From: a virus
Virus record (IMG/VR): IMGVR_UViG_3300025889_000965
Span: 1-23,534 of that record
DNA length: 23,534 nucleotides
Reading direction: 5' to 3' (one strand)
Of the stretch, positions 1 through 23,534 are shown piece by piece. The position numbers and the translations under genes were made by a program. Position 1 is the first letter of the stretch; each line of letters starts with the position of its first letter. The notes under the pieces are model-generated. The model made no database searches. It was given only the letters and a program-made list of their open reading frames with translations, and had not been told where the DNA came from.

Positions 1-1
1 G

Positions 2-2899
2 AGCCCCGAGGAGGGCCGTGTGCTGGCAGTGGAGGAGGCTCTTGCCGAGATGGCAGAGGCGACCAAGCTCACCGGCTCCACGCTGCGTCAACTGGGGAAC
101 TTCTTCGCACGACTCGCTGACCGGTTCAACATGCCGGGGCTGGCCCGTGCCATCCGCACGATGGGACTCGACCCTCTGCAAGCCTTCATCCGCGATGCGA
201 TCCAGGCGGGGATCAAGCCAAGCACTGCCACCGGACAGACTCGGTACCGCTCTCTCACTGGAGAAAAGGAAGAGCGCACGCTGGGTCAGTCCCTCCAAGC
301 CAAGTTTGGTGGCAACCTAGCACTCGGGTTCCGTGCACAGGCGATGGACCTGCTGGCAGGCATTGACTACATCTTCACCAGAGCCTACGGCAACCGTATC
401 CGCGACAACCGGGGGGACTACAACCCGGTGTTCCTCATGTCCCGGGCACTGGATGCACCGCGCTTCGCCACCGAAGTCAAGAAGTACGGTACGATGCGGC
501 GTGACCCGACCGGGTTGCTCAGCGTTGACGAACTGGTCTACAACGGACAGCAGATCAGCTACAACAAGGTGCTCGAAGAGATCGCCGCTGAGGCCAAGGT
601 GCGCGGAATCAAACCTGAGACGTTCCTGAAAGACGTCGGTGAGTTGCTGGCTTCGCATCGCGAATACGAGTTGATGAACTCTCCGCAGGCCGCTGGGCTC
701 GACTTCTTCTTGACCCCCCAAGAGGCCGCAACAGCAGAGCAAGCCTTCCAATCCGACGCGTTCATCAAGGAAGTGAGTAAGAAGCTGGACCAAATCCGCT
801 TCGCCATGATCGACGCAATGGTTGAGGCTGGTCGCATCACACCAGCCAAAGCCCAGGTCTGGAAGGACGCGATAGGCTATGTCCCCTTCTCTCGGATTGA
901 TGACTTCGACAATTTTGCACTTCCGCAGGGTGGAGGCTCCAACGCGAAGCTGGCTGCGTTCAAGGAGATTGCAAAGTACAAAGGCTCTCAAGACCGTCAG
1001 ACTCAGAACCCTGTTGAGAGCTTCTCGAAGCTCATGGACTGGATGGTCAATGAGTCAATGAAGGCAGATGCGGTGGGTAACGCTCTGACCGAAATGGAGC
1101 TGCTTGGCTACGCCGACTTTGTACCGAACCCGGACGCTGTTGACAACAACAAGAAGGGCGCGCTTACTCCGCCTGTCTACGTCAACGGACAGAAGAAAGT
1201 CTTCTACGTTCCCGACCCTGCCAACCTTGCGGCGTTCATCGGTACACCGAAAACTGACATCCCTCTCATGATTCGAGGGGCTCAGAAGTTCTCGAAGTAC
1301 CTGCGTATTGGTGTGACCGCTACACCGCCATTTGCGATCAAACAGGTGGTGGATGACATCACCCGGGCATACGTGCACTCGGGGGTCAAGAACCCTGCCG
1401 CGATGCTCCCCCGCATCTTGTTGAACTTCCCCCGTAACTGGTGGAATGAAATCAGGGGTACGGAGTCTGCCGCTGTACGAGAGCTTGCCAAGTCAGGTGT
1501 GGTGCCTGCCTATGACACCGTCATCGGTGGCAACGTCAAGAACATCTTGGAAGAGACCGGGCTGAAGCCACGCTCTGTCGGCAAGGCCATCCTGCGCATC
1601 ATGGAGGCCGGTGCCAAGGCATCGGACATCTCCGTGCGTGAGGCGATCTACAACCAGACGAAGGAAGAGACCGGCGACCGGGCACTGGCTGAACTACGCG
1701 CCCGGGAGATCATCAACTTCAGCCGCAGAGGTGCGTCGAAGACCGCCGACTATCTCATCCGCACCATCCCGTTCTTCAACGCCTACGCTCGCTCGATGGA
1801 CAAGCTCCTGCTGGCGGCGGCAGGCAACCCGAGCGCCCAGCGCAGCATCGGCGCGACGACCGGCTACGCCCGCAACCTGTTCTACAAGCGGATGGGGGTG
1901 CTGACTGCGATGGGCCTCGGCTACGCGCTGATGATGGCGGACGACGAGGAATACCAGAAACAACCGGACCACGTCCGCGACCGGAACTGGATCATCCCGG
2001 GCGGCAAGGACCTCGGCTACGTGCCCGCCATTCCGATTCCTCCTGAACTGTCGTTCTTCTTCAAGGCCATCCCCGAGCGTGTGGTGCAGTACTTCAAGCT
2101 CCAAGGCACGCCAGAAGAACGTGACGGTATCCGGGTGCTGAAGGAACTGATGCTCAACGGTGTCGACCTCTTCTGGGCTCCGAACCTCACCCCGCAGATG
2201 GTTAAGCCTGTTCTTGAGAACCTCGCCAACTACTCGTTCTTCCTCGGGCGTCCGCTGGAGTCTCAGGCGCAGTTGGCCCTCGACCCGTCTGAGCGCTACG
2301 GTACCGGCACGTCCGAGACGATGAAGGCTGCGTCCAAAACCCTGACTGACATTGCCACATCGACGGGCATCGAGTCACTGAAGGTCTCCCCGATCATGCT
2401 GGAGAACTTGGTGCGCGGCATGTTCGGCATGTCCGCAGGCATCGCCTTGAGCGTCACCGATGCCATGATCAATCCCACGCGGACCGACCGTCCCCTGCAC
2501 CAGACGCTTGCGGCTCAGCTCACAGGTGCCTCGGCTGTGATGAAGGACCCGGTCGGCATGCGCTACCTTGACGAGATCTACAACCTCGACAGGTCTGTCG
2601 AGCAGGTCTACAACTCGTACAGGCGCAAGATGGAGAACAACCCTGAGGATGCAGAGAAGTACCTCAAGGACAACTTCGGCCTGTATATCGTGCGTAGCGA
2701 GGTGCGTAGCACGATGGAGGCGATCCGTTCTTTGAACGCCCAGGCCCGTGCCGTCGACAAGATGACCGACCTGTCACCCCAAGAACGACGCGTGATCATC
2801 AACGACCTGCGTACCCAGCAGAATGATCTGGCCCGGGCTGTGTACCGACTCCGCCGTCAGGTGATTGAAGAACAGCGGGTGATGGACGCGTCGAGATAA
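2..2899 (+). CDS. Large virion-associated polyvalent protein, LPD38-type C-terminal part (5' truncated)
   Basis: The reading frame is open to the left edge with no stop, so the gene begins outside the window; the first in-window start codon (GTG at 20) is probably internal. The visible part is about 966 residues and ends with TAA at 2897-2899. The region around residues 580-840 (counted from the GTG at 20) has the look of the LPD38 family (large polyvalent protein-associated domain 38): a TIPFFNAYARSMDKL segment, a short hydrophobic stretch with GLGYALMMADDEE, then WIIPGG and IPIPPELSFFFKAIPERV. The C-terminus (about 860-959) is charged and helical with likely coiled coil. Proteins with this domain are usually multi-thousand-residue phage or mobile-element proteins thought to be carried in the virion and delivered to the host; the exact role here is inference. 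It is the only rightward gene and faces the whole early operon, as expected for a late structural/ejection gene. Confidence 0.8.
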   Translation, partial: SPEEGRVLAVEEALAEMAEATKLTGSTLRQLGNFFARLADRFNMPGLARAIRTMGLDPLQAFIRDAIQAGIKPSTATGQTRYRSLTGEKEERTLGQSLQAKFGGNLALGFRAQAMDLLAGIDYIFTRAYGNRIRDNRGDYNPVFLMSRALDAPRFATEVKKYGTMRRDPTGLLSVDELVYNGQQISYNKVLEEIAAEAKVRGIKPETFLKDVGELLASHREYELMNSPQAAGLDFFLTPQEAATAEQAFQSDAFIKEVSKKLDQIRFAMIDAMVEAGRITPAKAQVWKDAIGYVPFSRIDDFDNFALPQGGGSNAKLAAFKEIAKYKGSQDRQTQNPVESFSKLMDWMVNESMKADAVGNALTEMELLGYADFVPNPDAVDNNKKGALTPPVYVNGQKKVFYVPDPANLAAFIGTPKTDIPLMIRGAQKFSKYLRIGVTATPPFAIKQVVDDITRAYVHSGVKNPAAMLPRILLNFPRNWWNEIRGTESAAVRELAKSGVVPAYDTVIGGNVKNILEETGLKPRSVGKAILRIMEAGAKASDISVREAIYNQTKEETGDRALAELRAREIINFSRRGASKTADYLIRTIPFFNAYARSMDKLLLAAAGNPSAQRSIGATTGYARNLFYKRMGVLTAMGLGYALMMADDEEYQKQPDHVRDRNWIIPGGKDLGYVPAIPIPPELSFFFKAIPERVVQYFKLQGTPEERDGIRVLKELMLNGVDLFWAPNLTPQMVKPVLENLANYSFFLGRPLESQAQLALDPSERYGTGTSETMKAASKTLTDIATSTGIESLKVSPIMLENLVRGMFGMSAGIALSVTDAMINPTRTDRPLHQTLAAQLTGASAVMKDPVGMRYLDEIYNLDRSVEQVYNSYRRKMENNPEDAEKYLKDNFGLYIVRSEVRSTMEAIRSLNAQARAVDKMTDLSPQERRVIINDLRTQQNDLARAVYRLRRQVIEEQRVMDASR

Positions 2900-2933
2900 A
2901 AAATGCCCCGGGGAGCAAGCTCAACCCGGGGCC
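2899..2933 (-). terminator. Strong rho-independent terminator of the leftward operon, at the convergent junction
   Basis: The arms GCCCCGGG (2905-2912) and CCCGGGGC (2925-2932) are perfectly complementary. The loop itself contains a second small inverted repeat, GAGC AA GCTC. Read on the minus strand the stem is followed by ATTTTTTA, a classical U-tract. On the plus strand no U-tract follows, but the stem could still weaken rightward readthrough. It lies directly after the stop of the LPD38 gene and about 50 bp beyond the last minus-strand gene. Confidence 0.85.
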
Positions 2934-2981
2934 TAACTCTAGGAGGCACAGTCAAACGGTGTTAGCCATTGACGGGCCGGA
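2934..2981. other. Convergent intergenic spacer with plus-strand SD-like leader
   Basis: This short spacer holds a plus-strand copy of the leader motif seen before several minus-strand genes (AACTCTAGGAGG at about 2935-2946). It is followed only by a 29-codon GTG-started reading frame that runs antisense into the next gene. No credible gene follows it. It may be a relic of a leader or simply a chance match. Confidence 0.3.
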
Positions 2982-3218
2982 CTATAGCACCCTCCAAACT
3001 CTGATGCCAAGGTGGTCGGCCTCGATGCGCGTTTCGTGCACCACCTGAATGCCCCGCGCCGCGTACCGCGCTTTGACCCCCCTGCTCAGCTCGTCGCTCT
3101 TGAGCGTGGGCAGGAAGAAGCTCTGCCCGATCTCCAGCCACTGAGGGAGCTGATACTCAGCCCCACGGTGCACCAGCCTGCCGTCAACCAGCTTCAGCCG
3201 TTTGGTTCGCTGGGACAT
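2982..3218 (-). CDS. Small conserved phage protein of unknown function (78 aa)
   Basis: I chose the ATG at 3218 (MSQRTKRLK); a TTG three codons further upstream is also open. Neither has a clear Shine-Dalgarno sequence, but the start lies inside the end of the primase-helicase gene (35-nt overlap), so translation is probably coupled. The protein begins basic, has a compact middle (RGAEYQLPQWLEIGQSFFLP) and ends with RVWRVL. It has no membrane segment, signal peptide or recognisable catalytic motif. The pattern resembles small phage proteins I have seen beside replication genes, but I know of no assigned function. It is the last gene before the operon terminator. Confidence 0.65.
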   Translation of the reverse strand: MSQRTKRLKLVDGRLVHRGAEYQLPQWLEIGQSFFLPTLKSDELSRGVKARYAARGIQVVHETRIEADHLGIRVWRVL

Positions 3219-5997
3219 CGAGGTCAAGGTTCAAAGCCTTCTTGGCCTGCGGGAACTCGATCGCGTCTACCGGGCCGAAGTCACTGCGCCAACCTGCACC
3301 CATCCGCTTCTTTGTCAGAGTCATGGTGCCACCTGTTTCACGGGTATAGGAGGGGTACAGCTCCTTCACGTTGATGTATGCCTGTGCACACCACTTGGTG
3401 AACTCCTTCTTGGTAATCCACAGCGTGTCGCTATCCGGTTCGTAGCGTATCAGCAGCTCGCCCATAGGCTCCAGTGCAGGCCTGTCGTTGATACCCACCG
3501 CCGCAGGCTTCCTGTTGACAATCAGCACGTTGCGAATGTTCTTGTTGACGTAAGCCGCAACAGTAGATACCGCCGTGGTCGCAGACACGCTCTGCTCTGC
3601 CGTGGCCTGCTTGATCAACGAGATGAGTTTGTTCAGGATTCTCTTGATGTTGTAGCTGGTCAGTCCGATATTGTTCGTGATGATGCCAGCAGCGACGATG
3701 CAAATCACGTTGTTCAGCTTGAACCGCTCAGTCTGTGTCCAGCTACCCATCCTGTAGATGTTGTCCCGCGTGTCTTCCCATATCTTCTTGGTGTACTCTA
3801 AGTTAGGAATGACAAAACGCATGAACACATCACCAGCATGGCCGTAGTTCGTCAACAGATTGTCGAAGAGCTTCTTTGTCTCTAGCACATCAGAGGGTAC
3901 GGGTGTCGTAAGGTGGATCTCAAGGATACGGGCCAGCTCTCCAGCCGGGTCGCTCTTGATCATCATGAGCCGGTCTTCAATCGTAGAGTTGCTGGACCAG
4001 ATAGACATCTGCTTCCAACGGACGTTGTTGACCCGCTCCATGTTGCGCCCCGCTTCCATGCGGTCACGCCCACGCCCCTGCGTGTTGTTGTAGACCAGAT
4101 CCGACATCTCGGTCGGCTCTGCGTTGGTCATCTCATCAAGGGTGCCAACAATCCCGTTCATCACTCCCAGCCGGTGCACCTTGGTCAGAGTCTTGTCCTG
4201 CGCATCCTTCATCAAGGCCACAGGGTCACCCCAGATCGCATTGGCCATGCGCAAGATGGTTGTCTTACCGGTGCCTGACTTCTTCGAGTAGTAGTTGATG
4301 ATCCCGCCGTTCTCCGGTGAGAGGTGCATCAGTGCGCTGCCGAACCCGGCGAGCACCCCCGCCGCATGGAAGTCCATCTCTGGTGTGTCGTAGTGCGCAG
4401 CGGCCTGCTTCCACACGTCGATCGAACCCTTGGGGCTCAGCCACGGCACGTAGTGCTCGATGGGTTTGGCGATCGGTGTGTAGATAACGCCGCGCTTGGT
4501 GTACTCGCGGTTCCCAATGATGAATGTGTCCTCAGGGGTCCATCCGAATCTAGTTCTCATGTTGTCTGCTTTCTCCCTGAACTGTAAGTCGCGGATCATC
4601 AGACCGAACATCTGTTGCAACGACAACAACTGCCGGGGGTCGAAAGCAATGACACCTTCACGGTTCACTGCCTCTTTGAACTTGTCCGCCGCTGCTATCT
4701 CACTCTGGAGGATGCTGAACTCTCGCACGTCGCCATGTGGCAGATGGTGCCTAGCCCACAACGTATCACCCCCACCGGTGCCGTCACGCATGCGTTTGTA
4801 GATATAGATGTCGTGGTCGTATATCTTGACGCGTTCTACTCCATCTGATTTTGTGATGTCGTGGTAGATACCACCCGTAGCACCCCGAGAGAATGGCCGT
4901 GGGTACGGCGGGATCTCGATGGTCTCGTTCTCAACCTCGACCTGTATGGGCTCAGGCGGTGCCAGCTTGATCTCAGACCCGAGTTGGATCGGTGACTTGA
5001 TCTTGCCGATGTGCGGGCACCCTGCGCACAGCTTGGCGTTGTCCAGGCCTTGGAAGGTCTCGCACGTGTACGGGCCCTTGGTCAGCGCTGCCTTGCGTTC
5101 GGTCTCATCAGGGCTGTAGTTCGGGTGGTTCTTGGAGACCTCATGTATGGCCCAGTCACGGTCCTCGCAGTGCTGAGCAATCGACAGCACGGCACGCCAC
5201 ACGGGCTCTGGCACAGCCTCTTGGTTCTTCGCTGCCTCAGCGATCTGCGCACAGCCCTCGCCGTTGCTGGACTTGATCCAGATCGTCTCGAACTTGCTGA
5301 CCCTGTTCGGGTCGATGTACAGCTTCTTGGTCTCATCAGAGACCCCGCCCGACAGCGCCCGGGCCTTGGCGAACATGTCGACAGCGGCCACGCCCACTGC
5401 GTCGCGGATGGATTCGAAGGCGTGATACTTGATCGGCGTGAGCAGGACGACAGGACTGTCGTTCTTCTTGTTCAGGGTGCCGGGGATACGCAGTACCCGG
5501 ACGATGTCGGCGGTGCAGTCACCATCGACTTCAAACTCTTCTTTGACACAACGCGCCTTCAGGGCTTCGGCTGTCGCTTTCCACTCATGCACCGGTATGG
5601 GGTTGTCAAGATACCAGTGTGCGTGCAGGCCATTGCCTGAGTCAATCAGCGTAGGTTTCGGCAGGCCTACTGTCTTGCAAAATTCACGGAGTGCTGACAG
5701 GCCAGCGGCTTTGTCAGCGTAGGGCTTCTTAGGCCCGCAATCCACATCGACGTAAAACTCCCTCTTGGCAACCGCATTGGTGGCCTTTGAGTGTTCTTCT
5801 GCGCCAAAGCCAGCGGTTGCATAGTACACATCCCATCCGCCGTTACTGAACTCTTCGACCGCTTCCGCCATGTTAGCGAAAGAGGTGTAACGACGATCCC
5901 AAACGAGAATGTCTTTGAGCGGAACTTTCTTGACTAGCCTGAGGGAGTATCGCGTGCCATGTGGGAGAACGTTCTCAAGGAACTCTTTTGGAGACAT
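3184..5997 (-). CDS. Primase-helicase: AEP/prim-pol-type primase fused to DUF927/SF3-like ATPase
   Basis: This probably makes RNA/DNA primers and unwinds DNA at the phage fork. The frame is open further upstream, but that part overlaps the HTH gene and reads as a shadow, so I start at ATG 5997 (MSPKEF, 937 aa); no strong SD is visible. N-terminal primase signs: FYVDVDCG (D84, D86) fits the hhhDhD metal motif, NGLHAHW (H125, H127) fits the second motif, and DIVRVLRIPGTLN (D164) fits the third. Residues 312-329 carry C312, C324, C327 and H329, a possible zinc site. The C-terminal ATPase has SKKSGTGKTT (Walker A, about 571-580) and GIVGTLDEMTN (Walker B, D621/E622). Family assignment rests on these motifs. 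No DnaB-like helicase is present elsewhere in the window, which fits this protein being the replicative helicase-primase. Confidence 0.85.
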   Translation of the reverse strand: MSPKEFLENVLPHGTRYSLRLVKKVPLKDILVWDRRYTSFANMAEAVEEFSNGGWDVYYATAGFGAEEHSKATNAVAKREFYVDVDCGPKKPYADKAAGLSALREFCKTVGLPKPTLIDSGNGLHAHWYLDNPIPVHEWKATAEALKARCVKEEFEVDGDCTADIVRVLRIPGTLNKKNDSPVVLLTPIKYHAFESIRDAVGVAAVDMFAKARALSGGVSDETKKLYIDPNRVSKFETIWIKSSNGEGCAQIAEAAKNQEAVPEPVWRAVLSIAQHCEDRDWAIHEVSKNHPNYSPDETERKAALTKGPYTCETFQGLDNAKLCAGCPHIGKIKSPIQLGSEIKLAPPEPIQVEVENETIEIPPYPRPFSRGATGGIYHDITKSDGVERVKIYDHDIYIYKRMRDGTGGGDTLWARHHLPHGDVREFSILQSEIAAADKFKEAVNREGVIAFDPRQLLSLQQMFGLMIRDLQFREKADNMRTRFGWTPEDTFIIGNREYTKRGVIYTPIAKPIEHYVPWLSPKGSIDVWKQAAAHYDTPEMDFHAAGVLAGFGSALMHLSPENGGIINYYSKKSGTGKTTILRMANAIWGDPVALMKDAQDKTLTKVHRLGVMNGIVGTLDEMTNAEPTEMSDLVYNNTQGRGRDRMEAGRNMERVNNVRWKQMSIWSSNSTIEDRLMMIKSDPAGELARILEIHLTTPVPSDVLETKKLFDNLLTNYGHAGDVFMRFVIPNLEYTKKIWEDTRDNIYRMGSWTQTERFKLNNVICIVAAGIITNNIGLTSYNIKRILNKLISLIKQATAEQSVSATTAVSTVAAYVNKNIRNVLIVNRKPAAVGINDRPALEPMGELLIRYEPDSDTLWITKKEFTKWCAQAYINVKELYPSYTRETGGTMTLTKKRMGAGWRSDFGPVDAIEFPQAKKALNLDLDVPANQTAEAG

Positions 5998-6056
5998 GGT
6001 GACACGGAGTTGGCCACAGACGCGGCGAGCGTTGTGGGTGGTGCATGGGTGCCCGG

Positions 6057-6287
6057 TCAGGGCAAGGCGAGGATCGAACGGTAATACGCCAAGACCTTGG
6101 AGCGCAAGTGCTTGGACACGTCCCGTTGACCCGAGAACCATGAGTAGACCGCACCCTTGGTCACGCCAAGGTCTGCGATGACTTGGTTCACAGGAACGCG
6201 CCTGTAGATGCACAGGCGACCAAGCTGCACACCGAGCAGGCTCGGGTCAGCGTCGGCGTTGCGCCGGATGATCTTTGTGGTGTACAT
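6057..6287 (-). CDS. Small HTH DNA-binding protein, Cro/CI-like (76 aa)
   Basis: The segment RVPVNQVIADLGVTKGAVYSWFSGQRDVS (about residues 29-57) has the spacing of a Cro/CI-type helix-turn-helix: a helix ending in LG, then V, then a recognition helix starting TKGAVYSWFSG. The protein is almost only this domain plus a short basic tail, so it likely binds DNA as a dimer. It sits immediately upstream of the primase-helicase (59-nt gap) inside the replication operon. It could be a regulator of the phage early genes, or an origin-binding factor; the sequence does not decide. The start ATG at 6287 has no clear SD and follows a GC hairpin. It is a reasonable candidate for recognising the TTTACTGGTAAA palindromes, but that link is speculation. 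Confidence 0.75.
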   Translation of the reverse strand: MYTTKIIRRNADADPSLLGVQLGRLCIYRRVPVNQVIADLGVTKGAVYSWFSGQRDVSKHLRSKVLAYYRSILALP

Positions 6288-6388
6288 GGTGTTGGGTGGG
6301 GGCGGCCCCGGCGCAACCCGGGGCTATCGCAGTGCGGAGACACTCAAGCAAGAACACTGCTCACGGCGCTGACCGCCGCCCCCGTAAA
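6288..6388 (-). other. Intergenic leader with GC hairpin before the HTH gene
   Basis: Arms at 6305-6311 (GCCCCGG) and 6318-6324 (CCGGGGC) form a 7-bp stem with a 6-nt loop. No U-tract follows on the minus strand, so it is not a typical terminator. It lies about 20 nt upstream of the HTH start codon and could control translation of that gene. No small gene was found in the remaining bases. Confidence 0.5.
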
Positions 6389-7348
6389 TCAGTCGTCAGC
6401 GTCGTCGCCCCATGCGGCGAGGATCGCGTTGACGTTCGGGCCGTCCGATACCACCGTCGTGGCCTTGGCTTCGCGCACCACAGGCGCTTCCTCGGCGGGT
6501 GCTGGCACGTCCTTGGTGACCTTGAACGCCGAAGGCTTCGCCGCAGGTGCAGGGGTGAATGCCTTGGCCGCAGGTGCAGGCGCAGCCACAGGGGCTGGTG
6601 CAGGAGCGGGCTCAGAAGCCGTAGGGACGTTGTCCATGTCAGCGATGCTCACGGTCACCGCGTTGACCGCTTCGAGATCGTTCTGGCGATCCACCGCGAC
6701 TCGATACTCCTCTTCAGTCAGCGGACGCACCGCGCTGAACACCAGCTTCATGTTCGCCGTGGTGTCGAAGCGCATCTCGGTCACGACAGCGTTGATCTCG
6801 ACCCCGTGCCCGCCGAGGAACCGAGCGTACTGCTGGAGGCCCATCTTGCGCCCTTCGCCCTGGCCGAAGAGGCTCGACGCGTTGATGTTCAGCGCGTAGA
6901 TGTCACCCTGCATGTCGTTTTCCAGCAGCAGCGCCACGGGGCGGCTGTACCGGCACGCCTTCGACTCGTTGGCCCCCGAGCCCTTGATGTCCTGCGGGCA
7001 CCCTGCACAGGTGCGGTTCTGCGGCGTCTTCACCGATGCGTGCGGCTTGGCACCATCCTCGGACCAGCACTGCGGACGGGCCTTGACACCCTTCTCGTAG
7101 GTAGTGCCGTAGAACGTGCGGCGATTCGCATCTGCACTGCGGATGACGATGACGTTCATCGCCCGGTCTTCGTTGACAGCGACTTCCTTGCCGCCGACAA
7201 GCATGTGCCAGACGTTGTTGTCGATGCTGATGCGCTTGGCGTTGCCGCCACCCATGAGCGACTTGGTCAGCGGGCTGAGTTCCGCAGTGCTGCGGCGCAG
7301 GTGTGCCGGCAGTTGGTTGCCGGTTTGGAAAAGAGTGAGTTCAGACAT
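6389..7348 (-). CDS. Putative phage ssDNA-binding protein with Cys4 zinc site and acidic tail
   Basis: The 319-aa protein has a compact N-terminal part, then C94, C114, C117 and C132 (CWSEDG, CAGCP, ACRYSRP), which could bind one zinc. A second globular part follows to about residue 230. Residues 239-295 are a flexible Ala/Pro-rich linker, and the extreme C-terminus is acidic (WGDDADD). A structured core plus a low-complexity linker and an acidic tip is the usual architecture of single-stranded DNA-binding proteins, and its place between helicase and primase genes fits. I have seen this Cys pattern in phage replication operons but cannot confirm an SSB fold from sequence alone. Start: ATG 7348, with TAAGGAGGT just upstream; it overlaps the preceding stop by one base (TAATG). 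Confidence 0.55.
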   Translation of the reverse strand: MSELTLFQTGNQLPAHLRRSTAELSPLTKSLMGGGNAKRISIDNNVWHMLVGGKEVAVNEDRAMNVIVIRSADANRRTFYGTTYEKGVKARPQCWSEDGAKPHASVKTPQNRTCAGCPQDIKGSGANESKACRYSRPVALLLENDMQGDIYALNINASSLFGQGEGRKMGLQQYARFLGGHGVEINAVVTEMRFDTTANMKLVFSAVRPLTEEEYRVAVDRQNDLEAVNAVTVSIADMDNVPTASEPAPAPAPVAAPAPAAKAFTPAPAAKPSAFKVTKDVPAPAEEAPVVREAKATTVVSDGPNVNAILAAWGDDADD

Positions 7349-7758
7349 TACGACCTCCTTACGGTCACGGTGTACTTCGACTCAGTGTTGAGTCCCTTGG
7401 GCATCTTGTCAGGGTTCGCTTCGAGCCAATCCTTCATGGCCCGCTGCGCGATGCGTCTTTCTAGTAGATCAAGCGCTTGGTTCTCCTTGATGAAGTTGTG
7501 CATAGACTCCCAGTCGGAAGTCCAGTACGACGTCTTGACACCGCGAATCACGGTGCCCGCTCCGGTGCGGATGCTGTCTGCACCCGCTTTCTTGCACACG
7601 TCCATGAGGGCGTGCTCAATCAGTTCCATCTGATCCTTGATGGCTTTGTCGTCGTCTTCGTACTTCTTGGCAAGCGCTGCACGCGCATCACGCATCTTGA
7701 TGTACGCCTTGACGAGCTTCTCAGTGGGCACTTGAAGTGCCTCGGGGTTCTGTTCCAT
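7348..7758 (-). CDS. Conserved phage protein of unknown function in replication operon (136 aa)
   Basis: The start ATG at 7758 (MEQNPEALQ) has a perfect AGGAGG four bases upstream; the longer open frame overlaps the helicase gene and is a shadow. The protein has an N-terminal helical, charged half (about residues 12-60, likely coiled coil) and a second half with GAGTVIRGVKTSYWTSDWESMHNFIKEN and a C-terminal SKYTVTVRRS strand. This layout is familiar from many phages, where it is annotated as hypothetical; its helical N-half recalls Gp157-like proteins but I do not make that call. It is 28 nt downstream of the helicase and overlaps the putative SSB gene by one base, so it is co-expressed with replication genes. 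Confidence 0.75.
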   Translation of the reverse strand: MEQNPEALQVPTEKLVKAYIKMRDARAALAKKYEDDDKAIKDQMELIEHALMDVCKKAGADSIRTGAGTVIRGVKTSYWTSDWESMHNFIKENQALDLLERRIAQRAMKDWLEANPDKMPKGLNTESKYTVTVRRS

Positions 7759-7786
7759 GCGGCCTCCTGTGGCTGGGGTACAAAGT

Positions 7787-9346
7787 CTACGGTTGAACTT
7801 TGGCTGTGTCAAGCACCTCCTCTCGATATAAGTTGAGCAGGGATTCCATGTCCTCGGTCTTGCCGTCGAGCGAGTCGTACAGCTTGCGCTCCACGCCACT
7901 GCCGCACAGCCTGACCACAAGGCAGGGGTTCTTCTGGCCCGCACGGTGCACGCGGGCGTTGGCCTGATGGTAGATCTCGTTCGACGTCACAGGGCCCCAC
8001 CACACAACCGTGTTGGCCGCATGCAGGGTCACACCGTGCGAAGCCGCCGCAGGCTGGATGAGCAGTACCCTTGGCTCAGGCTCGGTCTGGAACGCGGCAA
8101 AGATCCTCGTACGCTGGGCCACCGGTACGCTGCCGTCGATGACCTCGACAGCGATCTTGTCCTTCTTGAGCCGCTCTTCGAGCACCTTGATCGTGTGCCG
8201 GTACGGGACGAAGACCAGCACTTTGTGAGTGCTTTCCTCGATGGCTTCCAGCAGAACGTTGTAGCGGTTCGTGATGTCGAACTCGACAGTGTTACCGTCG
8301 TCAGAATACACCGCACCAGATGAGACTTGCAGGAGCTTGTTGAGGTTGGTCGCGGCATTGACTGACGTCACCGTCTCAGTGCCCGCCGACATGATGAACT
8401 GATCTTTCAGGAGCTTGTAATACTTAAGTTGTTGCGGTGTAAGTTCTACCTCCCGTGTGGTGTATAGAAGCTCTGGTAGGTCAAGGCACTCTTCCTTGGT
8501 GAAACGAATGGCGGGTTGAAGCACGCGGTTGACGATTTCCGCAGCGTTATTCTTCTGCTTCCATTTGAACTGCGTGACTTTCCACATCACCATGTCACGG
8601 AAGCTGTAGAAGTTCCTCGGCACCGAGTCGGGGTTCAGCATCTTGGCAAGGCCGTAGGCATCGGTCGGTGCTTGGGACGCCGGGGTGCCAGTTGCCATCC
8701 ATAGCCACGTGTCGGAGGTGATCAGTTCGTTGATAGCCTTCCACCGGTTGGTCGTCGCGGTCTTCACCGCGTTCGCCTCGTCAATGATGACAAGGTCGAA
8801 GCCCCCGGCCTTCAGCTCCTCCAGCACCGTCTGAACGCCGTCGAAGTTGATGATGACGAACTCGGCATCGGACTGAATGATCTTGGCCCGCTTGCGCCTG
8901 TCGCCATAGGCCACGTCGACGCGCCGGTGCATGACCACCTTGAACAGATCCGCCTGCCATGCCGAAGACATGATGGACAGAGGACAGATCACCAGTGCAC
9001 GTCTGATGTAGCCCTTGTTCATCAGGTAGTCAGCCGCCCATGCGAACGATGCGGTTTTGCCTGTGCCCGGGTCGTTGAAGCAGAAGGCCCGCTTGTGCAG
9101 CGTCATGAACGATGCTGTCGTCCGCTGGTGGTCGAAGGGCTTGTAGATCCCAGGCCACTTGTAGCGGCGCTCGATGGGGGAGGGTACCCCCTTGACGCCG
9201 ACGTTCTTCAGCACCCGCGCCTCATCCAGCCCCCAGTGGACAAGTACGCGACCATCGTCAAGCAACTTGCTTTTCGGGATGGTGTTCAGCACTCGCTGAG
9301 GGTTGCGGAGCTTCAACAGCAGGGCTTTGTTTTGTATTACTTCCAT
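7787..9346 (-). CDS. SNF2-like superfamily 2 DNA helicase/ATPase
   Basis: An ATP-driven DNA translocase or helicase of about 519 aa. In order: FDHQRTTASF (about 71-80, the Q-like motif), NDPGTGKTAS (Walker A, 91-100), LVIIDEANAVKT (motif II with D189, E190), ATGTP (motif III, 218-222), and near the C-terminus YHQANARVHRAGQKNPC, the SNF2-type motif VI. SNF2-like helicases of this size are common in phage replication regions. I prefer ATG 9346 (MEVIQNKALLL); a GTG four codons upstream (9358) is also in frame and is preceded by AAAGG. The gene overlaps the end of the upstream gene by 89 nt, which is unusually long for this window. Motif II reads DEAN rather than DEAH. Confidence 0.9.
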   Translation of the reverse strand: MEVIQNKALLLKLRNPQRVLNTIPKSKLLDDGRVLVHWGLDEARVLKNVGVKGVPSPIERRYKWPGIYKPFDHQRTTASFMTLHKRAFCFNDPGTGKTASFAWAADYLMNKGYIRRALVICPLSIMSSAWQADLFKVVMHRRVDVAYGDRRKRAKIIQSDAEFVIINFDGVQTVLEELKAGGFDLVIIDEANAVKTATTNRWKAINELITSDTWLWMATGTPASQAPTDAYGLAKMLNPDSVPRNFYSFRDMVMWKVTQFKWKQKNNAAEIVNRVLQPAIRFTKEECLDLPELLYTTREVELTPQQLKYYKLLKDQFIMSAGTETVTSVNAATNLNKLLQVSSGAVYSDDGNTVEFDITNRYNVLLEAIEESTHKVLVFVPYRHTIKVLEERLKKDKIAVEVIDGSVPVAQRTRIFAAFQTEPEPRVLLIQPAAASHGVTLHAANTVVWWGPVTSNEIYHQANARVHRAGQKNPCLVVRLCGSGVERKLYDSLDGKTEDMESLLNLYREEVLDTAKVQP

Positions 9347-9725
9347 AGTATGCGTCACACCTTTTAATGGCTTCGTCTACAAAACGGTTCCATTCTCGTT
9401 TTGTTACGTTTTCTTTTACAACGTCAAGGATGAAATTAGCCAATCCTTCACGGATGCGGGACCGCCTTGGTTTCAATGCGCCGATCTCCGAACAACGTTT
9501 AGTTATTTCCATGCCTATCTGTTTTCTCTCATCCTTAGTGAGAGGTTCTTCTAAGAGCGTATTCAGGTACGCGATTCTACGTTTCAGGCAATCAATCTGT
9601 TCTGTCGGTGTAAGTTTTTCAGGCAGCTCCCATCCTAATAAGTTCACACCACGGACCGAAGGCCGAGTCGAGAACGAACCTTCACGTTTATAGAACTGCT
9701 GACTTTCAGCGGTGTGTTTGTACAT
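9258..9725 (-). CDS. AT-richer unknown protein between exonuclease and helicase (155 aa)
   Basis: I do not recognise this protein. The start ATG at 9725 has GGAG seven bases upstream and the gene lies four bases after the exonuclease stop. The middle (about residues 35-120) is highly charged and helical (EQIDCLKRRIAYLNTLLEEPLTKDERK and later FILDVVKENVTKREWNRF in two pieces), with likely coiled coil. The last ~25 residues are Pro/Ala/Ser-rich and disordered, and that part overlaps the helicase start. Base composition is clearly more AT-rich than its neighbours (runs such as TTTTGTTACGTTTTCTTTTAC on the plus strand), suggesting more recent acquisition. A role in DNA metabolism is suggested only by position. 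Confidence 0.6.
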   Translation of the reverse strand: MYKHTAESQQFYKREGSFSTRPSVRGVNLLGWELPEKLTPTEQIDCLKRRIAYLNTLLEEPLTKDERKQIGMEITKRCSEIGALKPRRSRIREGLANFILDVVKENVTKREWNRFVDEAIKRCDAYYGSNTKQSPAVEAPQPSASAEHHPEKQVA

Positions 9726-9729
9726 GGGG

Positions 9730-10260
9730 TCACTCCAGAGTGAACTTACTCTTCTTCGCCATGTGAATCAATCGCATCGCTTGAGTCTTGGCATCATCAA
9801 GCGCTACGTGTCCGGTACCTACACGCTCGATACGGTCCTTGAGGAACATCGCGGCCATCGTTCGGTAGCACCTGTCGTTCCAGAAGTGCCAAGGCACATC
9901 GTGTTTGATAGCCCGGTACGCAGCGGCCAGCAGTGCGTTGTCGAAGTTGGCACCGTTGCCCCAGACAACTGCTTCCTCCAGCGGGGGCATCCACACCGCG
10001 AGCTTGATCAGGGCAACCTCAAGCGAGGTGCCACCCTTGAACGCGGCCTCTCTCGCCGCATCAGACTGCTTGCTCCACCACTCAAGGGTGCTCTTCTGTG
10101 CACGCAGGCCTACTGCCTTGCACGACTCCGCGTCAATCGTGACGTAGAACTCGCCCTTGATCTCCTCTTCGACGCTGAACTTTACAGCTCCAATAGACAG
10201 GATGATGTCCCCCGGACGTGTACCGAGGGTCTCAATATCTACCATGACATGTTGTTTCAC
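9730..10260 (-). CDS. DEDDh 3'-5' exonuclease, Rv2179c/DexA-like
   Basis: A 3'-5' exonuclease of 176 aa. The start is a GTG at 10260 (VKQHVMVDIE), chosen because CTAGGAGCACAA precedes it with AGGAG at good spacing; an ATG at 10308 is open but has no such signal. Catalytic residues are D8 and E10 in VMVDIETLGT (motif I), D107 in GNGANFDNALL (motif II), and H151 with D156 in HVALDDAKTQA (motif III, H-x4-D, hence the DEDDh class). The size and motif spacing fit the 3'-5' exoribonuclease Rv2179c-like/T4 DexA-like group. Substrates in this group include ssDNA or RNA; which one applies here is not visible. The polymerase further upstream carries its own proofreading exonuclease, so this enzyme likely serves recombination or nucleic-acid turnover. 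Confidence 0.88.
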   Translation of the reverse strand: MKQHVMVDIETLGTRPGDIILSIGAVKFSVEEEIKGEFYVTIDAESCKAVGLRAQKSTLEWWSKQSDAAREAAFKGGTSLEVALIKLAVWMPPLEEAVVWGNGANFDNALLAAAYRAIKHDVPWHFWNDRCYRTMAAMFLKDRIERVGTGHVALDDAKTQAMRLIHMAKKSKFTLE

Positions 10261-10377
10261 TTGTGCTCCTAGACAAACGGAAATCGCTTGAGGGACAAAG
10301 TCCGTCAAGCTCGAAGCCCCGAAGGGCGGACAAGCCTAGCACCTTACGATGCTAGGCGGTATAGGGAGAACCCGGGG
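10261..10377 (-). other. Intergenic region with two hairpins before the exonuclease gene
   Basis: A perfect 8-bp stem, GCCTAGCA/TGCTAGGC (10334-10341 and 10350-10357), is followed on the minus strand by TTGTCC, which is a poor U-tract. A second small stem with a UUCG loop sits at 10316-10327 (GCCC TTCG GGGC on the minus strand). A weak TTGACG at about 10300-10305 could be a -35 element but no good -10 follows. The exonuclease leader CTAGGAGCACAA lies at the 3' end of the region. It may act as a partial terminator or an RNA-processing site. Confidence 0.5.
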
Positions 10378-10644
10378 TCAGCCCCCGGACTTCGGTCCCT
10401 TGAAATTGCGTGCGCTATTTGCGCTGAAGCTCTTCAGCTTCACGTTCCCTGGCTTGCTCTTGCCACCATCCTTGATGGGGGTAACGTGGTCGAGAGCTTT
10501 GCCTTTCCGTGACGCCTTGCCGTTCTCTTTGTCCCAAGCACGTCGGGCCCGCTGGCGTTCGGACTGCTTGGCGCGTCCCCCATTGGCAAGAAAGTCTTGA
10601 TACTCCTTCTTGTGGTCGCGGTCAGCCTTGTTCTTGTAAGGCAT
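10378..10644 (-). CDS. HNH endonuclease (88 aa)
   Basis: A small HNH-fold nuclease. The start ATG at 10644 (MPYKNKADR) has GGAGGT four bases upstream and follows the stop of the RecB-like gene by one base. An in-frame ATG four codons earlier would lie in the SD itself. The N-terminal half is very basic and helical (DHKKEYQDF, RQRARRAWDKENG). The motif LDHVTPIKDGGKSKPGN then provides the first H of HNH (D-H), and the N in GN plus the following SFSANSARNF match the N...N/H end of the ββα-metal fold. Length and layout match free-standing phage HNH proteins. No zinc Cys pairs are seen. It may cut DNA during recombination or packaging, or be a homing-type nuclease; position in an operon of replication genes favours a phage function. 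Confidence 0.78.
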   Translation of the reverse strand: MPYKNKADRDHKKEYQDFLANGGRAKQSERQRARRAWDKENGKASRKGKALDHVTPIKDGGKSKPGNVKLKSFSANSARNFKGPKSGG

Positions 10645-10645
10645 T

Positions 10646-11329
10646 TCAACCTCCATTCAGCCCGTTGTGCGGGCAAGACATCACAACGCAGTGTCTCCTG
10701 CACAGCCCCGAAGGATTCGGATTCCACACGCCTGTACGGTGTGCGTTCTCAAGGCGCTTGACGTCAGCCATCCACTGCTGCCAATAGATCTTCTCTTGCT
10801 CAGCGGTGTACACCGCTGGCTTGAACGTGTTCGCCACAACGAAGAGCAGCCCTGCCTTGACCTTCTTGATCTCCGGGAAGTGCTTGAAGACCATCAAGGC
10901 CATGAGTTCAAGCTGCGCAGTGTCCGCGTACTTGGCCGACTTGCCGGTCTTGTAGTCGATGACCCGCGCCGTGCCCGTCTCACGGTTGACGATGAGCAGG
11001 TCAGCGATGCCCCGGCACCAGACGCTCGGATCTTTGAACCCACAGGGCTCGAAGTCCTTCGTCAGCCCCATCTCGTACTCGCAGAACTTCTCTCCAGGCA
11101 GCGCACGGAGTGTGTCAAGTTGGCCCTTGACATAAGAGAACTCCGGGGGCAATGGTTTGCCGTCCCGGACGTAATGCTCTGCTGCCTCGTGGAAGTTGGA
11201 GCCGTACAGCGTGGCCTCGGTGTACTCAGGCTCCTTGTAGTTCCTTGCGACCTTGATCTCAAAAAACTTTTTTGGACAAGTCTTGAACGACTTGAGAGAC
11301 GAGAACGACCAAGGTCCGGGCAAGCTCAT
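10646..11329 (-). CDS. RecB/Cas4-type PD-(D/E)XK nuclease with possible Fe-S cysteines
   Basis: A DNA exonuclease of 227 aa related to the PDDEXK_1 group. H47 in GSNFHEAAEHYV is the usual helix-borne histidine; D110 in RGIADLLIV, then D125 and K127 in VIDYKTGK make the catalytic core; Q140 in AQLELMAL follows at the expected distance. C18 (KTCPKKF) at the N-terminus and C210, C214 and C219 at the C-terminus (GLCRRHCVVMSC) give the one-plus-three cysteine layout known from Cas4 and AddB iron-sulfur nucleases; cluster binding is inference. Start ATG 11329 overlaps the upstream stop as ATGA, so translation is coupled. No cas genes or CRISPR repeats are nearby, so a recombination or DNA-degradation role is more likely than adaptation. 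Confidence 0.85.
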   Translation of the reverse strand: MSLPGPWSFSSLKSFKTCPKKFFEIKVARNYKEPEYTEATLYGSNFHEAAEHYVRDGKPLPPEFSYVKGQLDTLRALPGEKFCEYEMGLTKDFEPCGFKDPSVWCRGIADLLIVNRETGTARVIDYKTGKSAKYADTAQLELMALMVFKHFPEIKKVKAGLLFVVANTFKPAVYTAEQEKIYWQQWMADVKRLENAHRTGVWNPNPSGLCRRHCVVMSCPHNGLNGG

Positions 11330-11529
11330 GACGTGGCAGCGCGGGCCATAGGCCCGTCCTCCATGATGGATAGCGTGTGCTGGAGGATACGCGCTTCGGT
11401 GCCAATATGCAAGGCCACTTCACGTGCCTCGGCGTAGCGGTGCTCAAGGCACAGGTCGTGCGCCTGCCGAAGCATTTTCTCCATCCTTATCATCGGCATA
11501 GCGTAGTCGATGATCTCGTCAGTCGTCAT
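11326..11529 (-). CDS. Small helical protein coupled to DNA polymerase (67 aa)
   Basis: The start ATG at 11529 (MTTDEIIDY) has GGAG six bases upstream and overlaps the polymerase stop by 11 nt; its stop overlaps the nuclease start as ATGA. The protein is almost entirely helical and Met-rich (MPMIRMEKMLRQAHDLCLEHRYAEAREVALHI split over two helices), with no membrane segment. Small proteins with this DEIIDY...LEHRY pattern occur beside polymerase genes in other phages as far as I recall, without known function. The tight coupling suggests a polymerase accessory or a regulator made in proportion to polymerase, which is inference. Confidence 0.7.
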   Translation of the reverse strand: MTTDEIIDYAMPMIRMEKMLRQAHDLCLEHRYAEAREVALHIGTEARILQHTLSIMEDGPMARAATS

Positions 11530-13384
11530 GCAGTTCTCCATAGTTGTAGCCCCACTTCGATTCACAGTTCAGCGGGCACCCCTGTGCCCAGTCAGGCACC
11601 CAGCGCATGCAGGACTCGACGTAAGCCCTCGCCGCTTGGCGCTCGTCTTCGCGAGCCAATGCTATCACGCTGTCATGCACAGTGAGTTTGACGGGTAACT
11701 TGCGAGAGATGCGTAGCATCTGACTCATGACGATGATACGTGCCAGTGCTTGGGTGAGGTTCTCGATGAGCTTTCCACCGTAGATGTTCACCACACCAGT
11801 GTCGTCCTTGTAGCGCCACTCAACGAAGCGCACACCCTGTGCACGGTGGAGTTGTGGGTAGCTGATATAGAGGCCACTGGGCAGCTTGATACCCTTCTTC
11901 CCCTCAACCAACGCCACACCCTCACGCCCCAGCCACATGCTCTCATCGTTGTACATAGCGCGGATGGCGTCTTCTCCCCGTGCCCACAGGTCAACGATGC
12001 ACGGCACGCTACTACGGTAAGTGTCGATGATCTTCTCGCACTCTACGATGTCAAGGTCGACCGACGGAGTTGCTGCCTTGAGCGTCGCCTTGAGCTTACC
12101 TGCACCGGTCTGGTAGCCGCAGCCGAGCGTCACCGTCTTACCGACAAAACGTTCTAGCTTGTTAGCCGGAGTGATGGTCTTACCGTAGATCTTTGTCGCC
12201 AACTTACAATACGCATCGACCTTGTTGGCGAAGTCGTTGACCAGATCCTCCTGCCCCGCCAGCCACGCGAGCACCCGCGCCTCGATGTTCGAGGAGTCGC
12301 AGTCGATGATGACGTAGCCCGGGGGTGCCTCGATGCAGGCCTTGAGGTCGGTGTTGCCACGCGAGGGCAGGTTCTGGAGGTTGACCCCATCGCCCCCTGA
12401 GGAGCGCTTGGTGCGGGCATAGGCGTACTTGAGCGGCACGGGGAAGGCACCGCCCCGGGTTGCGATCCCGATGAAGCGCTCGGTGCGCGTCTCCTCCAAG
12501 GTGCTCTTCACCCCAAGCCTCGCAGCGGCCACAGCCTGCACCCGCTCATCCTCGTGTTCAAGGAGGGCCTTCATACCCGGGTCGGTCTTGGCGAAGGCGA
12601 AGGTGGGCTTGTTCGTGGTCGGGCTGATCTTCGTCGGTGGGTCAACGCCGAAGCCCTTGAGCACCTCTGCGAACTTCTGGTTGCTCATCAGCGACTCGAT
12701 GTCCACTGCGGCGGCACACAGCAGGTTCGCCTTGCGGGCCCGCACCGCTGCGAGGTGTGTCTCCAGCTTGTCTCGGTTGAGCCGGAGCATCGGCTCGGTG
12801 AACATGCGGATGTGCAGGTCGATGAGCTTCAGTTCCTCAAGGGGGTAGGGGCCTCGAATGTCCGCCTCGGTGGGGTTGTACCAGCCACTGGACATGAGGT
12901 GCCACAAGTCATGGCACAGGTCGACGTCGAGCAGGCAGTATTCAGCGTACTGTTTGAACTCTCCCGGAGACATGTCGGAGCGCCTACGCCCCATCATGTT
13001 CATGACATAGGTACCCTTGTCCTCCAGATGGTAGCGCTTGGCCAGAGACGCCAAGGAGTTGTTCCGGGCGCTGAACATGCCTCGTCCCATGCTGAGGGTG
13101 TCGAGCCACACGCGGGGCTTGACCCCGAACTTCCACGACAGGATGGCACCGTCGAAGAGCGTGTTGTGGCACAGGACCGCATACTGCCCCCACGGCACCG
13201 CATCGCACCACTGCTTGATCTCAAGGTGGGTGCCAGAGACGACTTCCTTCGACCCATCCGGCCAGCGCACACCGAGCATGATGACTTCAAAGCGCGGGTC
13301 GCGGATGTACTCCTCGGTGGTGAGTTTGGTGAGGCTGTACTCTCTGTCGTAGTAGGTTTCAAAGTCGAGTGTGACTATCTCCAT
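11519..13384 (-). CDS. Family A DNA polymerase with DEDDy 3'-5' exonuclease
   Basis: The phage replicative polymerase, 621 aa. Start ATG 13384 (MEIVTLDFET) overlaps the VRR-NUC stop (TAATG) and has GGAG eight bases upstream; the longer frame runs into that gene and is rejected. Exonuclease: D7/E9 in TLDFETYY, D78 in CHNTLFDGA, and Y149-x3-D153 in AEYCLLDVD. Polymerase: motif A DSSNIEARVLAWL (D363, E368, R370), motif B GKTVTLGCGYQTG (K416, Y424), motif C TVHDSVIAL (H570, D571). The middle section NLQNLPSRG before motif A is typical of the family. There is no 5'-3' exonuclease domain, as usual for phage enzymes. Motif C has serine where the bacterial enzyme has glutamate (HDS instead of HDE); the catalytic aspartate is kept. 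Confidence 0.95.
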   Translation of the reverse strand: MEIVTLDFETYYDREYSLTKLTTEEYIRDPRFEVIMLGVRWPDGSKEVVSGTHLEIKQWCDAVPWGQYAVLCHNTLFDGAILSWKFGVKPRVWLDTLSMGRGMFSARNNSLASLAKRYHLEDKGTYVMNMMGRRRSDMSPGEFKQYAEYCLLDVDLCHDLWHLMSSGWYNPTEADIRGPYPLEELKLIDLHIRMFTEPMLRLNRDKLETHLAAVRARKANLLCAAAVDIESLMSNQKFAEVLKGFGVDPPTKISPTTNKPTFAFAKTDPGMKALLEHEDERVQAVAAARLGVKSTLEETRTERFIGIATRGGAFPVPLKYAYARTKRSSGGDGVNLQNLPSRGNTDLKACIEAPPGYVIIDCDSSNIEARVLAWLAGQEDLVNDFANKVDAYCKLATKIYGKTITPANKLERFVGKTVTLGCGYQTGAGKLKATLKAATPSVDLDIVECEKIIDTYRSSVPCIVDLWARGEDAIRAMYNDESMWLGREGVALVEGKKGIKLPSGLYISYPQLHRAQGVRFVEWRYKDDTGVVNIYGGKLIENLTQALARIIVMSQMLRISRKLPVKLTVHDSVIALAREDERQAARAYVESCMRWVPDWAQGCPLNCESKWGYNYGELHDD

Positions 13385-13677
13385 TACGTGTTCTCCCAAA
13401 GCCAGCGGTCGAGCAGATCGAGGGTGTCTTCTCGCACCACCATAGCAGTGCCCCCAGCCTGTTCGATCTTCGTCATCTCGTGCTCTTGTAGTGCGGTGGG
13501 CTTGTTGAACCCAGCCTTGCACTCCACGCCCAAGAACTTCCCACGGTGACACACGATGATGTCGGGGATACCTGAACGGCCATAGCCCCCCGTGACAGGG
13601 TAGAAGTAGTACCCCTTGTGTTTCTTGATGATCTCAACGGCTTTCGCCTTGACTTTGGATTCAGGTGTGTTAGCCAT
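13384..13677 (-). CDS. VRR-NUC domain nuclease (97 aa)
   Basis: A stand-alone PD-(D/E)XK nuclease of the VRR-NUC family, which includes Holliday-junction-type and structure-selective nucleases. The core is GYGRSGIPDIIVCHRGKF (D39) followed by LGVECKAG (E52, K54), then a helix with LQEHEMTKIEQAGG containing the family's Q. Full-length phage members have this size. The start ATG at 13677 has no good SD (AACCGAAAAAAC), so translation may depend on the hairpin-containing leader or on coupling. It is the first gene of the replication block and its stop overlaps the polymerase start, suggesting joint use at forks or recombination intermediates; that partnership is inference. Confidence 0.88.
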   Translation of the reverse strand: MANTPESKVKAKAVEIIKKHKGYYFYPVTGGYGRSGIPDIIVCHRGKFLGVECKAGFNKPTALQEHEMTKIEQAGGTAMVVREDTLDLLDRWLWENT

Positions 13678-13711
13678 GTTTTTTCGGTTCTAGTGCTGTG
13701 GTGTTACAGCA
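13678..13711 (-). other. Leader hairpin before VRR-NUC gene
   Basis: TGCTGT (13694-13699 on plus) and ACAGCA (13706-13711) can form a 6-bp stem. The minus strand then reads CTAGAACCGAAAAAAC before the start codon. This is too weak for a terminator. Confidence 0.35.
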
Positions 13712-13849
13712 TCAGAACAATGCGGGTTCACCTTGCCCACGTTGGGCACGGTCTTGCTTGGCGAACCACCGTGCGACCAGTACGCGCTCCGCGTCGGTCT
13801 TGAAGGGCCACGCCCAGCGGGCGAGTGTCAATCCTGATGGGTGCATCAT
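13712..13849 (-). CDS. Overlooked small basic protein (45 aa)
   Basis: This short gene fills what would otherwise be a 168-nt gap. Its ATG at 13849 overlaps the upstream TGA as ATGA, exactly like other junctions in the operon, and it is open for 45 codons to TGA at 13712. The protein starts MMHPSGLTLARWAWPFKTD and ends RGQGEPALF. It is rich in Trp and Arg and has a helical middle (AERVLVARWFAKQDRAQ). It has no transmembrane segment. No own SD is clear, so coupling is presumed. I do not know a function. Confidence 0.6.
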   Translation of the reverse strand: MMHPSGLTLARWAWPFKTDAERVLVARWFAKQDRAQRGQGEPALF

Positions 13850-14538
13850 ACGGTTTTCTTTACGACATAGTCATGGAAGACAGCGCCACGCGCTTTGTTG
13901 CCGACTTCACAGTTGCGAACCCAAACACACTTGTTGTTCTTGAGGTTGCGCCAGTGCCCCCGGCGCTCATGCCAACGGGGACTTGCATGTGTACCTCCTT
14001 GAGGTTCTGCCTTCGGTTTTGGCGGCTCTACAACGATGGTATTCCAATCATACAACGGCACCTTACCTTGGCGAATCCGTTTGGCATGGTTGGCCCGTTT
14101 TACTGGTAAATACCCGGTCGCAGTGCGGGAGTTCAGTGTCAATAGGAAGTGGGTTATAAGGGCGAGATAACCACCAGTATTGCCTTTCCCAACGACAAAA
14201 CCTGAACCGTCATAATGTGCGACTTGGATATGGCCTGATTCATCTGTCCTGTACTGAAACGCCATATCATCAAACACGTCCTTTTCGTCACGCGCCAGAG
14301 GTAAACATCCCGTTACGGTCCCTTCGTCGTTTTGCATAAGCAGCAGTAAATGGGACATATTTTTTATCTGGACGACGACTGCTACCATTTGGAAAGGAAG
14401 TCGCAACTTCGGTAACTCTGTACCTACATCTATGTACTCATCAGTTGTTTCTACCTCGAACCAGTGAAATTCTGTTGCATCAAAGTCTGCTGCTTCATTT
14501 GGCAGCAGGCTTGACATAGCAGCTATCAGCGGTGTCAT
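13846..14538 (-). CDS. AT-richer phage protein of unknown function with C-terminal basic module (230 aa)
   Basis: Start ATG 14538 (MTPLIAAMSS) has GGAGG at five bases and overlaps the previous stop as TGATG; earlier ATG and GTG codons have poorer spacing. The N-terminal 150 residues form a predicted mixed fold with a hydrophobic strand pair (FQMVAVVVQI, HLLLLMQN) and a helix YLALITHFLLTLN. The C-terminal part (about 185-230) has SPRWHERRGHWRNLKNNKCVWV followed by a short HDYVVKK tail (motif given in part as HERRGHWR and VWV). This His/Arg-rich ending recurs in many phage hypothetical proteins I have seen; its role is not known to me. Codon use is notably AT-rich relative to neighbours, suggesting separate acquisition. 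One TTTACTGGTAAA palindrome lies inside this gene. Confidence 0.7.
   Translation of the reverse strand: MTPLIAAMSSLLPNEAADFDATEFHWFEVETTDEYIDVGTELPKLRLPFQMVAVVVQIKNMSHLLLLMQNDEGTVTGCLPLARDEKDVFDDMAFQYRTDESGHIQVAHYDGSGFVVGKGNTGGYLALITHFLLTLNSRTATGYLPVKRANHAKRIRQGKVPLYDWNTIVVEPPKPKAEPQGGTHASPRWHERRGHWRNLKNNKCVWVRNCEVGNKARGAVFHDYVVKKTV
14099..14110. other. TTTACTGGTAAA palindrome (copy 1, inside a gene)
   Basis: The fourth copy lies within the coding sequence of the AT-richer 230-aa gene, encoding LPVK in that frame. Being intragenic, it may be coincidental or mark an internal regulatory site. Confidence 0.4.
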
Positions 14539-14603
14539 CATTCCCTCCACAACAAGAGAATCAGTGTGATAACGATGTTGGCAATCGCGATGAGTTCAAT
14601 CAT
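14538..14603 (-). CDS. Single-span membrane micropeptide (21 aa)
   Basis: ATG 14603 overlaps the upstream TGA as ATGA and has AAGGA six bases upstream; its own stop overlaps the next start as TGATG. The peptide is M-I-E followed by about fifteen hydrophobic residues (LIAIANIVITLILLLW) and ends R-E, which is the shape of a single transmembrane helix. It is far below usual gene-finder limits. Possible roles are a membrane-active regulator or inhibitor. The overlaps on both sides and the SD argue for real translation, though it could also serve mainly as a coupling peptide. Confidence 0.55.
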   Translation of the reverse strand: MIELIAIANIVITLILLLWRE

Positions 14604-14824
14604 GGTTTGTCCTTCGTTGGCGGGTTCCAGATCCATATGACAGCCTTGGCTTCCGTCTTCCCGCACTTGGACAGCAGGCCCTCGTCTTCCAGAGCCTTGC
14701 GCCAACGGTAGATCGTGCCTCTGTCGAGCCCGGTCAGCTCAGTCAGTTCGTCAATGGTTCTCGGGGCCTTGACCCACAAAGCCAGCATGTCTGCGCACTT
14801 CTTGATGTTGTCAGATCTTGCCAC
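14600..14824 (-). CDS. Small winged-helix/HTH protein (74 aa)
   Basis: The start is a GTG at 14824 (MARSDNIKK) with AGGAGG four bases upstream; it overlaps the DUF3310 gene by 14 nt. Residues about 20-50, RTIDELTELTGLDRGTIYRWRKALED, form a clear helix-turn-helix, followed by EGLLSKCGKTEAKAVIWIW, which looks like the wing hairpin of an MarR/IclR-like winged helix. It therefore probably binds DNA and acts as a small phage regulator or as a modulator of host transcription. It lies in the middle of the small-gene block. No ligand-binding domain is present. Confidence 0.75.
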   Translation of the reverse strand: MARSDNIKKCADMLALWVKAPRTIDELTELTGLDRGTIYRWRKALEDEGLLSKCGKTEAKAVIWIWNPPTKDKP

Positions 14825-15023
14825 CTTCCCTCCTCTTAATCTCCCGGTCGATATACCACCGAGCCTTCTTGAGATCCTCGATGGCGTCGTGTTTCAGGTC
14901 GGCACGCCAGATGTACTTGACGGCGTTGCCGAGGCAGAAGTTCATGTGCTCGGTGATCTGGATGCACTCGACACCTGACGGGTGCTCGGTGTAGTGCTGG
15001 GGGCGGTTGACTGGGTCGTGCAT
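14811..15023 (-). CDS. DUF3310 protein (70 aa)
   Basis: The sequence DPVNRPQHYTEHPSGVECIQITEHM followed by NFCLGNAVKYIWRADLKHDAIEDLKKARWYIDRE (quoted in parts: NRPQHY, ECIQ, NAVKYIWR, DLKKARWYI) is the recognisable DUF3310 pattern, a family widespread in phages, also called SaV-like. Some members are annotated as nucleotide kinases, without firm support. Start ATG 15023 (MHDPVN) has GGAAG at about seven bases; an ATG five codons upstream lacks a signal. The length matches the family. The function is unknown, but its strong conservation in phages suggests a common role in early infection. Confidence 0.88.
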   Translation of the reverse strand: MHDPVNRPQHYTEHPSGVECIQITEHMNFCLGNAVKYIWRADLKHDAIEDLKKARWYIDREIKRREGGKI

Positions 15024-15175
15024 TGTGATTCTTCCCATACAAGCATGAGCAGTTCTGCTGCTCGGGCAATGTGCGTAATAAGCGCTGCGTGGTGCAGCTT
15101 GTCTTCGATGCCGTCAACGTAGCCAGCTAACCAACTGGCGGTTGTCAGACACTGGAGTTCCTGATTGGGGGTCAT
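14942..15175 (-). CDS. Small unknown protein overlapping DUF3310 (77 aa)
   Basis: The first ~50 residues (MTPNQELQCLTTASWLAGYVDG, then HHAALITHIARAAELLMLVWEE) look like a genuine helical protein. The ATG at 15175 has GAGGA six bases upstream. The last 25 residues (Ser/Thr-rich) read through the start of DUF3310 in another frame and look like shadow sequence. Either the protein truly overlaps its neighbour by 82 nt, or a frameshift has removed its original stop. I do not recognise a family. No membrane segment is predicted with confidence, although ITHIARAAELLMLVW is fairly hydrophobic. Confidence 0.55.
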   Translation of the reverse strand: MTPNQELQCLTTASWLAGYVDGIEDKLHHAALITHIARAAELLMLVWEESQCTTQSTAPSTTPSTRQVSSASRSPST

Positions 15176-15326
15176 ACGGTATCCTCATTTCACAAGGAAC
15201 CCCTTCGAGTTCCCACGGGCCAGTCCACGTCTGCCGATCATGCGGCGGGGCGGTGAATCTGCAACAGGTGTTGCACTCGGCAGCACCGTACCCTGCGCAG
15301 CGGGCGACGTCGGCGGGGAGGGTCAC
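15114..15326 (-). CDS. Small Cys-rich conserved phage protein (70 aa)
   Basis: The start is a GTG at 15326 (VTLPADVARCAG) that overlaps the upstream TGA as GTGA; GGGGAGG lies about eight bases upstream. Cysteines at 10, 18, 21, 22 and 45 (ARCAG, ECNTCCRFTAP, PCEMRI) suggest a small zinc- or metal-binding fold. The LPADVARC...C..C.R.TAP...CE.RI pattern is one I associate with short genes in Burkholderiales phages and prophages; the function is unknown. The final residues overlap the next gene by 62 nt. Confidence 0.65.
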   Translation of the reverse strand: MTLPADVARCAGYGAAECNTCCRFTAPPHDRQTWTGPWELEGVPCEMRIPYDPQSGTPVSDNRQLVSWLR

Positions 15327-15490
15327 GATGCCGCCCTCCCCTGCTCGTACTCCTCGCGCTTGTCCATCGCGTGATGCACCCAGACATTGGGCCACTCTGC
15401 ATCCTCGGTGGGTTTGCACCAGCAGTCGGGGCTGGCGTAATGATCGCGCAGGTCGTTCACGGGGACAACGTGGACTCGTTCGGTGGTCAT
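15323..15490 (-). CDS. Small conserved phage protein (55 aa)
   Basis: Start ATG 15490 (MTTERVHVVPVNDLRDH) has AAGGAG six bases upstream and overlaps the upstream stop as ATGA. The protein has a CWCKP motif (C23, C25) followed by acidic residues and VWVHHAMDKREEYE, giving conserved-looking Cys and His positions, possibly metal-binding. It is an old acquaintance among short phage genes of Proteobacteria by pattern, without known function. It is below common gene-length cut-offs and is supported by its excellent SD and both-side overlaps. Confidence 0.7.
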   Translation of the reverse strand: MTTERVHVVPVNDLRDHYASPDCWCKPTEDAEWPNVWVHHAMDKREEYEQGRAAS

Positions 15491-15849
15491 GTCTTGCTCC
15501 TTGCTCGGATGACGCGGGCAAAGTAATCGCCCCACACTTGGCACTGTCCACTGAATGTCTCCTTCGCTTTGTCGTCGCACACTCTTGCGCACGCCTCGCG
15601 CTCCATCAGCACCTCAACCTCCAGCCCTTCCGAAATCTGCGTTCCGAGGTGGTCCAGCAGGTCTTCGATGGTGTCGCCGCGGCCGGTGGCGTAGCCCAGG
15701 TTGCGCATCCAGTGAGCGACCTTTTCGCGCTCTGCTGCGGCGACGATGGCGGCGAAGCGGGTAAGCTCACCATGTTCAAGCACGAAGAACTTGCCGTCTT
15801 CGTACAGCCCGGCCTCTCGCGCCATGCGGATGATGTCGTCTTGGGTCAT
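15487..15849 (-). CDS. Conserved phage protein of unknown function (120 aa)
   Basis: Start ATG 15849 (MTQDDIIRMAREAG) has AAGGAG eight bases upstream. The protein has an N-terminal helix, then ELTRFAAIVAAAEREKVAHWM, a charged helical middle with LLDHLGTQISEGLEVEVLME, and a C-terminal helix with ACARVCDDKA and FARVIRARSK. The pattern MTQDDIIRMAREAG...F..LV..AERE...CA.VC is common in phage and metagenomic sequences and is annotated as hypothetical. It is coupled by ATGA overlaps to genes on both sides, as part of a string of short early genes. Confidence 0.75.
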   Translation of the reverse strand: MTQDDIIRMAREAGLYEDGKFFVLEHGELTRFAAIVAAAEREKVAHWMRNLGYATGRGDTIEDLLDHLGTQISEGLEVEVLMEREACARVCDDKAKETFSGQCQVWGDYFARVIRARSKT

Positions 15850-16205
15850 GCGTTCTTCTCCTTCAGCGCGGCCTCGATGGCGCGGGCAAAGCTATACGGT
15901 TTGTAATCGCTGCGCAAAGATGACGAAAATAGCGCGCTGATCTCATCATCCGTCAGCGACCGCCACTCGCGGCGTGGTGGGTGGGGGAAAAGAGGGATGG
16001 TGTGTGATCCGTACACGGTGTCCGGGCGCGAGAATTCAAGTCGCTCTTTTCCACGGCTCATCCACGCCACCGGCTCCTGCTCCTCCTGCGCCAGCGCGTC
16101 GCGGAGGGCGGTGATGGCCTTTGCTTGCGCTGGAGTACGCCAATCCGGCAATTCGCCTTCCATCGCCTCCAGCGCCTGCTGGGCGGCTTCACGTAGGGTG
16201 GTCAT
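15846..16205 (-). CDS. Conserved phage protein of unknown function (119 aa)
   Basis: Start ATG 16205 (MTTLREAAQQALEAM) has GGAGGT six bases upstream and overlaps the upstream stop as ATGA. The layout is an N-terminal helix (REAAQQALEAMEGELPDW), a helix with KAITALRDALAQEEQ, then EPVAWMSRGKERLEF, a Pro-rich turn (TIPLFPHPPRREW) and a C-terminal helix after SLTDDEISALF. The PVAWM...PLF..PP...LTD.EI arrangement recurs widely in phage proteins of unknown function. Neighbouring gene ends in a similar AIEAALKEKNA helix style, but no homology between them is claimed. Confidence 0.75.
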   Translation of the reverse strand: MTTLREAAQQALEAMEGELPDWRTPAQAKAITALRDALAQEEQEPVAWMSRGKERLEFSRPDTVYGSHTIPLFPHPPRREWRSLTDDEISALFSSSLRSDYKPYSFARAIEAALKEKNA

Positions 16206-16390
16206 CCCAACACCTCCGCAATCACCAGGCCCACCATCATCGCAACGGCGGCGATCGTCACCGCCTCCATCAGTGCAGACGGCTTCGGCCTGGGCCACAG
16301 ATCCGGCGTCGGGGTGCTGGCCTCGCGGTACGGGCAGCAGCGGCCCTGTTCGCACAGGCCGTCGCAGCAGGTACGATCTTCTGTCTTCAT
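16202..16390 (-). CDS. Small Cys-rich membrane protein with C-terminal helix (62 aa)
   Basis: Start ATG 16390 (MKTEDRTCC) has AGGAGG eight bases upstream and overlaps the preceding stop as ATGA. The N-terminal part is cysteine-rich (C8, C9, C13, C18, C19), followed by a Pro-rich linker (TPTPDLWPRPKP). The last ~22 residues, MEAVTIAAVAMMVGLVIAEVLG, form one transmembrane helix (residues about 41-62). Tail-anchored topology with the Cys-rich head in the cytoplasm is the simplest reading. It is not lysis-like in context; it might act on a host envelope or membrane process early in infection. Confidence 0.65.
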   Translation of the reverse strand: MKTEDRTCCDGLCEQGRCCPYREASTPTPDLWPRPKPSALMEAVTIAAVAMMVGLVIAEVLG

Positions 16391-16539
16391 GGTGCGATCC
16401 TCCTGACAGGTTGAGCCAGCAGCCACTTGCTGCCGAGGTTGCGGATGGCGCGGGCCCATGCCCGCTGGTTGTGCCGATCGAGGCGGCGGTCGCCCGAGGC
16501 CCACAGGGCCCGGGCACGGCGTAGCATTTTGGTGTTCAT
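16387..16539 (-). CDS. Overlooked small basic protein (50 aa)
   Basis: ATG 16539 overlaps the upstream TGA (ATGA) and has GAAGG just before it; the stop overlaps the next ATG as ATGA. The protein (MNTKMLRRARALWASGDRRL..., later HNQRAWARAIRNLGSKWLLA) is very basic and helical. The RRARALW...NQRAWARAIR.LG.KWLLA pattern is one I recognise from short phage genes of Burkholderiales, always unnamed. It fills the only otherwise empty gap between two coupled genes, which supports reality. It could bind nucleic acid, judging by charge alone. Confidence 0.65.
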   Translation of the reverse strand: MNTKMLRRARALWASGDRRLDRHNQRAWARAIRNLGSKWLLAQPVRRIAP

Positions 16540-16838
16540 TCCTTCACCTCGTACCCTGCGTTGCGCAGCGCCTGCGGGATGTCCATCGCACCCTTGAAGC
16601 TGCCCGGGAGTTCAAGCCACTCCGCTACCACGCCGTCAGGGCAGGCACCGAAGATGTACGTCTCGGGGTCAAGGAGCCCCGGGATGTTGTCGATTTCAGG
16701 AATGCCCGTAGCCTTGGGCGTAACAGCACTCACTACAACGTACTCGTGACCCTCGTGCGGGGGCTCCATGCGGAACAGCTCCGCTTCGCCCCGGAAACTG
16801 TCCAGCTTCTTGATCTTGTGTGCAATCTTGTTCGTCAT
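16536..16838 (-). CDS. Conserved phage protein of unknown function (100 aa)
   Basis: Start ATG 16838 (MTNKIAHKIKKLDSF) has GGAG seven bases upstream; the longer frame crosses a terminator and is rejected. The first part KKLDSFRGEAELFRMEPP is followed by EYVVVSAVTP, then YIFGACPDGVVAEWLELPGSFKG. This strand-rich pattern (K.L..F.G.A.L.R..PP...YVVVSA...TYIF..D..G.V..W.ELPGS) is common in phages and is annotated only as hypothetical. It is the first gene after the 16864-16892 terminator. Confidence 0.75.
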   Translation of the reverse strand: MTNKIAHKIKKLDSFRGEAELFRMEPPHEGHEYVVVSAVTPKATGIPEIDNIPGLLDPETYIFGACPDGVVAEWLELPGSFKGAMDIPQALRNAGYEVKE

Positions 16839-16863
16839 CTGTGCTCTCCAAAAGCGTTTAGCC

Positions 16864-16892
16864 AACAAAAACGCCCTACCGAGGTAGAGCGT
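16864..16892 (-). terminator. Rho-independent terminator with CUCG tetraloop
   Basis: On the minus strand a 9-bp stem ACGCTCTAC/GTAGGGCGT (one T-G wobble) closes a CTCG loop of the extra-stable UNCG-like type and is followed by TTTTTGTT. On plus the arms are 16871-16879 and 16884-16892. It lies between two minus-strand genes and would end or attenuate transcription coming from the right, in particular the unit starting at the candidate promoter near 17280. Confidence 0.8.
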
Positions 16893-16915
16893 TGAGTGAT
16901 GAAACCAGGGACCTG

Positions 16916-17167
16916 TCAGGCGGTGCGCCACACGCGCAGGCCATCCGACATCACGGCGGTGCGGGTCTCCAAGCCTTCGAACTTCTTCCGTGCGTTCAGC
17001 ACCTTGCGACGCCACGAGTCCACCAGCTTCTTGCCCTCGTCACCCGACGGGTCGAAGGGGATCAGGAAAGAGTGGCCGACTCCCATGTCAGCGAACGGGA
17101 ACGTGGTGCCACGACGGCCCGGGCGGGTGCCCTTGGGAATGGAAACGCCTGCTTCGATTTGGAACAT
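16916..17167 (-). CDS. Small conserved phage protein, DUF7303-like (83 aa)
   Basis: Start ATG 17167 (MFQIEAGVSIPKG) has GAGG five bases upstream. The pattern IPKGTRPGRRGTTFPFADMGVGHSFLIPF followed by a charged helix (SWRRKVLNARKKFE) and TRTAVMSDGLRVWRT is one I know from phage proteins that appear under a DUF label (I believe DUF7303). The basic helix and R/K-rich loop might bind nucleic acid. It is the only gene in this stretch with both a candidate promoter upstream and a clear terminator downstream, so it may be expressed separately and strongly. Confidence 0.72.
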   Translation of the reverse strand: MFQIEAGVSIPKGTRPGRRGTTFPFADMGVGHSFLIPFDPSGDEGKKLVDSWRRKVLNARKKFEGLETRTAVMSDGLRVWRTA

Positions 17168-17181
17168 GTTGTCCTCTGATG

Positions 17182-17230
17182 CGCCCGTTGAGTAGCAGCG
17201 GGCGAAGGGTTAGCGCACCGGGGTCGGTGC
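17182..17230 (-). other. Two hairpins in leader upstream of the 83-aa gene
   Basis: Two stems lie in tandem: CGCCCG/CGGGCG (17182-17187 with 17199-17204) and GCACCG/CGGTGC (17215-17220 with 17225-17230, 4-nt loop). Neither has a U-tract on the minus strand. Together with the promoter they make a structured 5' untranslated region. Confidence 0.5.
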
Positions 17231-17264
17231 TTGATTGACGGCTACTCCGTTGATTGGTGGGTCG

Positions 17265-17294
17265 ACTCTATCACTTCTGAAGGAGACGCGTCAA
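17265..17294 (-). promoter_or_regulatory. Candidate sigma70-type promoter, leftward
   Basis: On the minus strand TTGACG (17289-17294) is followed after 18 nt by TAGAGT (17265-17270), matching -35 in 5 of 6 and -10 in 4 of 6 positions. The -35 overlaps the stop codon of the preceding gene, and the only gene before the next terminator is the 83-aa one. The -10 is weak, so this is a moderate call. Confidence 0.35.
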
Positions 17295-17548
17295 CCCTCG
17301 ATAGGCTCAATCCAGTACGAACTTTCACCTACCCGCACACCGATGCTGTAGATCGTCTCGGGGTGTCCAGCGTCCAGCAGCGCCATCGCCTCAAGCATCC
17401 ACTGGGGCAGCACATCGCGACGGTAGGTACCGGTGCGCAATTCCTCAGGCATCGGCGGGTAAGTCGTGACGTAGACGTACTCCGGGGGCAGGTTCGAGGA
17501 AGCGTTGATGTGGTAGGACGACTTGGGGTTGCGCTTGGGGTCAAGCAT
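17291..17548 (-). CDS. Small unknown protein (85 aa)
   Basis: Start ATG 17548 (MLDPKRNPKSSYH) has AAGGA five bases upstream and overlaps the previous gene by 8 nt. The middle reads NLPPEYVYVTTYPPMPEELRTG, then RDVLPQWMLEAMALLDAGHPETIYSIGVRVG and SSYWIEP. It appears to be a small soluble alpha/beta protein with no metal, nuclease or membrane signature. I do not recognise a named family. Coupled to the upstream gene. Confidence 0.68.
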   Translation of the reverse strand: MLDPKRNPKSSYHINASSNLPPEYVYVTTYPPMPEELRTGTYRRDVLPQWMLEAMALLDAGHPETIYSIGVRVGESSYWIEPIEG

Positions 17549-17843
17549 TGGATTCCTTCTTGGCTCTCTGTTCCGCCCGCTCCTGCTCTTCCTTGGCGTC
17601 GGCAGCGGCCCGCATCGTTGCGAACTGCACCGGGCCCAGTGTGCTGATGCTGGGCATGTTGTCGCCTGTCAGCGGCACTGCCATCTCCCTGTTGTTGATG
17701 TAGTCTTTGGAATACCACGTCTGGATCTTGTAAACATCGTGGCCAGAGAAGAGTTCAAAGATCGCCATCGCTGCCTCTTTCGGCACGATGAACTTGTTGT
17801 GGTCGATGGACAGAATCACTTTGTCGAACTGTGCTTTGCTCAT
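17541..17843 (-). CDS. Unknown protein with charged C-terminus (100 aa)
   Basis: I chose ATG 17843 (MSKAQFDKVILSIDHNKF) because CTCTAGGAACTATC precedes it, a leader that recurs before other genes here. An in-frame ATG at 17918 also has GAGG six bases upstream and would add 25 residues (MTRRVDTAKR...) read from a structured leader; I regard that as less likely. The protein has a compact first 75 residues (VPKEAAMAIFELFSGHD, YKIQTWYSKDYINNREM) and a highly charged helical tail (AAADAKEEQERAEQRAKKES). Function unknown. Confidence 0.68.
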   Translation of the reverse strand: MSKAQFDKVILSIDHNKFIVPKEAAMAIFELFSGHDVYKIQTWYSKDYINNREMAVPLTGDNMPSISTLGPVQFATMRAAADAKEEQERAEQRAKKESNA

Positions 17844-17862
17844 GATAGTTCCTAGAGTTGAG

Positions 17863-17902
17863 GGGGTGACACCCGGTCCGCGCCGGGACCGTTTCGCGGT
17901 GT
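17863..17902 (-). other. Nested hairpin in leader of the 100-aa gene
   Basis: On the minus strand GACACC ... GGTGTC enclose GGTCC-CGGCGC-GGACC, giving a nested stem just upstream of the CTCTAGGA ribosome-binding leader. It starts at the very end of the preceding gene. This arrangement (GC hairpin then CTAGGA) repeats at other gene junctions in the window. Confidence 0.5.
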
Positions 17903-18156
17903 CAACGCGCCGCGTCATACAACGCCTCGACCACCTTGAACGGCGGTGCTTCGACGTCGATGGTCGTTTGCCACAACGTGTTGTTGGGTAGTATTGCCTC
18001 TACCTTCCACGGTGTGTTTGCTTTCCTACTGATCTCGGCAATCATCCTGTACGGTCCTCCGTCTACTGACTCTCGCAGTACGTAGACCAGCAGGCCTGCG
18101 CCTCCGAAGTCGAACCAGAGTCTGTTGGGTCTCAGTGTGTCACTTGGCAGCGTCAT
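17902..18156 (-). CDS. Unknown protein, tandem paralogue A (84 aa)
   Basis: Start ATG 18156 (MTLPSDTLRPNRLWF) has GGAGG six bases upstream and overlaps the previous gene by 17 nt. The sequence has LWFDFGGAGLLVYVLRES, PYRMIAEISRKANTPWKVEAILPN and ends EAPPFKVVEALYDAAR. Its last ~12 residues closely match the end of the next gene upstream (EDPPFQLAEALYDAAK), and both have a Trp-led strand followed by a similar spacing, so the two are likely tandem duplicates that have diverged. Function unknown; probably a small soluble beta-rich protein. Confidence 0.68.
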   Translation of the reverse strand: MTLPSDTLRPNRLWFDFGGAGLLVYVLRESVDGGPYRMIAEISRKANTPWKVEAILPNNTLWQTTIDVEAPPFKVVEALYDAAR

Positions 18157-18436
18157 ACAGTGCCTCCGCTAATTGGAACGGTGGGTCTTCACTCGGTGGG
18201 AGTTTCATCTGGCACGTCTTGTCCATAGGCCAGCGCGGCGTTGTGGTGAGAGTCCACCCAGGCTCCCCCTTGATGCGTGACAGCACCGCTTGTTGTTTAG
18301 CCGTGCCATACCCCTCCGGCATGATGTAGGGTATGTACAGGCTGTAGGCTTCAACGAGCTTGTCCTCGACAGAGTGCCAGCTCCGCCCCTCACCGAGGGG
18401 CTTGGGTACCTCCGGTACCGCGTCATGCTGGGACAT
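18140..18436 (-). CDS. Unknown protein, tandem paralogue B (98 aa)
   Basis: Start ATG 18436 (MSQHDAVPEVPKPLGEG) has GGGGGAG about seven bases upstream and overlaps the VWA gene by 14 nt. It contains KLVEAYSLYIPYIMPEGYGTAKQQAVLSRI (quoted in part: YIPYIMPEGYG), GWTLTTTPRWPMDKTCQMKLPP and ends PPFQLAEALYDAAK. The C-terminus resembles paralogue A. I do not recognise a named family. It follows the VWA gene directly and could be co-translated with it, but I have no evidence that it belongs to that module. Confidence 0.68.
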   Translation of the reverse strand: MSQHDAVPEVPKPLGEGRSWHSVEDKLVEAYSLYIPYIMPEGYGTAKQQAVLSRIKGEPGWTLTTTPRWPMDKTCQMKLPPSEDPPFQLAEALYDAAK

Positions 18437-19634
18437 ACAGCGTCTCCCCCACCGGGGCGCGGAGCCCCTTGGTGCTGATGCACCACAGCGTCGGGTGCTT
18501 GAGGTCCGCAGGCCACGGCGTGTAGCCATCGGTGAAGACGATCACCGCGTTGGGGTTCAGCCCCCGCTGGTCGATGAAGTTGAACAGGGCCCGCACGTCG
18601 GTACCCCCGCCGCCCTTGGGCTTCGTCGCCTTGACGATGTCCTGCACCCGCTCGCCCTCGTAGGACTCGTGTGCTGCGACCGCCCAGTCCCAATAGATCA
18701 CGTCGACCATCTGCGGAGTGACGGCCTCGCAGGCTGCGGCGACCTCGCTCAGTGCACGTCGGAGTTGCTCGTCGCCAATCGAGCCGCTGGTGTCTATGCC
18801 GATGACGATGCGGTCGACCGCTTCTGTGTACCGGGAGGGGAGGTAGAGATCCTGCCCGAGCCAGCGTCGAGCGGGCCGAGCCCACGTCGACAAGTCGCCG
18901 CCCTTGGCGGTGTTGGTCAGCCAGTCACGCAGCACGTCCTGCCAGGGCACCACAGGCTCAAGGAGAGCCTCGATGTCACGGGACATGCCAGCACCCGTCT
19001 TGCCTGCGATCAGCGCCCCTTGGCGCAGCGCGTTGTCGACAGCCTTGGCTACCTCCTCGGCCTCGGCCTGAGTCAGAGGTGCAGGTCCACCCTCTTCACC
19101 GTCGCCGTCCCCGTCGCCCGCCGCAGGCTGATGCTGGTCGAACTGCTGACCCTTGGGGCTGTTGCCACTGCCGCCCCCGCCGCCCTGCGGCTTGGACTGC
19201 GCCTGTTGTTTGAGCCGCCTGTACACCTCACCGGTGTCCAGCCCATCGTACTGCGGGTCACAGTACGCGTTCTCCCAGATGGTGATGAACTGCCCACCCG
19301 GGTCCATCGACTTGAGCATGTTGTTGATCACCATGTCCTTGGCGATGTTGGACAGTTGCGCGTCGTCCTTGTCGAGCTTGGCCCAGGTCGTCATGTGCAT
19401 CAACATCACGTGGAAGTACTCGTGCAAGACAACAAACCTTAACAACCTATCATCACATTGATTGACGAAGGCTCGGCCATAAAAGACGTCACGTCCGTTG
19501 GTTGCCGCAGTGGGCACGTCGTCCACCACTTGCCATGAGCCGACCATCAGGATCGGTGAGATGGCGGTGAAGCGCTCGTCGCGCATGATCTTGCTACGGG
19601 CCTTGGTGATGCGCTCTTCTGCTGTCAGGTTCAT
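18423..19634 (-). CDS. VWA protein with metallopeptidase-like N-terminus (CobT-like, DUF2201/VWA-like)
   Basis: 403 aa. The N-terminal part has HEYFHVMLMH (H71, E72, H75), a zinc-metallopeptidase HExxH motif within a region like the putative metallopeptidase domain (PF13203). A Gly/Gln/Asp-rich linker (about 147-188) follows. The C-terminal VWA domain has the MIDAS motif DTSGS (D281-S285), GGTD (T345, D346) and FTDG (D369), so a metal-ion-dependent adhesion site is intact. The combination is the VWA-like/DUF2201 family, which typically works with a MoxR-type AAA+ ATPase; that ATPase is encoded just upstream (19879-20940). Whether the HExxH site is active is unknown; in relatives it may bind metal or act as a scaffold. 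Start ATG 19634 overlaps the previous stop as ATGA. Confidence 0.88.
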   Translation of the reverse strand: MNLTAEERITKARSKIMRDERFTAISPILMVGSWQVVDDVPTAATNGRDVFYGRAFVNQCDDRLLRFVVLHEYFHVMLMHMTTWAKLDKDDAQLSNIAKDMVINNMLKSMDPGGQFITIWENAYCDPQYDGLDTGEVYRRLKQQAQSKPQGGGGGSGNSPKGQQFDQHQPAAGDGDGDGEEGGPAPLTQAEAEEVAKAVDNALRQGALIAGKTGAGMSRDIEALLEPVVPWQDVLRDWLTNTAKGGDLSTWARPARRWLGQDLYLPSRYTEAVDRIVIGIDTSGSIGDEQLRRALSEVAAACEAVTPQMVDVIYWDWAVAAHESYEGERVQDIVKATKPKGGGGTDVRALFNFIDQRGLNPNAVIVFTDGYTPWPADLKHPTLWCISTKGLRAPVGETLYVPA

Positions 19635-19834
19635 GACAACTCCTCGACGATCCCGCCTTCCGGCATGTTGATGGGCAGTTCACGTAATAGATTCACATAC
19701 ACAAGTCTATCACCTGTGTCAGCGATAGTGCTTGCAAATCGTTCCGCGCTTTCCCTGTCGGGTGAATTGAATATCCAACGAGTGTACGTGTTCTGTCGGT
19801 GGTTGTAGAACTTGGCGAAGTAAAGGTTGGTCAT
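19631..19834 (-). CDS. Small unknown protein between AAA+ and VWA genes (67 aa)
   Basis: Start ATG 19834 (MTNLYFAKFYNHRQ) has AGAGGA five bases upstream in a CTAGAGGA leader; its stop overlaps the VWA start as ATGA. Residues 15-45 (YTRWIFNSPDRESAERFASTIAD) form a strand-helix pair, and the C-terminus is acidic (EGGIVEELS). It has no recognisable motif. Being inserted inside an ATPase-VWA pair, it might be an adaptor or substrate of that module, which is speculation. Confidence 0.65.
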   Translation of the reverse strand: MTNLYFAKFYNHRQNTYTRWIFNSPDRESAERFASTIADTGDRLVYVNLLRELPINMPEGGIVEELS

Positions 19835-19845
19835 AGTGGTCCTCT

Positions 19846-19863
19846 AGCCCCCGTGAGGGGGCG
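19846..19863 (-). other. GC hairpin before CTAGAGGA leader
   Basis: The sequence GCCCCCGTGAGGGGGC (19847-19862) is a 6-bp perfect inverted repeat with a 4-nt loop. On the minus strand it comes immediately before CTAGAGGACC and the start codon of the 67-aa gene. Confidence 0.6.
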
Positions 19864-19878
19864 GGTTGTGGTGGGTTA

Positions 19879-20940
19879 TCAGCCCATGATCCAGTTGTTA
19901 GCCGTGCACCACTTGGTGAATGAGGCGTTCAGGGCTGCAAACTTCGCACGCTGCGGGATACGCAGGAACTGGTTGACGAACACTGCTTGCAGCTCCATCG
20001 GCAAGCGCTTCATGTACACCATGACGGCGTCGAGCGTGTCCTCTGTGGTGCGAGTGATCGCACGGTGCACCAGCATCATGCACATCGTCGGCGTGTCGGG
20101 CACCGGGGCTTGGAGCGGGCTCGTCACGATCGCCCTCCACGAGGGCAGCTTGTTGCCCATCTGCACGTAGACGTGCAGATCAGCGGCGGCGCGAGCGCCG
20201 ATCAGGCCAGCGAGCAGGCCCCGCATGGTGTCGTCATCGAGGTGCTCGGCGTCGTTGAGCACGCGACCGGCAGCGGTCATGCTGCGCGGAGAGCAGAAGG
20301 CCTTGCGACTCGGGTCCTTGCGGTGCCAGATGTAGGGGTTCTGGTCCGGGTTGGCCACGGTGTCGTCGTCGGCCAGCACCTGCGGGGTCTCATCCACCCA
20401 CGCCAGGACGGCGGGGTTGCCGTCGTTGGCCAGCGAGTAGTTCTTGTACTCCTCGACGGTGGGCTTGCGCATCGCGATCACCGACATGCGGTTGCGGACA
20501 TGCAACTGGAGCGTGTCACCCACACCCTCGGAGCTGAGGTTCGTGGTACAAAAAACAACGCTATCTCCGACAGAATTGTCTCTGGGAAGTGGACGGTTCC
20601 CCACCCGGCGGTCGAGCACGACGGGGAGCAGTGCGTTCTGAACACTGCGCGGAGCCTTACCGAACTCGTCCAGGCAGATGACGACAGGCTGTTCGCCATG
20701 CACACCGAACACCTCGTTGGGATAGAAGGTGCTGGTCCCCGTGGTGTGGTTGACGCTCGGGATCTGAATGTCACCCACGTCGATCTGGGTGCAGTCGATG
20801 TACACCTTGCGGTGCGCCGGCATGTTGAGCATGCCGAGGATGGAGGACTTGCCCGAGCCCGAGGGGCCCTCGATCAGGACGGTGGTGTGCTGGCCGACGG
20901 CGTTGATGGCGGCGGCGCATTGGTTGATGCTGAGCTTCAT
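19879..20940 (-). CDS. MoxR/CobS-like AAA+ ATPase
   Basis: 353 aa. GPSGSGKSS (Walker A, residues 25-33), VVICLDEFGKAP (Walker B, D91/E92), CTTN (sensor 1, 131-134) and HVRNRM (arginine-finger-like R149/R151) mark an AAA+ ATPase of the MoxR/CobS type. Proteins of this type use ATP to remodel or load metal/cofactor into a partner, usually together with a VWA protein; in cobalamin synthesis CobS pairs with CobT. The VWA partner is encoded 45-245 nt downstream, and a DUF3150 protein upstream. Start ATG 20940 has the leader CTAGGAAGCACATC. The C-terminal 150 residues are less conserved and end with CTANNWIMG, a possible partner-recognition region. Confidence 0.88.
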   Translation of the reverse strand: MKLSINQCAAAINAVGQHTTVLIEGPSGSGKSSILGMLNMPAHRKVYIDCTQIDVGDIQIPSVNHTTGTSTFYPNEVFGVHGEQPVVICLDEFGKAPRSVQNALLPVVLDRRVGNRPLPRDNSVGDSVVFCTTNLSSEGVGDTLQLHVRNRMSVIAMRKPTVEEYKNYSLANDGNPAVLAWVDETPQVLADDDTVANPDQNPYIWHRKDPSRKAFCSPRSMTAAGRVLNDAEHLDDDTMRGLLAGLIGARAAADLHVYVQMGNKLPSWRAIVTSPLQAPVPDTPTMCMMLVHRAITRTTEDTLDAVMVYMKRLPMELQAVFVNQFLRIPQRAKFAALNASFTKWCTANNWIMG

Positions 20941-20982
20941 GATGTGCTTCCTAGAGGTTTAACCCGGGCCTTGCCCGGGCGG
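20936..20982 (-). promoter_or_regulatory. Repeated CTAGGA leader and GC hairpin before the AAA+ gene
   Basis: The leader CTAGGAAGCACATCATG is repeated exactly upstream of the 66-aa gene (21182-21202); including flanking bases 21 nt are identical. Behind it, on the far side from the start, CCCGGGC-AAG-GCCCGGG (20963-20979) forms a 7-bp hairpin. Confidence 0.6.
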
Positions 20983-20985
20983 GGT

Positions 20986-21186
20986 TTACTTGACGAAGTT
21001 ATCCTTGGTCCAAATGACGAGCATACGAGCGTCAAGCACGGCGTCTTTAACGGACTCGAAATACTCGGGGGAGAACTCCATCATTGGGTTCTCTGACATC
21101 AGGTAGCGCTCCAGATCTGTGCTCGCAGCGGAGAGAAGGCGGTCGATTTCGCGCACAGCGTCTTGGATGTTGTCGGGTTGTTTCAT
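20986..21186 (-). CDS. Small helical protein in the AAA+/VWA module (66 aa)
   Basis: Start ATG 21186 (MKQPDNIQDAVREID) uses the repeated CTAGGAAGCACATC leader, which the longer frame lacks. The protein is helical and acidic (RLLSAASTDLERYLM, EYFESVKDAVLDARMLVIW), with no membrane segment. It is unknown, and lies between DUF3150 and the AAA+ ATPase. Its shared leader with the ATPase gene suggests co-regulation. Confidence 0.65.
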   Translation of the reverse strand: MKQPDNIQDAVREIDRLLSAASTDLERYLMSENPMMEFSPEYFESVKDAVLDARMLVIWTKDNFVK

Positions 21187-21236
21187 GATGTGCTTCCTAG
21201 AGATTGATTTACTGGTAAAGGGGCCGAAGCCCCGGG
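21182..21236 (-). promoter_or_regulatory. Leader with CTAGGA repeat, TTTACTGGTAAA palindrome and UUCG hairpin
   Basis: From the start codon outwards on the minus strand: CTAGGAAGCACATC (21-nt repeat 21182-21202), the 12-bp palindrome (21208-21219), and a 5-bp stem with a UUCG loop GGGGC-TTCG-GCCCC (21220-21233). The stem is followed by CTTTACC on the minus strand, so it could partly terminate upstream transcription. Confidence 0.55.
21208..21219. promoter_or_regulatory. TTTACTGGTAAA palindrome (copy 2)
   Basis: A 12-bp palindrome between the UUCG hairpin and the CTAGGA leader of the 66-aa gene, 22 nt upstream of its start codon. Confidence 0.6.
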
Positions 21237-21238
21237 GT

Positions 21239-22171
21239 TCAAAGAGCGAACTTGTCGAGGATGTCGTCCATCGCCTGCTTCGTGGCATGCTGGAGTTCAG
21301 GGCTCTCCTTCAGCGAGCCCATGTCGACGCGGGTCAGTGCCCGCTCCAGATCACGCCGCGCTTCCTCAAGGCGCGGGTCGTTGGTGATGTTGAGGTCCGA
21401 CAACATCTTGCACAGCTCAAGGCCCTGTTCGAGCATCGAGTCGTAGAGCTTGGGGCGACGGCGCTTTTTGATCTCGACCGACACCACCGTGCCGGTGTCG
21501 TCAGTCGTGGGGACCTCCTCCACCTCGTCGGGGTCGTACTCAAGCACGGCGGTCATCCTCTCCCGCACCCACTCGACCTGGGACTTCACGCGCTGCCACG
21601 TGTCAGCCACAGCACCGGCCACACGCTCGGCGGTGGCCTTCTCGTACTGCTCAGCGAGGTGACGCTGTGCCTCGTGGCCGATGTCGACCCGGAAGTCGCC
21701 CGACGAAGGCAGTGGGCTGAGGGATAGCCCGAAGCGGAACTTCGCCGCCACCTCATCGGCCAGCGGGTACTCGCTGCGGTCGAAGAGCGAGCCCATCTCG
21801 AAGGCCTGCTTGCTGATGGCCGTGCCATAGGTGGACACGAAGACCTTCACCAGCCCGTTGAACTTGGTTTCAAACTCCGCCACCTTGGCGGTGATGTCGA
21901 GGTACTGGCGGGTGGTGATGAGGCGTGCACGGTTGTCATCCCACGGCAAGGTGCGGGAGTTGAACCACACGCGGGCCTCGCTGCGCAAGGTCTTGATGGC
22001 CTCGAGTTCAGGGCACTCGCTGAACAGGTTCTTCGAGACACTCGCTGCCTTCTTGGACTTGGCACCCTTGGTGGCCAGGACTTCGTCCTTCGTCCGCTTG
22101 TCTTGGATTCGTGCTTCCCATACAGATATGTTGAGGCTGCCGAGCATGGCGGCGGTGGTGATGTCGATCAT
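21239..22171 (-). CDS. DUF3150-type protein, partner of AAA+/VWA module
   Basis: 310 aa. The start ATG 22171 (MIDITTAAMLGSLNISVWEAR) has GGAG six bases upstream. The N-terminus (IQDKRTKDEVLATKGAKSKKAASVSKNLF) is followed by ELEAIKTLRSEARVWFNSRTLPWDDN, then ARLITTRQYLDITAKVAEFETKF (motifs in parts). This is the layout of DUF3150 proteins, which start with a short basic segment and an IKTLRSE...W..RTLPWDD core. The C-terminal half is highly charged and helical, with likely coiled coil. DUF3150 genes are commonly found beside CobS-like ATPase and CobT-like VWA genes in phages, plasmids and integrative elements; here they are again in the same order. Its biochemical role is unknown. Family call rests on motif memory. 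Confidence 0.75.
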   Translation of the reverse strand: MIDITTAAMLGSLNISVWEARIQDKRTKDEVLATKGAKSKKAASVSKNLFSECPELEAIKTLRSEARVWFNSRTLPWDDNRARLITTRQYLDITAKVAEFETKFNGLVKVFVSTYGTAISKQAFEMGSLFDRSEYPLADEVAAKFRFGLSLSPLPSSGDFRVDIGHEAQRHLAEQYEKATAERVAGAVADTWQRVKSQVEWVRERMTAVLEYDPDEVEEVPTTDDTGTVVSVEIKKRRRPKLYDSMLEQGLELCKMLSDLNITNDPRLEEARRDLERALTRVDMGSLKESPELQHATKQAMDDILDKFAL

Positions 22172-22187
22172 TTCACTCTCCGGTGAT

Positions 22188-22201
22188 GCCCCCGAAGGGG
22201 C
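22188..22201 (-). other. UUCG hairpin upstream of DUF3150 gene
   Basis: GCCCC-TTCG-GGGGC on the minus strand forms a 5-bp stem with an extra-stable UUCG loop, just upstream of the ribosome-binding site of the DUF3150 gene. No U-tract follows. Confidence 0.6.
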
Positions 22202-22210
22202 GGGGTTGGG

Positions 22211-22441
22211 TTAATTAAACGTGATGAAACACACGAGGCATTCCCCGTGCGGGCGGAGTTCGATCATGTCGCCATGATCGACGGTGACGGTGCGCTTACC
22301 CGTCCAACCCACGGCGTGCTTGGCACGTCGCACGATGCTGTACCTGCTCAAGGCGTCGGGGGCTTCGAGCGTGGCACGCTTGACCCAACCGTAGTTGGGT
22401 TCGTGACCGAACGTGTCGGTCACTTCGATGTTGATGTTCAT
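22211..22441 (-). CDS. Small unknown protein (76 aa)
   Basis: Start ATG 22441 (MNINIEVTDTFGHEPNYGW) has AGAGGA at five bases. The protein is strand-rich: residues 1-45 contain NYGWVKRATLEAP and ALSRYSIVRRAKHAVGW, and the end has RTVTVDHGDMIELRP and CLVCFITFN. A similar arrangement of N-terminal strand, WVKRAT and RRAKHAVGW.GKRT is known to me from phage hypothetical proteins. No membrane or metal signature is certain, though C-x2-C (LVC) occurs near the end. The 12-bp palindrome lies 14 nt upstream of its start. Confidence 0.68.
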   Translation of the reverse strand: MNINIEVTDTFGHEPNYGWVKRATLEAPDALSRYSIVRRAKHAVGWTGKRTVTVDHGDMIELRPHGECLVCFITFN

Positions 22442-22454
22442 GATGTCCTCTTAG

Positions 22455-22466
22455 TTTACCAGTAAA
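22455..22466. promoter_or_regulatory. TTTACCAGTAAA palindrome (copy 3)
   Basis: This 12-bp near-perfect palindrome lies 14 nt upstream of the 76-aa gene start and next to AGAGGA. The same sequence, in one or the other orientation, occurs at 14099-14110, 21208-21219 and 23517-23528. Confidence 0.6.
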
Positions 22467-22469
22467 TTG

Positions 22470-22679
22470 TCAGCGGAACAGTCCGCCCTTGTTGTTGATG
22501 CCATGCAGGTCCCGCTTGTCGGTCAAGAGCACGTAGTTCGATTTGTGCATGGGCACCACCGTCCAGCTCTTGCGCTCTTGTCGAGCGTCCTCCTCACCAC
22601 ACCACAGGCAGAGCCTGTAGCCGAGGGCGGTACGCCGGGGGTCGATGTCGTCCCCGCAGCGGGGGCATGTGTTCGTCAT
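22470..22679 (-). CDS. Small zinc-finger protein (69 aa)
   Basis: Start ATG 22679 (MTNTCPRCGDDIDPRR) has AAGGA five bases upstream. C5 and C8 (CPRCG) with C24 and C27 (CLWCGE) form a four-cysteine zinc ribbon with 15-residue spacing, a little like the TraR/DksA-type pattern (C..CG..I...R......C..CG). The remaining part has SWTVVPMHKSNYVLLTDKRD and ends with a basic NNKGGLFR. Close relatives are common in phages, unnamed. Likely binds nucleic acid or a host polymerase; that is inference. Confidence 0.78.
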   Translation of the reverse strand: MTNTCPRCGDDIDPRRTALGYRLCLWCGEEDARQERKSWTVVPMHKSNYVLLTDKRDLHGINNKGGLFR

Positions 22680-22680
22680 A

Positions 22681-22881
22681 TCAGTCCTTCGCGCCCTTGC
22701 GGGCGGGGTTGAGGTTGTCCGGTGCCACGGGGATGTCCCCCGTGCGCTTGCAGTACTCGACGCAATCGTCGTGTGATGCGTGGCGCATCACCGACAGGTG
22801 CCCGGTCGGGTTGTAGCTCGACCACTGCGTGGGATGGCTGAGCTTGGGGAGCCCCGCCTTGAGTTGGTGCCATGAGGGCAT
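22681..22881 (-). CDS. Small unknown protein (66 aa)
   Basis: Start ATG 22881 (MPSWHQLKAGLPKLS) has GAGG six bases upstream and follows the GP88-like gene stop by one base. The protein is polar, with HPTQWSSYNPTGHLSVMRHASHDDCVEYCKRTGD (in parts: HLSVMRHASHDD, CVEYC), and ends NPARKGAKD. His and Cys residues are frequent, so metal binding is possible. I do not recognise it. Confidence 0.62.
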   Translation of the reverse strand: MPSWHQLKAGLPKLSHPTQWSSYNPTGHLSVMRHASHDDCVEYCKRTGDIPVAPDNLNPARKGAKD

Positions 22882-22882
22882 G

Positions 22883-23500
22883 TCAGTACCTCTTGACCTT
22901 CTCGACGATGGTGGTCACGCCGTTGCCGGGGGTGTAGCACAGCAGGCAGTCAGCACACTTCTGCCCGGTGCAGTTCTGCTGGTCTACGTGCTCGTGCTCC
23001 AGCACGTTGTTGAACGTGCGGTCGAAGTGCTTCGGCGGGCGCTTCATGATGCTGCTGATCTTGGGGTTGCTGTAGATCAGGATCAGGTTGGCGGGCTTCG
23101 GCGTGGTACGGAAGAACTTCGACACGATGTCGTTGCGCTTGGTCCACAGGGCGAAGGACGTGCGCGGGTTGCGCTCGCAGATGAGCACGAGGTTCTGCAA
23201 GTGTGTGTCGTTGATCAGCTCCCCGTGCGCGTCGAAGCGGAAATACGCGTCCGTGATGCGCGGCAGTTCTGCCTCCGCCAGAACCCGCGAAGCGAGGGCG
23301 TCGCTGTTGCGTTGGAGGGCTGGCTGCATGTTCTTCCGATAGGAAGACAGCATGGTGTGGCTGTAGCACTTGGTGCAGATGTTGTCTGCGTCGCCCGAGG
23401 CGTTCTGCTTGATGCAGTACGGGTTGGTGCGCGTGTTGGTGCTGATGGCACGCAGGCCGTCCAACTTGCCCGTCATGGTCGAGATGTGGATAACGTTCAT
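22883..23500 (-). CDS. GP88-like Cys-rich phage protein (205 aa)
   Basis: Start ATG 23500 (MNVIHISTMTGKLDGL) has AAGGAG about ten bases upstream; the 12-bp palindrome lies 17-28 nt upstream of the ATG. Cysteines C29, C42 and C45 near the N-terminus (PYCIK, ICTKCYSH) and C177, C182, C185 and C188 near the C-terminus (NCTGQKCADCLLCYTP) form two metal-binding-like clusters. The CTKCY...N..AL layout and second cluster resemble the GP88 family (named after mycobacteriophage gene 88), which may relate to iron-sulfur or radical-SAM-like proteins. Function is not known to me. The middle has NPRTSFALWTKRNDIVSKFF and NLILIYSNPK, a strand-helix-strand segment. It is the first complete gene of the transcription unit seen here. 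Confidence 0.5.
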   Translation of the reverse strand: MNVIHISTMTGKLDGLRAISTNTRTNPYCIKQNASGDADNICTKCYSHTMLSSYRKNMQPALQRNSDALASRVLAEAELPRITDAYFRFDAHGELINDTHLQNLVLICERNPRTSFALWTKRNDIVSKFFRTTPKPANLILIYSNPKISSIMKRPPKHFDRTFNNVLEHEHVDQQNCTGQKCADCLLCYTPGNGVTTIVEKVKRY

Positions 23501-23534
23501 GCTACTGACTCCTTTATTTACCAGTAAACACTGG
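23501..23534 (-). promoter_or_regulatory. Leader of GP88-like gene with palindrome copy 4 and overlapping inverted repeat
   Basis: TTTACCAGTAAA occurs at 23517-23528. It overlaps a second inverted repeat on the minus strand, CCAGTGTTTACTGG. AAAGGAG follows towards the gene. The window ends here, so a promoter may lie just outside. Confidence 0.5.

Follow-up and report, generated by a model that had tools for sequence, protein, structure and literature searches.

Operator-like palindromes of an uncultivated phage lineage change class with the N-terminus of a putative early regulator

The immunity regions of lambdoid phages carry an exchangeable regulator together with its cognate palindromic operators on a common backbone, as known from the CI operators of heteroimmune phages. 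In Cluster A mycobacteriophages (L5, Bxb1), stoperators are asymmetric sites of 13-14 bp, which occur 20-30 times per genome, are oriented with transcription, and are bound by a monomeric repressor with an N-terminal HTH, the L5 regulator being 183 aa long (PMC6550527, PMC9283540). In Cluster K mycobacteriophages, short repeats (SAS/ESAS) stand directly before many start codons, part of them with inverted repeats; the SAS is the asymmetric GGGATAGGAGCCC at the ribosome-binding site, for which a role in translation was suggested and no binder is known (PMC3203893). The palindromes described here have only their position in common with SAS: the sequence is different, palindromic and upstream of the ribosome-binding site, and, unlike SAS, the sites are also found at a promoter and in an origin-like stretch, and switch together with a protein. 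Comparable dispersed palindromic operators were sought in the literature and none were found.

The window is the whole stretch of DNA analysed, an IMG/VR virus record of 23,534 bases, which is probably a fragment and ends 6 nt past its outermost palindrome copy. It is a 23.5-kb piece of an uncultivated phage lineage of ~62-67 kb. Twenty related contigs were fetched with the MoxR-like ATPase of the window as query, and the contigs of several relatives, 36-67 kb in size, were analysed over their whole length. The ends of one relative (G008) were identical over 124 nt, so it was taken as a closed genome, the only relative known to be closed. No close isolate was found, because the best large-terminase matches (including pelagiphage HTVC023P and phage DSL-LC04) were <50% identical.

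A sequence-only reading of the window had reported four copies of a 12-bp palindrome, in excess of chance, and both points were borne out. Exact copies of TTTACTGGTAAA exist at four places (Table 1). The palindrome is imperfect at its centre only, and each place also matches the opposite strand with 2 mismatches; with <=2 mismatches allowed, 0.32 matches were expected from shuffled sequence, and 0/100 shuffles reached 8. The reversed, non-complemented control pattern gave no match in the window or in the 20 related records. Three copies are intergenic and stand in the leaders of minus-strand genes starting at 21186, 22441 and 23500, as had also been said.

Table 1. Palindrome copies and genes of the window referred to in the text
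Feature	Position	Strand	Remark
Operator-like palindrome	23517-23528	-	TTTACTGGTAAA on minus strand; 16 nt before start of GP88-like gene
Operator-like palindrome	22455-22466	-	13 nt before start of 22211-22441
Operator-like palindrome	21208-21219	+	TTTACCAGTAAA on gene strand; 21 nt before start of 20986-21186
Fourth palindrome copy	14099-14110	+	inside reading frame 13846-14538 (minus); reads YLPVK
GP88-like gene (PF17338)	22883-23500	-	leader carries 23517 site
76-aa conserved protein (phrog_22729, unknown function)	22211-22441	-	downstream of 22455 site
66-aa reading frame	20986-21186	-	downstream of 21208 site; sits between its leader and MoxR-like gene
MoxR-like AAA ATPase gene	19879-20940	-	query for relatives
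74-aa winged-helix protein	14600-14824	-	missing in closed G008
76-aa HTH protein	6057-6287	-	conserved across all operator classes tested

The leader sites keep their position in a relative (G001), where the counterpart of the 22455 site (at 8766) is again 13 nt before the orthologue, and the place orthologous to the 21208 site precedes the MoxR-like ATPase gene itself by 21 nt. The leader sequence TTCATGATGTGCTTCCTAGAGRTT occurs twice in the window (20936-20959 and 21182-21205, 96%), and the 66-aa frame therefore seems to have been inserted before the MoxR-like gene via leader duplication, after which the operator remained with the upstream TTCATGATGTGCTTCCTAGAGRTT copy. In this part of the window (18423-22171), the MoxR-like AAA ATPase, a DUF2201 metallopeptidase/VWA-like partner and a DUF3150-like protein are encoded together, as they are in the relatives examined. 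Outside the lineage, the leaders of 12 GP88-like homologues were inspected and had no palindrome site, and the motif was present anywhere in only 1 of 80 GP88-like homologue loci. The in-gene copy at 14099 is common to three relatives (G002, G003 and G005); it borders a block nearly identical among these and the window, with one flank diverged, and possibly marks a recombination edge, to judge from this pattern.

The exact motif was present in 12 of the 20 related records. The consensus over 35 unique copies was the 14-bp RTTTACYRGTAAAY, which is palindromic around a pyrimidine-purine centre and has the half-site R-TTTAC-Y; a purine flanks the core at 63/70 positions. When all classes of site (see below) were counted in 14 related records, with gene calls from a simple in-house caller, 61 of the 66 sites fell within the 11% of sequence outside gene interiors. 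About 3-8 sites exist per genome or fragment, and four recurring kinds of place could be distinguished. The first (P) is the divergent promoter region adjoining the terminase small subunit (TerS) gene; the copy at this place is often imperfect. In class A phages it lies just upstream of TTGACG-N16-TATAGT, so that it precedes the -35 box. The second (O) is an origin-like noncoding stretch of ~0.7-0.95 kb, which follows the first early gene and holds terminator-like hairpins as well as ACGCGAG repeats; two sites, 39-109 nt apart, are often present in it. The third (L) is the leader 3' of an HNH-like gene, with a site ~34-51 nt downstream of the -10 box of a near-consensus promoter. The fourth (G) comprises early-gene leaders, including those of the window, with the site immediately upstream of the ribosome-binding site. 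Promoter-like sequence was sought around the three leader sites of the window (20800-23534) and none was found. Judged by their sequences, the sites are DNA palindromes that very seldom fall inside genes and keep fixed places across relatives. The suggestion of an operator set, a DNA-binding control site for neighbouring genes, withstood the refutation proposed along with it, most sites being outside gene interiors and the motif recurring at the matching leaders of relatives.

The leader after the HNH-like gene is itself a noncoding region of ~0.5-0.7 kb (L079:2204-2862, minus strand; L092, L106, L109, L112, L116 and others). It contains the near-consensus promoter, a boxA-like GCTCTTTA and a conserved block GGTAAGA..GGAAAGAC, which folds with covariation (changes on both sides in 7/22 pairs). 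It looks like an antitermination or regulatory RNA.

Relatives without the RTTTACYRGTAAAY motif carry different palindromes at its places, giving about ten classes in all. Beside class A these are B (RTTAAACRYGTTTAAY), C (GTTATACASTGTATAAC), D (GTTAGKAANNTTMCTAAC), E (around GTTAACCG..GGATAAC), F (GTTAACCRCGGTTAAC), G (GTTATCCNNNGGATAAC), H (TTATACAYCGTATAA), I (TTATAACG(CG)TTATAA) and J (ATTATCCYRGGATAAT), with classes E to J represented by one to three loci each. Composite sites such as TTTACTGTTAAACGCGTTTAAC, with one half of a class A site overlapping a palindrome of class B, were observed as well (G012 29885 and 32189, G010 39793, G009 7370). In a low-GC (0.35) phage (L215, 4094 nt; L216, IMGVR_UViG_3300025543_000085, 36922 nt), TTTACTAGTAAA/TTTACCAGTAAA is present in four to five copies, several of them as TTTACTAGTAAAcgcaaaaggag upstream of start codons; its sequences gave no match to the alignment of the regulator family described below, and its palindromes are perhaps an independent case.

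The sequence-only reading had named two proteins of the window as candidate binders, and neither fits. Among phages whose palindromes differ, conservation of the 76-aa HTH protein is 67-100%; as it does not vary by operator class, it is unlikely to be a class-specific reader. The 74-aa winged-helix protein is also an unlikely reader, since its distribution does not fit that of the sites, which the closed genome carries. A better candidate than both, from comparison of the relatives' sequences, would be the product of the first early gene, beyond the contig end. The window stops short of its own copy of this gene, and a search for the exact window end in other viral contigs gave 0 matches; if the leader sites of the window are cognate, its regulator would be of class A.

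With an alignment of TerS, 62 loci were fetched. The first early gene is divergent from and adjoins the TerS gene, is single copy in each genome where it was found, and encodes a protein of ~160-222 residues, whose C-termini are related while the N-termini are very different. Regulator genes of classes A, B and C are, for example, those at G008 22506-23069, G015 32076-32582 and G016 54134-54769, respectively. When 34 non-identical regulators were clustered by the N-terminus only, an operator class (A-D, at P plus O) was shared in 80/92 pairs within clusters and in 6/469 pairs between clusters; none of 5000 permutations of N-terminal cluster against operator class reached the observed value, the maximum being 31. 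Only classes A-D entered this test because classes E-J were defined on the loci where they were found. One class A copy in L083 was the only stray site in the tested P and O regions. For prediction of the same operator, the AUC was 0.998 with the regulator N-terminus, 0.92 with its C-terminus and 0.68 with TerS. A graded relation between half-site and N-terminal similarity across classes was not significant (Mantel p 0.44).

A TerS identity of 98-100% went together with different classes, namely B, C, D, F and I, or A and C; for example, both regulator and operators differ between the TerS-identical L070 (class A) and L064 (class C). In L116 and L111, 89% of the last 45 residues of the protein were shared and 13% of the first 95, and the operators were different. 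The class thus follows the N-terminus across near-identical backbones, which argues that protein and sites travel as a module and that specificity tracks the N-terminus. In the sampled loci, the palindrome class at the promoter and the origin-like stretch changes with the regulator N-terminus and not with the phage backbone. The protein had no Pfam or PHROG family match, and two models of moderate confidence (mean pLDDT 73.6 and 81.5) gave no convincing fold match in the PDB.

The palindrome is a putative operator, and its reader is probably a phage-encoded and most likely dimeric regulator, the product of the first early gene. We infer that the regulator binds through its N-terminal part, by which the dimer would recognise palindromes of the cognate class. 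Occupied sites of the early region might in turn block RNA polymerase in the early operon. A block of elongation would fit better than a block of initiation, since the early-leader site lies that far past the -10 box and the leaders of the window are promoter-less; a site ahead of the -35 box, as at P, would also be compatible with activation. The N-terminus and its cognate operators would be exchanged jointly between phages.

A first alternative, rather unlikely in our judgement, is that the copies in gene leaders, including the three of the window, are read by a second protein of phage or host, and that the first early gene product reads only the promoter and origin-like sites. It draws on the class C and D phages, whose gene-leader sites belong to class A, B or F, many of them still exact, despite a resident C or D regulator. 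These sites match no regulator encoded in the genome and are thus without a reader there: no further member of the first-early-gene family is encoded in those phages, and a second regulator gene sought in class C phages to explain their A/B leader sites was not found. In phages of classes A, B, F and G, however, most leader sites share the class of the resident regulator, as expected with one reader and recent module exchange elsewhere, and the HTH proteins of the window are invariant with operator class. The mismatched leader sites of class C and D phages would be either leftovers of recent module exchange or sites read by another protein.

It is distinctly improbable that the palindrome is in the first place a replication or partition site, at which a protein dimer would mark or start the origin, with the leader copies secondary. 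One or two copies do lie, as a rule, in the long noncoding stretch with ACGCGAG repeats, and these repeats are densest in that stretch in 6/7 genomes. Yet the repeats are unchanged when the palindrome class changes, and copies closely precede the ribosome-binding sites of several early genes and stand in a promoter leader. In addition, a ParA-type ATPase (PF13614) had no match in 10 records, the closed genome among them, and the control gave matches in 14 genomes; the partition-type site also put forward from the sequence was dropped on this ground.

That the palindrome forms an mRNA-leader hairpin controlling translation is very improbable: sites do stand 13-21 nt before start codons and flanks lengthen the stem at some copies, but over the 35 unique sites flank pairing and covariation were not above shuffles (p >= 0.12), a copy lies upstream of a promoter's -35 box, both orientations occur, and the palindrome class switches with the protein. 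The lack of outer-flank pairing beyond chance favours DNA recognition over an RNA hairpin, and the idea of translational control was given up; Rfam gave no match above gathering scores on four related loci.

The reading of the palindrome as operator of the first early gene product has a further, weaker part. In near-identical phages, the matched pairs might, most speculatively, constitute specificity groups for superinfection immunity or exclusion. Tentatively, and with somewhat less than even confidence, the proteins may be a new regulator family with no recognisable DNA-binding domain and ~ten specificity types in one uncultivated lineage, whose N-termini and cognate operators are swapped between otherwise near-identical phages, so that the locus would be polymorphic for superinfection immunity (or exclusion) although integration and partition genes are apparently absent. 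Family matches to integrases or resolvases were sought and not found, and TerS had no relative in the genome_contigs collection. Lysogeny is therefore unsupported, since no integrase, resolvase or ParA was found; an unintegrated prophage is possible.

The sequence-only reading seems to have seen a true operator set, the binding of which we infer. The main interest lies in the relatives, in which regulators of a protein family not named so far form polymorphic pairs with their operators. Matched pairs with many natural specificities are rare, and this set offers some ten types of protein and the DNA sites of each, domain exchanges that arose in nature, and terminase-identical phages differing at the locus, so specificity would be directly testable with a natural set. 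The set further suggests that a locus diversifying like an immunity system may be present in phages with no visible lysogeny genes, which bears on competition between such phages within one cell.

The Cluster A stoperator system is the nearest known one, and the palindrome system here is not a member of it. Unlike stoperators, all site classes here are palindromic and have no fixed orientation (the gene strand reads TTTACTGGTAAA at some sites and TTTACCAGTAAA at others, and symmetry is complete at many), and the sites are roughly 3-8 per genome instead of 20-30; no relative of the regulator family was recognised, and searches for an integrase and for ParA gave nothing. As in Cluster A, short extragenic sites are repeated, some at promoters and most not, the site sequence varies by group with the phage's own regulator, and the regulator is of similar length (183 aa in L5, 160-222 aa here); the protein here is a putative repressor, and the site placement is compatible with a Cluster A-like elongation stop. 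In contrast to lambdoid phages, the operators are dispersed over the early region. The module showed no recognisable CI/Cro pair, and no HTH was recognised in the protein by the Pfam, PHROG and fold searches. As in those phages, palindromic operators stand at early promoters and are exchanged together with the regulator gene.

Follow-up and report, generated by a model that had tools for sequence, protein, structure and literature searches.

The stretch of DNA analysed here, referred to as the window, comprises 23,534 nucleotides (positions 1 to 23,534) of the IMG/VR virus record IMGVR_UViG_3300025889_000965 and carries three genes for a DUF3150-like protein, a AAA+ ATPase and a protein combining an HExxH metallopeptidase-like domain with a von Willebrand factor A (VWA) domain. 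A preliminary description had placed these genes together in one phage locus; their coordinates were confirmed (Table 1), and the three genes are also kept together in related contigs. The trio lies ahead of genes for DNA polymerase A, a PD-(D/E)XK nuclease, an exonuclease, an SNF2 helicase and a DUF927 primase/helicase-type protein, and thus before the DNA replication genes and not among the late structural genes. This replication region is its site both in the window and in the viral relatives. No gene for a respiratory, rubisco or ribosome target was found near the trio. The dN/dS values of the three genes, between 0.12 and 0.26, indicate purifying selection.

Table 1. Genes, small open reading frames (ORFs) and motifs of the module and its surroundings in the window
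Feature	Position	Strand	Basis or remark
69-aa CxxC zinc-ribbon-like ORF upstream of the trio	22470..22679	-	Conserved neighbour in the viral lineage
76-aa ORF upstream of the trio, phrog_22729	22211..22441	-	Conserved neighbour in the viral lineage
DUF3150-like protein, 310 aa	21239..22171	-	ORF; hhalign; Foldseek
66-aa spacer ORF (orf66)	20986..21186	-	No Pfam family above its cut-off
AAA+ ATPase of MoxR/midasin type, 353 aa, phrog_1297	19879..20940	-	Pfam, PHROG, PDB profile search, motifs
Walker A GPSGSGKS, residues 25-32	20845..20868	-	G25 and K31 invariant in 24 sequences
Walker B, residues 87-92, ends in DE	20665..20682	-	D91 in 23/24, E92 in 20/24
67-aa spacer ORF (orf67)	19631..19834	-	4-base overlap with the VWA gene start
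DUF2201_N metallopeptidase-like domain and DUF2201 VWA domain, 403 aa, phrog_1314	18423..19634	-	Pfam, PHROG
HExxH motif HEYFH, residues 71-75	19410..19424	-	H71, E72 and H75 each in 23/24
MIDAS motif 1 DTSGS, residues 281-285	18780..18794	-	Completed by T345 and D369

The ATPase passes the Pfam cut-off for AAA_5 (24.3 bits, cut-off 22.0) and matches phrog_1297 (2e-47). In a profile search against PDB, its best match was midasin (4e-49), and MoxR (2r44, 3e-9) and NorQ (7e-9) were also found. The MoxR-class motif set, consisting of Walker A and B, sensor 1, the arginine finger and sensor 2, is present. Among 24 sequences of the family, N134 (sensor-1) and R219 are as invariant as the Walker A residues in Table 1, R151 is found in 23, and S32 and P218 are conserved as well. 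The retention of Walker A, Walker B and sensor 1, which had been proposed from the sequence, is thereby corroborated. The proposed kinship to CobS is not, since no CbbQ_C match was obtained for the window ATPase at E<=10 and midasin is the closest AAA profile.

Both halves of the VWA protein exceed their Pfam cut-offs, with 105.8 bits for DUF2201_N (PF13203; cut-off 23.2, 4e-30) and 67.2 bits for the DUF2201 VWA-like domain (PF09967; cut-off 26.4, 1.9e-18), so that the suggested relation to DUF2201 stands; the protein also matches phrog_1314 (4e-86). Likewise, the presence of both an HExxH site and a complete MIDAS agrees with the family alignment of 24 sequences, in which the HExxH residues are kept in 23 and D281, S283, S285, T345 and D369 of the MIDAS in all; H80 is also found in all 24, and N96 and D100 in 23. 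One family member (L102) has lost the HExxH residues, and proteolysis may therefore not be general. The fold of the VWA half resembles the MDN1-MIDAS (8ql1) and NorD of NorQD (9qhd). The VWA domain extends to residue 399 of 403, and no effector is carried. An 'HNH endonuclease' label for this protein in PHROG and RefSeq was rejected as an annotation error. A kinship to CobT had also been considered, for which no match to PF06213 or PF11775 was found at E<=10. Judged by these intact catalytic and MIDAS residues, all parts of the module appear to be active, as had been suspected.

The membership of the third protein in DUF3150 is the least firm of the three gene calls and is supported by profile-profile and fold comparison. 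Against PF11348 it reaches 17.4 bits (E 0.003), below the cut-off of 24.9, and among its 26 relatives, 7 give matches at E<=0.1, the best of them at 4.6e-6. While the DUF3150 assignment of the preliminary description thus misses the Pfam cut-off, its homology is upheld by hhalign between the window family and the IncC DUF3150 family (probability 95.9, E 6e-9), by a further hhalign comparison (probability 88.2, E 3e-6), and by Foldseek, which relates the predicted model to A0A6J7WV52, a BFVD phage protein named DUF3150 (E 3.6e-15, TM 0.67/0.70). The model (pLDDT 76) shows a helical protein, in which two long coiled helices are accompanied by a small beta sheet. No PDB relative of DUF3150 was found; profile matches to apolipoprotein and CheA were weak and rejected, as they look like noise from helix composition. 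Searching the Burkholderiales genomes with PF11348 gave no match although the gene is present there, and therefore an absence determined with this profile means little. DUF3150-like genes were detected in 1 of 399 Pseudomonadota species, namely that of the query itself; in the Burkholderia family, 11 of 150 had them. IncC-type DUF3150 genes were found on 1102 plasmids, 970 of which are predicted to be conjugative. The term DUF3150 was not found in the literature searched.

The small genes between the trio members, which had been described as part of the arrangement, are genuine ORFs, but the comparison of loci indicates that they are not a constant part of the module. Weak relatives of orf66 occur in a few loci upstream of DUF3150, which is another place in the gene order, and no relatives of orf67 were found, this ORF being seen only in the window. 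Both were therefore rejected as module members.

The co-location of the three genes in related phages, on which the idea of a module depends, was found in all 17 of the related viral contigs with sufficient length, as well as in cyanophage MinM2 and Burkholderiales plasmid-type loci. In the latter, with public genome contigs searched by a single plasmid protein as query, the VWA gene adjoins DUF3150 in 33 of 33 loci and the ATPase gene is present in 32, the remaining locus beginning at a contig end. The Burkholderiales plasmids pBMC401 and pRK1-1, in which the trio lies by the PRTRC cassette, carry the same ATPase, VWA and DUF3150-like families directly adjacent to each other, in the order ATPase-DUF3150-VWA instead of the DUF3150-ATPase-VWA of the window, and with about 25-27% identity between the DUF3150-like proteins.

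A distant parallel trio of MoxR, DUF3150 and HExxH-VWA genes is found on MOBH conjugative plasmids (IncC, IncT and others). The same three-part layout is shared by MOBH/MPF_F plasmids, including Rts1 and pCAR1 (ORF101/ORF103), and by the SXT/R391 ICEs (s067, s068). This cluster adjoins ssb-recT-exo as well as tra genes, and lies at 93.6-101.6 kb in pSN254. Its DUF3150 protein is homologous to that of the window by profile, and HExxH and MIDAS are invariant in its VWA proteins. Unlike in the window, its ATPase is CobS/CbbQ-like (phrog_249; CbbQ_C) and its VWA protein is CobT-like with about 600 aa instead of 403 aa. The ATPase and HExxH-VWA families of the window (phrog_1297, phrog_1314) also occur in PA5oct and in N4-like phages, as gp24/gp25 in N4 (PMC4193335), whereas DUF3150 is absent from these loci and from the pair-bearing loci of jumbo phages. 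Since many phages and plasmids carry the pair alone, the pair does not need DUF3150. Two genes between the ATPase and VWA genes of the N4-like phage Possum were tested as diverged DUF3150 and rejected.

Pairs of an AAA_5-class ATPase beside a VWA protein with complete MIDAS are already known from NorQ-NorD, RavA-ViaA and CbbQ-CbbO, and in one chain from midasin. The three-part module of mobile elements is a new form of this arrangement, and it differs from these pairs in the N-terminal HExxH domain of its VWA protein and in DUF3150 as a third conserved gene. NorQD is an ATPase-MIDAS remodeller (PMC9976466). Midasin is another.

The best explanation, to which a probability of roughly 45 % is given, is that the module encodes a remodelling chaperone of the MoxR-VWA kind that uses DUF3150 as an adaptor and acts on what are presumably DNA replication or recombination complexes. 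The AAA+ protein would form a ring on which the VWA protein docks, and the MIDAS metal site may grip an acidic surface of the target, in the manner of NorD with NorQ. Cleavage of the target, or of a partner, may be the task of the N-terminal HExxH domain. DUF3150, elongated, helical and without an enzyme motif, would be the third subunit and could recruit a specific target. This is most likely a complex of proteins for replication, recombination or end processing on the DNA of the element or the host. The machine would dismantle or activate this complex once the DNA has entered, during the middle phase of infection. Among the options raised earlier, a chaperone role is favoured.

Counted for remodelling were the intact AAA, HExxH and MIDAS motifs, the matches to midasin, MoxR and NorQ and to MDN1 and NorD, the constant co-location, the replication-gene setting in phages and ssb-recT-exo setting on plasmids, purifying selection and the N4 core genes. 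The latter refers to genes 24 and 25 (vWFA), which are two of the 14 core genes of N4-like phages and have middle transcripts (PMC4193335). Counted against it were the pairs without DUF3150, L102 and two observations on conjugation. In SXT, deleting s067, s068, bet and exo lowers transfer 10-fold or less (PMC2791158). In Rts1, the VWA gene is split by IS2 and the plasmid still transfers, and its list of conjugation genes holds none of the trio (PMC10838148); transfer in the laboratory therefore does not require the machine. In addition, the trio may lie near DNA genes simply because they share the same timing.

This dispensability in laboratory matings (PMC2791158, PMC10838148) would fit a need against some hosts only, and thus counter-defence or host takeover, in which the module would take apart or cleave an immunity or nucleoid complex of the host that attacks incoming DNA. 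By the species and plasmid counts, DUF3150-like genes hardly occur outside mobile elements, and arrival as foreign DNA is a problem common to phages and conjugative plasmids. Nevertheless, this explanation is considered rather unlikely, as the genes are under purifying selection and do not show the rapid divergence expected of arms-race proteins, the core status of N4 gp24/gp25 (PMC4193335) better fits a general need, and no convincing match to defence or anti-defence families was found.

A virion-assembly chaperone with a processing protease, as proposed for the MoxR-vWA/metallopeptidase pair of group 2.2 jumbo phages (PMC7824862), is distinctly improbable. Tail assembly of an Acidianus virus reportedly requires a MoxR-vWA pair (PMC7824862), the PA5oct ATPase record bears an ESI-MS/MS note, and the RPP1 structural cluster lies near gp24/gp25 homologues (PMC4193335). 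However, the replication-region site of the trio in the window and its relatives, the middle rather than late transcripts of N4 gp24/25 (PMC4193335), and the presence of the same trio on plasmids that make no virion argue against it.

Metal-cofactor loading, one of the roles first suggested, in which a CobST-like pair and host CobN would increase the supply of cobalamin, a role put forward for tailed viruses of archaea and bacteria (PMC8651126), is disfavoured and very improbable. The general AAA+/VWA architecture would allow it, and the IncC-type VWA protein scores half a bit above the CobT cut-off of Pfam (26.6 vs 26.1), but the window proteins lack CobT and CbbQ_C matches, the VWA protein is a DUF2201 protein with HExxH, and CobN (PF02514), which a host may still supply, was found in none of eight phage records that may be incomplete, with control matches in 5 genomes. 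Least probable is a phage-borne defence against rivals (superinfection exclusion), since, despite the resemblance to the MoxR-vWA-X layout of the VMAP and iSTAND ternary conflict systems (PMC7159879), the third part matches neither family, the VWA protein differs in architecture and stops at its VWA domain without an effector, and neither it nor the DUF3150 protein has any PADLOC match.

Returning to remodelling, a more far-reaching and tentative possibility, itself rather unlikely, is that MoxR, DUF3150 and HExxH-VWA constitute a distinct three-part, ATP-driven proteolytic machine specific to mobile DNA, common to lytic phages and to SXT/R391, IncC and IncT elements, which would guard or reprogram arriving DNA by dismantling the host protein complexes on it, with N4 gp24/gp25 as its two-part form. 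SXT/R391, IncC and IncT are major multidrug-resistance conjugative elements. One testable question joins s067/s068 of SXT/R391 and their IncC counterparts, core genes 24/25 of N4-like phages, and DUF3150, and N4 on E. coli K-12 provides an easy model for a target search. The retention of the machine by unrelated mobile elements would be explained if it works on DNA-bound complexes during entry or replication.

The 23,534-base window, an IMG/VR virus record, carries the DUF3150-like gene, the MoxR/midasin-type ATPase gene and the DUF2201 HExxH-VWA gene in a row, interspersed with two small ORFs, with intergenic spacings of about 40-50 bases. Together with the 4-base overlap of the last two genes, the 67-aa ORF and the VWA gene, this layout suggests a single operon. 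A common leader, ctctaggaagcacatcATGAA, precedes the starts of both the 66-aa ORF and the ATPase (21187-21202 and 20941-20956, respectively) and is possibly a repeated translation-start element. The gene with the LPD38 domain runs opposite to the replication genes of the window.

Features of the window, with the trio and its spacer ORFs in gene order
Feature	Position	Strand	Basis or remark
76-aa ORF		-	ORF call; first in gene order, before the DUF3150-like gene
DUF3150-like gene	21239-22171	-	ORF call
66-aa ORF	20986-21186	-	ORF call; between DUF3150-like gene and ATPase
ATPase gene	19879-20940	-	ORF call, AAA_5, phrog_1297
67-aa ORF	19631-19834	-	ORF call; between ATPase and VWA genes
VWA gene	18423-19634	-	ORF call, DUF2201 Pfam models, phrog_1314
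GP88-family protein	22883-23500		PF17338, 1.2e-8; weak DUF5131 match
Large protein with LPD38 polyvalent-protein domain	20-2899	+

The preliminary description had proposed that the three genes form a module, and their co-location bears this out. A scan with the DUF3150-like protein found 22 viral contigs, and DUF3150, ATPase and VWA occur in the same order in all 17 that are sufficiently long, the remaining five stopping at a contig edge. In the Burkholderiales plasmid-type loci, the VWA gene adjoins DUF3150 in 33 of 33 cases and the ATPase is present in 32, the missing case beginning at a contig end. These loci, cyanophage MinM2, the viral contig L062 and Rhodovastum have the alternative order ATPase-DUF3150-VWA. 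Since gene order varies while the trio stays complete, this argues for linkage by function and not by common descent of one segment. Comparison with close relatives gives dN/dS values of 0.12-0.26 for the three genes, indicating purifying selection on each. Across the compared loci, the spacer ORFs fail to accompany the trio and are not constant parts of the module. In Candidatus Burkholderia verschuerenii (L105:1-3552), each trio gene is broken into two reading frames, as if they were decaying together. A few kb upstream of the Burkholderiales plasmid trio (L006:1-2070, L007:1-2246) is a PRTRC (ThiF) cassette, a set of plasmid genes that likewise lacks an explanation.

The assignment to DUF3150 stood on homology and fold, while the Pfam gathering score was missed (PF11348, 17.4 bits against a threshold of 24.9). 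Because of this sub-threshold match, further homology tests were run. PF11348 was matched by 7 of 26 relatives (E<=0.1, best 4.6e-6). When DUF3150-like proteins from phages and plasmids were combined into one profile, it aligned co-linearly with the IncC-type DUF3150 family (probability 95.9, E 6e-9); a profile mostly of phage and Burkholderiales members reached 88.2 (E 3e-6). Compared by fold, the AlphaFold model (pLDDT 76) hits predicted proteins of viruses, best a phage protein named DUF3150 (E 3.6e-15, TM 0.67/0.70); a PDB fold search found no resembling structure (best E 0.52). The protein is taken to be a remote homologue of DUF3150, albeit one below the formal threshold.

The other two proteins are readily placed. 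For the VWA protein, the cut-offs of both DUF2201 Pfam models are exceeded and phrog_1314 is hit at E 4e-86. The ATPase scores above the AAA_5 cut-off and hits phrog_1297 (E 2e-47), and its profile search against the PDB ranked midasin first (4e-49), with MoxR 2r44 and NorQ also matched. In the AlphaFold model of the VWA protein, the VWA half matches the MDN1 MIDAS domain and NorD bound to NorQ, the two predicted models being of moderate confidence (pLDDT 75-76). G25, K31, N134 and R219 occur in all 24 aligned ATPases; for D91 and R151 the count is 23 each. The MIDAS residues are invariant in 24 aligned VWA sequences, 23 of which have HExxH, retained together with the motif N96-x3-D100-x3-N104. 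In the plasmid-type copy of Paraburkholderia sp. UYCP14C (L102:6452-7786), HExxH is replaced by LKVMQ, and the putative metal site has lost its HE, H, D and N together, including the N-D-N motif; H80 and MIDAS are still present. This copy is a candidate natural protease-dead member, and since it lost the putative metal site and kept MIDAS, the putative cleavage may be dispensable in places. In PHROG and RefSeq, the phrog_1314 family is labelled 'HNH endonuclease' or 'homing endonuclease' (e.g. L002:8290-9459, L003:9958-11142); for a DUF2201 metallopeptidase-VWA, this looks like an annotation error propagated through many N4-like phages.

A second form of the trio is found on conjugative elements. 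In pSN254 (IncC), the order is CbbQ_C AAA ATPase, ssb, bet, exo, DUF3150 (305 bits against PF11348) and CobT-like VWA. This form also occurs on Photobacterium, Pseudomonas, E. coli, Proteus and Aeromonas plasmids and on Rts1, and HExxH and MIDAS are invariant in its VWA proteins too. In the plasmids examined, ssb and/or recT/bet with exo lie alongside nearly every such trio; around the trio of a Pseudomonas veronii plasmid, recT is absent from the stretch read. IncC-type DUF3150 is present in 1102 of 72,556 plasmid records, 970 of them predicted conjugative, and a MoxR-VWA cluster was already noted in IncP-7, IncH, IncT, SXT and R391 elements in the pCAR1 paper (PMC2642839). The phage-form DUF3150-like gene is almost missing from chromosomes, the query genome itself being its only occurrence among 399 species of Pseudomonadota, with 11 of 150 in the Burkholderia family. 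An ATPase-VWA pair without DUF3150 is carried by N4-like phages, PA5oct, Thermus phage phiFa and Rhizobium phage RHph_TM3_14A, and by Thermus, Synechocystis, Mycobacterium, Rhodothermus and Streptomyces plasmids. In N4, genes 24 and 25 belong to the 14 core N4-like genes and have middle transcripts (PMC4193335).

Downstream of the window trio follow genes for DNA polymerase A, a PD-(D/E)XK nuclease, an exonuclease, a SNF2 helicase and a DUF927 protein; neither in the window nor in relatives is the trio located in the late structural region. DNA-bound complexes are favoured as the target class remodelled by the trio because it leads into replication genes here, adjoins single-strand annealing recombination genes on plasmids and is expressed in the middle phase in N4. 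The main rival is a counter-defence role required only in some hosts, which fits the dispensability of the trio in SXT and Rts1 transfer. Deletion of s067 or s068 in SXT lowers transfer 10-fold or less (PMC2791158); gene order around bet/exo and the IncC counterparts suggest that these are DUF3150 and VWA. Rts1 (IncT, L131:29030-32192), the prototype of conjugation genetics, transfers despite an IS2 copy that interrupts its VWA gene (PMC10838148). Both cases count against an essential role. A PADLOC search gave no match for the VWA and DUF3150 proteins, and no effector domain was found on the VWA protein. The kinship to CobS/CobT raised in the preliminary description was not recovered, and a cobaltochelatase is rejected by these tests, as no CobT or CbbQ_C match was found in the window trio and eight records of related phages yielded no CobN, with the control giving its match; a host CobN is still conceivable.

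For the favoured remodelling of DNA-bound complexes, NorQD offers a model: in the mechanism proposed for it, the VWA finger plugs the ring and the MIDAS binds the target, and function is lost in MIDAS and Walker-B mutants (PMC9976466). By analogy, the phage VWA protein would be a target-binding lever on a hexameric motor, with a zinc-protease-like domain added to the lever and DUF3150 as an extra subunit of the machine.
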